The translations under genes were made by a program, and so were the position numbers. Source: Nitrospirota bacterium (GTDB lineage: Bacteria > Nitrospirota > Nitrospiria > Nitrospirales > Nitrospiraceae). Taken from it: DNA of 64,000 nt. Shown here piece after piece: positions 1 to 64,000 of the stretch. The stretch is taken from positions 186,001 through 250,000 of the forward strand of contig JAPLLG010000007.1 of assembly GCA_026387665.1 (NCBI GenBank), read 5' to 3'. Each line of letters opens with the position of its first letter. Positions within the stretch are counted from its first letter, which is position 1. The notes beneath the pieces were generated by a model. The model had not been told where the DNA came from, did no database searches, and worked only from the letters and a program-made list of their open reading frames with translations.

Positions 1-189
1 ATGTTTCTGTATAGGCCCTACTAAAGAACATAAAGACCATCGCGCGCTCCCTTTGAAAGGTTACGCAATCATATCGGTTAGCTCTGCATCAAATAAATAA
101 TTTCGACCGCATTACGGTTATGGGCTGATTAGTTCCCCCACTCCGCCCGTCGAACGGGCACTCTGCCTTTTCTCTTTCCACCCTCTCAA
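1..189. other. Window start, no gene recognised
   Basis: No open frame here has a plausible ribosome site or recognisable protein. The stretch is AT-richer at its left end and then runs into the first palindromic repeat. It could be the end of a neighbouring intergenic region cut by the window edge. Confidence 0.5.
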
Positions 190-291
190 TGGGGGAGTGG
201 CCTGCCAGCTCTCACAGTGCGCGCGTCGATCGAGGCCCTTCCACGGGCGCGCGATCCGCGAGCACAGAGAGCGGCAGCCTGCTACCCCCTC
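190..291. repeat. Palindromic repeat family A, copy 1
   Basis: Imperfect palindrome of about 100 bp. The outer arm GGGGGAGTGGCCTGCC is answered by GGCAGCCTGCTACCCCC at the right end, and inner arms near the centre also pair (CTCTC/GAGAG). The core GCGCGCGTCGATCGAGG is shared with the copies at 991, 1080 and 1820 and, inverted, at 1640. As RNA it would fold into one long hairpin. No coding capacity is seen. Confidence 0.75.
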
Positions 292-356
292 AAACCCGAT
301 CCGTTCGAAGAGACTCGACACTCGCCGTTTTTCCACCCTCTGTCCCCATCTAACGG

Positions 357-646
357 TCACCCCCTCGACTTCCAATAGCCGGGACGGCGACTTTGGTGTG
401 CGACAGCCTCAATGCACAGAACATCGCCTATGACGCTGTAGTATAGGGTGAAGGGGAACGGGTCAGAATGAACTTTCGAAGGCCGGGACCGACGGAAGTC
501 CCGATCTCAGGTTGATCGAGCAACAACTCAGTTGCGTAGCGGATCTCGGATTCAAAACGCTCGCCTAAACCTGAGACTTGTTTGTCGTAAAACACAGCGG
601 CTTCGATGAGTTCCACCTCCGCTTCGGGGTGGAACTCCAGTCTCAT
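357..646 (-). pseudogene. ParE/RelE-like toxin, frameshifted
   Basis: As written, the frame gives 72 residues starting MRLEFHPEAEVELIEAAVFY, the usual start of a ParE/RelE-family mRNA-interferase or gyrase-targeting toxin, and then ends abruptly in RSPSPYTTAS. Moving to the next frame at about 456-460 restores a typical ParE tail (FPFTLYYSVIGDVLCIEAV, then H-x-x-R-R-PGYW) with a stop at 357-359. That gives a normal family length of roughly 96 residues. One missing base just before the TTCCCC stretch explains the break. It overlaps the antitoxin gene by ATGA. It is either a true pseudogene or an assembly error. The frameshift is read directly; loss of toxicity is inference. Confidence 0.75.
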
Positions 647-876
647 TTCTTGAGGCGGGCGCGAAGGCTTCGAAAGACTTCTCTGGCAGGTATCGTCTTC
701 ACTTTCCCTTCAACAATCTCACGATGCCGTCGTTCTGCCTCTAGTGCCCAAGCCTGCTCAACATCGGCGTCAGCCGGGCCATCGAGCTCGGCAATCAGGG
801 AGCGAAGCAATTCGGCTTTATCTTCGGGACTCAGCGCTCGAATCCTGGCTTCAATCTCAGCGACATCGGTTGACAT
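643..876 (-). CDS. Addiction-module antitoxin (TIGR02574-like)
   Basis: A 77-residue acidic protein resembling the 'putative addiction module component' family: an N-terminal helix with the motif RIRALSPEDKAELLRSLIAE, followed by a charged C-terminal part with W-A-x-E-x-x-R-R that in this family wraps around a ParE/RelE-type toxin. The gene lies immediately upstream of the toxin and overlaps it by four bases (ATGA), the normal order and coupling for such pairs. If the toxin is really broken, this is an orphan antitoxin. DNA binding and autoregulation are expected from the family but no operator was identified. Confidence 0.8.
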   Translation of the reverse strand: MSTDVAEIEARIRALSPEDKAELLRSLIAELDGPADADVEQAWALEAERRHREIVEGKVKTIPAREVFRSLRARLKK

Positions 877-990
877 GGCGACCTCCGTGCTACCGGCTAT
901 TTCTCACTGAACGAGACTCTAGCCAGAGGACCCTAAGTTGTCAATGACTCCCCTGTCCATTTCTTTTCTTCCGCCCCCCCCTAAAACAAT

Positions 991-1056
991 GGGGAAGGGA
1001 GCTGGCTGGTCTCCGATTGCGCGCGTCCAACGAGGGCCTTCTCAGGCCGCGCACTC
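991..1056. repeat. Palindromic repeat family A, half copy 2
   Basis: The left arm (GGGGAAGGGAGCTGGCTGG) and the GCGCGCGTCCAACGAGGGCC core match the other family A copies. The expected right arm complementary to the left one is missing: the sequence runs into unrelated CTTTCTCCCACCCC and then into copy 3. It is a truncated element in tandem with copy 3. Confidence 0.6.
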
Positions 1057-1079
1057 TTTCTCCCACCCCACATCCCAGG

Positions 1080-1174
1080 GAAGGCGGACTGACCGTTTTC
1101 TACTGCGCGCGTCGAACGAGCACCTTCTGAGCGTGCGCGTTCCGTGAGCAAAGAAAATGATCAGCCTGCCTTCC
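1080..1174. repeat. Palindromic repeat family A, copy 3
   Basis: Outer arms GAAGGCGGACTGACCGTTTT and AAAATGATCAGCCTGCCTTC pair at about 15 of 20 positions, around the shared core GCGCGCGTCGAACGAGCACC. The right end stops four bases from the stop codon of the NTF2-like gene (1179), so it would form a hairpin at the 3' end of that transcript. Confidence 0.75.
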
Positions 1175-1178
1175 AGCC

Positions 1179-1571
1179 CTACCCCATGACTGCACTTCCA
1201 TGATGATGTATCAGCAACCACTCGTCTCCGATCCGCTCGAAGAGATTCGTGGCTAACACCTGCGCCTCCTGCGGCTCCTCGGATTGATGGGTGGTGATGT
1301 GCTCCACACAGACGACCCAGGCCATATCACCCGCCACCTGCACCATCACGTCGCTGAGTTCGAACGTCATCGAAAAGGTGTTATTGAAGATCAAGACCCA
1401 GGAATCGCGGACCGCAGGCCAATCCGATCGCAATGACCAACCGGGATGGATGCAGGTGACGTATTCCTGATGCGCCCAGACCTTATCCATCTCATTGATG
1501 TCGAGACTGCCAAACGCGGCATAGAATGCGTGATTCGCTTTATTCACTTCTTCGATGCGCTGTTCCAGCAT
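1179..1571 (-). CDS. NTF2-like / SnoaL-3 domain protein
   Basis: A 130-residue protein of the nuclear-transport-factor-2 superfamily (SnoaL-like/DUF4440 type). Visible features are the N-terminal helix (VNKANHAFYAAFGSLD), the W-A-H-x-x-Y-V-T-C-I-H-P-G-W strand typical of the SnoaL_3 subgroup, and a C-terminal L-x-H-H-H-G-S end. Such domains form a small-molecule-binding cone; the ligand or reaction cannot be deduced. There is no signal peptide, so it is probably cytoplasmic. It stands alone on its strand between family A palindromes. Confidence 0.75.
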   Translation of the reverse strand: MLEQRIEEVNKANHAFYAAFGSLDINEMDKVWAHQEYVTCIHPGWSLRSDWPAVRDSWVLIFNNTFSMTFELSDVMVQVAGDMAWVVCVEHITTHQSEEPQEAQVLATNLFERIGDEWLLIHHHGSAVMG

Positions 1572-1639
1572 GAGGACTCCTTGCCTGAGAAAAGTGCCGT
1601 ATCATACTGCAATCACCGAGAGAAGGGCGAGGGGGACGG

Positions 1640-1729
1640 AAATAGCCAGGCCACCCTTCTTGCTCGCAGAACGCGCACGCTCGGAAGGTGCTCGTCCGAT
1701 GCGCGCAGGGAAGGATGGCCTCGCTATTC
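1640..1729. repeat. Palindromic repeat family A, copy 4 (inverted)
   Basis: The same element read from the other side: the centre carries GAACGCGCACGCTCGGAAGG and GTGCTCGTCCGATGCGCGC. The outer arms AATAGCCAGGCCACCCTTC and GAAGGATGGCCTCGCTATT pair almost completely. It lies between the NTF2-like gene start and the next copy. Confidence 0.75.
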
Positions 1730-1767
1730 TCTTTATTAGGTAGGAGAAGCAAGAAAAGCTCGATCTT

Positions 1768-1803
1768 GCAGGCTGCTCAAAAAGCCTGTCAGCAAGGCCG
1801 CCG
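1768..1803. repeat. Partial copy of palindromic repeat family B
   Basis: CAGGCTGCTCAAAAAGCC, a short TGTCAGCAAGGCCGC part and the following bases match one end of the family B elements at 8384, 38730 and 55327 (compare GAGGCTGCTCAAAG and GTCCAGCAAGGCCGC at 38730). Only one arm is present. It is followed within 20 bases by family A copy 5, so two unrelated palindrome families meet here. Confidence 0.55.
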
Positions 1804-1819
1804 AGGTTTCCCTCTCTCT

Positions 1820-1917
1820 AAAAGGGTGGCCTGGTCGATCCTCGATTGCGCGCGTCGAACGAGCACCTTCCGAGCGTGCGCGTTCCGCGAGCAGGAGGAC
1901 GACCAGGCTACCCTTTC
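1820..1917. repeat. Palindromic repeat family A, copy 5 (best preserved)
   Basis: The clearest copy. AAAGGGTGGCCTGGTCG at the left is answered by CGACCAGGCTACCCTTT at the right with one mismatch in 17, around the core GCGCGCGTCGAACGAGCACC and GAGCGTGCGCGTTCCGCG. It ends about ten bases from the stop codon of the DMT transporter gene (1927), so on the minus strand it lies where a transcription terminator would be. Confidence 0.8.
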
Positions 1918-1926
1918 CTTCATTTT

Positions 1927-2832
1927 TCAGCCGCCTGTCCGCTTGGAGGTTTGCCGATCGACCACCCAGACCCCTGCCAGGATCAGCGCGATACCGAGGA
2001 TTTCGTTCGTGCCCACCGGTTCTTTTAAGAGCACAGCGGACAACACGATGGCTGCCACAGGAGTCAGGTTGCCCAGGACCGACGCGCGCGAAGGCCCAAT
2101 GCCCTTCACGCCGAACAGCCAGGCCTGTTGCGCGATGGCCGTGGCAAAGAGGACCAGATAGCCCAGCGCCATCCAGTCTGCCTGCGTCACGGACCCGAGT
2201 CCCGCATCCAACATCTTGCGATCCGTCCACAAGAGAGGAATTTGCAACACTGTGGCAACCAGCAAGGTCGTCCAATTGACGGTGAGGGCCGAGTGGCGCT
2301 CCATGAGCTGCCTGCTGCCGATACTATAGAGAGCCCAGCTCGCCACGCCGAGAAAGACCAGCAGACTGCCGAACAGAGGCTGATCGCCCGCTGCTTGAAA
2401 TCCGGCCACTGAGACCAACGCCACCCCCGCAAAGGACAGGAGACCGCCGGCCCAAACGGCGCGGAGCGGGACGTCCTGAATCAAGAGAGCCGAGAGCAGC
2501 GCGGTCACCACAGGACTCGCGCCGATGATCACCCCGCCCACGGCCCCGCTCACATATTTGAGGCCCATGAGAATGAGAAGGTGGTTGCCCAAGACGCCGA
2601 GCCCGAGCAGTCCCAGCAGGCGCAGATCCGCCTTGGTCAGCTTAGCCAAGGTGCCGTCCTGCCACCACCAGGTGGCCAGGAGAATCGCCAAGCCGCCGAT
2701 GTCACGCAGGACCGATGCCTCGACGGCAGAGAAGGACCCGAGGGCCATTTTCTGCGCCACGATCGAGCCGCCCCAGAGGGCCGCAGCGAGAAGAACCGAT
2801 CCGTAGGCTAGGCTATTGGAGGGAGGAGTCAT
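1927..2832 (-). CDS. DMT-family (EamA) transporter
   Basis: A 301-residue integral membrane protein with about ten hydrophobic segments in two repeats of five, the EamA/RhaT arrangement of the drug/metabolite transporter superfamily. Signature stretches are LLAAALWGGSIVAQKMAL in the first repeat and LLVFLGVASWALYSIGSR in the second. Members export or import small metabolites such as amino acids or nucleosides; the substrate cannot be told from sequence. It is transcribed away from the carboxypeptidase gene, with 150 bases between the two starts for divergent promoters. Family A copy 5 follows its stop codon. Confidence 0.9.
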   Translation of the reverse strand: MTPPSNSLAYGSVLLAAALWGGSIVAQKMALGSFSAVEASVLRDIGGLAILLATWWWQDGTLAKLTKADLRLLGLLGLGVLGNHLLILMGLKYVSGAVGGVIIGASPVVTALLSALLIQDVPLRAVWAGGLLSFAGVALVSVAGFQAAGDQPLFGSLLVFLGVASWALYSIGSRQLMERHSALTVNWTTLLVATVLQIPLLWTDRKMLDAGLGSVTQADWMALGYLVLFATAIAQQAWLFGVKGIGPSRASVLGNLTPVAAIVLSAVLLKEPVGTNEILGIALILAGVWVVDRQTSKRTGG

Positions 2833-2982
2833 GTCCTATGGGGATACAATCGTTTGTGTCTGCCGTCAAGGAGTATTGTCGGCGCGGCCAGTTTGAAAAC
2901 AAGGCAGTCCGTTACGTAGACTACAGGCCGGATATAACGAGACACGATCACCGACTGACGATTTCTGGAGGAGACCCCTACC

Positions 2983-4524
2983 GTGAAGACCCTGAAGACC
3001 GTGGAAGATTTAACGACCAGACTCTTGGAGATCCAGCGGATTAACAGCGCCGCCTCACTCCTCTCATGGGATCAGGAAACCTATATGCCGGCCGGAGGAG
3101 GCGAAGCCCGCGCCGAACAGATTTCGACGCTCCAGGGCATCGCCCACCAGAAACTGGTCTCGCCGGAGATTGACGGACTGCTCGCAACCTGGATCGATCC
3201 CCAGACCGGCGCCATCCAGGATAGCCCTGGGGATGCCTGGGATGAGCCCTCGCGATCCCTGCTCCGTGAAGTATGGCGGGACTATAGCCGCGCGAAGAAA
3301 CTACCGTCCGACTTTGTGATCACGCTCAGCCGGGAATGTTCGCTGGCGCAGCAAGTCTGGGCCGAGGCAAAGAAGGCCAGCAACTTTGCCCTGTTCCTGC
3401 CGAACCTGCGCACCATCCTGTCGCTCAAAAAGCAGGAAACCCAATATCTCGGCTACAAAGACTCGCCCTACGATGCGTTACTGGATGTGTATGAACCGGG
3501 CTCGACGATCGCCGCGCTCCGCCCTCTCTTCGCCCAGGTGAAGGCACGGCTCGTTCCATTACTGCAAAAAATTCAGAACAGTCAGACTCAGGTCGACGAC
3601 TCGGCGCTCTTTCGCAGTTACGATACAGCGCGGCAGATGGAATTCGGCCGGTTGGTCTTGGTCGCCATGGGCTATGACTTCGAACGGGGCCGCCTCGACC
3701 TGTCGTCTCACCCCTTCACGACCTCCTTCCATCCGACGGACGTGCGCGTCACCACGCGCGTCTTCGAACATGACCTGCAATCCTGCCTGTTCAGCTGTAT
3801 CCATGAAGGAGGCCACGGCCTCTACGACCAGGGCCTCGATACGCGCTACTTTGGGACCCCGCTTGGCGAGTCGGTCTCGCTCGGCATTCATGAAAGCCAG
3901 TCACGCATGTGGGAAAACTGCGTGGGCCGCTCGCGATCGTTTTGGCGCTTCTTTTACCCCCTGCTGCAACAAACCTTTCCGCAGCAATTGGGTTCTCTCG
4001 ACGGAGAACAATTCTATGCGGCCATTAATCGCGTGAAGCCCTCGCTGATTCGGGTCGAAGCCGATGAGCTCACCTACAACCTCCACATCATGTTGCGGTT
4101 CGAAATCGAGCAGGATCTCATCGAAGGCAGGACGAGCCCGGAAGACTTGCCGGGGATCTGGAACCAGAAGATGCAGGACTATCTCGGCATCCGTCCCTCG
4201 AACGATGCGGAGGGCGTGCTGCAAGACGTGCATTGGTCGCTTGGAGCCTTCGGCTACTTCCCGACCTACACGCTGGGCAATCTCTACTCCGTCCAATTCT
4301 ACGAGCAGGCCAAACTGGAGGTTCCACGGCTGGAGGAGAACATTGCGGCAGGGCAACTACTGGAGCTGCGGCGCTGGCTCGAACAGAAGATTCACCGCTG
4401 GGGCCGGATGTTCACGCCGGATCACCTGGCCCAACGAGTCACGGGCAAGAGCCTCGACCCGGAACCCTTCTTATCCTATGTGGAGAAAAAATACGGCGAG
4501 ATCTACCGGCTTCCCGGTTCGTAA
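2983..4524 (+). CDS. Carboxypeptidase Taq (peptidase family M32)
   Basis: A 513-residue zinc metallocarboxypeptidase that removes C-terminal residues from peptides in the cytoplasm. The zinc motif is H274-E-G-G-H278, with the family motifs HPF and DVRVTTR just before it and GIHESQSRMWEN and RVEADELTY after it. The length matches the family (about 500). The start is GTG at 2983, preceded by GGAGGAG nine bases upstream. The 3' end overlaps the convergent gene at 4503 by 22 bases. There is no signal sequence. Confidence 0.95.
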   Translation: MKTLKTVEDLTTRLLEIQRINSAASLLSWDQETYMPAGGGEARAEQISTLQGIAHQKLVSPEIDGLLATWIDPQTGAIQDSPGDAWDEPSRSLLREVWRDYSRAKKLPSDFVITLSRECSLAQQVWAEAKKASNFALFLPNLRTILSLKKQETQYLGYKDSPYDALLDVYEPGSTIAALRPLFAQVKARLVPLLQKIQNSQTQVDDSALFRSYDTARQMEFGRLVLVAMGYDFERGRLDLSSHPFTTSFHPTDVRVTTRVFEHDLQSCLFSCIHEGGHGLYDQGLDTRYFGTPLGESVSLGIHESQSRMWENCVGRSRSFWRFFYPLLQQTFPQQLGSLDGEQFYAAINRVKPSLIRVEADELTYNLHIMLRFEIEQDLIEGRTSPEDLPGIWNQKMQDYLGIRPSNDAEGVLQDVHWSLGAFGYFPTYTLGNLYSVQFYEQAKLEVPRLEENIAAGQLLELRRWLEQKIHRWGRMFTPDHLAQRVTGKSLDPEPFLSYVEKKYGEIYRLPGS

Positions 4525-5081
4525 CCCATCGCGACATTCAGTTTGGCCAACACCGGAGCCGGCAGCGTGAACTCCGCCTGCACCTCGATACGGGACGGCA
4601 CCAGGAGCGTCGTGTGGAAAACGATATCGCGGATCGGAATTTTAAATTCAGGATCCTGAGGCGTACTCAATTCGACTGACTCGACCGACTGGGTGATCTG
4701 ACCGCTATCCTGCGGCCCATAGACCGTCACAACCGCCTTCAAAATCTCCACGATCTTCTCGTTCGTTTCGACCCCTTCAATATGTTTCTCCAGCAAAGGA
4801 ACGACCTCTTCCCTGGCCTGGTCCGAAAGGGTGAAGTTTTCCACCCGCTCCTTCCGGCGCAGTGAGGTCAGGTCGTTATCCAGATCCTTGCTGAAGGCCC
4901 CGTAGGCAAACCGGAAAAATTCGAAGTGAAAGCCCTTGAATCCCTTGCCGAACATTTGCAGTTCGCACAAAAAGCAGAGCTGCTGCAGCTTCACGTCGCT
5001 CAGCAGGCCGTGGGGCTCCGTCAGATGCAACACATAGAGAAGGAGAGCCCGGTCGACTGTAATCTGATTGGGTTTCCGCAT
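4503..5081 (-). CDS. Uncharacterised protein, Panacea/YwgA-like N-terminus
   Basis: A 192-residue protein. The N-terminal half (RALLLYVLHL, then KLQQLCFLCELQMFGKGF, then FRFAYGAFSKDLDNDLTSL) has the pattern of the Panacea/SocA/YwgA group: a 'K-L-Q-x-L' helix followed by an aromatic strand and 'Y-G-x-F-S-x-D-L'. In other bacteria this fold acts as an antitoxin or proteolytic adaptor. The C-terminal 90 residues are not recognised. No toxin partner lies beside it. It is divergent from fur, with 159 bases between the starts. The family placement is tentative. Confidence 0.6.
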   Translation of the reverse strand: MRKPNQITVDRALLLYVLHLTEPHGLLSDVKLQQLCFLCELQMFGKGFKGFHFEFFRFAYGAFSKDLDNDLTSLRRKERVENFTLSDQAREEVVPLLEKHIEGVETNEKIVEILKAVVTVYGPQDSGQITQSVESVELSTPQDPEFKIPIRDIVFHTTLLVPSRIEVQAEFTLPAPVLAKLNVAMGYEPGSR

Positions 5082-5240
5082 GCGCTAGTGCCTCGCTCGT
5101 TCCATGTTTGGGCCTGCGCACTATAAACAGCGCGGAAGAACTCCGTCAATTCCGCGTCTCCGCCTCCGCTCCGGTTCAGCGCCCCCTTGACCGGTTGGAC
5201 CAATTTCGTCTTTAATGGGCTCCGTTCGGAGGCTACCGTT

Positions 5241-5675
5241 ATGGCGAATACACATGTGAAAGAAATGAAGGCGCTCAAGGAGCACCTGGGCAAGCATCAG
5301 CTCAAGCTCACCCGCCAGCGGGAATTGATCCTGAGCGCGTTTCTTCGACAAGAGCACATTACGGCGGAAGCCATGTATCACCAGCTGGCGAAGTCCGATC
5401 CTCACCTGGGGCTCGCCACTATCTACCGGACGCTCAACCTGTTCTGCGATGCAGGCCTGGCGCAGGCCCGCCACTTCGGCTCCCAGACACAGTACGACAA
5501 TATCGCGCACAAGGGCCACCACGACCACCTCATCTGCACTGGTTGCCAGAAGATCGTGGAATTTGAAAATGAAGAGATCGAGCGGCTCCAGGAAGAAGTG
5601 GCCAGCAAGAACGGATTCACCATCACCACCCACCGGCTTGAGCTCTACGGTCTCTGTTCCCGCTGCCGCCATTGA
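5241..5675 (+). CDS. fur: Ferric uptake regulator, Fur family
   Basis: A 144-residue Fur-family repressor: an N-terminal winged helix (LKLTRQRELILSAFL, then HITAEAMYHQL and LGLATIYRTLNLFCDAGL) and a metal-binding dimerisation domain with KGHHDHLICTGC, C-x-x-C in the tail (LCSRCRH) and H-R-L-E-L-Y-G. ATG 5241 is chosen because GGAGG lies just before it; an in-frame ATG at 5187 would add 18 unconserved residues. It is followed by a ferric importer and other iron genes and precedes three Fur-box-like sites, so an iron-responsive Fur is more likely than Zur or PerR. Confidence 0.92.
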   Translation: MANTHVKEMKALKEHLGKHQLKLTRQRELILSAFLRQEHITAEAMYHQLAKSDPHLGLATIYRTLNLFCDAGLAQARHFGSQTQYDNIAHKGHHDHLICTGCQKIVEFENEEIERLQEEVASKNGFTITTHRLELYGLCSRCRH

Positions 5676-5692
5676 CGGAACGGCTTTTTTTT
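5656..5692 (+). terminator. Probable terminator after fur
   Basis: GTTCC (5656) pairs with GGAAC (5677) across the fur stop codon, and the sequence runs into GGC followed by eight T. The stem is short, so termination may be partial; the T-run is clear. Confidence 0.45.
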
Positions 5693-5703
5693 AGTATCAT
5701 CTT

Positions 5704-5722
5704 GATACGGCTTATCAATTTC
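5704..5722 (+). promoter_or_regulatory. Candidate Fur box before the ferric importer
   Basis: GATACGGCTTATCAATTTC matches the classical 19-base Fur consensus GATAATGATAATCATTATC at 13 positions and contains the half-site pair GATA/TATC. It lies 21-39 bases before the start codon of the substrate-binding protein gene, a normal place for an operator. It is weaker than the site before bfd. Confidence 0.45.
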
Positions 5723-5742
5723 AATTACATGAGGATTCCTCC

Positions 5743-6783
5743 ATGTTATTCACCTGCCCCCTACCAACATTGCGCCGGACGATCCTCTCCGGTCTCATGC
5801 TCTTCGTTGGCGTCGGGCTCTTCGTGCCTTCCGCCCAAGCAACCGACAAACTCACGATCTACTCTGGCCGCGGGGAACGGCTCATCAAACCAGTCCTCGA
5901 CGCCTTTACGGCGAGCACCGGCATTCAAATCGAACTTCTCTCCTCCGGCACGACGGAATTGGTCAATCGACTGAAGGCAGAAGGCGATCGCACCTCGGCA
6001 GACCTCCTGATCACCAACGACGCGGGCAGCTTGGAGCTAGCCAGGACAGCCGGCCTCCTCCGCCCCTTGAACATGCGGGAAGTCGAACGGGCTATCCCGG
6101 CGCAATTCCGCGCGCCGGACAATGCCTGGGTCGGACTCTCTGGGCGATTCTGGATCGTCGTCTACAACACCACGCTGGTGAAGCCGGACCAAGTGAAGTC
6201 GCTCCTCGACCTCGCCGACCCCAAATGGAAAGATAAGATCGCCATTCCGAATTCCGGCAGCGAGTATCTGCAAGCAGGCGTGTCGGTCATTCGCGCCACC
6301 CATGGAGACGAAAAGACCAGACAGTTCCTGCAGGGCCTCAAAACCAATGCGGACGGCCAGGTCTATCAGAAGAGCTCGCAGATCGTGGATGCCGTCGCCA
6401 AGGGGCAAGTCGCGTTGGGAATCGTGAACCACTACTACATCTACCGTCACCTCGCCACGCAGCCCAACGCGCCGATCGCCGCCTTGATGCCGGACCAGCA
6501 GGAAGGCGGCATGGGGGCCATCATGAACGTCGCCGGTGTCGGCATCATCAAGTCGACCAAACATTTGGATAGCGCCAAGCTCCTGGTCGAATTCCTAGTC
6601 GCACAAGCAGGGCAGAAATTATTCGCAGACCTCGACAAGGAATATCCCCTTCACCCGGACGTGAAAGCGGACCCGGCCCTCGTGGAGCGCAAGAGCTTCC
6701 GTGCCGCCTTGGTCCCCCTTACCAAGCTGGCGGAATTGCGCGAGCCGACCCTCACGCTGATCGAACAAGTGGGTCTCCGGTAA
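5743..6783 (+). CDS. Ferric iron ABC transporter, periplasmic binding protein
   Basis: A 346-residue extracellular solute-binding protein (family 1) of the FbpA/FutA/AfuA type. The signal peptide MLFTCPLPTLRRTILSGLML through SAQA is followed by KLTIYSGRGERLIKPVLDAF, the standard start of the mature iron-binding domain. Adjacent tyrosines (QVYQKS and VNHYYIYRHL) resemble the tyrosine pair that coordinates ferric iron in this family. It delivers iron to the permease encoded next (17-base gap). GAGGATTCCTCC provides the ribosome site. The candidate Fur box just upstream fits iron repression. Confidence 0.9.
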   Translation: MLFTCPLPTLRRTILSGLMLFVGVGLFVPSAQATDKLTIYSGRGERLIKPVLDAFTASTGIQIELLSSGTTELVNRLKAEGDRTSADLLITNDAGSLELARTAGLLRPLNMREVERAIPAQFRAPDNAWVGLSGRFWIVVYNTTLVKPDQVKSLLDLADPKWKDKIAIPNSGSEYLQAGVSVIRATHGDEKTRQFLQGLKTNADGQVYQKSSQIVDAVAKGQVALGIVNHYYIYRHLATQPNAPIAALMPDQQEGGMGAIMNVAGVGIIKSTKHLDSAKLLVEFLVAQAGQKLFADLDKEYPLHPDVKADPALVERKSFRAALVPLTKLAELREPTLTLIEQVGLR

Positions 6784-6799
6784 CGCAAAGGGACCCACC

Positions 6800-8383
6800 G
6801 TGAGCACGATTCGCCAACAGCTTGCTTCACCGCTGCAACTCCTTGCCCTCGCCACTGCGGGCCTCATCCTGCTCCCGCTTGGCTATGTCACGGCACAAGC
6901 TCTCTCGGCTGACCCGGCTGTCTGGAGCCGTTTATGGAGCACCCGCATTCCCGAGCTGCTGTTCAACACCATCTCCTTAGCCGCCAGCGTAGCGGTCATC
7001 ACGCTCTTCCTGGGCGTCTCGACCGCCTGGCTGGTCACTCGCACAGAATTTCCCGGCCGCAGACTGTGGGAGGGCGCCTTGGTCCTTCCGCTGGCGATGC
7101 CGACCTACGTGCTGGCCTATGTCTATTCCTATCTTTTGGGATTCGGTGGTCCGGTCGAACATCTCTGGCAACTGATGGCCGGCCCTCAAGCCAGGATCTT
7201 TTCTCCCCATAGTTATTGGGGCGCGACGCTCGTCATGGCCTTGGATACCTTTCCCTTCGTCTATCTCCTCAGCCGGAGCGCCCTCCTCAGCATGAACGTT
7301 TCGTTCGAAGAGGTGGCGCGGGCCAGCGGCGCCTCCCGTCTCTCGACCCTCTGGCGCGTGACCCTGCCCTTGATGCGCCCCTCGATTGCCGCCGGGCTCG
7401 CCCTCGTCATTTTGTACGTCGTGTCGGACTTCGGCGCAGTCTCCTTGCTTCGCTACCAGACCCTCACCTATGCCGTGTTTCAGCAGATGACCGGACGATC
7501 CGATAATACGGCCGCGAGCATCTTGAGCCTCTTGCTGGTTGCCCTCGCGCTGATTTTCCTGATCACCGAACGGTGGTTCAGACAGCGGAGCCGGTTCTAC
7601 CAAACGACCGGCCGCTACAGAGCTCCGCAACGGCATCAATATGGATGGCTCGGCACGGTCGCCATCACCAGCTATCTCGGCCTGATCGTCGGCGCAGCCT
7701 TCGCGCTTCCCGCCTCGCTCTTGATCCAATGGAGCCTGTCTCCCGAGGCGCAAGCGACGCTCGATAGCCGGTTTTTTGGGTTCGTTTGGAACAGCGGCAT
7801 CCTGGCCGCCAGCGCCGCCACCGGCGGGGTTTTGATCGGCTTGCCGCTCGCCTACCTGGCGAGCCGCCGCCCGACCCTGCTGAACGTGGGCTGCCTGCAA
7901 GCAGCCTATGCCGGCTATGTGCTGCCGGGACCGGTGGCGGCGCTGGCCGTCCTCGTCCTCTTTACCAAACTAGCTCCGGTATTCTACGGCTCGGTCCTGA
8001 TCCTCATCGTGGCCTACGTGATCCACTTTCTCCCGGCCGGCCTCCAATCGCTGGAACCGGCGCTCCAGCAAATTACCCCGAACCTGGAAGAGGTCTCGCG
8101 CACGCTAGGCTTTGGCATGCGGGCTACCTGGCGACGGGTGACGCTGCCGCTGGTCCGAAACGGATTTATCGTCGCCTGGGTCTTGATGTTTCTGCAGACG
8201 ATGAAGGAGCTGCCTGCGACCCTCTTGTTACGGCCGGTGGGATTCGACACTCTGGCCATTCGCGTCTGGATGGAAGCGAGTGAGGAATATTTTCAGCTCG
8301 CCGCCCCCGCCGCGCTTCTCATTGTGTTACTGAGTCTCCCAGCATTGGCCTTGTTAGTCTCGAAAGATTGGCGCGCCGCCTAA
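6800..8383 (+). CDS. Ferric iron ABC transporter, fused permease
   Basis: A 527-residue inner-membrane permease of the FbpB/AfuB type with two BPD_transp_1 halves and about twelve membrane segments. Each half carries an EAA coupling loop: EEVARASGASRLSTLWRVTL in the first and LEEVSRTLGFGMRATWRRV in the second. It forms the iron channel with the ATPase at 8530 and accepts iron from the binding protein at 5743. The start is GTG, 17 bases after the preceding stop. A family B palindrome separates it from the ATPase gene. Confidence 0.92.
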   Translation: MSTIRQQLASPLQLLALATAGLILLPLGYVTAQALSADPAVWSRLWSTRIPELLFNTISLAASVAVITLFLGVSTAWLVTRTEFPGRRLWEGALVLPLAMPTYVLAYVYSYLLGFGGPVEHLWQLMAGPQARIFSPHSYWGATLVMALDTFPFVYLLSRSALLSMNVSFEEVARASGASRLSTLWRVTLPLMRPSIAAGLALVILYVVSDFGAVSLLRYQTLTYAVFQQMTGRSDNTAASILSLLLVALALIFLITERWFRQRSRFYQTTGRYRAPQRHQYGWLGTVAITSYLGLIVGAAFALPASLLIQWSLSPEAQATLDSRFFGFVWNSGILAASAATGGVLIGLPLAYLASRRPTLLNVGCLQAAYAGYVLPGPVAALAVLVLFTKLAPVFYGSVLILIVAYVIHFLPAGLQSLEPALQQITPNLEEVSRTLGFGMRATWRRVTLPLVRNGFIVAWVLMFLQTMKELPATLLLRPVGFDTLAIRVWMEASEEYFQLAAPAALLIVLLSLPALALLVSKDWRAA

Positions 8384-8510
8384 TAGGATGCTGAAAAAGT
8401 CCACCAGCTTTGTTCTCGCATCGTTCAGACCCTCAACGTACCCTAAAGGGTACGCCTCAGGTCTTCACTCGCTGCGGCCTTGCTGGACGAACTTTTTGAG
8501 CATCCTGCTA
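8384..8510. repeat. Palindromic repeat family B, copy 1
   Basis: A palindrome of about 125 bp. The left arm GGATGCTGAAAAAGTCCACC pairs with the right arm (GGACGAACTTTTTGAGCATCC), and the centre forms the perfect hairpin CGTACCCTAAAGGGTACG. It is nearly identical to 55327-55455 and is also found at 38730-38852. It begins directly after the permease stop codon and ends 19 bases before the ATPase start, inside what should be one operon. Confidence 0.85.
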
Positions 8511-8529
8511 AAGGAAGGATTGTGATTCT

Positions 8530-9654
8530 GTGACCCCAGACCATTCCACCACACCAAGCTCTTCCGAGGAGAGCAGGCTCCAGAGCCACCAAGCCGAACC
8601 GGCCTCCTCGGTCTTGGAACTGCGACAGGTTTCCTGTTCCTATGAAACAGGACGGCCCGCGGTTCAGGACATTTCCTTCGCAGCGAGGGAGGGGGAAATT
8701 CTCTGCCTGCTTGGCCCCTCTGGCTGCGGAAAAACGACGATTCTTCGGGCCATCGCCGGGTTTGAACCGGTTCGCTCAGGGCAGATTTTCCTGTCGGGCC
8801 AACTCGTGTCGTCGCAGGAGGTGATGACCCCGACGGAAAACCGGCGCATCGGGATGGTCTTTCAAGAATATGCGCTCTTCCCCCATTTGCGCGTACAGGA
8901 CAACATCGCCTTCGGGCTCAGCCAGCTCACGCGAAGCCTCCGTGCCGCGCGGGTCCAGGAGATGCTGCGGCTCACAGGGCTGGAGGGATTCGAACGGCGG
9001 TATCCGCACGAATTGTCGGGCGGCCAGCAACAGAGGGTCGCGCTGGCTCGCGCCCTCGTCCAAAGCCCCGTCGTGCTCCTGCTCGACGAACCATTCAGTA
9101 ATTTGGACCCTGATATGGCAGGGCGCATGCGCCAGGAGCTGCACGACCTGTTACGCCGGACGAAAACGACGACCATACTCGTCACACATGACCATGATGA
9201 AGCCTTTGCCATGGCCGATCGCATCGCTGTCCTCAACCAGGGCCGCCTGGAGCAATTCGATACGCCGGAAATGATGTACCACATGCCGGCCACGCCCTTC
9301 GTGGCAGACTTTGTCGGTCAGGCGGACTTTATTCCTGGAACCGTATCTCGCGGCATGGTCCAGACCGAACTGGGAGAGTTTCCCGACACGCTCGAATGCC
9401 AAGACGGCACGGCCGTGGTCGTCATGATTCGTCCTGACGACATTCACCTCGTCCCGACGGAAGGTGCCCGCTCCCGCGTCCTCTCCCGCCAATTCCGTGG
9501 CTCGGAAAATCTCTACACGGTCAGCCTTCCCTCCGGTCAAATCGCCCATAGCAGTCAAGGCTCCACGAGCCTCTATCAGGCTGGCACGACGGTGGAGCTC
9601 CGTGTCCTGGCGACGCATACAGTACTCTTTCGACAAGAAAAGTCAGCCGGCTAG
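8530..9654 (+). CDS. Ferric iron ABC transporter, ATP-binding protein
   Basis: A 374-residue ATPase of the FbpC/PotA group. Walker A GPSGCGKTT, Q-loop FQEYALFPHL, signature LSGGQQQRVALARAL, Walker B VVLLLDEPFSNLD and the switch histidine in VTHDHDEA are all intact. After about residue 250 there is a TOBE-type C-terminal domain (VVMIRPDDIHLV). It powers the permease encoded at 6800. The start is GTG 8530 with AAGGAAGG upstream. The first 35 residues form a low-complexity extension before the ABC domain. Confidence 0.93.
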   Translation: MTPDHSTTPSSSEESRLQSHQAEPASSVLELRQVSCSYETGRPAVQDISFAAREGEILCLLGPSGCGKTTILRAIAGFEPVRSGQIFLSGQLVSSQEVMTPTENRRIGMVFQEYALFPHLRVQDNIAFGLSQLTRSLRAARVQEMLRLTGLEGFERRYPHELSGGQQQRVALARALVQSPVVLLLDEPFSNLDPDMAGRMRQELHDLLRRTKTTTILVTHDHDEAFAMADRIAVLNQGRLEQFDTPEMMYHMPATPFVADFVGQADFIPGTVSRGMVQTELGEFPDTLECQDGTAVVVMIRPDDIHLVPTEGARSRVLSRQFRGSENLYTVSLPSGQIAHSSQGSTSLYQAGTTVELRVLATHTVLFRQEKSAG

Positions 9655-9786
9655 GCGTCGCAACTGAGACTGCCGAGCGCACGAAAGCATTGACAGGCTT
9701 TTTCACGATCTGGCATTGATAGAAGCTTACGACGGGTCCCTGCCCCACCGATCCGTGAATCACGCAACGAAAGTGAGACCTCCTCT

Positions 9787-10218
9787 ATGAACGCGCTGCA
9801 AAACGTCGTCGATTACGGCATCATCGGACTCCTCTTGGCGCTCAGCCTCTGGACCGTGGCCGTGGCGGTAGAGCGGTGGCTCTTTTACCGCCGCGTCAAC
9901 CTCGCCCAGTACCCCAGCAGCCTGGGATTGGAAATGGCTCTGACCAAACGACTGGTCATCATCGGCACGGTCGCCGCAAACGCCCCCTATATCGGCCTGC
10001 TGGGCACCGTACTGGGCATCATGCTCACCTTCCACACGATGGGCACCTCCGGCACCATGGCCGTCAATGCCATCATGATCGGACTCAGCCTTGCGCTGAA
10101 AGCGACGGCGGTCGGACTGCTGGTCGCGATTCCCTGCGTCGTCATGAACAACGTGCTCCGTCGAAAAGTCACCGAGCTCCTCGCCCTACACAAGGAACAG
10201 CATGCAGCGCGACATTGA
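9787..10218 (+). CDS. exbB: TonB-system energiser ExbB, compact type
   Basis: A 143-residue MotA/TolQ/ExbB proton-channel protein. One N-terminal membrane helix (GIIGLLLALSLWTVAVAVERW) and two later helices (APYIGLLGTVLGIMLTFHTM and ALKATAVGLLVAIPCVVM) carry the family's GLLGTVxGI motif. The cytoplasmic loop is very short, as in the 'type 2' ExbB of epsilonproteobacteria. It works with ExbD to convert proton motive force into TonB motion. It overlaps exbD by 17 bases. Confidence 0.9.
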   Translation: MNALQNVVDYGIIGLLLALSLWTVAVAVERWLFYRRVNLAQYPSSLGLEMALTKRLVIIGTVAANAPYIGLLGTVLGIMLTFHTMGTSGTMAVNAIMIGLSLALKATAVGLLVAIPCVVMNNVLRRKVTELLALHKEQHAARH

Positions 10219-10576
10219 TCAGATCAACGTCATCCCCCTCGTGGACGTCATGCTGGTCCTCCTGGTCATCGTCCTGACCACCGCTACTTTTATCAGCAGC
10301 GGCCAGATCCCGGTCAATTTGGCCAAAGCAAAAGAAGTCGGCGACCGTAAGGATGCCCCCGTCGTGATCACCCTGACTGCCGAGGGTGCGCTCTTCCTCA
10401 ACGACCATGCCATTCCTGAAGGAGGGCTCCCTAGCGCCCTGGCGGCGGAGCCTCGAGAATCGGCGGTCGTCGTGCGAGCGGATAAAGTCATTCTGCTCGA
10501 ACGGTTCGTGTCTGTGGTGGATGAAGTACGCGGGCTGGGATTTCAACAAGTCAGTCTGGAGGTCGTTCGGCTGTGA
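10202..10576 (+). CDS. exbD: TonB-system energiser ExbD
   Basis: A 124-residue ExbD/TolR protein: a short cytoplasmic N-terminus (MQRDIDQINVIPLVDVMLVL) with the essential aspartate at the start of the single membrane helix, then a periplasmic domain ending in a VVRADK...V-x-D-x-V-R-G-L-G-F-Q-x-V segment typical of the family. It pairs with ExbB, whose gene overlaps it upstream, and overlaps tonB by GTGA downstream. The three genes are evidently translated together. Confidence 0.92.
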   Translation: MQRDIDQINVIPLVDVMLVLLVIVLTTATFISSGQIPVNLAKAKEVGDRKDAPVVITLTAEGALFLNDHAIPEGGLPSALAAEPRESAVVVRADKVILLERFVSVVDEVRGLGFQQVSLEVVRL

Positions 10577-11457
10577 CCGCTGCCGGACCACAGCACTCCG
10601 GATTCCGGAAAGGCTCTCACGTACAAGGCTGGGTCGTCTCACTCCTCCTGCACGGAGCAGTGGTGCTCGGCGCGATCCTGCTCATGAAGCAAATTCAACT
10701 CGCGACGCAAGAAAAGCCGTTCAAGTGGGATGTCTCCCTCGTCTCGCCAACAGAGCCTGTGACGCCGGAAGCGTCACCCTCGAGCCAGGCTCAGGCCCAG
10801 CCAGCCCCCGCTCCCAGCCTGCAACAGACTGTACCGGCACAACAGCCCCAGTCGCCACAGCCTCCCGCGCCACAGACTACTCCATCGATTACTGAACGGA
10901 CCGTCACTCCAGTGGTCCCAAAGACTCCTGTATCGCCTCCACCACAACCGGCTGAGCCGATCAAACATGAAACTGTGGCGCCGATGGTCACAGAGGCCCC
11001 AGCCGTCAGAAAGCCAACCGAAGCGCCGGTGACCGTTCCTGCAAAACCTGCGGCGCAGACGCCTCCGCCCGCGCCGCCCGCAATCCTTGAACAGACAGCC
11101 AAACCTGACGTAGTGCCAACGCAGACTGCCGCGATCGCCCCTGCGCCGGCGAACGAACCGACGAAGCGAGACTATGGATGGCTCTCTGAGGCAATTTTAC
11201 GACGCGTAGAAGAATTGAAACGCTACCCAGCCGCAGCGCGAATCGATCGAGCCGAGGGAAGGGTCGTGGTGAAAGCGGTGATCAACGAAGATGGCAGCGT
11301 CGGCGAGATCGAGGTCGCTCAGAGTTCCGGATTCCCCAGCCTCGACAAGGCCGCGATGGAAACCATCAGACAGGCAGCGCCCTTCCACCTGCCTCATCCA
11401 CTGGGCCGGCCACGATTGACGATCAAGATTCCCATCAGCTATCGATTGGACCGATGA
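10573..11457 (+). CDS. tonB: Energy transducer TonB
   Basis: A 294-residue TonB. An N-terminal membrane anchor (VVSLLLHGAVVLGAILLM) precedes a long Pro/Ala/Thr/Gln-rich periplasm-spanning region (about residues 55-190). The TonB C-terminal domain follows (YPAAARIDRAEGRVVVKAV, then GSVGEIEVAQSSGFPSLD), which contacts outer-membrane receptors. The start is GTG, overlapping exbD. No TonB-dependent receptor gene is in the window, so its partners are elsewhere. The position after the ferric importer suggests use in iron uptake. Confidence 0.93.
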   Translation: MTAAGPQHSGFRKGSHVQGWVVSLLLHGAVVLGAILLMKQIQLATQEKPFKWDVSLVSPTEPVTPEASPSSQAQAQPAPAPSLQQTVPAQQPQSPQPPAPQTTPSITERTVTPVVPKTPVSPPPQPAEPIKHETVAPMVTEAPAVRKPTEAPVTVPAKPAAQTPPPAPPAILEQTAKPDVVPTQTAAIAPAPANEPTKRDYGWLSEAILRRVEELKRYPAAARIDRAEGRVVVKAVINEDGSVGEIEVAQSSGFPSLDKAAMETIRQAAPFHLPHPLGRPRLTIKIPISYRLDR

Positions 11458-11466
11458 GACACCGCG

Positions 11467-12501
11467 TCAGGGTTTGCGAATCCGATCCCGCAACCCTGAA
11501 GACACATGGACCAGGCCGTCACGATCGACGATAACGGCCTCGACATCCGGCAAGGCTTCGACAAGCCTCATTCCCGGCTCAGCCCCCATCACAAAGATCC
11601 CCGTGTCCAACCCATCGGCCCAGACCCCTTCTTTCGCAATCACCGTCACACTCTGACAAGCGCGCGCCGGCTGGAGCGTGAGCGGATCGAGAATGTGATG
11701 ATACCGGACCCCGTCCCGCTCAAAGAACCGTTCGTAATCCCCGGCGGTTGAAATGGCTTCGTCCTGTAAATCGATCCAGGCCAGTACCGCACCCTCCTGT
11801 CGCGGGTGCTGGATGCCAACGGGAAACGGCTTTCCGCCCGGTAACCGGCCGAATGTTTTGATATCCCCTGAAAGCGCGACAACCCCAGCAGCAGCTCCAG
11901 CCTTCTGCATGGCCGTCACCGCTTGATCTGCTGCGTACCCCTTGCCAATCCCTCCCACATCGATCCTCATCCCTATTTTCTCAAGATAAATCGTCCGGTC
12001 CCGCTCGTTCACATGGACCGCTCGCAGATCCACCAAGGAACGGAGGGCCTCCAGTTCAGATGCCGCCGGTATCCGTTGCGCCTCGGTCACGCGCCAGGCA
12101 TCGACCGCCGGCCCGATGGCAATGTTGAAGCCGCCACCGGTCATCTCCGCTGCCTGCATCGCGCGCTGAACGACCGTCAACGTGTCGAGACTCACAGGGA
12201 CCGGCATAACTCCCGCCGCAGCATTGACGCGGGACAGTTCGCTCGTGAGAATCCACGTGCTCAAGAGCTCTTCCAGACGACGGATCTCGGAAAACCCCGC
12301 AGCAACCGCAGCCTGCGCGTCAGACTCACTTCGCCCCACAGCCGTAATCTTGACCAACGTGCCCATCTGCATCTGGGCTCTGGTGACCACGACCGACTCC
12401 TGGCCAGATAGAACTCCCGCACAGCCGAAGAAGAGGCCAGCCAGCAACGTCAGACAGCACGTCTGGATATAGAGCAACTTTCTTAACGGCTTGAAACGCA
12501 T
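11467..12501 (-). CDS. apbE: FAD:protein FMN transferase ApbE
   Basis: A 344-residue ApbE. The exported N-terminus (LLYIQTCCLTLLAGLFFGC) may be a lipoprotein signal with an atypical lipobox. The catalytic domain shows QMQMGTLVKI, the FAD-binding DVGGIGKGYAADQAV and the metal-binding WADGLDTGIFVMGAEPG. ApbE cuts FAD and attaches FMN through a phosphoester to a Ser/Thr in S/T-G-A-T motifs of exported proteins. Such a target is encoded nearby (14957-15634). It is convergent with tonB (9-base gap) and divergent from the zinc-finger/porin block. Confidence 0.95.
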   Translation of the reverse strand: MRFKPLRKLLYIQTCCLTLLAGLFFGCAGVLSGQESVVVTRAQMQMGTLVKITAVGRSESDAQAAVAAGFSEIRRLEELLSTWILTSELSRVNAAAGVMPVPVSLDTLTVVQRAMQAAEMTGGGFNIAIGPAVDAWRVTEAQRIPAASELEALRSLVDLRAVHVNERDRTIYLEKIGMRIDVGGIGKGYAADQAVTAMQKAGAAAGVVALSGDIKTFGRLPGGKPFPVGIQHPRQEGAVLAWIDLQDEAISTAGDYERFFERDGVRYHHILDPLTLQPARACQSVTVIAKEGVWADGLDTGIFVMGAEPGMRLVEALPDVEAVIVDRDGLVHVSSGLRDRIRKP

Positions 12502-12613
12502 GAATTCCCCTCCATAAATGGCAACGAATTATAGGGCATGAGAGGGACTAATGCACTGTTTCCTCCTTGCAAATAGGCATTTACACCCTACTTGACAAAG
12601 AAGCCATTTGTGA

Positions 12614-12632
12614 GATATTAATAATCGTTCTC
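12614..12632 (+). promoter_or_regulatory. Fur box in the apbE / porin divergent region
   Basis: GATATTAATAATCGTTCTC matches the 19-base Fur consensus GATAATGATAATCATTATC at 15 positions and is bracketed by TGAGA...TCTCA. It lies 31-49 bases before the small zinc-finger gene and about 110 bases before apbE, so one site could serve both directions. That this block is iron-regulated is inferred from this match. Confidence 0.65.
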
Positions 12633-12662
12633 AATTTCATTTAGACAGAAAAGCGACCGATC

Positions 12663-12842
12663 ATGGCCAGCGCGACGCCTCAGATAAACCACCCAACCGA
12701 TTGCGGCGAAACCCGCTGCGAGTGCGGGCAATTGATTGCCAAGGTGTGCGGGCAAGGGCTGGAGCTCAAGTGCAAGCGCTGCAAGCGCATTGTCGTGATC
12801 CCCTTCTCTGCCATTCAAGGATGGAGCACGGCCACATCATGA
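12663..12842 (+). CDS. Small Com-like zinc-finger protein
   Basis: A 59-residue protein with four cysteines in C-x-C...C-x2-C spacing: RCECGQLIAKV, then LELKCKRCKRIVVI. This matches the Com family zinc finger, named after the phage Mu translational activator Com, which is also common as a free-standing small protein next to chromosomal genes. It begins 30 bases after the Fur box and ends 89 bases before the porin start. There is no phage gene nearby. The start has only a weak purine-rich ribosome site. A role in translation or metal sensing for the porin block is speculation. Confidence 0.6.
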   Translation: MASATPQINHPTDCGETRCECGQLIAKVCGQGLELKCKRCKRIVVIPFSAIQGWSTATS

Positions 12843-12931
12843 TCGACCGATCCCTGTCTGCTCAAAAAAGACCAGAGACCAGCGAGTCCCGAGTCAAACC
12901 ATCACCCCTATTTTTCTCATGGAGGTTTGCA

Positions 12932-14428
12932 ATGAGGATACGCTCAATCCTCGGGGCTCTCGTACTCGCCAGCTTGCCGGTCATGCCGGCCATGGCAGAA
13001 AACATGACCCCGGAAGACATCAAGAAATTAGTCGATGAAGCAGTCAACAAGCGGATGCAGGATTACGAGCGCCGCGACGGCGCCTCCGAACGCCGAGAAG
13101 GAACCGTAAGCCAAACCAACGAACCAGGCATAGGCTCGCTTCCGGAAGTTGGCAAGGATCTCCGTACGGAAAAACAGCAGGCCTTGTCTTTTAGTTCATC
13201 CGGCTCAGGCCGCCTGGTCTATGCCAAACCCTTCGTCGCAGCACCAAAGGCCATTGTCGGCGGCTACATGGATATCCAATATCGAAGCCACCGCAAGGGT
13301 GTCCTGGAAACCGGCGACTACAAGGATATCAACCACAAGCAAGGGACGACCAACGGCTTTGACCAGCAACGATTCGTCCCTTTCATTTATGCGGACATTA
13401 CTGAGCATGTGAAGTTTGCTTCTGAGCTTGAGATCGAACATGGGATCAGAGAGTCGGGCGGTGTAAATGAAATCAGCCTCGAATTTGCCCATATGGACTA
13501 TCTCGTGAATGAGCCTTTCAACATTCGTGCGGGAATTCTGCTCATCCCGCTCGGCAAGTTCAACCTGCTCCACGACTCACCACTGAACGATTTGACCGAC
13601 CGCCCGCTTGTCAGCCGGCTCGTGATTCCATCAACCATGGCCGAAACAGGCGCAGGCTTCTATGGGACCTTCTATCCAGGCCGCACGAGCAAACTGGACT
13701 ATGAGCTCTACGTCACGACCGGTCCATGCGGATATAAGGCTGACGGTACTCCACGCGTCAGTGAGGAAAACGGTACGAAAAAGTCTCGCCAACGGACCTG
13801 TGCATCCGATGACGGACTGGACATCAATAACGGCAAAGCGATCTCAGGCCGCGTGGCTTTTAGCCCGATCCTCGGGATAGAAGTCGCCGGTTCGAGCTAT
13901 TACGGCAATCAATCCCCTACCAGTTATAACCCCCTGAGTATCACGGCCATTGACTGGACACTCCAAAAGGGGCCACTTGAGATCATCGGAGAAGCAGCCT
14001 GGGCCTATGCGAGGGGAAACTCCCGCGCAATTCCAGGCAATACCCTGGGGTATACCACAGGCGCGCGGCTGACTGGCCTTGACACTATGAATCCCTTGGC
14101 GGCCCCTCCTCAGCGGATGCAAGGGTTCTATATACAGGGAAACTACCACTTCATGCCGTCGTTCCTGACCAAACTCTCGCCGAAACGGTTTGGCGAAGGC
14201 TCGACCTTTACGGCGGTTGTCCGGTATGATCGCGTCAATCTCAACATGGATAACCATGCTGAAAGCAAGGGTGATCTCGAGCAGGTGTCCTTTGGCCTAA
14301 ACTATCGGCCCGTCGAAGACGCTGTCTTCAAGATCAGCTATCAGTATATGCCAAAGGCGTTTAACCCGAACACGGGGGAACGAATTCACGACGGTGCTCT
14401 GGTCATCTCAGCCGCGACCTATTTCTAG
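12932..14428 (+). CDS. Outer-membrane porin-like protein
   Basis: A 498-residue predicted outer-membrane beta-barrel. The signal peptide MRIRSILGALVLASLPVMPA ends near MA-EN; a short charged segment (residues 25-75) follows, and then alternating amphipathic strands end in the C-terminal aromatic sequence ALVISAATYF, with the final Phe typical of barrel proteins. The pattern resembles phosphate-selective-porin-like proteins, but the substrate is unknown. ATG 12932 is preceded by GGAGG; an upstream frame extension carries no signal and overlaps the zinc-finger gene. It follows the Fur box and could carry iron or another ion across the outer membrane. Confidence 0.75.
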   Translation: MRIRSILGALVLASLPVMPAMAENMTPEDIKKLVDEAVNKRMQDYERRDGASERREGTVSQTNEPGIGSLPEVGKDLRTEKQQALSFSSSGSGRLVYAKPFVAAPKAIVGGYMDIQYRSHRKGVLETGDYKDINHKQGTTNGFDQQRFVPFIYADITEHVKFASELEIEHGIRESGGVNEISLEFAHMDYLVNEPFNIRAGILLIPLGKFNLLHDSPLNDLTDRPLVSRLVIPSTMAETGAGFYGTFYPGRTSKLDYELYVTTGPCGYKADGTPRVSEENGTKKSRQRTCASDDGLDINNGKAISGRVAFSPILGIEVAGSSYYGNQSPTSYNPLSITAIDWTLQKGPLEIIGEAAWAYARGNSRAIPGNTLGYTTGARLTGLDTMNPLAAPPQRMQGFYIQGNYHFMPSFLTKLSPKRFGEGSTFTAVVRYDRVNLNMDNHAESKGDLEQVSFGLNYRPVEDAVFKISYQYMPKAFNPNTGERIHDGALVISAATYF

Positions 14429-14437
14429 GCGGATACA

Positions 14438-14469
14438 GGCGATCCCTCCCTCAGAAGGGAGGGATCGCC
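14438..14469 (+). terminator. Perfect 14-bp hairpin after the porin gene
   Basis: GGCGATCCCTCCCT and AGGGAGGGATCGCC form a perfect 14-bp stem with the loop CAGA, nine bases after the porin stop. No T-run follows, so it is more likely an mRNA-stabilising or partial-attenuation hairpin than a full terminator. It would set the porin message apart from the lipoprotein/FMN-protein message. Confidence 0.6.
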
Positions 14470-14495
14470 ATGAACAAGAAAGAGCAGCGTACACA

Positions 14496-14960
14496 ATGTC
14501 TACACGTCGAATCACTCTGGTAGCCGTCGCGCTCCTCTCTGTCGGGTGCGCGTCGCTCAGCGGAAGCCATGAGCAATATTTCGTCTGTTCCTACGACATC
14601 GTCTGGGATGCCGCGCTGGAGACCATGAAGGGTCAATCCGTCGCGACCTACGATAAAGAGAAGGGGCTAATCGAGACCAACTGGCTGGACGTTGTCCCAA
14701 CTTCAGAAAATTCATTCGGCATCTTTGGACGGGAAGGCTTCGGCAACAAAGAGCGGGCCCGCATGACGGTCTCCGTCAAACGCATGAACGACGTGGCCTC
14801 TGTCAGTGTATTGGAAACCAGGCAGCGCTGGCATTCACGCGGCGGCGTCACCTCGCAAGCCACCAAATGGTGGCCCGCAGAGCCATCGGAGGATGCGACG
14901 AACGAAGTCGTCGCGCGGCTCAACGGAAGATTGAAAGAGAAGGGCTGTATCCACCCATGA
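14496..14960 (+). CDS. Predicted lipoprotein of unknown function
   Basis: A 154-residue protein with a lipoprotein signal (MSTRRITLVAVALLSVGC, Cys18) followed by a single domain that begins EQYFVCSYDIVWDAALETMK. This resembles the small outer-membrane lipoproteins with a 'V-W-x-A-x-x-x-x-L' start found in many Proteobacteria. ATG 14496 fits the signal peptide. The stop codon overlaps the start of the FMN-binding gene (ATGA), so the two are translationally coupled. The function is not known; coupling suggests it helps anchor or assemble the flavoprotein. Confidence 0.75.
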   Translation: MSTRRITLVAVALLSVGCASLSGSHEQYFVCSYDIVWDAALETMKGQSVATYDKEKGLIETNWLDVVPTSENSFGIFGREGFGNKERARMTVSVKRMNDVASVSVLETRQRWHSRGGVTSQATKWWPAEPSEDATNEVVARLNGRLKEKGCIHP

Positions 14961-15634
14961 TCACTCGATGGTTCGCACTCTCACTGGCGCTTGCCTTCCT
15001 CATCTCCCCGGCCATAGCCCTGGCTGAACGAGTGTGGGACAGCGAGCTCAAACGGTACTTGACAGAACAAGAAATGTCGATGGCCGAAGTCTTCATGAGT
15101 GAAGAAGAGGCGGTCAAGCTGATGTTCCCAAAGTCCGAGCGCATCAAAAAAGAGCTCCTGAAAGTTTCTGCGGAGAAGAAAACGGTGATCGAGGAGCGGA
15201 TCGGCTGGAAATTCCCGGAGGAGGCCTTTGAGGTCTACATCGGCGAAACCGGCTCACAGATCGATGGCTATGCCCTTGTGCAGAATACCATCGGCAAACA
15301 CAAACCGATGACCTATATGGTCGGGGTGGACGCGCGCGGCCGTGTTTCGAACGTCGAATTGCTCGTCTTTCGCGAAGCGCGCGGCAGCGAGGTGAGAACC
15401 AAGCGATTCAACGTCCAGTACGAGGGGAAAACGGTCCTCGATCCGGTCCGCATCAACAAAGACATTATCAACATCAGCGGCGCTACGATGTCGGTCCGGT
15501 CGATCAGCGCCGGCGTCAAACGTGTCCTCGTCCTCGTCGACGAATTCTATTTGAAACCGGCGGGGCTGGGCAGCGATACTGTCGCTGCCAAGAAATCCGA
15601 GAAGGGGATACTCGGGTCCATCTTCGGAAACTAA
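14957..15634 (+). CDS. Exported FMN-binding (flavinylated) protein
   Basis: A 225-residue exported protein: a signal peptide (WFALSLALAFLISPAIALA) and a C-terminal FMN-binding domain (PF04205 type) with YMVGVDARGRVSNVELLVF and the flavinylation motif INISGATMS, in which T177 is the expected covalent FMN site. ApbE, the enzyme that attaches FMN, is encoded at 11467-12501. Such domains carry electrons outside the cytoplasm, as in Rnf/Nqr and extracellular ferric reductases. It overlaps the lipoprotein gene and is followed 24 bases later by a membrane protein that could supply electrons. Confidence 0.88.
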   Translation: MITRWFALSLALAFLISPAIALAERVWDSELKRYLTEQEMSMAEVFMSEEEAVKLMFPKSERIKKELLKVSAEKKTVIEERIGWKFPEEAFEVYIGETGSQIDGYALVQNTIGKHKPMTYMVGVDARGRVSNVELLVFREARGSEVRTKRFNVQYEGKTVLDPVRINKDIINISGATMSVRSISAGVKRVLVLVDEFYLKPAGLGSDTVAAKKSEKGILGSIFGN

Positions 15635-15658
15635 CAGGGACGGACGACCTTCTCAACC

Positions 15659-16183
15659 ATGCGCAACTTCAACACCCGTTTCCGCCTCCGCGACTCAGAC
15701 CGGCATATCCGTCTGGTCTATACCTTCTTTCTCTTCTTGATGCTGGTTGGCTTTACCTTTTCCTTCTTCTGGGCCCACAGCATGACAGGTCTGTCGCCGG
15801 AAGGGATCGCCAATCACTATCGAGGCTCCGACGTCACCTTCGGCGAACCGATGTCGTTCAGAGAGCTGGCGGAAATCACCCACTTCCACCTTTTTACGAT
15901 GCCGGTCGTGTTCATGATCCTAGTCCATGTGCTCTATCTCACCAACGCCAGCAGCAGACTGAAAATCGTCACGACCTGGATCTCCTTCGGCGGCGTGACG
16001 CTGGACCTCTTGTCCCCCTGGCTCATCAGCTATATCTCGCCGGTATTCGTAATCACGATGCTAACGGGCGACACCCTCATGACCGTGGGCTTCTTCATCA
16101 TGATGGTCGTCCCCCTCTACGAGATGTGGGTCTTGAAACAGCCGTTGATGGCAGGCAAGCACGGACACGGGAAAGAAGAATGA
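15659..16183 (+). CDS. Four-helix membrane protein, possible haem-b carrier
   Basis: A 174-residue integral membrane protein with four predicted helices (about 20-40, 76-95, 105-122 and 128-152). Histidines lie at helix ends or inside helices: H40, H75, H77 and H90 (THFHLFTMP and ILVHVLYL). This spacing would allow bis-histidine haem ligation, but no named cytochrome family is recognised. It is the last gene before a strong terminator and is 24 bases downstream of the FMN-binding protein. Passing quinone electrons to the periplasmic flavin is a reasonable but unproven role. Confidence 0.65.
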   Translation: MRNFNTRFRLRDSDRHIRLVYTFFLFLMLVGFTFSFFWAHSMTGLSPEGIANHYRGSDVTFGEPMSFRELAEITHFHLFTMPVVFMILVHVLYLTNASSRLKIVTTWISFGGVTLDLLSPWLISYISPVFVITMLTGDTLMTVGFFIMMVVPLYEMWVLKQPLMAGKHGHGKEE

Positions 16184-16235
16184 CCTAACGCGCCCCGACG
16201 TTCGATACAAACTGCGGCCAGAGGTTTTCACCCAG

Positions 16236-16275
16236 AGCCCGAGATCACAAGAGTGGTCTCGGGCTTTTTGTTTCT
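16236..16275 (+). terminator. Rho-independent terminator
   Basis: AGCCCGAGATCAC and GTGGTCTCGGGCT form a strong stem with a four-base loop, followed by TTTTTGTTTCT. It closes the porin/lipoprotein/FMN-protein/membrane-protein unit 52 bases after the last stop codon. Confidence 0.93.
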
Positions 16276-16290
16276 CTTGGAGGAATAACG

Positions 16291-17013
16291 ATGAAACAGC
16301 GCGTCGCTGAACATATCCACCCCGGGATCGTCACGATGCAGGCCATGCTCCGGAAGATCGACCGACTCCGACTCCCGTTGGCATCACGCCGTGACGTCGA
16401 AAGTATCCTCGTGCGGCAAGTGAGCAAGGAGTTGGATCGCGCACTCCCCTCCCAGGCAGGCCACGGACGCCGCACGGCTGTAATCTCAGGGCTGATCGGA
16501 CAAGCGGTGGGACTGGCTCCCGGCGAGTTGCACAACCTGACACTCGCCGCGTTACTCCACGATATCGGGCTCTTGATGCTCCCGACTGACCTCGTGGAGA
16601 ACAACGACTCCCTCGATTCCGAGGATTACGTCGCCATTCAGAACCATTCCCGCCTTGGCGCGACGCTGCTCGAACCGTTTTTGTTCTTGAGGGAAGCCTC
16701 GATCCTCATCGCCCATCACCACGAGCGCTGGGACGGATCGGGCTACCCCTACGGAATCAGAGGCGCCTTCATTCCTCTGGGAGCCAGGATTCTAGCCATC
16801 GCCGACGCTTTCGACGCCATTCAGGTGCCAGGCGTCTGTTGCCGCTCACGGCGCCAAGCCATTGCGTTACGGATTATTCAAGTCTCGGCCGGCAGCCAAT
16901 TTGACCCTGAATTGGTGCAGATACTCGTGAGGTCTTTCAGCGGCATGCCGGAGGCGCAGCATCCAGGGGCGAGAGAGAATGTCAGACGAAACATTATGCC
17001 GGTGCCTGACTAA
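16291..17013 (+). CDS. HD-GYP-like domain protein
   Basis: A 240-residue stand-alone HD-GYP-type protein. It has LLHDIGLLMLP (the metal-binding HD pair), IAHHHERWDGSGYPYG (the GYP loop) and ARILAIADAFDAI. HD-GYP enzymes hydrolyse cyclic di-GMP. The usual HDIGK lysine is replaced by Leu here, so catalysis may be altered. No receiver or other sensor domain is attached. The start follows GGAGGAATAACG. The promoter must lie between the terminator at 16236 and the start, or read-through occurs. Confidence 0.85.
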   Translation: MKQRVAEHIHPGIVTMQAMLRKIDRLRLPLASRRDVESILVRQVSKELDRALPSQAGHGRRTAVISGLIGQAVGLAPGELHNLTLAALLHDIGLLMLPTDLVENNDSLDSEDYVAIQNHSRLGATLLEPFLFLREASILIAHHHERWDGSGYPYGIRGAFIPLGARILAIADAFDAIQVPGVCCRSRRQAIALRIIQVSAGSQFDPELVQILVRSFSGMPEAQHPGARENVRRNIMPVPD

Positions 17014-17023
17014 CACCGGCCAC

Positions 17024-17095
17024 GAAGCGGGAGTGCCCTCCCGCTTCGCGGGCGGGGGCCTCTCTTCCTCCTGAGGCCCCCGCCCTCTCTTTCAA
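17024..17095 (+). terminator. Tandem hairpins, terminator of HD-GYP gene
   Basis: Two strong GC-rich hairpins in a row: GAAGCGGGAG/CTCCCGCTTC (17024-17047), then GGGCGGGGGCCTC/GAGGCCCCCGCCC (17050-17085) followed by TCTCTTTC. They lie between two convergent genes and can block transcription from the left; there is no T-run for the other direction. Confidence 0.75.
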
Positions 17096-17145
17096 AAAGG
17101 GAATTGGGAAATGACAGATGATGGAGAGTAGTATGGAAGGGTCGC

Positions 17146-17616
17146 TTACTTCTTGATCTGCTCGGCGAGATACCGGTCGAGACCAACCTGCTCGATCGTC
17201 CTGAGCTGCGTCTCAAACCAGTCGACATGCTCTTCGGAATCTTCGATCATAACCTCAAGCATATGGCGAGTCGTAAAATCTTCAACCTTGGCGCAGTGGG
17301 CGATGGCCTTGCGGAGCAGCTCCACATCCTCACGCTCAAATCTCAAATCTGCCGTGAACAGGTCCTGTACCGTGCGCCCCACCCCCACCCGATCGAGGTG
17401 CCCGACCTCCGGGGTCCCGTCCAGATACAGAATGTGACCGATCAGGCCGGAAGAATGGCCCACTTCCTCATTGGCGAGATGGCTCAATTGCTCATGCAGC
17501 CGTCCATAGCCCCAATTCTTGCACAAGGCCGCATGGAGCAGGTACTGATGCACCGCCGTCAGTTCCGACTTCAAGACCTGATTCAAATACTCTAGGACTC
17601 CTTCTTTAGATTTCAT
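17146..17616 (-). CDS. bfr: Bacterioferritin, ferroxidase-type subunit
   Basis: A 156-residue bacterioferritin subunit. In E. coli Bfr numbering the di-iron ligands E18, E51, H54, E94 and H130 are present; position 127 is Ser, with Glu at 128 and 129. The haem ligand Met52 is replaced by Val (EVGH), so this subunit should oxidise iron but not bind haem. The neighbouring gene, eight bases upstream, encodes a subunit with the opposite pattern, so the two probably build one heteromeric 24-mer iron store. It lies in the bfd-bfr-bfr unit. Confidence 0.92.
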   Translation of the reverse strand: MKSKEGVLEYLNQVLKSELTAVHQYLLHAALCKNWGYGRLHEQLSHLANEEVGHSSGLIGHILYLDGTPEVGHLDRVGVGRTVQDLFTADLRFEREDVELLRKAIAHCAKVEDFTTRHMLEVMIEDSEEHVDWFETQLRTIEQVGLDRYLAEQIKK

Positions 17617-17624
17617 GATCGTGG

Positions 17625-18101
17625 TTAGCTCTCTTTCTTGATTTGCTCAGAAAGATAGTTCTCCAGACCGACCTGCTTGATCGTTTCCATCTGCGTTTCA
17701 ATCCAATCGATGTGCGCATCGACATCTGTCGCCATCTCTTCGAACATATGCCGTGTGGTGAAGTCAGCCACCTTGGTGCAATGCACAACCCCTTCACTGA
17801 GCAGCGTGAGCATTTCCTGCTCTGCCTTGAGATCGAGATTCAGCTGCTCAGGAACTGTTTCTCCCACCTGCACTGCGTTCATGCGTTGCACGTTCGGCAC
17901 GCCCTCCAGATAGAGAATGTGACCGATGAGTTCATCGGCATCCTTCATCTCATCGATGCTACGCGCCCGCACTTTATGTTGGAGCCGTTCATAGCCCCAG
18001 TTCTCGCACATCTTGGCATGGACGAAGTACTGGTTTATGGCGGTCAAATCAGCCGTCAAGACCTTGTTCAGAATGTTGACGACACCTTCTTTAGCTTTCA
18101 T
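17625..18101 (-). CDS. bfr: Bacterioferritin, haem-binding-type subunit
   Basis: A 158-residue bacterioferritin subunit. Met52, the haem-b ligand, is present (SIDEMKDADE), but the ferroxidase centre is degenerate: position 18 is Asp, 54 is Asp instead of His and 127 is Val; E51, E94 and H130 remain. It should therefore bind haem between subunits and accept electrons from Bfd for iron release, while the partner at 17146 does the oxidation. This is the Neisseria/Magnetospirillum type of two-subunit bacterioferritin. A 117-base gap separates it from bfd. Confidence 0.92.
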   Translation of the reverse strand: MKAKEGVVNILNKVLTADLTAINQYFVHAKMCENWGYERLQHKVRARSIDEMKDADELIGHILYLEGVPNVQRMNAVQVGETVPEQLNLDLKAEQEMLTLLSEGVVHCTKVADFTTRHMFEEMATDVDAHIDWIETQMETIKQVGLENYLSEQIKKES

Positions 18102-18218
18102 AAAATCTCCCTCTCATTTCTCACTCATCCCATTTTAAGCAACGCAATAGGGTGACCGAAACGCCCAGCATCATGCTAACACACCGCATAACCGTCTCAC
18201 TACGCTTCCGTCGCCCGA

Positions 18219-18410
18219 TCACCCAGCGGGTGAGCGGGCATGTTGTTGCGCAATGGCCGTCAAGGCCTCAATTTTTTTAAGGCAACGCCCACAGCAGTCC
18301 GGCTCGTTCAGACCCAACTCGCAGGCCAGAGCATGAGGACACACAACACCCTCCTCACCTAACCGCTTTATTGCACTTTCGGTGATGCCACGGCAAAGAC
18401 AAATGTACAT
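18219..18410 (-). CDS. bfd: Bacterioferritin-associated ferredoxin Bfd
   Basis: A 63-residue [2Fe-2S] protein of the BFD-like family. The cysteines are in the family spacing: C-L-C near the N-terminus (MYICLCRGITESAI) and DCCGRC about 32 residues later. Bfd docks on bacterioferritin near its haem and reduces the core so that iron can leave. ATG 18410 is chosen because the family begins M-Y-x-C; the longer frame adds unconserved residues and would run through the Fur box. It is transcribed toward the two bacterioferritin genes. Confidence 0.93.
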   Translation of the reverse strand: MYICLCRGITESAIKRLGEEGVVCPHALACELGLNEPDCCGRCLKKIEALTAIAQQHARSPAG

Positions 18411-18435
18411 AGCCTGCCAGCCTCCATGTCGATAC

Positions 18436-18450
18436 TGATAACTATTATCA
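18436..18450 (-). promoter_or_regulatory. Fur box before bfd
   Basis: TGATAACTATTATCA matches the 7-1-7 Fur consensus TGATAATNATTATCA at every position but one and is a near-perfect palindrome. It lies 26-40 bases before the bfd start codon. It implies that bfd is made when iron is low, which suits its role in iron release. Confidence 0.88.
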
Positions 18451-18541
18451 ATAGTAAAACAACAGACACCCCCTGTCAAGCAGGCAGATTCTCCCGATTG
18501 TCTGAATTCAATATGCTATAGAACTGTGGCGGGGGAATGAA

Positions 18542-20899
18542 TTAACTGGCTTCCTTGTAACCGCATTCCTCGTTGCGGCACTGGACGCTGCGGCCAACCT
18601 GCTTACTGACTTTCTCGATGAGGAACGGGGCGCTGCAGGTCGGGCAGGCCTTGTTGATCGGACGATCCCACATGGCATATTCGCAGGCCGGATACTTGCT
18701 ACAGGCAAAAAAGGCCCGAGCTCCTTTCTTGGTTCGCTTCTGAACGAGATCGCCCCCACAGTCTGGCTGGGGGCATTTGACGCCCAACGCAAGCGCTTTG
18801 GTGGTTTTGCACTCAGGATAGGCGGAGCAGGCAATGAACTTCCCGAACCGCCCGGTCTTCACCACCATCGGGCTGCTGCATTTCTCGCACTTCTCGTCCG
18901 TCGTCAGCTCGATCTTCGGGACAATCTTAATGGTGCCGTCCTCGAGCTTCTCGAAGTTCTGCGTATTCTTACAGGGTGGCTTGTCCTTGTAGGCCGGACA
19001 GGCGAGGAACTTGCCATTGCGGCCCCATTTAATCTCCATCATCTTGCCGCACTTCTCGCAGGGGATATCCGTCGGCGGCTCCACGATGTCCTTGGGCCCA
19101 GGAATCGTCTTCGCCTTCTCCAAATCCACCGTGAAAGGCCCGTAAAATTCGCGCACTGCCGTTACCCACGGCTTGCTGCCCTCTTCGACCGCGTCCAACT
19201 CCTCCTCCATGTGCGAGGTGAAGTCGACGTTGATCAGGTCCGGGAATCCCTTCATCAAGAAATCATTCACGGTCCGCCCTGTTTCAGTGGGACCGAACCG
19301 CCCATCCACCTTCTCGGCATATTTGCGATCCTGAATCGTCGAAATGATGCTCGCATAGGTAGACGGCCGGCCGATGCCTTTTTCTTCCAATTCCTTGATC
19401 AGCAAGGCTTCGTTGTACCGGGGCGGAGGCTGGGTGAAGTGTTGCTTCGAGAGCACGCCGGGAACCGTCTGGCCCTCCAGAGAGACGAGCTGCAGCTTCT
19501 CGCCCTCATTGAGCAAGGGCAACTGGCGCTCGGCCTCGTCTTCGACTTCCTGTTCACCCTTTTGCTTCTGGGCGAACAACTCCTTATCGCTCCCCTCCAT
19601 ATAGACGATCGTATGGCCGGGAAACTTCACCACGGTGCCGGTCGAGCGAAACAGATATTTTCCGGTTGTCTTGACGGGGCTCGACGCCACGCGCGTCACA
19701 TCAAAAATAGCAGGCACCATCTGCGAGGCAATAAACCGGTTCCAGATCAGCTGATACAGCTTATAGACATCCGGCTCTAAGTACTGCTGGATCGACTCAG
19801 GGTCGCGAGATGCTGATGTGGGACGAATCGCTTCGTGGGCCTCTTGCGCCGCCTTTTGCGTCTTGTACACGTTCGGGGTGGCGGGTAGATATTCTGCACC
19901 GAATCGCGCCTGGATCACCTGACGCGCTTCCTCCATCGCTTCGTTCGAAATGCGCGGCGAGTCGGTTCTCATATAGGTAATGAGACCGGTCTGGCCCTCC
20001 GCCCCGATCTCGATGCCTTCGTACAGCTTCTGCGCCAGCGTCATCGTCTTCTTCGAGGAGAAATGCAGCTTGCGCGACGCTTCCTGTTGAAGCCGGCTGG
20101 TAATGAACGGCGCGACGGGGTTCCGCTTCTTTTCTTTCCGTTCAATCGAGTCGACAACAAACTCTTTCCCCTGAATGGCATCGACGATGCGCTGCGCCTC
20201 GGTCTCCGTCGCAATCGAGGCGTCCTCTCCATTGATACTGTGCAGCTTAGCTTCGAACGGAGGAGGATTGGTCCCGGACAGCGTCACCGCGATGGACCAG
20301 TACTCTTCGGCGCAAAAGGCTTCCCGTTCCTGCTCACGCTCGCAAATCAATCGCATCGCCACGGACTGGACCCGGCCCATGCTGAGGCCACGGCGCACCT
20401 TAGTCCAGAGCAATTGACTGCCCTGGTATCCGACAATCCGGTCGAGCACCCGGCGGGCCTGCTGCGCATTCACCAGCTTCATATCGACCTGCCCCGGCGA
20501 CTGCAGCGCGCGCTTAATGGCCGCTTCCGTGATTTCATTGAAGCGCACACGGAAGATCTTGTTGCTCTCGGTCTTTTTCTTGGACTTGGATTTGGGTTTC
20601 CCGAGCAATTCCTGTTCGAGATGCCAGGCGATGGCTTCGCCTTCCCGGTCGGGGTCCGGCGCGAGGAACACTTTGTCGCAGGCTTCCGCCTTGGCCTTAA
20701 TCTCCGACAGGATTTTCGCTTTGCCCTTGATCGTCACATATTGCGGTTCGAAATCATGCTCCACGTCGACGCCCAGCTTGCTGGTGGGCAGATCCTTAAT
20801 ATGCCCGACCGACGCCATAACGGTATACCCACGCCCCAAATACTTGCCGATGGTGCGTGCTTTCGTCGGAGACTCAACAATGATCAATGCCTTGGCCAT
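18542..20899 (-). CDS. topA: DNA topoisomerase I
   Basis: A 785-residue type IA topoisomerase that relaxes negative supercoils. The TOPRIM domain starts with ESPTKARTIGKYLG and has DPDREGEAIAWHLE; the catalytic tyrosine is in GLITYMRTDS. The C-terminus carries four four-cysteine zinc fingers (starting CEKCGKMMEI, CEKCSSPMVV, CPQPDCGGDL and CPTCSAPFLI), as in E. coli TopA. There is no sign of truncation. The gene is followed by a 60-base gap and the bfd promoter region, and is preceded by dprA, a neighbour seen in many bacteria. Confidence 0.97.
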   Translation of the reverse strand: MAKALIIVESPTKARTIGKYLGRGYTVMASVGHIKDLPTSKLGVDVEHDFEPQYVTIKGKAKILSEIKAKAEACDKVFLAPDPDREGEAIAWHLEQELLGKPKSKSKKKTESNKIFRVRFNEITEAAIKRALQSPGQVDMKLVNAQQARRVLDRIVGYQGSQLLWTKVRRGLSMGRVQSVAMRLICEREQEREAFCAEEYWSIAVTLSGTNPPPFEAKLHSINGEDASIATETEAQRIVDAIQGKEFVVDSIERKEKKRNPVAPFITSRLQQEASRKLHFSSKKTMTLAQKLYEGIEIGAEGQTGLITYMRTDSPRISNEAMEEARQVIQARFGAEYLPATPNVYKTQKAAQEAHEAIRPTSASRDPESIQQYLEPDVYKLYQLIWNRFIASQMVPAIFDVTRVASSPVKTTGKYLFRSTGTVVKFPGHTIVYMEGSDKELFAQKQKGEQEVEDEAERQLPLLNEGEKLQLVSLEGQTVPGVLSKQHFTQPPPRYNEALLIKELEEKGIGRPSTYASIISTIQDRKYAEKVDGRFGPTETGRTVNDFLMKGFPDLINVDFTSHMEEELDAVEEGSKPWVTAVREFYGPFTVDLEKAKTIPGPKDIVEPPTDIPCEKCGKMMEIKWGRNGKFLACPAYKDKPPCKNTQNFEKLEDGTIKIVPKIELTTDEKCEKCSSPMVVKTGRFGKFIACSAYPECKTTKALALGVKCPQPDCGGDLVQKRTKKGARAFFACSKYPACEYAMWDRPINKACPTCSAPFLIEKVSKQVGRSVQCRNEECGYKEAS

Positions 20900-20974
20900 G
20901 AAAACTCCGGTTCGCTGTGAGGCTATCCCTCACATCCGTATCAAATAATACACATCCGTGCAACTGTTCAGCGA

Positions 20975-22156
20975 TTACGCTCGAAGATAACGTTGCCCCG
21001 GCAGCTGTCTCACTCGCTGTCGAAGCTCCAAAGACAGGAGCGAGGCCATCACTGCAGATACTGACAGGCCTGTGGCGACAATCACCTCGTCCACGGTGAG
21101 AGGTTCATACGGCATGGCATCATACACCAGCTGTTCCTCTTTGCCCAACTGATCGCCTCGCTCGCTCTTCGCGCGAGAGGGTTGCAGCCGCAGACGGAGC
21201 ACCGGATCCAATTGCGGCAAGACCGCCTCGATCACATCCTCCGCTCGCTCGATCAAAGCCGCTCCGTCTTTGAGCAGGGCGTTCGTGCCGCGGCTGGTGT
21301 CTTCCTTCACAAAGCCAGGAACGGCAAAGACCTCTCGTCCCTGCTCTGCTGCCAGCTTCGCGGTAATCAACGAGCCGCTGTTGATAGCGGCTTCTGTCAC
21401 GACCACGCCCAGGGACAAGCCGCTGATGATACGATTCCGCCGGGGAAAGTGATGACTGTGGGGCGGCGCGCCCATCGGCACCTCGGAGAGGACCGCTCCT
21501 CGCTCTTCGATCTGCCTGCGTAATCGGTCATGTTCCGGCGGATAGGTCCGGTCGATCCCGCAGCCCAACACCGCAATGGTGCGTCCCTGCGCGGCAAGCG
21601 CGCCTCGATGGGCCGCCGCGTCAACTCCTCGCGCGAGCCCGCTCACCACCGTCATACCTGCTGCCGCCAGATCATGGCTGAGCTCTTCGGTCAGGACACG
21701 CCCGGCAGCCGTCGCACGCCTGGCCCCCACGATCGCCACAGCCAACTCATCCTGCTCCGTCAATGTGCCGGTGATGTACAAGAGTGGAGGAGGGTCCGCA
21801 ATCATCTTCAGTCGCGCAGGATAGGCAGGATCAAAAAAGCTCAAAACCTCAATGTGCTTACGCTCGATGGCTTTGAGTTCCCGCTCAATGTTCCGGCAGG
21901 CCGGACTATCGGGCCCGCGCTTGATCGCGTCCGCCAATTGCGGACTGCATCCATGCTGGATCAAGTCATCACGGGAGGCTTGCAGGACTGCGTCGGGAGA
22001 GTGCCAATGGCGAACCAACTGCAAAGCCGTCAGATCCCCCACTCCATCGATCGCTCGCAGGCGGAGCCAGGGCTCTAGCTGCGCCAAGGTCATACGACGG
22101 CCCGAAGGCCCTACGACCTCAACGGAGGGAGTACCATCTACAGATTGGCTATCCAT
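20975..22156 (-). CDS. dprA: DNA-processing protein DprA
   Basis: A 393-residue DprA/Smf. The Rossmann-like core shows VAIVGARRATAAGR, VSGLARGVDAAAHRGAL and the GSLITAKLAAEQGREVFAVP stretch. A helix-hairpin-helix region precedes it (AIDGVGDLTALQLV) and a winged-helix end follows (EPLTVDEVIVATGLSVSAV). DprA binds incoming single-stranded DNA and loads RecA during natural transformation. The first 20 residues are not conserved, so translation might begin at the internal MTLAQL. It lies 75 bases upstream of topA. Confidence 0.95.
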   Translation of the reverse strand: MDSQSVDGTPSVEVVGPSGRRMTLAQLEPWLRLRAIDGVGDLTALQLVRHWHSPDAVLQASRDDLIQHGCSPQLADAIKRGPDSPACRNIERELKAIERKHIEVLSFFDPAYPARLKMIADPPPLLYITGTLTEQDELAVAIVGARRATAAGRVLTEELSHDLAAAGMTVVSGLARGVDAAAHRGALAAQGRTIAVLGCGIDRTYPPEHDRLRRQIEERGAVLSEVPMGAPPHSHHFPRRNRIISGLSLGVVVTEAAINSGSLITAKLAAEQGREVFAVPGFVKEDTSRGTNALLKDGAALIERAEDVIEAVLPQLDPVLRLRLQPSRAKSERGDQLGKEEQLVYDAMPYEPLTVDEVIVATGLSVSAVMASLLSLELRQRVRQLPGQRYLRA

Positions 22157-22183
22157 AGATCTCGCCGCACGGAAACTACGACC

Positions 22184-23704
22184 CTACAGCACCGCCAAAT
22201 CGTATTGTTCCAAGTGCAAATGCTCGTCCGGCATCACAATGATCTTTGCGGAACATTCCCGTTCCACCGCCTCAAGCCCCTGCCGCTCTTCATCTTGCAG
22301 CAACCCGACAACCGAGGGATGGGCACCGACGACGATCTTCTGCGGCTCGGGGCTGCTGCCGATCCGACGAACATCGCGGAAGATTTCATAGACCACCGTG
22401 GTGGGCGACTTTGTATAGCCTCGCCCTTCGCAATAGTGACAGGGTTCGGAAAGCGAACGCAGAAGATCCTCGCGCACCCGCTCACGGGAAATCTCGATCA
22501 GCCCCAGATCGGAAATCCTGGACACTCTGGTGCGGGCCTTGTCGGTCGACATGGCATCGAGCAATGCGTGGTACACCTTATCGCGATTCTTCTCCCGCTC
22601 CATATCGATGAAGTCAACGATGATGATCCCGCCGATCCCGCGCAGCTTCATCTGATAGGCCACCTCTTTCGCGGCCTCCAGATTGTTCCGGAGAATGGTC
22701 TCCTCCTGATCGCGCTTCCCGACGAACCGTCCGGTGTTGACGTCGATGACGGTCATCGCTTCGGTATGGTCGATCACAAGATGCCCGCCGGACTTGAGCC
22801 AGACCTTGCGGCTGAGGGCCCGCGCCATCTCCTGCTCGACGCCCAGATGATCGAAGAGACTTTCGTCCTTGTCGTAGAAATGGATGCGGGAGGTCTGCTC
22901 AGGAGAAAATCGCTGCACGAAATCCCTGACCGCCTGATACTCCTCGCGCGAGTCAATCCATAACCGATCGACTTTCTTCCCGAAGAGATCGCGCACGACG
23001 CGGAAACTCAGGCTCAAATCGGCATGGAGCAAGGCTGGCGCCCCCTTCTGCTCGCGCTTCGCCAGGATGTCCTGCCAGAGCACATGCAGAAAATCGACGT
23101 CGGATCGCAGCTCGTCTTCTTTGACCCCTTCGCTCACCGTGCGGACAATGTAGCCGCAGCCTGGATGCCGCACCCGCTTCATAATGTCCTTGAGCCTGGC
23201 GCGCTCCTCGTCACGGGCGATGCGGCGGGACACGCCGATGTGCTCCACGTTGGGCATGAACACGAGATACCGGCCCGGGAGCGACACATAGGTCGTGACC
23301 CGCGAGCCCTTCGTCCCGATCGGCCCCTTGGAAATCTGGACCATCAGCTCCTGCCCTTCGGTCAGCAACTGCTCGATCGGCTTGGAGCTTTGGCGCCTGG
23401 GACCCACCATGTCCCCGTCTTTATCGGCATCCTTGTCATCCTCATCTACATCGACGAGGGTGTCGCCCGGTTCGGCGTCCAGCGACAAATCCGAGACGTG
23501 CATGAAGGCCGCCTTTTCGAGGCCGATATCCACAAAGGCCGCCTGCATGCCCGGCAGCACCTTCGCCACTTTTCCCTTATAAATATTCCCGACGAAGTCT
23601 TTGTGCTTCGCCCGATCTCCGAAGAGATCCGTGACGACTCCGCCGTCCAAGACCGCGACGCGAGTTTCCTCGCGTGCGACTGTAATGGCAATTTCTACTC
23701 CCAT
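22184..23704 (-). CDS. rng: Ribonuclease G
   Basis: A 506-residue RNase E/G-family endoribonuclease without the long E-type C-terminal scaffold, hence RNase G. It has an N-terminal S1 domain (residues about 35-120, GNIYKGKVAKVLPGMQAAFV), the DNase-I-like catalytic region with MTVIDVNTGRFVGKRD and IIIVDFIDMEREKNR, and the zinc-link cysteines in CHYCEGRG. It processes 16S rRNA 5' ends and turns over mRNA. An acidic insertion lies in the S1 region (DVDEDDKDADKDGDM). The gene lies 28 bases before dprA. Confidence 0.94.
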   Translation of the reverse strand: MGVEIAITVAREETRVAVLDGGVVTDLFGDRAKHKDFVGNIYKGKVAKVLPGMQAAFVDIGLEKAAFMHVSDLSLDAEPGDTLVDVDEDDKDADKDGDMVGPRRQSSKPIEQLLTEGQELMVQISKGPIGTKGSRVTTYVSLPGRYLVFMPNVEHIGVSRRIARDEERARLKDIMKRVRHPGCGYIVRTVSEGVKEDELRSDVDFLHVLWQDILAKREQKGAPALLHADLSLSFRVVRDLFGKKVDRLWIDSREEYQAVRDFVQRFSPEQTSRIHFYDKDESLFDHLGVEQEMARALSRKVWLKSGGHLVIDHTEAMTVIDVNTGRFVGKRDQEETILRNNLEAAKEVAYQMKLRGIGGIIIVDFIDMEREKNRDKVYHALLDAMSTDKARTRVSRISDLGLIEISRERVREDLLRSLSEPCHYCEGRGYTKSPTTVVYEIFRDVRRIGSSPEPQKIVVGAHPSVVGLLQDEERQGLEAVERECSAKIIVMPDEHLHLEQYDLAVL

Positions 23705-23871
23705 ACCGACTCCTTCCGTTCAGGAGAACCGTCGAACCGATGGGGAGGACGAACGCGGGGATCCCCAGGTTCCGGCCTCCACTCAACACCTCGTCGACCG
23801 ACGGTTTCCACCATACATCGACCCCTGTGCCTCGATCCCGATTCATTCGAGACCGCGCAATCACCTGTTCA

Positions 23872-24987
23872 CTAAAGAAAACTCAATCGCCGGCGTTTGA
23901 CATTCAAGAGCAGACCGAGCGACGCCAGCGTCATCACCGTCGCGCTCCCTCCGTAACTCATGAGCGGAAGGGGGATCCCTACGATGGGAAACATGCCCGC
24001 CGTCATGCCGATATTGACCACGATGCAAAAGCTCAACATGCAAGTAATGCCAACCGCCAGCAGCGCCCCAAGCCGGTCCTTCGCGCGCGCCACAATTTCC
24101 AGCGACAGCCAGATCAAGGCCACAAACAACAACAACAGCGCCAACACTCCCAAAAATCCCCACTCTTCAGCAAAGACCGAAAAGACAAAATCTGTGTGCC
24201 CTTCGGGCAAAAATTTCAATTGGCTCTGGGTCCCTCCGTAGAGTCCCTTCCCCGTCAGTTCTCCCGCGCCGATGGCAATCCTGGATTGAAGCGCATGGTA
24301 TCCCTTACCCCCCGTGTCATACGTCGGGTCAACAAAGGCCATAATGCGCTGCCGCTGATAATCATGCAATGACCCCCACATCGCCTCCCAGGCGAAGGGG
24401 AACAGCATCAGCGAAAACAAGAGGATCACGCCCAGGGCTTTCGACCGCATCCCCACCATCAGCAACATCGCCGCATAGACCGCCAAGAAGCTCAGCCCGC
24501 TCCCGAGATCCGGCTGCTTCAGGATCAGGAGTAGCCCGGGAAAGACCAATACCCCAGGCAACACCACTCGCTGGAGCCATCCGACCCTTGGCGCCTTTGA
24601 ATAGTAATGCGCCAAGGTCAGAATGAGGACCAGCTTGGCAAACTCCGATGGCTGGAACGCAAAGGGTCCCATTGGAATCCACCGTTGCGCCCCCCGGCTG
24701 CTCTTGCCTTCAAACAGCACGACCGCCAAGAGGACCAGAATAATAACATAGGCAGGATACGCTAACCGGGCGATTCGATGATAGTCCGAGAGCCACATGA
24801 CCAGAAACGCGACCGCGCCGAGCAGAATCCAGACAACCTGTTTGGCATAAAATGGGAACGCCGCATCCTGGTCATGCGTCACGCTATAAATCGACAGCAC
24901 GCCGACCCCCAGGATGGCCACGATCAGTCCGATAAAACGGAGATCGAAACTGTCAAAGCCGCGGCTATTGATTACCCGGTCGATCAT
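23872..24987 (-). CDS. rodA: Rod-shape SEDS glycosyltransferase RodA
   Basis: A 371-residue polytopic membrane protein of the SEDS family that polymerises glycan strands of lateral cell-wall peptidoglycan with its partner PBP2. About ten helices are seen, with the family motifs QPSEFAKLVLILTLAHYYSK, LKQPDLGSGLSFLAVYAAML and GIPLPLMSYGGSATVMTLAS. The start overlaps the stop of the PBP2 gene (ATGA). It is the last gene of the mreB-mreC-mreD-mrdA-rodA unit. Confidence 0.96.
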   Translation of the reverse strand: MIDRVINSRGFDSFDLRFIGLIVAILGVGVLSIYSVTHDQDAAFPFYAKQVVWILLGAVAFLVMWLSDYHRIARLAYPAYVIILVLLAVVLFEGKSSRGAQRWIPMGPFAFQPSEFAKLVLILTLAHYYSKAPRVGWLQRVVLPGVLVFPGLLLILKQPDLGSGLSFLAVYAAMLLMVGMRSKALGVILLFSLMLFPFAWEAMWGSLHDYQRQRIMAFVDPTYDTGGKGYHALQSRIAIGAGELTGKGLYGGTQSQLKFLPEGHTDFVFSVFAEEWGFLGVLALLLLFVALIWLSLEIVARAKDRLGALLAVGITCMLSFCIVVNIGMTAGMFPIVGIPLPLMSYGGSATVMTLASLGLLLNVKRRRLSFL

Positions 24988-26864
24988 CGTGTGCCCTGTC
25001 CTCCAACATCACCGTCCCGCGCAACGATGCCATTCGTAGCGCTGGCAGAAAGAGGCGGCATCAGCTTCACATAGGTCTCGATCAGCTCCTTCGCGAGAGG
25101 CGCCGCGGCGGACCCTCCGTGCCCCATATGTTCCCCCAGCACCGCGACGGCAATGGTCGGCGCATCGACCGGAGCGAAAGCCACAAACCAGGCATGGTCA
25201 CGAAACTTCTTCGGAATATCCTTCTCGGCCTTTTTGTCTTTCCCTAAGGCCGTCGTCTGAGCCGTACCGGTCTTCCCGGCAATCGTGATCAACGCCGACT
25301 TCGCCCGCGTGGCAGTCCCCTCTTTCACCACCCCGGCCAGCGCCTCTTTAATCAACGGCAAGATCTCGGGTCTCAGCTTCAATGTGCGCTTCGGAACCGT
25401 CGGCCTTTCCTGCAGCTCTCCGGTCGCTCGGTCCATCACCGCCTGGACCAATCGCGGGCGGAAGGTTACGCCGTCGTTGGCTACTGTGCCGATCAGACTC
25501 GCCATCTGCAGCGGAGTCACATTCACATAACCCTGTCCGATCGAAGCCGAAATCGTTTCACCTGGCAGCCATGGTTCATTCTTGGCCTTCAGTTTCCAGG
25601 CTGCGGAAGGCACAATCCCGATCCGTTCAGACGGCAGCTCGATCTCCGTCTCCTCCCCCAACCCGAACTGATGGGCGAAGGAGGCCATCGTCTCGATGCC
25701 CATCCGCTGCCCGACCGTATAGAAATATACGTCACAGGATTGCACCAGCGCGCGCCGGAGATCCACCGACCCATGCCCGCCGGCCTTCCAGTCATGATAC
25801 AGGCGGCGACCGAATTGATAGCCTCCATTGCAGTGGATGGTCGTCGCAGGCGTCACCGTATTGGTCTCCAGCGCGGCAGCGGCCATCATCACTTTGAAGA
25901 CCGAACCGGGCGGGTACTGGCCTTGCGAGGCGCGATTGTTCAACGGGCGTCCCTCGTTTTGCACGATCTCGGCCCATTGTTTCGGGGTGAGTTCCCGCGA
26001 AAGGATGTTCGGATCAAAACCTGGCCGGCTCGCCATGGCCAGCACGTCGCCCGTCCTAGGATCCAACGCGACGATCGCGCCCGACTCATCCCCCAACAGA
26101 TTTTCTGCCACCTTTTGCAGCCGCACGTCGATCGTCAGATATAAATTATCCCCGGCATGGGGCTGTTCCACGACGACCGTTCGTTTCTCGTGGCCCACCG
26201 CGTCGACTTCAATACTTTTCTGCCCAGCCTGCCCCCGCACAAACCGGTCGAAGAACTTCTCCACGCCATATTGGCCGACGATGCTGCCCTGATGCAGGTC
26301 TGAAAATTCCGGTCGCTCCAACTGCTCCGGCGAGACTTCCCCGACATAGCCCAACAGATGCGACGCCGTCACACCACCGGGATAATTCCGCTGGGATTCG
26401 ACTTGCACCATGACCCCGGGCATGTCCAAACGATGGGACTCGATTAACGTCGCTTCACGGAGGCTTAAACGATCCTTCACCTTGCGCGGCAATTGCTTGC
26501 TGCCCCTCGCCATGATCTTCTTTCTGACAAACACAGGATCCAGCCCCACCAGATTAGTCAACTGATCGATGAGCACATTACGATCCTTGACGTCTTCAAG
26601 CGATACATAGAGCGTGAAGCTGGGAACATTGTTTGCCAGCAACACCCCGTTGCGGTCGTAGATCAGCCCTCGCGCCGGCTCCATGATGACCGAGCGGGTG
26701 CGATTGTTCTCGGAGAGATCGCGGTAGTAGAGCCCCTCACGAATCTGCAAGTGCCAGAGTCGCAACCCCAAGAGGGCCACGACGAGCAACAGCCCCACGC
26801 GCAGAATGATTAGCCTGCGTTGGAGCTCACCGAGTTCAGAATCGTGTAGACCAGCTGTTGCCAT
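24984..26864 (-). CDS. mrdA: Penicillin-binding protein 2
   Basis: A 626-residue class B transpeptidase, the partner of RodA. One N-terminal membrane helix (LIILRVGLLLVVALLGLRLW) is followed by the pedestal domain (ARGLIYDRNGVLLANNVPS) and the transpeptidase domain with catalytic S-V-F-K (YPPGSVFKVMMA) and KTGTAQ. It cross-links peptidoglycan in the lateral wall. It overlaps rodA by four bases and lies 44 bases downstream of mreD, the classic rod-shape operon order. Confidence 0.96.
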   Translation of the reverse strand: MATAGLHDSELGELQRRLIILRVGLLLVVALLGLRLWHLQIREGLYYRDLSENNRTRSVIMEPARGLIYDRNGVLLANNVPSFTLYVSLEDVKDRNVLIDQLTNLVGLDPVFVRKKIMARGSKQLPRKVKDRLSLREATLIESHRLDMPGVMVQVESQRNYPGGVTASHLLGYVGEVSPEQLERPEFSDLHQGSIVGQYGVEKFFDRFVRGQAGQKSIEVDAVGHEKRTVVVEQPHAGDNLYLTIDVRLQKVAENLLGDESGAIVALDPRTGDVLAMASRPGFDPNILSRELTPKQWAEIVQNEGRPLNNRASQGQYPPGSVFKVMMAAAALETNTVTPATTIHCNGGYQFGRRLYHDWKAGGHGSVDLRRALVQSCDVYFYTVGQRMGIETMASFAHQFGLGEETEIELPSERIGIVPSAAWKLKAKNEPWLPGETISASIGQGYVNVTPLQMASLIGTVANDGVTFRPRLVQAVMDRATGELQERPTVPKRTLKLRPEILPLIKEALAGVVKEGTATRAKSALITIAGKTGTAQTTALGKDKKAEKDIPKKFRDHAWFVAFAPVDAPTIAVAVLGEHMGHGGSAAAPLAKELIETYVKLMPPLSASATNGIVARDGDVGGQGTR

Positions 26865-26908
26865 GACTCACAAGCAATATTATTCCGCCACGCCCATCGC
26901 CGAGACCG

Positions 26909-27400
26909 CTATTCGGTCCTCAGGCGGGCCACCTGAAACCGTTGCGAGAGCAGCCAATAGAGCCCTGCTCCGACCAACCCGTCAAAACAGGCTTGAGGCA
27001 GGACGATCGCCCCCACCATCTGCCAGACCTGCGCGAGATCAAGACTCTTGAAGTTCGCGGCGGCGAGCAGTCCGCTCGCCAGGGACGCCGCCAACAATCC
27101 CACACCCACTGAGATCGACGTCACTTGCGACACCTGCCGTCCCAAGAACCCCGCCAAGAGCCCCACGCCGCCGTTCGTCAGGAGACTGAGCCCAAGTTCG
27201 CCGGCAGAGAACAGACTCAGCACCCAGCCGATCGCGAGCCCCACGAGCAGGCCTTCCATTTCACCGGCAAATAGCCCGACAAACGCGGCAGCCACCAGCC
27301 CTAAATCCGGCTTAATGTTCCATACGCTCAGATGTGGCAACAGCGTCGCCTGCACAGGGACGAGCAGCAGCACAAGAATCAGATAGAGGAGAAATTTCAT
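26909..27400 (-). CDS. mreD: Rod shape-determining protein MreD
   Basis: A 163-residue inner-membrane protein with five to six hydrophobic helices, the normal size for MreD. It begins MKFLLYLILVLLLVPVQATL and has L-P-H-L-S-V-W-N-I-K-P-D-L-G-L, a typical MreD start. It links the MreB/MreC scaffold to the RodA-PBP2 enzymes. It is two bases downstream of mreC. MreD is poorly conserved, so part of this call rests on its place in the operon. Confidence 0.9.
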   Translation of the reverse strand: MKFLLYLILVLLLVPVQATLLPHLSVWNIKPDLGLVAAAFVGLFAGEMEGLLVGLAIGWVLSLFSAGELGLSLLTNGGVGLLAGFLGRQVSQVTSISVGVGLLAASLASGLLAAANFKSLDLAQVWQMVGAIVLPQACFDGLVGAGLYWLLSQRFQVARLRTE

Positions 27401-27402
27401 GG

Positions 27403-28278
27403 TTACGGCTTCCCGGGCAAATCCACTCCTCCCGCAGTCTTCGTGGACTGTCCGTACGACGCCTGAATCACCAACACTTCTTCCACGCGGCCGACATCGA
27501 CTTCCGGCATCAGCTCGGCCGACTGGAACAGGGCGCCTTCCTGCTTATCGATATGCGTAATCGTGCCGATCGCGAGCCCTCGCGGGAAGTCACCGACGAG
27601 GCCCGACGTCACAACCCGATCGCCGTCTCGAAGCGTCGACAGCAACGGAAGATACTTCAGCTGGGCCAGCCCCTGCTGGGTGCCTTCCACAATCCCTTCG
27701 TCTCTCGTCCGCTGGATGAGACCGGCGATGGCATTGTTCGGGTCCGTCACCAGGAGCACCACCGAGGACGCCCCGGTCGTCTTCACAATGCGCCCGACGA
27801 CACCGGCAGGCGTAATCACGCCCATATCCGGCTTGATCCCGTCGCTTTCGCCCTTATTGAGGATAATGGCTTGATACCGGTTGGTGGTGTCGCGCCCGAT
27901 GACTCGAGCTGCAACCATCGTGGGGAGCGCCTGTTCCTTGAACTCCAGCAAGGCTGTCAATCGTTCTGTCGCGGCAGCCAGCTCACGCAACTGGCTGTTT
28001 TGTCCGCGCAACCACTCAATGTCTTTCCGGAGTTGCTGGTTCTCTTCCCAGACGCCTTGCAAAACCACGTACTGTTGCCAGCGATTGGCAATACCCGTGT
28101 CGATGGACGCAATCACTTCGAGCGGAATACGCGCGACGTGCCCGACTGGCCCGCCGAGATACTGCAAGAGTCCTTGGATTTGACCGGGAAACAGGAAAAG
28201 AGCCGCCAGCAAAAGTGCGAAGCAGACGAACGCCAGCCGTCTGGCACCGGAGGAAGAACGAGAGTTAGCCATCCACAT
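27403..28278 (-). CDS. mreC: Rod shape-determining protein MreC
   Basis: A 291-residue bitopic protein. A membrane helix near the N-terminus (LAFVCFALLLAALFLFPG) is followed by a periplasmic coiled coil (about residues 75-115, ENQQLRKDIEWLRGQNSQLR) and the beta-barrel MreC domain (AARVIGRDTTNRYQAIILNK, GVVGRIVKTTGASSVVLLVT, VVTSGLVGDFPRGL). It activates PBP2 in the elongation complex. It lies 21 bases after mreB and just before mreD. Confidence 0.96.
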   Translation of the reverse strand: MWMANSRSSSGARRLAFVCFALLLAALFLFPGQIQGLLQYLGGPVGHVARIPLEVIASIDTGIANRWQQYVVLQGVWEENQQLRKDIEWLRGQNSQLRELAAATERLTALLEFKEQALPTMVAARVIGRDTTNRYQAIILNKGESDGIKPDMGVITPAGVVGRIVKTTGASSVVLLVTDPNNAIAGLIQRTRDEGIVEGTQQGLAQLKYLPLLSTLRDGDRVVTSGLVGDFPRGLAIGTITHIDKQEGALFQSAELMPEVDVGRVEEVLVIQASYGQSTKTAGGVDLPGKP

Positions 28279-28299
28279 AAGGAAATTAGGGATGGAACC

Positions 28300-29367
<1,068 letters not shown>

Positions 29368-29386
29368 TCAGACTCCGACGACACGC

Positions 29387-29845
29387 TCAGTCGGGCAACG
29401 CCAGTCGCCCCACATCCAACACCTGGGTACCGGCCACCTCGTCACCAAGACGCCGCCCCTGTTCATTCCCAAGAATCAAGATCGCTTCGAACGCAATAAT
29501 TGCCACCGACACAATCCAGCCCACATAGGGGACGGCGAAGGCTAACTGCGCGACCGCAAAGGGCATATTGCGAATGATGGATTCCCGAAATCCTGCGGCC
29601 TCATGCCGGCCTGGAAGCACCGTCTGGAGGCCGATCAATCGCTTGCCGATACTCCGCCCCCCGGCAAACCCATCAGCAATCAGTATATACGCTAACCCTG
29701 CGAGGAAACCTACCGGCACAATCACTTGACCGGCTGCCGCCACGATGAACAAATCGATCAACTTGGCGATACCGCGGTTCAAGACCTGCGCCTTGGGATA
29801 GATCCCGGCACCGATTGAATGAACCCCGCTAACCTCCTCCGCCAA
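29387..29845 (-). CDS. RDD-family membrane protein
   Basis: A 152-residue membrane protein with three hydrophobic segments and the RDD pattern: VLNRGIAKLIDLFIVAAAGQ at the first helix (Arg and Asp of the motif), then DGFAGGRSIGKRLIGLQ, then a C-terminal pair of helices. RDD proteins are mostly uncharacterised; some act as ion antiporters. It lies just before mreB on the same strand and may be co-transcribed with it. Divergent from the 30067 gene with a 221-base gap. Confidence 0.85.
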   Translation of the reverse strand: MAEEVSGVHSIGAGIYPKAQVLNRGIAKLIDLFIVAAAGQVIVPVGFLAGLAYILIADGFAGGRSIGKRLIGLQTVLPGRHEAAGFRESIIRNMPFAVAQLAFAVPYVGWIVSVAIIAFEAILILGNEQGRRLGDEVAGTQVLDVGRLALPD

Positions 29846-30066
29846 GAGCGCTCCTCACAATTTAATAACAAAGTATAGCAAATCAAACTATCCAGCACAA
29901 ACAAAGACCATTCTTCAGCAAATCGACAGGACGGCGCGATTTCACGCCTGTTCGAACAGGCCCGCAACCAGATCCTGAACGCGCCGCATGACGGAACGGT
30001 CGTCTCTTGCCTTTGCACAAGATCCCTGAGTACAATCCGCCTCTACGAATTTCCTGAGGAGTGGTC

Positions 30067-30765
30067 ATGATCAAATTGATGCGCGACGCGTCCCATAACT
30101 ATCCCTGGCTCCTCAAATCCATCATGGGGATCATCGCCCTCGCCTTCGTGATCACCATGGGCTGGTGGGGATTCGGCGAACAGACCGGCACCGTCGTCGC
30201 GTCAGTCGGCGATCTCACCGTATCCCACGATGAGTTTCGGCGCGCCTACGAAAATACCTACCGCTTCTACAAAGACAAAGTCCCCGGAGATTTCAAAGAC
30301 GAAACGATCAAGCAGTTTGTGGTCGAGCAGCTGATCGACAATCGAACCTGGCTGATCGCGGCGAAGAACATGGGCCTCACCGTGGCAGACGACGACCTGC
30401 GCGACGTCATCATGCAGATCCCGGACTTCCAAAAGAACGGCACCTTCGATCCGGAAGTCTACCAGCGGCTCCTGGCCGCGAACCATCTGACGCCGGCGCT
30501 GTTCGAAGCGATGGAAGCGAAAGAAGTGCTCAGCAATAAAGCCCGGATGATCATCCGGGACGCAGTGGCTCTCACTCCTGCCGAAATTGCCGAGGCACAG
30601 ACCCTCACGCTCAGGCAGACGGAATCGGATCCGGCCAAAACTGCCGCAGCCAAGGACCGCGCTATCCAAGACGTCCTCTTTCAAAAGCAGCAACGAGCGC
30701 TGCTGGCCTATACGGAATCGCTCAAGACTACGCTCCCGATCACGATTCACCGCGAGCTGCTCTAG
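30067..30765 (+). CDS. SurA/PpiD N-terminal-like chaperone, no PPIase domain
   Basis: A 232-residue protein with an N-terminal membrane anchor (SIMGIIALAFVITMGWWGFG) and a SurA_N-type helical chaperone domain: VASVGDLTVSHDEFRRAYEN, then VVEQLIDNRTWLIAAKNMGL, IPDFQKNGTFDPEVYQRLLA. This matches PpiD/SurA N-termini, but the parvulin isomerase domain is absent. ATG 30067 is chosen because GAGGA lies six bases before it; a GTG at 30061 would leave no spacing. It probably helps folding of exported proteins at the periplasmic face. It is convergent with queA. Confidence 0.8.
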   Translation: MIKLMRDASHNYPWLLKSIMGIIALAFVITMGWWGFGEQTGTVVASVGDLTVSHDEFRRAYENTYRFYKDKVPGDFKDETIKQFVVEQLIDNRTWLIAAKNMGLTVADDDLRDVIMQIPDFQKNGTFDPEVYQRLLAANHLTPALFEAMEAKEVLSNKARMIIRDAVALTPAEIAEAQTLTLRQTESDPAKTAAAKDRAIQDVLFQKQQRALLAYTESLKTTLPITIHRELL

Positions 30766-30774
30766 TACCCGTCA

Positions 30775-30853
30775 AACGTCATCACGTCTTCAAGTCCCAA
30801 CGTCTCAGGCGATCTTCGCCCTGGACTTTCTGACTTGAAGACATGACGACGTT
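30775..30853. repeat. 79-bp inverted repeat between convergent genes
   Basis: The left arm (AACGTCATCACGTCTTCAAG plus TC, 30775-30796) pairs with the right arm at 30832-30853 at 20 of 22 positions. The loop itself contains GGCGATCTTCGCC. It lies between the stop codons of the SurA-like gene and queA and could stop or stabilise transcripts from both sides. It does not match families A or B. Confidence 0.75.
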
Positions 30854-30862
30854 CCGACCTTC

Positions 30863-31882
30863 TCAGAGAATCAACATCGCATCACCATAACTGTAAAAGC
30901 GGTACCGCTCGCGAACCGCCTCTGCATAGGCTTCTCGAAGAAACTCCGTCCCGGCCAGTGCGGAGACCAGCATCAGCAAGGTCGTTCTGGGCAAGTGAAA
31001 GTTCGTGAGCAGGGCATCGATCGCCTGAAACGAAAACCCCGGCGTCATGAAGATATCCGTCTCTCCCTGATAGGGTCTGACCCGGCCCTCCGCACGAGCC
31101 GCCGTTTCAAGCGCACGGACCACGGTCGTCCCGACCGCGACGATTCTGCCCCCCGCTGCGCGCGCCTGCTCCATGGCATGGACCGCCTCTGCTCCAACCT
31201 CGATCCATTCAGCTCCCATCCGATGGTCTTCGATCTGCTCGGCCGTCACCTGCTTGAAGGTCCCGATCCCCACATGGAGCGTGACGGACGTGAGACCGAT
31301 CCCGCGCTGTTGCAGCCGCGCCAACAGATCCGGCGTGAAATGAAGCCCGGCGGTCGGCGCGGCAATCGCCCCTTCATGTTGCGCAAAGAGGGTTTGGTAC
31401 CACTCGCGATCCTGATCGGTCGGCGCCCGCTTCAAGTAGGGAGGCAGCGGCATCCGGCCATGTTGCCGCAACCACTCGGACCATGGGATAGGACTCTCCA
31501 CCCGGACCCTCGTTCCGGCCGCGCCGCGCTCGACCACCACCGCAGAAGCATCCGCGCCAATCTCAATCACCTGGCCAGGCCGAAACGTGCCCTTGATCAA
31601 CACTTCCCACATCGCATCGCCGAGATCCTTCACAAAGAGAATCTCGACCTCCGCCCCGGACGGGCGTTTCCGTCCCGCCACGCGCGCGGCCACCACCTTC
31701 GTATTATTGACCACGAGGAGATCGCTTGGCTGCAGCAAATCCGGCAGCGCGTCAATGCGGCGATGGGCCAGCGAACGATCAAGCGGCTGCAGCACGAGCA
31801 GCCTGGCCTGGTCGCGCGGAAGGCTTGGCTGCGCAGCGATCAGCGAAGCATCGAATGGAAAGTCGAATTCGGAGAGCTGCAT
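30863..31882 (-). CDS. queA: S-adenosylmethionine:tRNA ribosyltransferase-isomerase
   Basis: A 339-residue QueA, which transfers the ribosyl part of SAM to preQ1 in tRNA during queuosine synthesis. Motifs include DFPFDASLIAAQPSLPRDQA at the start, LLVVNNTKVVAARVAGRK, EGAIAAPTAGLHFT and NFHLPRTTLLMLVSAL. ATG 31882 shares one base with the upstream stop (TGATG); a longer frame would overlap the spoIID-like gene by 130 bases. No other queuosine gene is in the window. Confidence 0.96.
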   Translation of the reverse strand: MQLSEFDFPFDASLIAAQPSLPRDQARLLVLQPLDRSLAHRRIDALPDLLQPSDLLVVNNTKVVAARVAGRKRPSGAEVEILFVKDLGDAMWEVLIKGTFRPGQVIEIGADASAVVVERGAAGTRVRVESPIPWSEWLRQHGRMPLPPYLKRAPTDQDREWYQTLFAQHEGAIAAPTAGLHFTPDLLARLQQRGIGLTSVTLHVGIGTFKQVTAEQIEDHRMGAEWIEVGAEAVHAMEQARAAGGRIVAVGTTVVRALETAARAEGRVRPYQGETDIFMTPGFSFQAIDALLTNFHLPRTTLLMLVSALAGTEFLREAYAEAVRERYRFYSYGDAMLIL

Positions 31883-33099
31883 CAGGAAGAAGGGGGAATC
31901 GGAGGTTTGACCAGCGTCATATTCTGCACTTCGGTGCCGGGATAATAATACTGAAGAATCGTCGAGAAGTGATAGCCCAGCTCGGCCAGTTCCTTGGCGC
32001 CCCACTGGCACATCCCGACGGCATGGCCCGCGCCATAGCCGGACAGCACCACGTCGCGGCCCATGGATTCGATGGCAAACTGCGTGCTGGGGATGATGGT
32101 ATACCCAACCGCTTTCCGCAGCTCTTCTCCGCGAAGGATCAATTCTCCACCGGAATGGAGAATGCGCAGCTTCGCGACTCGCCCCCCACGGCTGAACGAG
32201 ATGGGCGCCATCGTGGAGATCCTCCCCACAGAGAAACCCTGCTGCCGCAAATTCAGTTCAAGGGTGTCGACTCTGAACGAGGACTTCCATTGATAATTGG
32301 GCGACGCAAGGTCGAAGGGGCACTCCACCCCCTTGAGATAGGGATATTCCTTCAACCATACATTCATGGCATCCTCCGTCAACCCCGCGGCGGTCGAGGA
32401 AAAGGCAGCATAGATCGGCGCATCTTGATAGGTCACGACCAGGCCTCTGGTCTCTTCGACCGCGCGCAAGATCCCGGCATCGATCCCCTGCTTCCCGCGA
32501 TAGACTTGGTCTTGCACCGTAGCTGCCACGTCGTACTCACGCTTCCCGCTCAACATCTGCTGATAGAGCGCATAGGTCCTGGCTGCAACCGCCTGAGTTT
32601 TCAACATCTCCGGGTGCCAAGTCGAACTGACCTCGGCGGGAACCACCCCCTTGATGTACTCTTCAAAATCCACCAGATTGATGACGAGAAACCCCTTCCC
32701 CTTTCGCACAAGAGACACAAGGCCGCTCACCGAAATCTCCGTGCCGAAGTCGCCCGATAACACCGCCGCCCCATTAGGCTTCTTGGCAGGCCGTGGGAAG
32801 GTCAGCGTAAGACCGCTCTCTCCGCCGCCCAGCGTCAGCCGATCCGTCTGCATGAAGACGCCATTCAGCACAAACCCCGTTCCCTCTGCTGACACATGAA
32901 CCGATGCGCGCATCGCCAGACCACGGCCCTTTGCATCCGTCACCCAGAGGGAACGGTCGGCGCGGACATTGAGCTGTGCCACATCGGTCGAGAGCATGAC
33001 CCGGATCGACTGCGCCGCCTCGGCGTCAGCAACTAAACTGAACAGACAAGCCCCTGCCACAATCATGGCGCGGCACAGTCCTGTCCCTCGTTGTGTCAT
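31882..33099 (-). CDS. SpoIID/LytB-domain exported protein
   Basis: A 405-residue exported protein: a signal peptide ending near ADAEAAQS, a central region, and a SpoIID domain with KGVVPAEVSSTWHPEMLKTQ followed by AVAARTYALY and a C-terminal GHAVGMCQWGAKELAELGY. SpoIID proteins are lytic transglycosylases acting on denuded glycan; family members also occur in non-sporulating Gram-negatives. ATG 33099 overlaps the upstream stop as ATGA and is preferred over an ATG 15 bases upstream. It sits between DUF2905 and queA, in close coupling with both. Confidence 0.88.
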   Translation of the reverse strand: MTQRGTGLCRAMIVAGACLFSLVADAEAAQSIRVMLSTDVAQLNVRADRSLWVTDAKGRGLAMRASVHVSAEGTGFVLNGVFMQTDRLTLGGGESGLTLTFPRPAKKPNGAAVLSGDFGTEISVSGLVSLVRKGKGFLVINLVDFEEYIKGVVPAEVSSTWHPEMLKTQAVAARTYALYQQMLSGKREYDVAATVQDQVYRGKQGIDAGILRAVEETRGLVVTYQDAPIYAAFSSTAAGLTEDAMNVWLKEYPYLKGVECPFDLASPNYQWKSSFRVDTLELNLRQQGFSVGRISTMAPISFSRGGRVAKLRILHSGGELILRGEELRKAVGYTIIPSTQFAIESMGRDVVLSGYGAGHAVGMCQWGAKELAELGYHFSTILQYYYPGTEVQNMTLVKPPIPPSS

Positions 33100-33350
33100 C
33101 GGCGAAAGATCCATGTGATGAAATAGAATACCAGACTGAAAATGATACTGAGAAGCAGGCTGGTGGCAAGGGGAAATGAGAAGCTGAAGTTGTCTCTCCG
33201 AATGGAGATGTCGCCTGGCAGCTTACCGAACCAGCCCAGGAGATGCCCCACTCCGGGAACGCGATTTGCCATCAGCAATAGCACACCGACCAGGGCCACA
33301 CAGAGCCCGATTCCGATAAAGACTTTACCGAGACTCCCCCACTCAGCCAT
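33096..33350 (-). CDS. DUF2905 membrane protein
   Basis: An 84-residue protein with two membrane helices (LGKVFIGIGLCVALVGVLLL and LLLSIIFSLVFYFITWIF) around a conserved G-W-F-G-K-L-P-G-D-I-S-I-R-R-D-N-F segment, which is the DUF2905 signature. The function is unknown. ATG 33350 shares a base with the asd stop (TGATG), so the gene is coupled to asd and, by ATGA, to the spoIID-like gene. Confidence 0.88.
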   Translation of the reverse strand: MAEWGSLGKVFIGIGLCVALVGVLLLMANRVPGVGHLLGWFGKLPGDISIRRDNFSFSFPLATSLLLSIIFSLVFYFITWIFRR

Positions 33351-34366
33351 CAGCCTTTGGTCAAATGTTCTGCGATTTGTACCGCATTGAGGGCGGCCCC
33401 TTTGCGCAAATTGTCCGCCACCACCCATAGATTCAGACCGTTCGAGATCGACTCGTCTTCACGAATACGGCCGACGTAGACCTCGTCCTTCCCCGCAACC
33501 TCCAGCGGCATCGGATAGATCTTATGTGCCGGATCGTCGTAGAGCAGCACGCCTGGCGCAGTCGAGAGAATCGCGCGGGCCTCGTTGACCGTGAGCTTCC
33601 GCTCCGTCTCGATGTTGATGGCTTCCGAATGGCCGACATAGACAGGGACCCGCACCGTCGTCGCCGTCACATGGATCGACTGGTCGCCCATGATCTTTCT
33701 GGTCTCATCGACCATCTTCATCTCTTCCTTCGTATAACCGGACGGAAGAAAGTCGTCGATCTGCGGCAAGCAGTTGAAGGCGATTTGATAGGGATAGACC
33801 TTGGGATCTGGCTGCTTGAAGCTGAGCAAGTCCTGGCACTGCGCCATCAGCTCATCCATGGCGTCTTTCCCCGTGCCGGACACGGACTGAAAGGTCGTGA
33901 CGACAATCCGCTTAATCCTGGCCTTATCATGCAGGGGTTTCAGCGCCACGACCATTTGAATCGTGGAACAGTTCGGGTTCGCGATGATGCCCTTATGCCG
34001 TTGGATGTCGTGCGCATTCACTTCTGGCACCACGAGCGGCACCTCCGGTGTCATCCGCCAGGCGGCGCTATTATCGATCACCACAGCCCCGGCCTTCACC
34101 GCGATCGGCGAAAACTCCCGACTGAGATCCGCCCCGGCGGAAAAGAGCGCGATGTCTACGCCGGCGAACGAGTCCTTCGTCAAGACCTCGATCGGCACCT
34201 CGTTTCCGTCGAACGTCACCATCCCGCCGGCAGAACGAGTGGAGGCGAGGGGAACCAAACGTGAGACAGGGAACTTTCGTTCCTCAAGCACCTCGATCAT
34301 TTCGGTCCCGACTGCCCCGGTTGCACCGACGATCGCCACGACATAGCCTGTTTTCTTTTTCAACAT
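33350..34366 (-). CDS. asd: Aspartate-semialdehyde dehydrogenase
   Basis: A 338-residue enzyme making aspartate semialdehyde, the branch point to lysine/diaminopimelate, threonine and methionine. N-terminal NADP motif VAIVGATGAVGTEMIEVLEE; catalytic Cys in NPNCSTIQMVVALKPL; later VSGTGKDAMDEL and the VPVYVGHSEAINIETE region with the substrate-binding/base residues. Normal length. It is the gene after the NHL-repeat protein in the leu cluster and is translationally coupled to DUF2905. Confidence 0.97.
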   Translation of the reverse strand: MLKKKTGYVVAIVGATGAVGTEMIEVLEERKFPVSRLVPLASTRSAGGMVTFDGNEVPIEVLTKDSFAGVDIALFSAGADLSREFSPIAVKAGAVVIDNSAAWRMTPEVPLVVPEVNAHDIQRHKGIIANPNCSTIQMVVALKPLHDKARIKRIVVTTFQSVSGTGKDAMDELMAQCQDLLSFKQPDPKVYPYQIAFNCLPQIDDFLPSGYTKEEMKMVDETRKIMGDQSIHVTATTVRVPVYVGHSEAINIETERKLTVNEARAILSTAPGVLLYDDPAHKIYPMPLEVAGKDEVYVGRIREDESISNGLNLWVVADNLRKGAALNAVQIAEHLTKG

Positions 34367-34381
34367 AAGCCTTAATCCTAC

Positions 34382-35590
34382 CTACAGCGAGATCTCACGA
34401 ATACGATGATTGAAGGTATCGGCCACGAGCAGATGCCCGGATCGATCCATCACGATTCCAAACGGATAACTCAAACTGGCATCACGGGCCGCTCCCCCAT
34501 CGCCCCCGTAACTGGCCACACCGACACCGGCGATACGCTCAATCAGCTTGGTGGTCCGATCCCATCGCCGCACCAGATGGTTATCCGAGTCGGTGAAAAA
34601 GATATTCCCATCCCCATCCAACGCCATGCCAGATGGCCGGGAGAGACTGTTGCTGGGCGGTTCATCCGGCCCCTGATGTCGATATTCACCGCCGCCTCCC
34701 ACCACCGTCCGAATGAAACCGGTGACGGGATCAACGGCCCGAATCCTTCCGCTGAAGCTATCGGCGATGAACAGGGTGCCGTCCGACGCGAGAGCCAATC
34801 CGCCGGGACCGGCCAAACCGGTTTCCGTCGCAACCATGCCATCTCCATTATACGCAGCCGTGCCTGTTCCTGCGACCGTGCGAATCATCCCGGTGGCCAA
34901 ATCCACCGCCCTCACTCGGTTGTTGCTCTGGTCGGCAATATAGAGGACCCCGCCGTCACTCACCACCAGGGCAGCCGGCTCATTCAACCCAGCCTCGACA
35001 GCCAAACCTCCGTCACCGGAATAGCGAGGCAGCCCCACCCCGGCGACGGTCGTGATCACCCCCGTGATCGCATCCACACGCCGCACCCGATGGTTCAGCG
35101 TGTCCGCAATGTAGAGATGCCCGGCCCGATCGACGGCCACCGCGGTCGGAAAATTCAACAATGCTTGATCGGCAGGGCCACCGTCGCCGCTGAACCGTTT
35201 GGCCGGCGCGGTCCCAGCCACCACATACCGAACGGTCCCGCTCAAATCAGTCTGTTGCGTAAAGGCATGTGATGCGACCGAATGGCTTTCTGCGAATGGA
35301 TCGTTCTCCACTCCATCCGTCACGGGAGTTGGCGCAATTGGCGCTGCGACTGGCTCAACTCCCTGAATGAAGCCCGCAACCGTGCTGATGCAGTTGGTCT
35401 TCCGGTCGATCTTCCGGACGACGTGATTCTCAGAGTCGGCGATGAACAGGTTGCCCTCTGCATCGAGCGTGAGACTCTTCGGCTCATTCAGGCAGGCAGC
35501 GAGAGCCGCCCCTCCGTCACCAGACCAGCCGGAGTCGCCGGTGCCAGCCAGGGTCTTGATCTCAACTGCTGTGAGGTTCGTACTCATCAA
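34382..35590 (-). CDS. NHL-repeat beta-propeller protein
   Basis: A 402-residue protein built of about six repeats of the form 'G-D-G-G-x-A...L-x-x-P-x-x-L-x-x-D...G-x-L-x-I-A-D-x-x-N-x-x-V-R-x-I/V-D', for example NLFIADSENHVVRKID, HLYIADTLNHRVRRVD and VLYIADQSNNRVRAVD. These NHL blades form a propeller, usually a binding platform. No signal peptide is visible, so it may be cytoplasmic. It lies between leuB and asd (15 bases each side), so it is co-transcribed with amino-acid genes; the reason is not known. Confidence 0.85.
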   Translation of the reverse strand: MMSTNLTAVEIKTLAGTGDSGWSGDGGAALAACLNEPKSLTLDAEGNLFIADSENHVVRKIDRKTNCISTVAGFIQGVEPVAAPIAPTPVTDGVENDPFAESHSVASHAFTQQTDLSGTVRYVVAGTAPAKRFSGDGGPADQALLNFPTAVAVDRAGHLYIADTLNHRVRRVDAITGVITTVAGVGLPRYSGDGGLAVEAGLNEPAALVVSDGGVLYIADQSNNRVRAVDLATGMIRTVAGTGTAAYNGDGMVATETGLAGPGGLALASDGTLFIADSFSGRIRAVDPVTGFIRTVVGGGGEYRHQGPDEPPSNSLSRPSGMALDGDGNIFFTDSDNHLVRRWDRTTKLIERIAGVGVASYGGDGGAARDASLSYPFGIVMDRSGHLLVADTFNHRIREISL

Positions 35591-35605
35591 CTTCGACAGG
35601 CCTAG

Positions 35606-36679
35606 CTAGTTCAGATTTCGCAGAATGGCCTCGCCCATTTCCGTCGTACCGACGAGGCGAGTCCCGGGGCTATGAATATCTTTCGTGCGATAACCGAGCT
35701 CGAGGGTCTTTACGATCGCCTGCTCGATGGCCTCCGCTTCCTTGTCCAACTTGAACGCATAGGACAACAGCATGGCAGCCGAGGCAATCGTCGCAATAGG
35801 ATTCGCCACATTCTTCCCGGCAATGTCCGGCGCGCTACCATGAATCGGCTCGAACAATCCGACTTTCGCGCCAATACTGGCCGATGGCAACATGCCGATG
35901 GAGCCGGTCAACATCGCCGCTTCATCGCTCAGAATGTCGCCGAAGATATTATTACAAAGCATCACATCGAACTGCTTCGGGTTGCGCACGAGCTGCATCG
36001 CTGCATTGTCGACATAGATATGGCTCAACTCCACACCTTGATAATCTTTATGGGTCTCGATGACCACACGACGCCAGAGCTCGGACGATTCCAGCACATT
36101 CGCCTTATCGACGGACATCACTTTATTCCGACGTTTTCTCGCCGCCTCAAATGCCACTTTCGCAATCCGTTGGATTTCTTCCGTGGTATAGACCTCGGTA
36201 TTGAATCCTCGCTCGCTCCCGTTCGGCAGCTTCTCGATCCCTTTGGGTTTCCCGAAATAGATACCGCCGGTCAATTCACGAATGACGAGGATGTCGATCC
36301 CTTCGATCACCTCACGCTTCAACGTAGAGGCATCGGCCAACATCGGGTATAACTTTGCCGGGCGTAAATTCGCGTAGAGGCCCAGATGCTCGCGCAATCC
36401 CAATAAAGCTCGCTCCGGACGCAAGCTATATTCCAACCCCTCCCACTTGGGACCGCCGACCGCACCAAGCAACACGGCATCGCTCTGCTTGGCCAAGGTC
36501 AGGGTCTCCTGAGGAAGCGGCACCCCCACTTTATCGATAGCCTGCCCGCCGACATCGCCGGAAACGAACTCGAACTGGTGCTGGAACTTCTCGGCGACAG
36601 CCTTCAGTACTTTCACCGCTTCAGGCACGATCTCCCGACCCACTCCATCACCAGCTAATACGGCAATCTTCGCCTTCAC
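35606..36679 (-). CDS. leuB: 3-isopropylmalate dehydrogenase
   Basis: A 357-residue NAD-dependent decarboxylating dehydrogenase, the third step of leucine synthesis. It has the family start [20 protein letters not shown], the substrate arginines in [20 protein letters not shown], and the metal/NAD region [20 protein letters not shown] and [18 protein letters not shown]. It lies 41 bases after a small cupin gene and downstream of leuA. leuC and leuD are not in the window. Confidence 0.97.
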
Positions 36680-36720
36680 AGACCACTCTCCCTCTTTGTA
36701 AGTGATGACCGCACAGACCT

Positions 36721-37149
36721 CTACTCCAGGACGTCCTCATCCTCCAGCCGCCAAGCTGGATCGACCAAACAGAGGAACTCGATGGCAGTGGATCCGCTAT
36801 TTTCTAGAGACTGCTTGCCTCCGGGAGGCACATAGACGACGGAGCCAGGTCCCACCGAGACGACCGAGTCATCCACAGTCAATCGCCCAGATCCGGCAAT
36901 AATGTAATAGACCTCTGAGGATGTCAGCCTGTGCCATTTCGAGCGAGCGCCGGGAGCCAAGGTCCCCTGCACCAGACTATACCCAACCGCGAGCGGTTGT
37001 TTGGCCGGATGCAGCAACTCCCGTAAGACAGTATGGTCGCCGGCCAGAAACTCCGGCCGATCTGCCAGGGTGACATGAACCACGGAGTGCCTCCCAGCCA
37101 ACAATATGTTCCCGCCCCAGGCTTGAGCCGGTGACTCTACCGTGGCCAC
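36721..37149 (-). CDS. Small cupin-domain protein
   Basis: A 142-residue single-domain cupin. The first motif is degenerate ([27 protein letters not shown] without the full G(x)5HxH), and the second is [21 protein letters not shown]. It resembles phosphomannose-isomerase-like cupins. Bound metal and function are unknown. It is five bases after leuA and 41 before leuB, so it is made with the leucine enzymes; a link to leucine synthesis is inference from position only. Confidence 0.8.
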
Positions 37150-37154
37150 TTTCG

Positions 37155-38702
37155 CTAAATCAAGTTCACCTTCTGCTCGCCCTGCGCCTGTTTTCCCGCC
37201 AAGTAGGAGAGCTTGTTCAGTGCGTTCAGATAGGCCCGCGCCGAGGCCATAATGATATCCGTATCTGCCCCATGCCCTGACACGGTGCGCCCCTCTTCCT
37301 GCACCCGGACCGAAACTTCGCCCTGGGCATCGGTCCCTCCCGTGATCGCCTTGACGGCATACATGAGGAGGGTGCTCTTCGTCTGCGTGATGGCGGCAAT
37401 CGTCCGATAGATAGCGTCCACCGGCCCGTCGCCGGTTCCAGTCTGCGTGACGGTGCGTCCGTCGAACTCGAGCTCGACCGTGGCGGTCGGCACCTGATCC
37501 GTCCCGCTAGCCACATGGAACGACTTCAAAGTGATCCGATCAGCCATTTTGGCCAGTTCTTCTGAGACAATGACTTCGAGATCCTCTTCGTAGATCTCTT
37601 TCTTCTGATCGGCCAGCTTCTTGAACCGCTCAAACGCGCGATTGACCTCCTCGTCCGAGAGCGTATAGCCCAACTCCACCAGCCTCTGCCGAAACGCGTG
37701 CCGCCCTGAGAGCTTCCCCATGACCATCTTGCTCTCGACCAGCCCGATCGTCTCCGGCTTCATGATTTCATAGGTCGTCTTGTCCTTCAGCAGCCCGTCC
37801 TGGTGGATGCCGGAGGTATGGGAGAAGGCGTTCGCCCCGACAATCGCCTTGTTGGGCTGCACCACCATGCCGGTGATCTTGCTGACCAATCGGCTGGTTT
37901 TCGCAATCTCTTCGGTATGAATCTTCGTATCGGCTTGATAGAAATCTTTCCTGGTCCTGAGCCCCATGACGATTTCTTCCAACGCCGTATTCCCCGCCCG
38001 TTCGCCGATTCCGTTGATCGTGCATTCAACCTGGCCCGCCCCTTCGTACACCGCCGCCAAACTGTTCCCTACGGCGAGGCCAAGGTCATTGTGGCAATGG
38101 ACGGAGATCACCGCCTGCGAACTGTTCGACACCTGTTCGCGAATGCCGCGAATGAGCTTGCCAAATTCCTGCGGCACCGCATAGCCGACTGTATCGGGGA
38201 TATTGATCGTCCCGGCTCCCGCGGCAATCACCGCCTCGATCACTTCATAGAGGTAGGCGGGGTCGGAACGGCTGGCATCCATGGGCGAGAATTCCACATC
38301 GTCCACGTAGCCCCTCGCCCGTTGCACCATCTCGACCGCGCGCTTCTTCGCCTCGTCGCGCGTCATTCTGAACTGGTGCTTCAAATGGATATCCGACGTC
38401 GAGAGAAACGTATGGATGCGGACCTTAGGCGCCCCCTTCAAGGCCTCCCAGGCCCGATCGATATCCTCCGGCCTTGCCCGCGCCAAGCTGCAAATCGTCG
38501 GCCCCTCGACCTCCTGCGCGATCCGCCGCACCGCTTCAAAATCTCCAGGCGAACTGTAGGCAAACCCCGCTTCGATGATATCCACCCCCAAGCGAGCCAG
38601 CTGCTTCGCCACCATGATCTTCTCTTCCACATTCATGCTGGCGCCAGGCGATTGCTCGCCATCGCGCAGAGTCGTATCGAAAATTCTGATCATCCTGGTC
38701 AT
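37155..38702 (-). CDS. leuA: 2-isopropylmalate synthase
   Basis: A 515-residue LeuA that condenses acetyl-CoA with 2-oxoisovalerate, the committed step to leucine. The HMGL-like barrel shows [16 protein letters not shown] and the metal-binding [32 protein letters not shown] precedes the C-terminal dimer domain that binds leucine (residues about 390-510). ATG 38702 has GGGGGA upstream; the longer frame enters a palindromic repeat. A T-box riboswitch at 38855-39110 precedes it, so expression probably answers to uncharged tRNA-Leu in addition to enzyme feedback. Confidence 0.97.
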
Positions 38703-38729
38703 GGTTTCCCCCTTCTCCCTATCGCTTTG

Positions 38730-38852
38730 AGGCTGCTCAAAGCGGTTGTCCAGCAAGGCCGCAGGCGATTCGAAACCGGAGGCGTACCCTCAGGGGTACG
38801 TTGAGGATTTCGATGAGCCGAGAACGACGCTGGCAGCCGCTTTCAGCGGCCG
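38730..38852. repeat. Palindromic repeat family B, copy 2 (inverted)
   Basis: The diverged arms (GGCTGCTCAAAGCGGTTGTC and GGCAGCCGCTTTCAGCGGCC) still pair with each other, and the centre has GGCGTACCCTCAGGGGTACG. The orientation is opposite to the copies at 8384 and 55327. It fills the space between the T-box terminator and the leuA start codon, so it lies within the leuA mRNA leader. Confidence 0.8.
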
Positions 38853-38854
38853 GC

Positions 38855-38895
38855 AAAACAAAAAGCCTCCATCCCCACGCCCAGGGACGGAGGCT
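38855..38895 (-). terminator. T-box intrinsic terminator
   Basis: Minus strand: AGCCTCCGTCCC pairs with GGGATGGAGGCT (one G-U pair) across the loop TGGGCGTG, followed by TTTTTGTTTTG. The left side of the stem starts just after the antiterminator, so the two structures exclude each other as in other T-boxes. Confidence 0.9.
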
Positions 38896-39110
38896 CGAGA
38901 AGCTCCGTGGTACCACCCTGATTCAGCTATGAACAACGTAGTGCTGCCCACAACCCTTCATTCCGCCTTATCACGGGGGCGAGACGGAATCCATTACTCG
39001 GGTTTCACGGATTCTGGCTCAGAGGCGAGTTCGGCAACGCACAGGCTGGTTTGCACCATCCACCAGCTCTCTCGATTTCTATGCGAGGTGCCTACTACTC
39101 CTCGTCGCAG
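38855..39110 (-). ncRNA. T-box riboswitch upstream of leuA
   Basis: On the minus strand the leader shows the T-box parts in order. GACGAGGAGTAGTAGG opens stem I. Its distal part has GAGAGAGCTGGTGG, then TGGTGCAAACCAGCC. A specifier-region sequence GAACTCGCCTC carries a CTC (Leu) triplet at 39027-39029. The universal antiterminator sequence AGGGTGGTACCACGG is at 38905-38919. A terminator follows. Such RNAs read through when uncharged tRNA pairs with the specifier and its CCA end with the bulge. The downstream gene is leuA, which agrees with a leucine specifier. The exact specifier needs a structural model. Confidence 0.88.
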
Positions 39111-39114
39111 CCTT

Positions 39115-39921
39115 CTAAAACTTCGATCCTGACACCGACTGCTCGGTCTTGCTCGGCGCCCGTTTCCCGGCCATCTTGGGTAGAAACCCGACGAGCCGTT
39201 CTGCCGGACCGAGCAGGGCATAGCCGGCAAAAATGACAAATAGCATGACCTGTGGCCAAGCGGCCACGAGCATGACGGCTAAAATTCCCCACACCAGATA
39301 AGTAATGTGACGACCGCCGCTAAACTTCATATCTTTAAAGCTTCGATACTTAATGGTGCTGACCATCAAGAACGACAGGGCCAACGTCATCACCAGAACG
39401 AGAATGGGCTTCACGTCCGCCGCAATCTTCATGCTGTAATGATCGAACACCACGAGCGAGGCCACGACCCCTGCCGCAGCAGGAATCGCCAAGCCAGTGA
39501 AGTACTTGCCGTCCGCCACAGCCGCTGTCGAATTAAACCGGGCCAACCGCACCGCACCCATCGCGACATAGGCAAACATCACGGCAATACCAAACGTCCC
39601 CTGTCCGCTTAGCGCCCAGGAGTACATCAAGAGGCCGGGAGCCACCCCGAACGACACCACATCGGACAACGAGTCGTACTCGAGGCCAAAATGGCTGGTG
39701 CTATTCGTCAACCGCGCAGATTTTCCATCGAGCACATCGAAGATCATCGCCACCAGAATGGCGATGGCTGCGATCAGGTAGTTCCCATTGAACACGGACA
39801 GGATCGAAAAGACGCCGCAAAAGAGATTCCCTGTCGTGAACAAATTCGGAATGAGATGCATGGCGGCTTTACGCCGCTTCCCATCTCGCCCGAACGATTG
39901 ACGAAGTCCGGTGGTTTTCAT
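39115..39921 (-). CDS. pssA: CDP-diacylglycerol-serine O-phosphatidyltransferase
   Basis: A 268-residue membrane enzyme that makes phosphatidylserine. The CDP-alcohol phosphotransferase motif is complete: DVLDGKSARLTNSTSHFG, then LEYDSLSD, with its four aspartates. About seven hydrophobic segments follow the start MHLIPNLFTTGNLFCGVFSI. It overlaps psd by ATGA, so the two steps to phosphatidylethanolamine are coupled. It ends directly before the leuA T-box. Confidence 0.95.
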   Translation of the reverse strand: MKTTGLRQSFGRDGKRRKAAMHLIPNLFTTGNLFCGVFSILSVFNGNYLIAAIAILVAMIFDVLDGKSARLTNSTSHFGLEYDSLSDVVSFGVAPGLLMYSWALSGQGTFGIAVMFAYVAMGAVRLARFNSTAAVADGKYFTGLAIPAAAGVVASLVVFDHYSMKIAADVKPILVLVMTLALSFLMVSTIKYRSFKDMKFSGGRHITYLVWGILAVMLVAAWPQVMLFVIFAGYALLGPAERLVGFLPKMAGKRAPSKTEQSVSGSKF

Positions 39922-40568
39922 CGCAGCTCTCCTAAGATGGTCTCTCCACCCTTCACCCGATCGCCGACGGCAACTGTGATCGCCGTCCCGATCGGCAGAA
40001 ACGTATCCATCCGCGACCCGAATCGAATCAACCCGTATCGTTCACCACAGACAGCCCGGGCGCCCGGCGAGATCCAACAGACGATCCGTCTCGCAATCAA
40101 CCCGGCCACCTGCACACAGAGCACCTTTGCTCCCTGCGCCGTCCTGATCATCAAAGCATTTTGCTCGTTCCGCAACGTCGCATCAGGCCTGCTGGCCACG
40201 AGAAACAAACCCGGCTGATACTGCACATCCTCGACGACCCCTTCGCAGGGGATCCGATTGATGTGCACATCGAACACGTTCAAAAATATCGTGACGCGAA
40301 TGCTGCGATCCTTGATAAATCGCGGCTCGAACTCTTCTTCGATGGCGATGACTTTTCCATCACCCGGCGCCACGATGAGACCAGGCCCTTGCGGCACCAC
40401 TCGAGCGGGATTGCGAAAAAACCAGGCGACAAAGAGCGTCAGGAGCGCCCCGCCGACCGCCGCAATAATCCCACCCAGCCATCCTGCTAGCAGTGTAACG
40501 CCAACAGCAGCCCCGATGAAGGGAATTCCTTCTTTGGCAAACGGGATGCCGACGGCACGATCTGCCAC
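39918..40568 (-). CDS. psd: Phosphatidylserine decarboxylase, Psd-A type
   Basis: A 216-residue proenzyme that converts phosphatidylserine to phosphatidylethanolamine. The short form has two hydrophobic N-terminal helices, then FRNPARVVPQGPGLIVAPGD and NVFDVHINRIPCEG with the conserved histidine. The self-cleavage site is Gly184-Ser185 (IRFGSRMD), where Ser becomes the pyruvoyl group. It overlaps pssA and follows ilvC by 14 bases, so lipid genes are embedded in a branched-chain amino-acid cluster. Confidence 0.95.
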   Translation of the reverse strand: MADRAVGIPFAKEGIPFIGAAVGVTLLAGWLGGIIAAVGGALLTLFVAWFFRNPARVVPQGPGLIVAPGDGKVIAIEEEFEPRFIKDRSIRVTIFLNVFDVHINRIPCEGVVEDVQYQPGLFLVASRPDATLRNEQNALMIRTAQGAKVLCVQVAGLIARRIVCWISPGARAVCGERYGLIRFGSRMDTFLPIGTAITVAVGDRVKGGETILGELR

Positions 40569-40582
40569 AGAAACCTCGTTTC

Positions 40583-41599
<1,017 letters not shown>

Positions 41600-41659
41600 T
41601 CACTCCTTGGGTAATAGCCGTAACAAAAAACTGTTGAGACGTTGCGTCCGGGATGACGC

Positions 41660-42184
41660 CTATTCGCGGACAGCCTTTTTCGCCGGCACGCTCGTCGCGC
41701 GAATCGACTCGCGGGCGACCGCAACACGTCCGGTCCGCGTGAGTTCTTTGATGCCGAGTGGCTGCAGCAGGTTGATGATCGCTTCGATCTTATGGGGATC
41801 GCCGGTCACCTCAATAGTATAGGTCGCCGGCGTGGAGTCGATGACATTGGCCCGGAAAATATCGGCAATCCGCAACGCTTCCGCACGATCCTCCGGCCTC
41901 GTATGCACTTTGATCAGGGCCGTCTCCCGCGAGACAAAATCGCTCTCGTTCAAATCCACAACCTTGATGACATCGATCAGCTTATTGAGCTGCTTCACGA
42001 TCTGTTCAATGATCCGGTCGTCTCCGGACGTGACGATGGTCATCTGCGACATGGAGGGATCCAGCGTCGGCGCCACCGAGAGACTTTCAATATTGAATCC
42101 GCGTCCGCTGAACAAGCCGGCGACGCGAGACAGGGACCCGAATTTATTCTCGACGGTCACCGAAATAATATGTTCCATACCCAA
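41660..42184 (-). CDS. ilvH: Acetolactate synthase small subunit
   Basis: A 174-residue regulatory subunit. The N-terminal ACT domain (VENKFGSLSRVAGLFSGRGF then NIESLSVAPT) binds valine and controls the large subunit encoded 22 bases upstream; the C-terminal domain has VDSTPATYTIEVTGDPHKIE. The length is standard for the full two-domain form. Confidence 0.96.
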   Translation of the reverse strand: MGMEHIISVTVENKFGSLSRVAGLFSGRGFNIESLSVAPTLDPSMSQMTIVTSGDDRIIEQIVKQLNKLIDVIKVVDLNESDFVSRETALIKVHTRPEDRAEALRIADIFRANVIDSTPATYTIEVTGDPHKIEAIINLLQPLGIKELTRTGRVAVARESIRATSVPAKKAVRE

Positions 42185-42206
42185 TCTGTACTCCTGCCAC
42201 CGAAAG

Positions 42207-43982
42207 TTAGGCCGTGAGAATCGTGTCCGAATCCTTCGGAGTCACCTGCCCCGATCCAGCCTGTTTCGTTTTCAAATGCGGCGGATCTTCCAAAATCATC
42301 TCATGATTGCTGCCGCCGGCAGGAATCATCGGATAGACGTTTTCATAGCGATAGGTCGGCACATCGACGATCACCGGCCGGTTCACCGCAATCGCTTCCT
42401 TGAGGACATCGTCGATCTCCGACGGCTTGCTAGCCCGGAGCCCGACCGCTCCATAGGCCTCAGCCAACTTCACAAAGTCCGGCGTCGTCTCCAGATCGCT
42501 CGAGGCATACCGTCCTTCGTAGAAGAGATCCTGCCATTGCCGGACCATCCCGTGGAATCGGTTATTGAGCACGATGATCTTGACCGGCAGCTTATGCACC
42601 ACCGCCGTCGCCATTTCCTGCATATTCATCTGAATACTGCCGTCACCGGCAATGCAAAGGACCAGCCGGCCTGGAAAGGCCGCTTGCGCCCCCATGGCGG
42701 CGGGGAATCCAAAGCCCATGGTTCCGAGCCCGCCAGAGGTCAACCAGCGATTGGGCTTCGCCAATTTAAAGTACTGGGCGGCCCACATCTGGTGTTGTCC
42801 GACATCGGTCGAGACGATCGGGTCCATATCCTTCGTCAGTTCATAGAGCCGCTTGATGACATGCTGCGGCTTAATCGGCCCCTCCGCTGCCTGCTGATAG
42901 GCCAGCGGATTCGCCTGCTGCCATTCGCGGATCTGATTCCACCAGGGCTTGCGCAATTCCCGTTGATCGCCGTTCACTGTAGCGCGCAAAATCTGGATCA
43001 GCTCGCGCAACACCGTTTTGCAGTCGCCGACGATGGGAATGTCGACATTGACATTCTTCCTGATCGAAGTCGGATCGATATCGATATGAATGACCTTGGC
43101 ATGAGGACAAAACTCGGAGACCTTGCCGGTGACGCGATCGTCAAACCGCGCGCCAATCGCCACAACCAGGTCGGAGTAATGCATGACCATGTTCGCCCAA
43201 TAGGTACCATGCATGCCCAGCATGCCCATGGACTGGGGATGTTCGCCGGGGAAGGCCCCCAGCCCCATCAAGGTCATGTCGACCGGCATATGAGTCAGTT
43301 CGGCCAACTCCATCAACTCTTGCGAGGCACCGGAGAAGACGACGCCGCCGCCGACATACAACACCGGCTTCTTCGCCTTCGTCATGGCCTCAGCCGCCTG
43401 CTTAATCTGCCACTTATTGCCTTCATACACAGGATTGTAGCTGCGGATGGAGACGGAGCTCGGATAGGTAAATTCCGCCTTGTCCATGGAGACGTCTTTC
43501 GGAATGTCCACTAACACAGGACCGGGCCGCCCCGTCGTCGCAATGTAGAAGGCTTCCTTGATCGTCGTCGCCAAATCGGCCACGTCTTTTACGAGAAAAT
43601 TGTACTTGGTGCAGGGGCGGCTCAAACCGATATTATCCGCCTCTTGGAACGCATCGTTCCCGATCAGGCTGGTCGGAACTTGGCCCGTAAAACAGACCAG
43701 CGGCACAGAGTCCATATAGGCATCGGCCAACGCCGTAATCACGTTCGTCATGCCTGGTCCTGAGGTCACCAGGCAGACTCCGGCTTTCCCGGTCGCCTTG
43801 GCATAACCTTCCGCCATATGGCCGGCGCCCTGCTCATGGCGCGTCAGGACCACCTCAATATCCTTTTGCTGGTGCAGCATATCGAAAATCTTCAGCACGA
43901 CACCGCCAGGAAGCGCGAAAATCGTCTTCACGCCTTCCCGTTTGAGACATTCGATGAGGATTTCAGCGCCTGTGAGCTTCAT
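42207..43982 (-). CDS. ilvB: Acetolactate synthase large subunit
   Basis: A 591-residue thiamine-diphosphate enzyme, the first common step of branched-chain amino-acid synthesis. It has the N-terminal Pyr domain with the catalytic Glu (VVLTRHEQGAGHMAEGYAKA), the central FAD-type domain, and the C-terminal TPP motif GDGSIQMNMQEMATAV followed by NNRFHGMVRQWQ. ATG 43982 has GGAGG seven bases upstream; the longer frame is not conserved. It heads a long minus-strand run that continues through ilvH, ilvC, psd and pssA. Confidence 0.97.
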   Translation of the reverse strand: MKLTGAEILIECLKREGVKTIFALPGGVVLKIFDMLHQQKDIEVVLTRHEQGAGHMAEGYAKATGKAGVCLVTSGPGMTNVITALADAYMDSVPLVCFTGQVPTSLIGNDAFQEADNIGLSRPCTKYNFLVKDVADLATTIKEAFYIATTGRPGPVLVDIPKDVSMDKAEFTYPSSVSIRSYNPVYEGNKWQIKQAAEAMTKAKKPVLYVGGGVVFSGASQELMELAELTHMPVDMTLMGLGAFPGEHPQSMGMLGMHGTYWANMVMHYSDLVVAIGARFDDRVTGKVSEFCPHAKVIHIDIDPTSIRKNVNVDIPIVGDCKTVLRELIQILRATVNGDQRELRKPWWNQIREWQQANPLAYQQAAEGPIKPQHVIKRLYELTKDMDPIVSTDVGQHQMWAAQYFKLAKPNRWLTSGGLGTMGFGFPAAMGAQAAFPGRLVLCIAGDGSIQMNMQEMATAVVHKLPVKIIVLNNRFHGMVRQWQDLFYEGRYASSDLETTPDFVKLAEAYGAVGLRASKPSEIDDVLKEAIAVNRPVIVDVPTYRYENVYPMIPAGGSNHEMILEDPPHLKTKQAGSGQVTPKDSDTILTA

Positions 43983-44088
43983 GACAGAACCTCCATCCAT
44001 CCCGCCCGTGAAAATCAGGCGGAGGAATCGATACAATAGGCAACGAAACGGCTTGGCCTAACAGACCAGACACGAGTCCCTCGATATC

Positions 44089-44102
44089 TCAGAACGTTCT
44101 GA
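44089..44102. promoter_or_regulatory. 14-bp palindrome upstream of ilvB
   Basis: TCAGAACGTTCTGA is a perfect palindrome about 107 bases before the ilvB start, in the 267-base region between ilvB and the divergent glutaredoxin-like gene. It may be a regulator site; the regulator is not identifiable. Confidence 0.35.
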
Positions 44103-44249
44103 AAAATCAGGGATAAAGATCCATAATCCTATCACCACATATTTCACCGCGTCAATAGTGCCGCGGCTTTGGCCCCTCTCCTGACAGTCTCCCTCTTAGC
44201 ATGATATCCTTCGTGCCCACCCTCATCCGTTGGTCTGAGTCGCGACAAT

Positions 44250-44558
44250 ATGAGCCTGCCAGTCCATATCACCATCCTGTCCCGCGACGAATGCCATCTC
44301 TGCGATGTCATCTACCGGATTGCGACCCATCTCCAGTCCGAAATGAACATCACGACGAGCAAAGTGAGAATTGAGGGAGATCAGGCCCTGACGGAACGGT
44401 ACGGGGCAAGGATTCCCGTCGTGCTACTCGATGAGATCGAGTATTGCTCGGGGAAAGTGACAGAAGGGGAACTGCGCCGAGCGATAAAAAAAGCGCGGTG
44501 GAGAAGACCTATAAGCCGGATTCTGTCCCGCATGGGATATGGTCCCACACGGGGGTGA
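44250..44558 (+). CDS. Glutaredoxin-like protein (DUF836 type)
   Basis: A 102-residue thioredoxin-fold protein with the redox motif C-H-L-C (SRDECHLCDVI) near the first helix and a cis-proline (ARIPVVLLDE), like the small glutaredoxin/DUF836 proteins. It should carry out dithiol exchange in the cytoplasm. Its last 20 or so codons (from about RWRRPISRI) overlap, on the opposite strand, the 3' end of the RNase P RNA gene, so the conserved protein may effectively end before that. No partner is evident. Confidence 0.8.
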   Translation: MSLPVHITILSRDECHLCDVIYRIATHLQSEMNITTSKVRIEGDQALTERYGARIPVVLLDEIEYCSGKVTEGELRRAIKKARWRRPISRILSRMGYGPTRG

Positions 44559-44930
44559 TCATTTCTCTGGGATTCGAGTCACCTCGAACCTCAAGCGACC
44601 TACCCGAAGACCTCGGCCGGGCCAGCCGGTCGCCGACTTTCCGAAGAAAGCCGACAGGTGTCTTCCTATTTGGCCTTGCATCAGGCGACGCTTACCGTGC
44701 CAGTGATGTTACCACCACCGCGGTGGGCTCTTACCCCGCCGTTTCACCCTTACCTGATCCGCAGCGACAAGACTTGCATCTCATCGCCTCGGCCATCGGC
44801 GGTTTGTTCTCTGTGGTGCTGGTGTCGGATCGCTCCGCCTGGGAATTACCCAGCGCCCTGCCCATGAAGTCCGGACTTTCCTCTAAGAGCGTTGCCGCCC
44901 CAAGCGATCACCCGGTCCTCTCCCTCGCGC
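44490..44930 (-). ncRNA. rnpB: RNase P RNA (class A)
   Basis: The catalytic RNA of RNase P, which trims tRNA 5' leaders. On the minus strand the universal elements are present: GAGGAAAGTCCGGACTTC with GGGCAGGGCGCTGGGTAATT (CR-I area), GGTAAGGGTGAAACGGCGGG with GTAAGAGCCCACCGCGG (CR-II/III area), and the 3' AGAATCCGGCTTATAGGTC. P1 is formed by GGAGAGGACC at 44914-44923 and GGTCTTCTCC at 44500-44509. A T-run at 44485-44491 marks the 3' end. Total length about 440, normal for type A. Confidence 0.95.
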
Positions 44931-44936
44931 AGCTTG

Positions 44937-44966
44937 AGTATAGAAAGGAACGGGAGCCGGTTGCAA
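44937..44966 (-). promoter_or_regulatory. Promoter of rnpB
   Basis: Minus strand: TTGCAA (44961-44966), an 18-base spacer, then TATACT (44937-44942). Transcription would start near 44930, which agrees with the 5' end predicted from the P1 helix. It is a good sigma-70-type match. Confidence 0.65.
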
Positions 44967-44980
44967 CCGGCCCCGCGGAA

Positions 44981-45844
44981 TTAGTGCAGCGCCGGCAAGG
45001 CCGCAGTTGGCACCGCCTGCTTGGATTGATATAGGCCCATCGCCTCCGGCATCCACTGTTTCAGCTGGTCGATTCTGGTCTCATGGCTCGGGTGAGTCGA
45101 GAGAAACTCGGCCGGACCGCCGCCTTTGGACATCTGCCCCATCCGTTCCCAGAGTGAGACGGACTCCCGGGGATCATATCCTGCATCGGCCGCCAGGAGG
45201 ATGCCGATATAGTCTGCTTCCGATTCATGCTTCCGGCTGAAGGGCAGCAACACCCCGACCTGCGCCCCCGCACCGAGCGCCGCCATCGCAGCCTGGGACA
45301 CCATCCCTCCGCCGCCTGATACCCCCGCCGCAGCCTCTGCCACCTGCAAGGCCGCATTCGTCAATTGCCCCTGACTCATCCGTTCCGCGCCATGACGGGC
45401 CAGCGCATGGACGACTTCATGGCCTAACACCGCCGCCAAGCCTGCTTCGGTCCTGGCCACGGGGAAGATCCCGGTATAGACCGCAATCTTCCCTCCAGGC
45501 AGGGCAAAGGCATTCATGGTTTTATCGTCCTTGATCACAATCACTTCCCACTGAAACTGCTTCGCCATCTCGGCATATTTCGATCGCTTTGCCGCCTCGA
45601 TAATCCGCGCCGCCACCCGCTTGACCGGTTCGATCTCGTGGGGATCTTGCGACTGCCGCAGCTTCGGGTCGTTCTTTACTTGGGCATAGGCCTGGGCGCC
45701 CAGTTGCATTTCCTGCGACAGGGACGTCATCAACAACTGTGACCGTCCGGTATAGGGATTCGTTTCACACCCGCTGACCGCCGACAGACCGAGCCCAGCG
45801 GCCACCAGCAGCACTCCACGTGAGAACGACATCCATCTCTGCAT
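44981..45844 (-). CDS. M48-family metalloprotease, lipoprotein
   Basis: A 287-residue peptidase of the LoiP/BepA-like M48 group. A lipoprotein signal ends in LSAVSGC, followed by ETNPYTGRSQLLM, typical of this family. The zinc site is LGHEVVHALARHGAE (H-E-x-x-H) with a third ligand region KHESEADYIGILLAADAGYD. C-terminal LSTHPSHETRIDQL is also conserved. It likely works on misfolded outer-membrane proteins in the periplasm. ATG 45844 is preceded by GGAGGG; the frame upstream is not conserved. It lies about 50 bases upstream of rnpB. Confidence 0.93.
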   Translation of the reverse strand: MQRWMSFSRGVLLVAAGLGLSAVSGCETNPYTGRSQLLMTSLSQEMQLGAQAYAQVKNDPKLRQSQDPHEIEPVKRVAARIIEAAKRSKYAEMAKQFQWEVIVIKDDKTMNAFALPGGKIAVYTGIFPVARTEAGLAAVLGHEVVHALARHGAERMSQGQLTNAALQVAEAAAGVSGGGGMVSQAAMAALGAGAQVGVLLPFSRKHESEADYIGILLAADAGYDPRESVSLWERMGQMSKGGGPAEFLSTHPSHETRIDQLKQWMPEAMGLYQSKQAVPTAALPALH

Positions 45845-45957
45845 CGCCCACCCTCCTTGATGAAGGCCCCTGCCCACGATCTGAGAAATTGACCGCCTAT
45901 TCAGCCTCTGTTAGATTACCGCGGCTCCGTGAAAATCTCCACCAGAGCCTCGAGCCT

Positions 45958-46629
45958 GTGACCAAGACAACAGCCAAAACACCGATCGAACGAATCGGCA
46001 TCGATGAATCAGGCAAGGGGGACTACTTCGGCCCTCTGGTCATCGCCGCCGTCTTCGTCGACGCCACGACGCAGGGCGAACTGGCCCTCATGAATGTCCG
46101 GGACAGCAAGAAAATCTCGGACGGTCGCATCCTCGAAATGGCGCCGGACATTCGAATGCTGTGTCCCCACAGCATTATCGCGATCGGCCCGCAACGATAC
46201 AACGAACTCTATCTCAAGATCCGGAACTTGAATCGCCTGCTGGCCTGGGGGCATGCCAAAGCATTGGAGACCCTCCTTGAAAAGGTCTCGTGCGGGCGCG
46301 CCATCGCGGACCAGTTCGGCGACGAGCGGTTGATCCTGAACGCCTTACAAGAAAAAGGACGCACGATCGTCCTGGAACAGCGGCATAAGGCTGAATCCGA
46401 CATCGCCGTGGCTGCCGCGTCGATCCTGGCCCGCGCGGAATTCCTCCTCCGCATGAAGCGCCTCTCGGATGAAATCGGCACGACGCTGCCCAAGGGGGCC
46501 TCGCCTGCCGTCGAACTGGCCGGACGTATGATCGTGAGAAAGCACGGGGAGGAACGGTTGGGATCGGTCGCGAAGCTGCACTTCAAAACGACGCAGGCAG
46601 TGCTGGGAAAAACGAAAAAAACGGACTAG
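45958..46629 (+). CDS. rnhC: Ribonuclease HIII-like, lacking N-terminal domain
   Basis: About 223 residues. The active-site start GIDESGKGDYFGPLVIAAVF is the RNase HIII form (D-E-S-G-K-G-D) and differs from the RNase HII pattern D-E-V/A-G-R-G-P. Other sites are VRDSKKISD and the AESDIAVAAASILAR helix. It cleaves RNA in RNA/DNA hybrids. The usual N-terminal TBP-like substrate-binding domain of RNase HIII (about 90 residues) is missing. GTG 45958 is the likely start; upstream in-frame codons read back over the divergent M48 gene and look non-coding. Confidence 0.85.
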   Translation: MTKTTAKTPIERIGIDESGKGDYFGPLVIAAVFVDATTQGELALMNVRDSKKISDGRILEMAPDIRMLCPHSIIAIGPQRYNELYLKIRNLNRLLAWGHAKALETLLEKVSCGRAIADQFGDERLILNALQEKGRTIVLEQRHKAESDIAVAAASILARAEFLLRMKRLSDEIGTTLPKGASPAVELAGRMIVRKHGEERLGSVAKLHFKTTQAVLGKTKKTD

Positions 46630-47402
46630 AACGATTCGCCGATCTCAAGGACCGACGTCTTATCAAGCTCGAGCACTGACCCTGTTTCGACAGGAATTTG
46701 CCCATCCCAGTAAAGCATCCGACGGCAGTAGGGACAGGTCAGGAGATCTTCCCCGCGCTTCACCTCGGAAATCAATTGCGGCGGGAGCTGTAGCCGGCAG
46801 CCGGAGCAGGTCCCCTCTTTGATCTCCGCAAGCGCTTGATCCTTCCGCGCCGCCTTGATCGAGTTATAACGGACGAGCAGCCCCTTCTCGACATGAGCCG
46901 AATGGGCTTGCTGCTGCGATTCGAGATCGGCCAGCTCGGCCGCGAGCTTCTTCTCCAGTTCGTCCAGCACCAGCTTTTCCTGCGCAAAGGCCTTTTCGAC
47001 AACACTCACCTTGGCTTGCGCCTCTTTTGCGGTCTGCTGGAGCTGCTCCATCTTCTCCATGCACAAGAGAATCTTTTCCTCGAAGTCGCCCTTCTTCTTG
47101 TTGGCCACCTCGATCTCGAACAGATGCGCCTGGTACTCCTTGTTGGACTTCAACTCGGACAGCCGCGACTTCATCTTTTCCGTGTGGGCTTCGTGCGCCT
47201 CAAGATCTTTTTCGTGCGACCGCCGCTCTTTGACCAGGGCCTCCATGGCGGCACTGGTCTGCTGGAGGAGCTGCTGGGCTTCTCGGAGGGGCGCTTCAAC
47301 TGCTTGGAGTCGTTCCGGGATTTTCCGGCGTTGAGTGTTAATCTCCATGACGCGGAGATCCAACTTTTGCAGCGCAATGAGGGGGGAAAGATTATGCTTC
47401 AA
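46626..47402 (-). CDS. Coiled-coil C4 zinc-ribbon protein (DUF164)
   Basis: A 258-residue protein: a long antiparallel coiled coil (about residues 10-180, rich in Glu/Lys/Gln/Ala heptads) followed by a C4 zinc ribbon (CSGCRLQLP and CPYCRRMLYW). This is the CT398/DUF164 family, widespread but poorly characterised; a chlamydial member binds sigma-54 and a secretion ATPase regulator. Its 3' end overlaps the convergent rnhC gene by four bases. The tRNA gene and rpoD lie upstream on the same strand. Confidence 0.88.
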   Translation of the reverse strand: MKHNLSPLIALQKLDLRVMEINTQRRKIPERLQAVEAPLREAQQLLQQTSAAMEALVKERRSHEKDLEAHEAHTEKMKSRLSELKSNKEYQAHLFEIEVANKKKGDFEEKILLCMEKMEQLQQTAKEAQAKVSVVEKAFAQEKLVLDELEKKLAAELADLESQQQAHSAHVEKGLLVRYNSIKAARKDQALAEIKEGTCSGCRLQLPPQLISEVKRGEDLLTCPYCRRMLYWDGQIPVETGSVLELDKTSVLEIGESF

Positions 47403-47462
47403 CGAACTCCTCTAGCTGTTGTTCTACACAACGTTCTCAATCGATGAGTTCTGCGGCCGTGC

Positions 47463-47539
47463 TGGTGGGCCCACTAGGACTTGAACCTAGGACCAGCTGA
47501 TTATGAGTCAGCCGCTCTAACCACCTGAGCTATGGGCCC
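47463..47539 (-). tRNA. ileX: tRNA-Ile2 (anticodon CAT)
   Basis: Minus strand: acceptor GGGCCCA/TGGGCCC, D arm GCTCAGGTGGTTAGAGC, anticodon arm GCTGACTCATAATCAGC with loop CTCATAA, T arm CCTAGGTTCAAGTCCTAG, encoded CCA end. Anticodon CAT could mean Met or lysidine-modified Ile. C4-G69, C5-G68 and A37-A38, the features TilS recognises, and the close resemblance to E. coli tRNA-Ile2 favour isoleucine reading AUA. Confidence 0.88.
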
Positions 47540-47641
47540 GATCAGGCGGATGACTCCCTCGCGCCTGTTCCGCAGACACGAACAATCAATTCTAGGCTGC
47601 CCCAGGGAACGGAGTCAAATCTCAGGCAGCACCTCTCCGCG

Positions 47642-49474
47642 TTAGAGCGTTTCCACGAAGCTCCGAAGCTTCTTGCTCCGGCTCGGATGGCGCAATTTCC
47701 GCAAGGCTTTGGCTTCGATCTGTCTGATACGTTCGCGGGTCACCTCGAAATCCTGACCGACTTCTTCGAGGGTATGGTCGGTGGCTTCGCCGATGCCGAA
47801 CCGTTTCCGCAGAACCTTCTCTTCTCTCGGCGTGAGCGTTTCCAATGCGCTGTTGATCTGGCGCTGGAGATCGTACCGGATCGCCGCCTCCAGAGGAGAG
47901 ACCGCTTTCTTGTCTTCGATAAAGTCGCCCAAGTGGCTATCTTCTTCTTCGCCGATCGGAGTCTCTAGCGAGATCGGCTCGCGCGCGATCTTCAAGATCT
48001 TCCGCACTTTGTCCAGCGGCAGGTCCATGCGCTCGGCGATTTCTTCCGGCGTCGGTTCGCGACCGAGCTTCTGCACCAGATGACGGGACGTCCGGATCAG
48101 CTTATTGATCGTCTCGATCATATGCACCGGAATCCGGATCGTCCTGGCCTGGTCGGCGATCGCGCGGGTAATGGCCTGGCGGATCCACCAAGTGGCATAG
48201 GTGCTGAACTTGTAGCCGCGCTTATACTCGAACTTATCCACGGCCTTCATCAAGCCGATATTGCCTTCCTGGATCAAATCCAGGAACTGAAGACCGCGGT
48301 TCGTATACTTCTTAGCGATGCTGACGACGAGACGAAGGTTCGCCTCGACCAGCTCGGCTTTCCCGCGCTTGACCTTTTCCTCCGCCACATCCAGATGCTT
48401 GACCGCATCCTTGATCTCTTCCGCAGACACCAGCGCTTCTTCGGTTTCAAGGGTTCGAATCCGGCCCTTCGCCGCCTGGGACACTTTCTTAATCTCGTTG
48501 AGCGCCTCTTCCGTGCAGCTCGTCTTGCGCTTAACGGCGAGAAAATCTTTCCTGTCACCACGGGCGAGCTTCTTGAGGGCCTCCGCACCGGCTTCGCCGC
48601 TGATCCCCATCCGACGCTGGCAACTGATGATCTCCCGCTCTGCCGTGCGAATCTGAATGGCCAACTCCCGCACCCGCTGCACCATCCGGTCCTTCAGGAC
48701 GCCATGCAGGTTGACGGACTCCATCTTCTCCACGACCTGGTCGCGAATCGTGTCGATCTGCTTCTTGATCTTCTTCTGTTTCGCAGGATCGCTGTTGGCA
48801 TGCCGCGCCACTTCGTACAGGCTCTTGAGCGAGGTCGAGATTTTCCGGACGGAGTTCAACCCTTCGAGCGTCTTGACCCGCAGCTCTTCATAGTCCCGCT
48901 GAATCTGTTCTTCCTCGAACTCTTCCTCGGTCTCGACGATCGGCACGATCTCACGCACATCAATCGTCCCGTTTTTGAGCTGATCACGCAGGGCGAGGAC
49001 GAACTCGATCGTCATCGGCATCCCGTAGATGACCGCGGAGATGTCCTTCTTCCCCTCTTCGATGCGTTTTGCGATCTCGATTTCCCCCTCGCGGCTCAAC
49101 AGCGCCACGCTCCCCATCTCCTTGAGATAGAGGCGAACCGGGTCATCGGTCCGGCTGAGCGCCCCGGGAGTTAAATCGATTTCCTTTTCTTCTTTTTCTT
49201 CTTTCTCGCTCTCATCTCCGGCGCCGGAATCGGACCCCTCGGCGTCCTCGCTCAATTCCTCGGCATCCCGGGCCTTCTTGATCCGCTCCCCCTCGGGCGC
49301 ATCGACGATCTCGATATCCATTTCGCCGAACATCGTCATGATGCTGCCGAACTGTTCGGACGACACCACTTCCGCGGGCAAAGTGCTATTCAACTCGTCA
49401 TAAGTCAAAAAGCCCTTCTCTTTGCCGATCGCAATCAGCTTCTTGACTTCGCCGAGCAACTCTTGTTTCGCCAT
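47642..49474 (-). CDS. rpoD: RNA polymerase primary sigma factor RpoD
   Basis: A 610-residue sigma-70. It has region 1.1 at the N-terminus, an acidic linker, region 1.2 ([20 protein letters not shown]), a non-conserved domain of about 200 residues, regions 2.1-2.4 ([20 protein letters not shown] then [20 protein letters not shown]), region 3 ([19 protein letters not shown]), and regions 4.1-4.2 ([17 protein letters not shown], then [20 protein letters not shown]). It directs housekeeping transcription. It is two bases after dnaG, the core of the macromolecular-synthesis operon, but rpsU is absent. Confidence 0.98.
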
Positions 49475-49476
49475 GA

Positions 49477-51291
49477 CTACTCCTTCACTAAAGACAACAT
49501 CCCGGCAGCAGGCCGACCGGCCTTTTGCATTCGCAATTCATTCACTTGTGCGTTCAACACCTGCGCATCCTCCACTCGGCCTTCCCGTTCGGCGGCCTTG
49601 AGTTGCGCGATCAAATCCCGAAACAGGGCCTCGGCCCGCTTCCGCTCTAACGTGTCCAAACAGCCAGCGACATGGGCCGGCACGTCGTCGAAATGGTCTT
49701 CCCGCATGGAGAGCTCGGTCGCCAACGACCCGCAATCCGGATGATCGACCACCGCATCCAACAACAATCTGAGTCCAACCCGGCCATCGTGATCGAGATG
49801 GGTCAGCGCCGCCTCGACGAGGATCCGGCAGGCCGGAACCGAGAAGGCCGCGGGCTTCAATCGCTGCACATCGGCGGGCATCAAATGCCCGTGCAGCAGC
49901 AAATACACCAGATCCCGCTCTTCGTTCGCACCCTTGAACATCGCCGGGGTCACACCAGCCGATTGTACGGCCACCGAGCGCCGCCCCTCGGTTTGCACCA
50001 ACGCCGGATACCGCTCGATCAATCGCTGCTGGCTAATCCCCAGCCGTTCGGCTACCACACGAATCCGCTCTTCCCGCTCGATCGGATGCTCGCTCTTTTG
50101 TAAGATCCGCAACACATCGTCCACGCTACGGATACGGCCTTCGATCGTACTGGATTCCGCCGTGCTCAAACTATGCTCGAGGGAAAAGTCCAAAAGACTC
50201 GGCGCCTGTTCTTCCAACCGCGCAAAGGCCTCCGGCCCTTCCTTCCGCACATAGGTATCGGGATCCTCGCCAGTCGGCAACGTGACCACTTTCACGCCAA
50301 GCCCGCTGTTCACGAATAGATCGAGCCCTCGCAATGCGGCACGAACCCCGGCCTGATCCGGATCGAACAAGAGCACGACCTTCGAGGCAAACCGCCTCAA
50401 CACCTGAATATGCTCCGCCGTCAGCGCGGTCCCCAACGTCGCAACCGTATGGGCCAGACCGGCCTGATGCAGGGCAACCGCATCGAAATACCCTTCCACC
50501 ACAATCACGGTCTTCAGCCTGGCGACGGCTTCCCGCGCCAGATCCAACGCATAGAGCGTCTGCCCCTTCTTGAATAGGGGAGTATCCGGGGAATTCAGGT
50601 ACTTGGGATTCCCCTCGCCAAGGATACGCCCGCCAAAACCGACGACCCGCTTGCGCAAGTCCGTAATGGGGAACATCACGCGTGCGCGAAAACGGTCGTA
50701 GGACCCGGAGGCCTGCTCCCGCGCGATCGTCAATCCCGCAACGGCTAAATCATCCGGAGAAAAACCCTGCTTGCTCAGCGCCCTGACGAGCCCGTCCCAT
50801 TCAGCCGGCGCACAACCGATTTCAAACCGTTCGATCGTCCCGGCCTGAATACCACGGCTGGCCAAATAGTCCCGCGCCGTCGCGCCGGTCGCACTGTCCC
50901 GCAAATTCTGCTGAAACCAAGCCGTCACCGCACGATTAAGCGGTTCCAGGCGGCTCGCCTGCGCCGCCTGAGGCCCAGAACTAGGCCCGCTGTCCGGCAC
51001 ATCGATCCCGAGTTTCTGCCCGAGCTCACGAACCGTCTCAGGAAAGTTCGCGCCGGTAATCCGCATCAAAAACGTAAACACGTTGCCGCCCGCGCCGCAG
51101 CCAAAACAATGAAAAATCTGGCGGGAAGGACTGACGGTAAAGGAGGGCGACTTTTCCTGATGGAAGGGACAGAGACCTTTCAGGTTCTGGCCTGCCCTGG
51201 TCAGACTCACATGATGTCCGACCACCTCGGCAATATCGGCCCGATCTCTGACCTGATTGATCACATTTTCAGAAATCAAACCTCGGCCCAC
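49477..51291 (-). CDS. dnaG: DNA primase DnaG
   Basis: About 604 residues. N-terminal zinc-binding domain [20 protein letters not shown], then [22 protein letters not shown] core with [11 protein letters not shown] and [33 protein letters not shown] for RNA-polymerase activity; and a DnaB-binding C-terminus. It makes primers for replication. There is no ATG at the conserved start; GTG 51291 ([14 protein letters not shown]) with AGGAG 11 bases upstream is chosen, and TTG 51279 is an alternative. It lies two bases upstream of rpoD. Confidence 0.96.
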
Positions 51292-51411
51292 GGGAGTCGC
51301 GGCTCCTATTCCCCCACCTGCACCGGCGAGGAAGGTAAACGTAAGTGGTCGAAAAATTGAACGTTCAGGGTAACAGACGGGGAAGAAACCTGTCAATGTG
51401 GTGAAACTACG

Positions 51412-51756
51412 TTAGCCGGGAGGCCAGGCGAGATGGCGCCCGCCCAAGACATGAAGATGGAGATGAAATACGCTTTGGCCTCCGTGAGACCCGGTGTTAA
51501 CGACGACCCGGTACCCGGACTCGGCAATCCCCTTCAGTTTCGCGACCTTACTGCCAACCAGCAGCAGCCGTCCGAGCAGCTCAGCATCAGAATCTTGCAG
51601 CTCAGCCAGCGAGACCACATGTTTTCGGGGAATGACCAGCGTATGGATCGGCGCCTGAGGATTGATATCGTCAAATGCGACCACCAGATCGTCCTCATAG
51701 ACGAGGGGTGCCGGAATAGTCCTCGCGACGATTTTGCAAAAGAGACAGTCGCTCAC
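51412..51756 (-). CDS. HIT-family nucleotide hydrolase (HinT-like)
   Basis: A 114-residue histidine-triad protein of the Hint branch. It begins CLFCKIVARTIPAPLVYEDD and has the catalytic H-x-H-x-H (SVFHLHLHVLGGR). Hint enzymes cleave AMP-amine conjugates. It overlaps hisIE by ATGA at its start, so it is the last gene of the hisH-hisA-hisF-hisIE unit, an order seen in several bacteria. Confidence 0.94.
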   Translation of the reverse strand: MSDCLFCKIVARTIPAPLVYEDDLVVAFDDINPQAPIHTLVIPRKHVVSLAELQDSDAELLGRLLLVGSKVAKLKGIAESGYRVVVNTGSHGGQSVFHLHLHVLGGRHLAWPPG

Positions 51757-52409
51757 GGGGCAGTTTCTTTTCTCAAGCCGGACTTCCCGAACCGGGTCGC
51801 CAACTCCTGATAAATTTCTTGCGGCGTGATGCCATGGTATCCCAGCGCCACCAGGGTATGGAACAGGAGATCCGCCGTTTCATAGACGATCTCCTCCTTC
51901 TTCCCACCCTTCCCGGCAATCGCCACCTCTCCTGCTTCCTCGACGACCTTTTTCAAGATGCGATCGACCCCGCCTTCCAGCAACTTGGAGGTGTAGGACT
52001 CGCTCGACGGCTGCTGTTTCCGTTCTTGGATCATCTGATAGAGGCGCTCAAGAATTCCACCCCAGGACTCTGACGTCTTCGTCTCAGGCGAATCCAGCCG
52101 GGAGAAGAAGCAGGACCGTTCTCCCGTATGGCAGGTCGGACCGACCGGCTCGACCTTCACGAGGAGGGCATCGCCATCACAATCGAAAAACAAGTCCTTG
52201 AGCTGCAGCTTATGGCCGGAGGTCTCGCCCTTCTCCCATAATGCCTTGCGCGAACGGCTCCAGAAATGCACCGACTTGGTCTCGATGGTCTTCTGCAAGG
52301 CCTCCTGGTTCATGAAGGCGACCATCAGCACCGTGCCATCCCGCCAGTCCTGCACGACGGCCGGAATCAGCCCCTGCCCATCGAATTTCAATTTCCCTAT
52401 ATCCATCAT
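51753..52409 (-). CDS. hisI: Bifunctional PRA-CH / PRA-PH (HisIE)
   Basis: A 218-residue fusion for the second and third steps of histidine synthesis. The cyclohydrolase (HisI) half has [38 protein letters not shown] and the metal-binding THTGERSC-like segment [11 protein letters not shown]. The pyrophosphohydrolase (HisE) half follows, with the helical [20 protein letters not shown] and [18 protein letters not shown]. It overlaps hisF (upstream) and the HIT gene (downstream) by four bases each. Confidence 0.96.
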
Positions 52410-53167
52410 CGAACCGCCACTCCCTTCTGACGAAGATAGGCTTTCGCCTCAGGAATCGTGTGAGTCCGGAAGTGGAAAATCGACGCGGCCAGGACCGCAT
52501 CCGCCTTGCCCCTGACGAATCCGTCATAGAGATGGTCCAAATTCCCCACGCCTCCGGATGCAATCACCGGAATCGAGACGGCTTCCGACACGGTAGCCGT
52601 CAGCGCAAGGTCATAGCCCTGCTGTTGCCCGTCTTGATCCATGCTCGTGAGCAAGATCTCGCCTGCTCCATACTGGGCCATCTGCTTCGCCCATTCGACG
52701 ACATCCAGACCGGTCGCCTTGCGGCCTCCGTGGGTGAAAACTTCCCACCCGGTTGCCGGAGCAGGGCGATGCTTGGCATCGATCGCCACGACGATACATT
52801 GCGTCCCGAATCGCTCCGCCGCTTCCTTCACAAATTCAGGCCGCTGAACCGCCGCCGTATTGATGCTCACCTTATCGGCTCCCGCGTTCAAGAGAGCCCT
52901 GATGTCCTCAAGCGTCCGCACGCCCCCTCCAACGGTCAAAGGCATAAACACCCGTGCCGCTGTCTGCTCGACCACATCCAAAATGGTCTTGCGATTTTCA
53001 TGGGAGGCCGTGATGTCCAGGAAACAGAGCTCATCGGCTCCTTCGCGGTCGTAGGCCGTGGCCACTTCGACCGGGTCTCCCGCATCGCGCAAATTCACAA
53101 AGCTCACGCCCTTCACGACGCGGCCGTCTTTGACATCGAGACAGGGAATAATACGTTTGGTCAACAT
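52406..53167 (-). CDS. hisF: Imidazole glycerol phosphate synthase, cyclase subunit
   Basis: A 253-residue TIM barrel that, with HisH, makes imidazoleglycerol phosphate and AICAR. It starts [20 protein letters not shown] with the catalytic Asp, and has [40 protein letters not shown] with the second catalytic Asp and [20 protein letters not shown]. It overlaps hisIE by four bases and lies 63 bases after hisA. Confidence 0.97.
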
Positions 53168-53230
53168 GGCAGCTCGTGAAACGTGAAAGGCAAAACGTAA
53201 AATCAGCCTGGGATCCCTTACGCCAGACCC

Positions 53231-53956
53231 TTACTGAGGGCCAAGAGCCGCGACTGCGGTCCGATAGTCTAACTTGCCATCGTAAAGGGCCTTCCCGACA
53301 ATCGCACCTTCGACCCTTGGACCGAGCGCCTGCACGGCCAGCAAATCTTCGACGCGAGAGATTCCGCCGGAAGCGATCACGGGGAAGGACGACAACTCGA
53401 CCATCTCCCGCAAGGCCGCCAGATTCGGCCCGCCCAACATGCCATCGCACGCAATGTCCGTATAGATCACGGCGCCCAAGGCATGGCCCGCCAGCTCCTG
53501 GAGCAGATCGGTCGCCTTGGTCTCCGAGACCGAGGTCCAGCCCTTGACCGCCACCTTCCCGTCCCTCGCATCCAATCCCAACAAAATCTGACGAGGAAAC
53601 TCCAAACAGGCCTTCTCCAGAAACGACCGATCGGTCAAGACAACGGTGCCAAGCACAACCCGGCTCACACCGGCGCCGAGATAACGGCGCACGGTTTCGA
53701 TCGACCGGATTCCTCCCCCCACCTGCACCTTCACGCTCACGGTGCGGATGATCGCTTCGATCTGGGGAAGATTGCGCGGCTCACCCTCCACCGCTCCGTT
53801 CAGATCCACCACATGGATCAACGTTGCGCCGCCCTGCTGCCATTGCCTCGCCATAGCCGGCACGTCATCGGAATAGACCGTTTCGGCCGCCATATCGCCC
53901 TGCCGCAACCGCACACAGCGGCCATCTTTTAAATCAATCGCAGGAATCACGAGCAT
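53231..53956 (-). CDS. hisA: ProFAR isomerase HisA
   Basis: A 241-residue TIM barrel for the fourth step of histidine synthesis. It starts VIPAIDLKDGRCVRLRQGDM with the catalytic Asp; phosphate sites are VQVGGGIRSIETVRRYLGAG and FPVIASGGISRVEDLLAVQ; the second catalytic Asp lies in VIYTDIACDGMLGGPN. It is 17 bases after a lipoprotein gene that separates it from hisH. Confidence 0.97.
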   Translation of the reverse strand: MLVIPAIDLKDGRCVRLRQGDMAAETVYSDDVPAMARQWQQGGATLIHVVDLNGAVEGEPRNLPQIEAIIRTVSVKVQVGGGIRSIETVRRYLGAGVSRVVLGTVVLTDRSFLEKACLEFPRQILLGLDARDGKVAVKGWTSVSETKATDLLQELAGHALGAVIYTDIACDGMLGGPNLAALREMVELSSFPVIASGGISRVEDLLAVQALGPRVEGAIVGKALYDGKLDYRTAVAALGPQ

Positions 53957-53973
53957 AGAAAAAACCGTCCCTG

Positions 53974-54717
53974 TTAACGTTCCCCTGCCGTGCCAAACGG
54001 AAACTCGAGGAGCATATGGTCAACCCCGTAGCCCGCCAGCTCATCTGCTGTGACGAACATGCCCCAACGCTCAAAAAATCCCAGCATGTCTTCAATCATC
54101 GGCCTCTGCCGCTCGTAGTAGTTCCCTTCCCAGAGCACTTGCCCGTCCGCCGCGACCAGCTTGGCTTCAAACCCCACTGTAGCCGGGGGATTGGCGCCAA
54201 AGCGACCACCGACTCGTTCCTGATAGACCAGTACCTGACCGATCAGCGCAGCATCTGCCTTAAGTTGTTTCGCCACCGTCACGGCCTGTGCCGGACCAGC
54301 GGGAGATTGCACCGCCTGGGATGCCAAGACTTTCGCTGCCTCGCCAGGCGACAGCACCGTCACGCCCTGCCGGGACTTCAACCGGCTCCAAAGCAACTGT
54401 GTGACCGTGCCCCCCGCGCCGATCGGCACGATGGAGGTCTGACTCCGAAGCTGTTCCATTTGCGGCGGCACCGCGAGCGCCATATCAGACCGACGGGCCC
54501 CGGGCGGGGCCGAGAAGGTCTGAGCGACGACATCCCTCACCTGTGGCGTCGTCAGCGTCGTAAACGGGACCAGCGCAATGGTGCGCACCTGATAGCGCGG
54601 CAATTCCGCAGACGACTTCGAGGTCACCTTGGACCCGCTACAGCCGGCCGTTGCCAACAGAGCCAATCCCACCAAGGCCATCGACCATCCCTTGTTGTTC
54701 ATCATGCTCATTTCCAT
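53974..54717 (-). CDS. Predicted lipoprotein between hisH and hisA
   Basis: A 247-residue protein with a lipoprotein signal (WSMALVGLALLATAGC) and a soluble domain (YQVRTIALVPFTTLTTPQVR, then LKADAALIGQVLVYQERVGG) that resembles the penicillin-binding-protein-activator/GNA1162-like lipoproteins, which bind peptides or assemble at the outer membrane. It starts within the hisH stop region: ATG 54717, or ATG 54711, which overlaps the stop as ATGA. Why an envelope lipoprotein lies inside the histidine cluster is unknown. Function not assigned. Confidence 0.78.
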   Translation of the reverse strand: MEMSMMNNKGWSMALVGLALLATAGCSGSKVTSKSSAELPRYQVRTIALVPFTTLTTPQVRDVVAQTFSAPPGARRSDMALAVPPQMEQLRSQTSIVPIGAGGTVTQLLWSRLKSRQGVTVLSPGEAAKVLASQAVQSPAGPAQAVTVAKQLKADAALIGQVLVYQERVGGRFGANPPATVGFEAKLVAADGQVLWEGNYYERQRPMIEDMLGFFERWGMFVTADELAGYGVDHMLLEFPFGTAGER

Positions 54718-55316
54718 GATCCAAAATTGTTGATCAACTGTAACCCGACGGCCTGACTCTTTTCAGGATGGAACTGACAGGCCACCACATTATCCCGCCA
54801 GATGCTCGACACAAACGTTGTCCCGTAATCCGTCGTGGTTGCCGCCACGGTCTTATCAGAGGGATCGACATAAAAGGAATGGACAAAGTACCAGTAGGAC
54901 CCGTCAGAAATTCCGTCGAACAAGGGACAGGGCTTCTCCATCGTCACGTTGTTCCAGCCCATATGCGGCACCTTCAACCCCTGGCCCGCAGGAAAACGCC
55001 TGACCTTGCCGGGAATAATGCCGAGCCCCTTATGAGTTCCGAACTCCTCGCTCTCCTCAAATAACAATTGGAGTCCCAGGCAGATTCCCAGAAATGGTTT
55101 CCCCGATTGAATCGCGGCGCGAATCGGCTCTGCCAGCCCATACCGTTCAACATTGGCCATGCAGTCGCCGAAAGCTCCAACCCCAGGCAACACCACATGA
55201 CTCGCATTCCCGATCATGAGCGGGTCACGAGTCACGACCGCCTGATGCCCCACCGCCTCAAAGGCCTTGGAGACACTGCGGAGGTTGCCCATGCCATAAT
55301 CGATAATCGCAATCAT
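54708..55316 (-). CDS. hisH: Imidazole glycerol phosphate synthase, glutaminase HisH
   Basis: A 202-residue class I glutamine amidotransferase that feeds ammonia to HisF. It starts IAIIDYGMGNLRSVSKAFEA, the nucleophile Cys is in PFLGICLGLQLLFEESEEFG, and the His-Glu pair is in VACQFHPEKSQAVGLQLINN. It is the first gene of its block; a family B palindrome begins 11 bases upstream of the start codon. Confidence 0.97.
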   Translation of the reverse strand: MIAIIDYGMGNLRSVSKAFEAVGHQAVVTRDPLMIGNASHVVLPGVGAFGDCMANVERYGLAEPIRAAIQSGKPFLGICLGLQLLFEESEEFGTHKGLGIIPGKVRRFPAGQGLKVPHMGWNNVTMEKPCPLFDGISDGSYWYFVHSFYVDPSDKTVAATTTDYGTTFVSSIWRDNVVACQFHPEKSQAVGLQLINNFGSWK

Positions 55317-55326
55317 AGCCGCTCTC

Positions 55327-55455
55327 TAGCAGGTTGCTGAAAAAGTCCGCCAGCTTCGTTCTCGCATCGTTCAGACCCTCAACGTACCCTGAAGGGTACG
55401 CCTCGGATCTTCACTCGCTGCAGCCTTGCTGGACGGCATTTTTGAGCAGCCTGCG
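55327..55455. repeat. Palindromic repeat family B, copy 3
   Basis: Nearly identical to the copy at 8384: left arm GCAGGTTGCTGAAAAAGTCC, centre AACGTACCCTGAAGGGTACG, and the right arm ends in TTTTTGAGCAGCCTGC. It occupies the position directly before hisH, so any promoter for the hisH block must lie beyond it (55456-55618) or within it. Confidence 0.85.
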
Positions 55456-55618
55456 GAACATTCTCCGATGTGGAGCAAGACCGGACCGTCGAAATACCGG
55501 GCTCTAAGCCCTTACGCTCCTAGTCTGGCCGTAAGACCGTAACCATACCGCAACTGCTGCCGTCCTGCCACTGTCAATCTACAGAGCCTACCTGCGCCCC
55601 ACAGTCTCAGACCGCTCG

Positions 55619-55658
55619 TAAAACAAAAGGGGCAGGCTCCTTTTCAGAAACCTGCCCC
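55619..55658 (-). terminator. Terminator after hisB
   Basis: Minus strand: GGGGCAGG pairs with CCTGCCCC across 14 bases, followed by TTTTGTTTTA. It lies 35 bases beyond the hisB stop and ends the hisG-hisD-hisB unit, separating it from the hisH block. The bases between it and the family B repeat (55456-55618) hold no recognisable gene. Confidence 0.85.
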
Positions 55659-55692
55659 TGTAGACCAACATATGTCGACCGCTCGCTTCGAC

Positions 55693-56298
55693 TTACAGCA
55701 GCCCCTTCGTCGAGAGAACCTTTCCTGCCAACCGCTCTTCCGGCGTCGTAGCCTGATCGAGCGCCTTGGCTAAGGCCTTGAAGATAGCTTCCATGATGTG
55801 GTGCGGATTGCGGCCATACATCAGATTCACATGCAAGTTGAGCCCGGCATGGGTGACGAAGGCCTGAAAAAAGTCTTCGAACAAACCGAGGTCGAAGGCT
55901 TTGATCTTCCGGTCCGGCAACACCACGTTATAGACGAGGTAGGGCCGGCCGCTGAGATCGACCGTGACCTGCGCAAGGGTTTCGTCAAGCGGAGCCGAGG
56001 CAAACCCGAACCGCTTGATCCCCGCTTTTTCACCCAAGGCCTGATGTAGAGCCTTGCCCATAACGATTCCGACGTCCTCCACCGTGTGGTGTTCGTCGAT
56101 ATCGATATCGCCCTTGGCCTTGACCGTCAGATCGAAGAATCCATGCTTGGCCAACAACTCCAGCATGTGGTCGAAGAACCGGATACCGCTGTCGATCTTC
56201 CCTTGGCCGCTGCCGTCCAGCGCCCAGGAAACCTGGATATCGGTTTCCTTCGTGGCCCGATGGATCGTCGCCTGCCGATGAGTCACAGTTTTCTTCAT
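55693..56298 (-). CDS. hisB: Imidazoleglycerol-phosphate dehydratase
   Basis: A 201-residue monofunctional HisB for the sixth step of histidine synthesis. Metal-binding histidine motifs are [33 protein letters not shown] and the C-terminal [20 protein letters not shown]. There is no fused histidinol-phosphatase domain. It overlaps hisD by ATGA and is followed by a strong terminator. Confidence 0.97.
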
Positions 56299-57578
56299 GA
56301 GAACCTGCTTTGGGCTGATTTTGCGTGGGCGTCGAACCCTTCCATGTGGGCCAATCGAACGAGATGATCTTTCACCTTGCTCAGCTCCTCTTTCGTATAG
56401 TGCACGATGTTGCTGACTTTGAGGTAGTCGTGAACGGACAAAGCCGAAAAGAAGCGCGCGGTCCCGCCGGTCGGCAAGACGTGATTCGGACCTGCCACAT
56501 AATCGGCCACAGAGGGGGGCGTATACCGGCCCAGGAACAGAGCCCCGGCATGGCGGATCTTCTCTAAATAATCGAAGGGCTCGTCCACCGAGAGGGTCAA
56601 ATGTTCCGGGGCAATCTCGTTGGCCACATCGATGGCTTCGTCCATCGTCGTCACCACGAAGGCCACCGCATGGCGCGCAATGGACTTGGCGGCAATCTTT
56701 TCCCGCGTCAGTCCCTTCAACTGGCTGCCGATGAGCTTCACGACATCCTTCGCCAACTGCGCCGAAGTAGTGACGAGATAAACCTGGGCATCTTCGTCAT
56801 GCTCCGCTTCGCAGAGGAGATCTGCCGCGACATGAGCAGGCTTGGCGTCGCCATCTGCCACCACGAGCAACTCGCTCGGGCCTGCCACCATGTCGATCCC
56901 GACCGTGCCGTAGAGCAGCCGCTTGGCCGTCGCAACATAGATATTGCCGGGGCCCACGATTTTATCGACCCGCTGGATCGTCTTGGTCCCGTAGGCCATC
57001 GCACCGACGGCTTGCACGCCCCCGACACGATAGATCTCAGTGACGCCGGCAATGTCGGCTGCAACCAGCAAATAGGGATTGATCGGACCTTTTTGCGGCG
57101 GCGTACACATCACCACGCGGGAGACGCCCGCCACCTTGGCCGGGATCGCGCACATCAAGACCGACGAGGGATAGACCGCCTTGCCGCCCGGCACATAGAC
57201 TCCGACCGCATCGACCGGCGTAACCACTTGCCCCAGAGTCGCCTCATTGTCCTGATACATCCAGGTCTTGATGCGCTGACGCTCGTGGAACGACGTAATC
57301 CGCTTGGCGGCAAACCGGAGGGCGTCGCCCTCCTCTTTTCTGATATGGAAATAGGCTTCTTTGATTTCTTCGGGGGTGACGCGCAGCTCCGTCGCTTTCA
57401 TGGAGACGCGGTCGAACTGTTTCGTATAGCGGAGGACGGCCTTGTCGCCGCCCCGTTCCACGGCTTGCAGAATCGACTTCACCGTCTTCTCGACGGCAGC
57501 CCCTTGCACGCGGGCACGCGATGCGACTTTCTTGAGTGCAGGGAGAAAGGCTCGCTCACTGGAGGACACAATCTTCAT
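56295..57578 (-). CDS. hisD: Histidinol dehydrogenase
   Basis: A 427-residue zinc enzyme that carries out the last two oxidations of histidine synthesis. It shows [60 protein letters not shown] and [23 protein letters not shown] 57578 overlaps the hisG stop as ATGA; the longer frame reads through hisG and is not conserved. It sits between hisG and hisB in a tightly coupled trio. Confidence 0.97.
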
Positions 57579-58279
57579 GTGCGCGTCCGCTTGACCGTTC
57601 GACGTACCCCGCGCGAAGATGTGCGCGGAGCGGTTGCTCGAGACCCGGTTGCTGGGCGGCTGACGGCCCGGAGCTTTTTGATCAGCTCTGTGACCACCGC
57701 ATACTTCAGCTTCAAACTCGCCCGATTGACGACCAGCCGGGCCGTGGACTGCGCGATGCACTCCACTTCGACGAGGTTATGCGCCTTCAACGTGTTGCCG
57801 GTCTCGACCAGATCCACGATCCGATCGGCCAACCCGACCAACGGCGCCAGCTCGATCGAGCCGTACAGCTTAATGATCTCGACCGCCACGCCGCGCTGAT
57901 TGAAATACCGCTCGGTAATCTTCGGATACTTGGTCGCGACCCGAATTTTCGAGGACAGCCGGTCCCGTGAGGCCTGGCCCTTGAGCGCAGCGACGGCGAT
58001 TCTACACGCTCCGAACCCTAAATCCAATGGCTCATAGACGTCGCTATCCTGCTCCATCAAGACGTCTTTTCCGACGATCCCGACGTCCGCTGCGCCATAT
58101 TCGACATAGGTCGGCACATCGGTCGGCCTCACGATCAGGAAGGTCATGCCGATCTCCGGACAAGGGAACACCAGCCGTCGGCTCTCCGTCGAGAGGCTGC
58201 CCATGGCATAGCCGGCCCGGCGAAAAACCTCTAGCGTGAGGTCCAACATTTTCCCCTTCGACAAGGCAATCGTCAGCAT
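57575..58279 (-). CDS. hisG: ATP phosphoribosyltransferase, short form
   Basis: A 234-residue first enzyme of histidine synthesis. It starts MLTIALSKGKMLDLTLEVFR and has FPCPEIGMTFLIVRPTDVPT, YGAADVGIVGKDVLME and LVDLVETGNTLKAHNLVEVE (PRPP loop). It lacks the C-terminal ACT-like regulatory domain of the long form. The last 30 residues are a basic, Arg/Ser/Thr-rich tail of low complexity. Short HisG normally needs HisZ, which is not in this window. The start is set by homology and lies four bases after the murA stop. Confidence 0.94.
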   Translation of the reverse strand: MLTIALSKGKMLDLTLEVFRRAGYAMGSLSTESRRLVFPCPEIGMTFLIVRPTDVPTYVEYGAADVGIVGKDVLMEQDSDVYEPLDLGFGACRIAVAALKGQASRDRLSSKIRVATKYPKITERYFNQRGVAVEIIKLYGSIELAPLVGLADRIVDLVETGNTLKAHNLVEVECIAQSTARLVVNRASLKLKYAVVTELIKKLRAVSRPATGSRATAPRTSSRGVRRTVKRTRT

Positions 58280-58283
58280 GGTG

Positions 58284-59561
58284 TCAGCGAGTCCCGGCCG
58301 GAGCCGCTCCCTCTTTATGGCGGGTGATCGTCGCGCCCAACCCGCGCAGTTTTTCTTCCATCCGCTCATAGCCGCGATCCAGATGGTAGACCCGGAGGAT
58401 CTCCGTCGTGCCTTCCGCCGCAAGACCGGCCAGCACCAATCCGGCGCTCGCGCGAAGGTCGGAGGCCATCACAGGAGCCCCAGTCAACTTGGTCGGCCCG
58501 GTCACCACAGCCCGAGTGCCTTCGATCTTAATCTCAGCCCCCATCCGCCGCAGCTCTTCGACATGCATGAACCGGCTTTCAAACACCGTTTCCGTAATCA
58601 CGCTCGTGCCCTCAGCCGCCGTCATCAAGGCCACCATCTGCGCCTGCATGTCGGTGGGGAAACCCGGATAGGGTAACGTCCGGATATCGATCCCCTTGAG
58701 CCGCGAGGCCGCATTGAGGTGAATCCGGTCCTGCTCCACCTTGATCTCGGCGCCGGCTTCCCGCAGCTTCATCAGCAACGCATCCAAGTGATTCGGACGG
58801 CAGCGGTTGAGCGTCACCGCTCCCCTCGTAATGGCCCCGGCCACCAGATAGGTTCCCGTTTCAATGCGATCCGGAATCACATCGTGATCGCTCCCGTGCA
58901 ACTCACGGACCCCTTCGATCGTGATGACATCCGTCCCGGCGCCCGAGATGCGAGCCCCCCGCTTCACGAGAAAATCCGCGAGGTCCACGATCTCCGGTTC
59001 CTTCGCGGCATTTTCAATGACCGTGGTCCCCTCGGCGAGCGACGCAGCCATCATCAAATTTTCCGTTCCCGTGACCGTCGGCGTATCGCAATAGATCTGG
59101 GCGCCCTTCAACCGCTTCGCCTTGGCGCGAATATACCCATGTTCCATCGAAACTTCTGCACCCATTTTCGCCAGTCCGGCCAGATGGAGATTGACGGGCC
59201 GCGACCCGATCGCGCAGCCGCCCGGCATCGACACCGTCGCTTCTCCCCATCGCGCCAACAGCGGCCCCAACACCAGCACGGAGGCCCGCATGGTTTTCAC
59301 CAGGTCATAGGGGGCTTGGGTCGAGCTGATCGTGTCGGCATTGATGACCGCGCGATTCCCCTCATGCTGCACCTTCGCGCCCAGAATCCCCAAGAGCTTA
59401 CCCATCGTGAGGACATCTACCACGCGGGGCAGATTGATAATCACGCATTCGCCGCCGCCCAGAATGGTAGAGGCCAAGATCGGCAGCGCGGCATTCTTTG
59501 CCCCGCTGATCTCAACCTCTCCTCGAAGTGGTATCCCGCCGGTGATAACCGTACGATCCAT
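58284..59561 (-). CDS. murA: UDP-GlcNAc 1-carboxyvinyltransferase MurA
   Basis: A 425-residue enzyme of the first committed step of peptidoglycan synthesis. It shows [20 protein letters not shown], the active-site cysteine in [20 protein letters not shown] (target of fosfomycin in the family) and [20 protein letters not shown]. The length is normal. It lies four bases after prmC and before hisG; murA next to hisG is a known gene order. Confidence 0.97.
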
Positions 59562-59564
59562 CGT

Positions 59565-60470
59565 CTATACCCCTACTCGCTCGACGATCACCACCCGTTC
59601 AAGTCCCGCTTCATCGTAGACCAGCCGGTGAAATTTATAACCAGGCATCTGCTCGACAATCCGGCGCATCCCACGAGCCTGGCCTGCGCCAATTTCCATG
59701 ATCACGGCTCCGCCGGGAGCCAGGTAGCAAGCGGCCTCTTGCAGCAACCGTTCGTGCAGTTCCGTCCCCTGAGCTCCTGCCACCAGCGCGCCTCGCGGCT
59801 CGAACAGTTTCACTTCCGGCTGAAGCGTCGCCCAATCAGCTTCAGGAATATAGGGGGGATTCGAGACGATGATATCCACCAGCCCCTCTAACCCCTGCTC
59901 CGCCAATGGCCCCAGTAAATCGCCTTCCAACCAGATAATCCGCTCGCCCACCCCATGACGGGCGGCATTGCGCCTGGCAACATGGAGCGAGGGACCAGAC
60001 AGATCGATCGCCATCACCCGCGCATTGGGTCTCAATCGCGCAGTTGCCACGGCAATGCAGCCGGATCCAGTACAGACATCGACAATCGTAGCCCGGCGCT
60101 CGGTGGAAATCCGCTGCGTAACATATTCCACCAGCAACTCGGTCTCCGGCCTCGGAATTAGCACCGCCGGACTCACCTCAAACTCCAGCCCGCAAAACTC
60201 CTGGGTCCCCAAAATATATTGCAAGGGCTCTCGCCTAACCCGCCTCGCAATCAGTCCTCGCGCTGCTGCCAGTTCGGAAGAAGACAGCAATCGGTCCCGG
60301 TCGGTGATCACATGATGCGCGGGAAGACGGAGCACATGCTCCACAATCCACAGGGCTTCCTGCTCCGCGCTCTCGATACCGGCTTGCTCCAGCAGCCGGC
60401 GCGCCTCGGCAATCAGCTCGCCGAGCGTGGCCTGGCCTGTCGACTGAGGGATCGGAGCCACTGCATCCAT
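59565..60470 (-). CDS. prmC: Release-factor glutamine methyltransferase
   Basis: A 301-residue SAM-dependent methyltransferase that modifies the GGQ glutamine of release factors. N-terminal helical domain; SAM site TIVDVCTGSGCIAVATARLR; catalytic VSNPPYIPEADWATLQPEVK (N-P-P-Y). It lies directly after prfA, whose product is its substrate. Confidence 0.96.
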   Translation of the reverse strand: MDAVAPIPQSTGQATLGELIAEARRLLEQAGIESAEQEALWIVEHVLRLPAHHVITDRDRLLSSSELAAARGLIARRVRREPLQYILGTQEFCGLEFEVSPAVLIPRPETELLVEYVTQRISTERRATIVDVCTGSGCIAVATARLRPNARVMAIDLSGPSLHVARRNAARHGVGERIIWLEGDLLGPLAEQGLEGLVDIIVSNPPYIPEADWATLQPEVKLFEPRGALVAGAQGTELHERLLQEAACYLAPGGAVIMEIGAGQARGMRRIVEQMPGYKFHRLVYDEAGLERVVIVERVGV

Positions 60471-60471
60471 G

Positions 60472-61548
60472 TTACGCCGCCCCCACTTCCTGCTGACGCT
60501 GCGCCTTCAAAGCCTGAACGAGTTCATCCAGGTCGCCCTGAAGCACCTGCTCTAACTTATGCAAGGTCACACCGACACGATGGTCGGTCACCCGATTCTG
60601 CGGGAAATTGTAGGTGCGGATCTTCTCGCTCCGCTCGCCCGTGCCCACCTGCGCCTTGCGATTCTGCGCGGTTTCCGCATCCTGCCGTTCCCGCTCCGCC
60701 TCGACGATTCTGGCCCGCAGGGTCCGCATCGCCTTGGTACGATTCTTCAGCTGCGACCGTTCGTCCTGGCAACTCACCACTACACCGGTCGGAATATGGG
60801 TAATCCGCACCGCCGATTTGGTCGTATTGACGCTCTGGCCGCCGGCGCCGGACGAACAAAATGTGTCGATGCGAAGATCCATCGGATCGATATGCACATC
60901 CACCTCGTCCACTTCCGGCATGACGGCCACGGTGACAGTCGAGGTATGAATCCGTCCGCTAGCTTCCGTCACAGGGACCCGCTGCACCCGATGGACCCCT
61001 GCCTCGAACTTGAAGTGGCTATAGGCGCCCTTGCCTTCGATCAGCGCCACAACCCCTTTATAGCCCCCGCCCGTCGTTTCCGTCGCTTCGACCACATCGA
61101 CCTTGAAGCCTTTGGCCTCCGCATACTTGCTATACATACGAAACAGATCTCCGGCAAAAAGCGCCGCCTCATCTCCGCCGGTTCCGGCGCGAATTTCGAA
61201 AAGCAGACTCTTTTCGTCCCGCGGATCCTTGGGAATCAGCAGCTCCTGGGCCTGCTGTTCGATCTCCTGCTGCTGGCGTGTGAGCTGGGCGCTCTCCTCC
61301 GCCGCCATCTTATGCATCTCGCCCCCGGCCGTGGGATCGGCAAGAATTTGCGCGGCTTCGTCCAACTGCTTGGCATTGTCGCGATAAGTGGCCAGCAGCT
61401 TGGCCGCCGGCTCGATATCCGTCCGCTCTTTATTGACTTTGTGCAACTGCGAGGGCTGGCTCATCAGAGAGGGGTCCATGAGTTGATTGGTCAACTCGTC
61501 GTAACGAGTGGCCAAGACTTCCCATTTTTTCAGTAAGACGGCTTCCAT
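60472..61548 (-). CDS. prfA: Peptide chain release factor 1
   Basis: A 358-residue RF1 that reads UAA and UAG. The catalytic SGAGGQSVNTTKSAVRITHI carries the GGQ loop; the PCRF domain has EIRAGTGGDEAALFAGDLFR. Codon recognition near the P-x-T segment of the domain around residue 185 (VPVTEASGRIHTSTVTVAVM follows). It is one base upstream of prmC and follows a terminator after rpmE. Confidence 0.97.
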   Translation of the reverse strand: MEAVLLKKWEVLATRYDELTNQLMDPSLMSQPSQLHKVNKERTDIEPAAKLLATYRDNAKQLDEAAQILADPTAGGEMHKMAAEESAQLTRQQQEIEQQAQELLIPKDPRDEKSLLFEIRAGTGGDEAALFAGDLFRMYSKYAEAKGFKVDVVEATETTGGGYKGVVALIEGKGAYSHFKFEAGVHRVQRVPVTEASGRIHTSTVTVAVMPEVDEVDVHIDPMDLRIDTFCSSGAGGQSVNTTKSAVRITHIPTGVVVSCQDERSQLKNRTKAMRTLRARIVEAERERQDAETAQNRKAQVGTGERSEKIRTYNFPQNRVTDHRVGVTLHKLEQVLQGDLDELVQALKAQRQQEVGAA

Positions 61549-61585
61549 GACCCCGTTTCCTCTGCGGCGCGTTCACCCGTTACCG

Positions 61586-61629
61586 CACAAAAACAAAGGG
61601 ACCCTGCCCCTCAGCGAAGCAGGGTCCCT
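61586..61629 (-). terminator. Terminator after rpmE
   Basis: Minus strand: AGGGACCCTGC pairs with GCAGGGTCCCT, followed by TTGTTTTTGTG. It lies 20 bases beyond the rpmE stop and 38 bases before the prfA start, so prfA needs its own promoter or read-through. Confidence 0.9.
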
Positions 61630-61648
61630 TGTATGACCTCTTCTCGAA

Positions 61649-61855
61649 CTACTTTTCTTTCTTCGCGTACTTCTTCTTGAATCGCTCAACGCGACCTTCG
61701 GTATCAATGATTTTCTGCGTCCCCGTGAAAAACGGATGGCAATTTGAACAGATATCAACATTGATATCGCCGCCCGTTGACCGGGTCTTATATTTATTGC
61801 CGCAGGCGCAATGCACCCCGACTTCCCGATACACGGGATGAATACCCTTCTTCAT
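61649..61855 (-). CDS. rpmE: 50S ribosomal protein L31, zinc type
   Basis: A 68-residue L31. The zinc cysteines are all present: C-x-C ([11 protein letters not shown]) and C-x-x-C ([14 protein letters not shown]), so this is the zinc-containing form, not the YkgM/C-minus form. ATG 61855 gives the family start [12 protein letters not shown]; a GTG nine bases upstream would add three residues. It lies between rho and prfA. Confidence 0.96.
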
Positions 61856-61949
61856 AGTTCCCACTCCCCTGACGTCAAAATCATCGACCTTCGCCCATTC
61901 GAAGGCCCGCTACTCTACCCTGTCTCTACAACCAGATACAAGTCTGGCG

Positions 61950-63197
<1,248 letters not shown>

Positions 63198-63221
63198 AAC
63201 CTCCCCCTTTGTTTGCGTCAT

Positions 63222-63688
63222 GAGTATCCTCTCAAGCCCTCAGCTGCATCATCGTTGGCAGCGCTCGCACGTGGTGAACCATGGGAAATTGTCCTGAAAC
63301 TCAATGAATAGCGAATAGCAATACAGTTGATGATCTCTGTCGTGTGTGTCAGCTAAAGAGGGTGACCTGTGAAGGACTTACTGGTTTGCGCCTGGTATTA
63401 ATCAGGATACGACTCTGTCTCATAACTGCGGATATTGTCGCAAGCAGGAATTCATGCCGAGCTGATTCATCTCTATCACTTGAGCAGTTGTGGCTTGTTT
63501 CGAGATGCGTCCAGAGAGTCTTGTGTGTGGAGAGAACACTGAACCGAGCTGAGATGTTAGCCAGAGGATAACGCGGGCGGCGCGCCTTGTCAACAGGAAT
63601 CACGCTCTTTTTCGCCAGCCTCCGGTTCTTCCTCTTTCCCCTCGTCCAGCCGGCGGCGCGGTTGCAGCAGAAAAGACTGGTGTGCTAC
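63222..63688. other. Gene-poor stretch upstream of rho
   Basis: About 470 bases between rho and the DUF2203 gene. The open frames here (for example one of 75 codons at 63344) have no ribosome site and no recognisable protein. It should contain the rho promoter and a long rho mRNA leader, as rho is often autoregulated, but no specific signal is clear. Confidence 0.5.
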
Positions 63689-63721
63689 ATGAGGAGATCC
63701 TTCATCGAGGCCCACGGTCTT

Positions 63722-64000
63722 ATGGAACACGACAACGAACAAGAACAACACGAGCGCATGTTCACGCTGTCCGAGGCGAACCGCCTGATCCCCCAGCTGA
63801 ACGCCAAACTGATCTCGATCCAACAAGCCAAGGCCGTCCTGGCCCGCACGAAGGAAGAGATCAAGAAGGCCAGCGCGAGGTCCGAGTATGGCGGCGGCAG
63901 CACCGTGGGGCATCTCTATATCTCAGGCCTGCAACAGGTCAGCACCAATCTTCAAGCGATTCAGGAGCTCGGCATCCTGGTGAAGGATCTGGATCTCGGC
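63722..64000 (+). CDS. DUF2203-family protein (partial)
   Basis: The first 93 residues of a DUF2203 protein, cut by the window end. The family start FTLSEANRLIPQLNAKL is clear, followed by a helical hairpin (KAVLARTKEEIKKA) and IQELGILVKDLDLG. The family is small, cytoplasmic and of unknown function. ATG 63722 is chosen, with a poorly placed GAGG upstream; an in-frame ATG at 63689 is possible. Confidence 0.82.
   Translation, partial: MEHDNEQEQHERMFTLSEANRLIPQLNAKLISIQQAKAVLARTKEEIKKASARSEYGGGSTVGHLYISGLQQVSTNLQAIQELGILVKDLDLG

Follow-up and report, generated by a model that had tools for sequence, protein, structure and literature searches.

A leucine T-box at the pssA–leuA junction of Nitrospira, a candidate branch-point attenuator within the ilvB–leuB gene cluster

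Introduction

Nitrospira are a main group of nitrite oxidisers, and T-boxes are usually credited to Gram-positive bacteria. T-boxes upstream of leuA were reported for Geobacter and Pelobacter in 2008 (PMC2494555), and the Geobacter leuA T-box was assigned to tRNA-Leu(GAG) in 2009 (PMC2700814). A leuA T-box reading tRNA-Leu(GAG) is thus of a type already known from Geobacter. The T-box described here resembles that of Geobacter in its family, in its target gene leuA, in the CUC specifier of the Geobacter loci that were read, and in the assignment to tRNA-Leu(GAG). At one Geobacter locus (L125), ilvN-ilvC-psd-pssA are also found upstream. In contrast, there is a clear dedicated promoter before the Geobacter T-boxes, and Geobacter LeuA belongs to another clade.

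A second point of comparison is the ilv-leu leader of B. subtilis, in which a T-box likewise senses tRNA-Leu for branched-chain synthesis genes (described in PMC12452182). There, one T-box controls ilvBNC and leuABCD jointly, whereas the Nitrospira T-box separates the common genes from the leucine-only ones. What is unusual in Nitrospira is this internal, apparently promoterless placement. A literature search found no description of a Nitrospira T-box, although earlier T-box surveys beyond its reach might mention one, and a search for internal or intercistronic T-boxes found nothing relevant.

Identity and anatomy of the T-box

The window, being the whole stretch of 64,000 nucleotides that was analysed, comes from a host that on sequence is a Nitrospira, nearest N. 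lenta; its LeuA is 96 % identical to that of a Nitrospira lenta MAG, in keeping with the Nitrospirota host of the original prediction. All features of the window described below are on the minus strand, with positions in ascending order. The covariance model of Rfam family RF00230 matches the window at 38880–39117 over its full length (model positions 1–219; 93.1 bits, E = 4.6e-19), a score with a thin margin above the gathering score of 93. This is the only T-box in the whole 2.64 Mb genome. Its features are those of a canonical transcription-type, class I T-box (RF00230).

Stem I (39016–39112), placed by the Rfam alignment and by covariation, contains base helices, the specifier loop and a distal double T-loop module. 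Both T-loops of this elbow-binding module, AGAGA (39068–39072) and UGCAA (39051–39055), agree with the consensus AGAGA/UGxRA (PMC7583486). The alignment and the sequence place the specifier CUC (Leu) at 39027–39029, in the context GAA-CUC-G-CC. It is followed by stem II (38987–39014; Rfam alignment and covariation) and by the antiterminator AGGGUGGUACCACGGAG...CUCCGUCCCU (38883–38919; Rfam alignment and covariation), which holds the conserved T-box core AGGGUGGUACCACGG at 38905–38919, with a UGGU bulge (38912–38915) that matches the tRNA discriminator end. The intrinsic terminator AGCCUCCGUCCC...GGGAUGGAGGCU with its U-run (38860–38895) was found by terminator scan and by covariation, and its helix has 12 pairs. 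The window T-box has an antiterminator and an intrinsic terminator that are mutually exclusive.

The original prediction of a T-box at 38855–39110 is borne out by the full-length covariance-model match and by a fold that covaries in 38 relatives, and its span is correct to within about 10 bases. The parts that it named were all recovered: the antiterminator motif AGGGTGGTACCACGG at 38905–38919, the full terminator (38864–38895, U-run 38860–38864), the typical distal stem I, the CTC (Leu) specifier, and leuA as the downstream gene (ATG at 38702). Its remark that leuA T-boxes are rarer outside Firmicutes and Actinobacteria is fair, given that those of Geobacter and Pelobacter were already in print. 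It overlooked that the element lies within a gene cluster, has no recognisable promoter of its own and probably does not head a leuA transcript.

Specifier and tRNA

The specifier CUC, the tRNA-Leu(GAG) of the host and the downstream gene leuA all agree. Among the long-arm tRNA genes of the genome, ARAGORN identified five leucine tRNAs, with anticodons UAA, UAG, CAG, CAA, and GAG. The tRNA-Leu(GAG) gene, at G000:C13, about 36387–36470, supplies in the same genome the partner that had been proposed. Its 3′ end is ...GCACCA, therefore pairing of the terminal ACCA with the UGGU of the T-box is possible. Since all five leucine tRNAs end in ACCA, the specifier must be the main basis for telling them apart.

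CUC is the usual leucine specifier in the T-box database, in 0.77 of Leu cases (PMC7778990). It was also found in every T-box locus examined here except two (L002 and L046), which have CUG although their genomes still encode both the GAG and the CAG leucine tRNAs. A CUG specifier was also considered for L040 and L064 and rejected, as the pattern had picked a later GAACTG and the true specifier is CUC.

Covariation of the fold and the switch

The alignment comprised 38 sequences that were pairwise less than 90 % identical in a preliminary alignment. In stems I and II, 95.6 % of cells are paired, with changes on both sides in 22 out of 29 pairs; for stem II, this is 5 out of 6. The covariation score of stems I and II was 0.475, against 0.199 for shuffled and at most 0.116 for slid controls; because the window sequence served as the template for the structures, they have an advantage over the slid controls, and relatedness among the sequences is lost in the shuffles. 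The antiterminator is paired in 98.4 % of cells and the terminator in 94.3 %. Alignment column 293, common to both helices, is C or U and pairs with column 271 in the antiterminator and column 336 in the terminator in all 38 sequences, as expected of two exclusive structures. Covariation among relatives thus supports both the fold and a switch in which the antiterminator and the terminator would exclude each other.

The borderline Rfam score could be taken as a sign of a decayed T-box that has lost its tRNA response. All functional positions are retained, however, covariation is kept across the phylum, and a T-box is present in all 79 genomes sampled from the same family, making decay extremely improbable.

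The T-box might instead control the translation of leuA, as the leader runs for about 158 bases beyond the terminator and has a strong palindrome there. A class II T-box would have a sequestrator over the ribosome binding site in place of the terminator; no such arrangement was found here, as the terminator with its U-run ends about 158 bases upstream of the start of leuA. The palindrome is a copy of a genomic repeat (38723–38851; fold z = −3.5) and stops short of the leuA ribosome site, whereas the 12-pair terminator with its U-run is conserved and covaries with the antiterminator. Control of translation is therefore very unlikely. The repeat itself is an imperfect palindrome of about 120 bases, with 40 full or partial copies scored out of 183 candidates genome-wide, and in many Nitrospiraceae a copy lies directly 3′ of the leuA T-box terminator.

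The gene cluster

The order on the minus strand is ilvB-ilvN-ilvC-psd-pssA-[T-box]-leuA-cupin-leuB. On the basis of open reading frames and conserved order, the genes upstream of the T-box are ilvB (42207–44036, its start probably being the internal ATG at residue 19), ilvN (41660–42184), ilvC (40583–41596), a phosphatidylserine decarboxylase-like psd (39918–40568), and a phosphatidylserine synthase-like pssA (39115–39921), which psd overlaps by 4 bases. The spacings from ilvB to pssA are 22, 63, 14, and −4 bases. Downstream, translation and homologues identify leuA (37155–38702), encoding 2-isopropylmalate synthase, the first leucine-only step. Its start is most likely the ATG at 38702, with a purine-rich ribosome site in front. 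It is followed by a putative cupin-like gene (36721–37149; the domain is named from sequence reading) and by leuB (35606–36679), both of which are open reading frames conserved in relatives. A class A RNase P RNA gene (44496–44923, minus strand) lies directly upstream of the cluster.

The pssA stop codon TAG (39115–39117) is 2 bases 5′ of the first stem I pair, and in Nitrospiraceae this stop is most often 0–6 bases 5′ of stem I. The gap between pssA and leuA is 279–453 nt in Nitrospiraceae with a T-box and mostly −25 to 127 nt in relatives that have the same cluster without a T-box core; L069 (336 nt) and L124 (519 nt) depart from this pattern, having long gaps but no T-box core. These gap lengths indicate that the T-box fills the pssA–leuA junction in a cluster that is compact elsewhere.

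Promoters and terminators

An extended −10 promoter, TTGACG-N18-TAGGAT (44126–44155), was found by scanning upstream of ilvB. As a positive control, a site was recovered within 300 bases before ilvB in all 36 Nitrospiraceae, usually of the form TTGAC(G/C)-N17/18-TGnTA(G/C)(G/C)AT. Within the stretch 44080–44155 (minus strand), just downstream of this promoter, is a perfect palindrome, TCAGAACGTTCTGA, conserved with changes in relatives, which is possibly an operator for some regulator.

No dedicated promoter was found before the Nitrospiraceae T-box by either of two approaches. Scanned for the sigma-70 consensus, the 120 bases 5′ of stem I had no site with at least nine matches in any of the 57 Nitrospiraceae loci. 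A matrix built from the ilvB sites scored no more than 6.8 bits over the 300 bases 5′ of the T-box, less than the 95th percentile of shuffled sequence (7.1), against a mean of 25 bits for the ilvB regions; as the matrix was trained on ilvB sites, the high ilvB score is partly built in, and it is the low T-box scores that carry the information. Between ilvB and leuA, the minus strand has no strong terminator other than that of the T-box. This evidence favours, but does not prove, a transcript that starts at the ilvB promoter and runs through the T-box.

The main rival explanation is that this is a working leucine T-box with an unrecognised promoter of its own in the 3′ part of pssA, so that leuA-leuB would form a separate unit and the T-box an ordinary leader. 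The same sigma-70 scan found sites before the T-box in 4 out of 4 Geobacter and 9 out of 14 other Nitrospirota loci, mostly about 45 bases before stem I and some inside pssA, and the missing sigma-70-like site in Nitrospiraceae may be compatible with another type of promoter inside pssA. However, none of the 57 Nitrospiraceae loci has such a site, while scan and matrix recover the ilvB promoter in 36 out of 36, and the genes from ilvB to pssA are no more than 63 bases apart or overlap. A separate leuA unit is therefore considered rather unlikely. The presence of a promoter right before the T-box in several relatives outside the family shows that independent transcription is an ancestral or alternative state.

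Distribution and variation in relatives

In the search of near relatives, the T-box was present in 29 out of 32 genomes of the genus, including its own, the three without it being 70–88 % complete, and in none of 24 order-mates outside the family. In the phylum-wide sample, every one of the 79 genus and family genomes had a T-box, as did four at class level and 11 at phylum level. At loci with both flanks in view, the T-box was between pssA and leuA.

A quick tree of LeuA proteins has several changes in T-box presence, at least six of them forced by supported branches; its count of nine changes is too high, since L184 was labelled as having no T-box and has one, with the core far from leuA. 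The T-box has therefore been gained or lost more than once. Joint transfer of leuA and its T-box from Geobacter is not supported, as the LeuA proteins fall in separate clades of this tree. It appears that leuA was not recently transferred together with the T-box, but the leader alone may have been.

Six out of seven genomes of one family of the same class (f9, three genera; L294–L299) have a T-box in which stem I is no more than a small capped hairpin (L298, for example, has GGUC-UAGA-GACC) and the distal T-loops are absent. All six retain the CUC specifier and the core, and their terminator has a T-rich tail; psd and pssA are upstream in five and leuA is downstream in all six. Four of these six genomes have a completeness of at least 95 %, and a tRNA-Leu(GAG) was found in each of the four. 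According to a review (PMC7583486), a long stem I bearing the elbow-binding module is generally needed in transcriptional T-boxes, and most translational ones are without the module; the six T-boxes would conflict with the view that this module is required for transcriptional control. They resemble the actinobacterial T-boxes with ultrashort stem I (Sherwood 2015, as described in PMC7583486) in lacking the distal elbow-binding module. The actinobacterial T-boxes act on translation, whereas L294–L299 carry intrinsic terminators and the window T-box has a full stem I.

Other variants were observed. Two leuA T-boxes (L189 and L190, family f15) have a full stem I and apparently no stem II. In L199, L200, and L203, a copy of the palindromic Nitrospira repeat interrupts the 5′ strand of stem I at a point between its base and its distal module, with the specifier and the distal module apparently intact. 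Genome G010 has a second, diverged leuA T-box (L198, G010:C115) with the core GGGTGGTGCC; this T-box may belong to another strain present in the assembly.

Proposed mechanism

It is probable that the tRNA-Leu(GAG)-sensing, terminating T-box is a branch-point attenuator inside an ilvBNC-psd-pssA-leuA-cupin-leuB transcript. This reading builds on features seen in the sequence and by comparison (the anatomy, the specifier with its matching tRNA, helices that exclude each other, a location kept among relatives, and a promoter at ilvB with none like it at the T-box), from which we infer tRNA binding, readthrough and a single transcript that spans the cluster. The RF00230 score, barely at the cut-off (93.1 versus 93), is a point against it.

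From the conserved ilvB promoter, RNA polymerase would transcribe the common branched-chain and phospholipid genes, and then the T-box. With tRNA-Leu(GAG) charged, the terminator (38860–38895) would form and leuA, the cupin-like gene, and leuB would go unread. When the tRNA is uncharged, its anticodon would pair with CUC and its terminal ACCA with UGGU, while its elbow would stack on the distal T-loops, so that the antiterminator would form and the leucine branch would be read. As the T-box is just ahead of the first leucine-only gene, leucine starvation probably switches on the leucine branch alone.

A wider proposal has two parts: that the Nitrospiraceae T-box lost its own promoter and became an attenuator in an ilvB–leuB transcript, with tRNA-Leu charging setting the split between common and leucine-only enzymes, and that the ortholog in the sister family (L294–L299) terminates transcription without an elbow-binding module. 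The chance that both hold is judged to be about even.

Biological significance

These findings would place leucine control in Nitrospira under a tRNA-sensing RNA that keeps to a single site throughout a phylum. Its position suggests a simple logic, in which the common branched-chain genes remain on and the leucine branch is gated. Through the orthologous series, with a full stem I, a stem I enlarged by a repeat, no stem II, or no distal module, the parts of a T-box may be compared at one locus and with one tRNA. The need for each part, including the elbow contact in transcriptional T-boxes, would thereby become testable.
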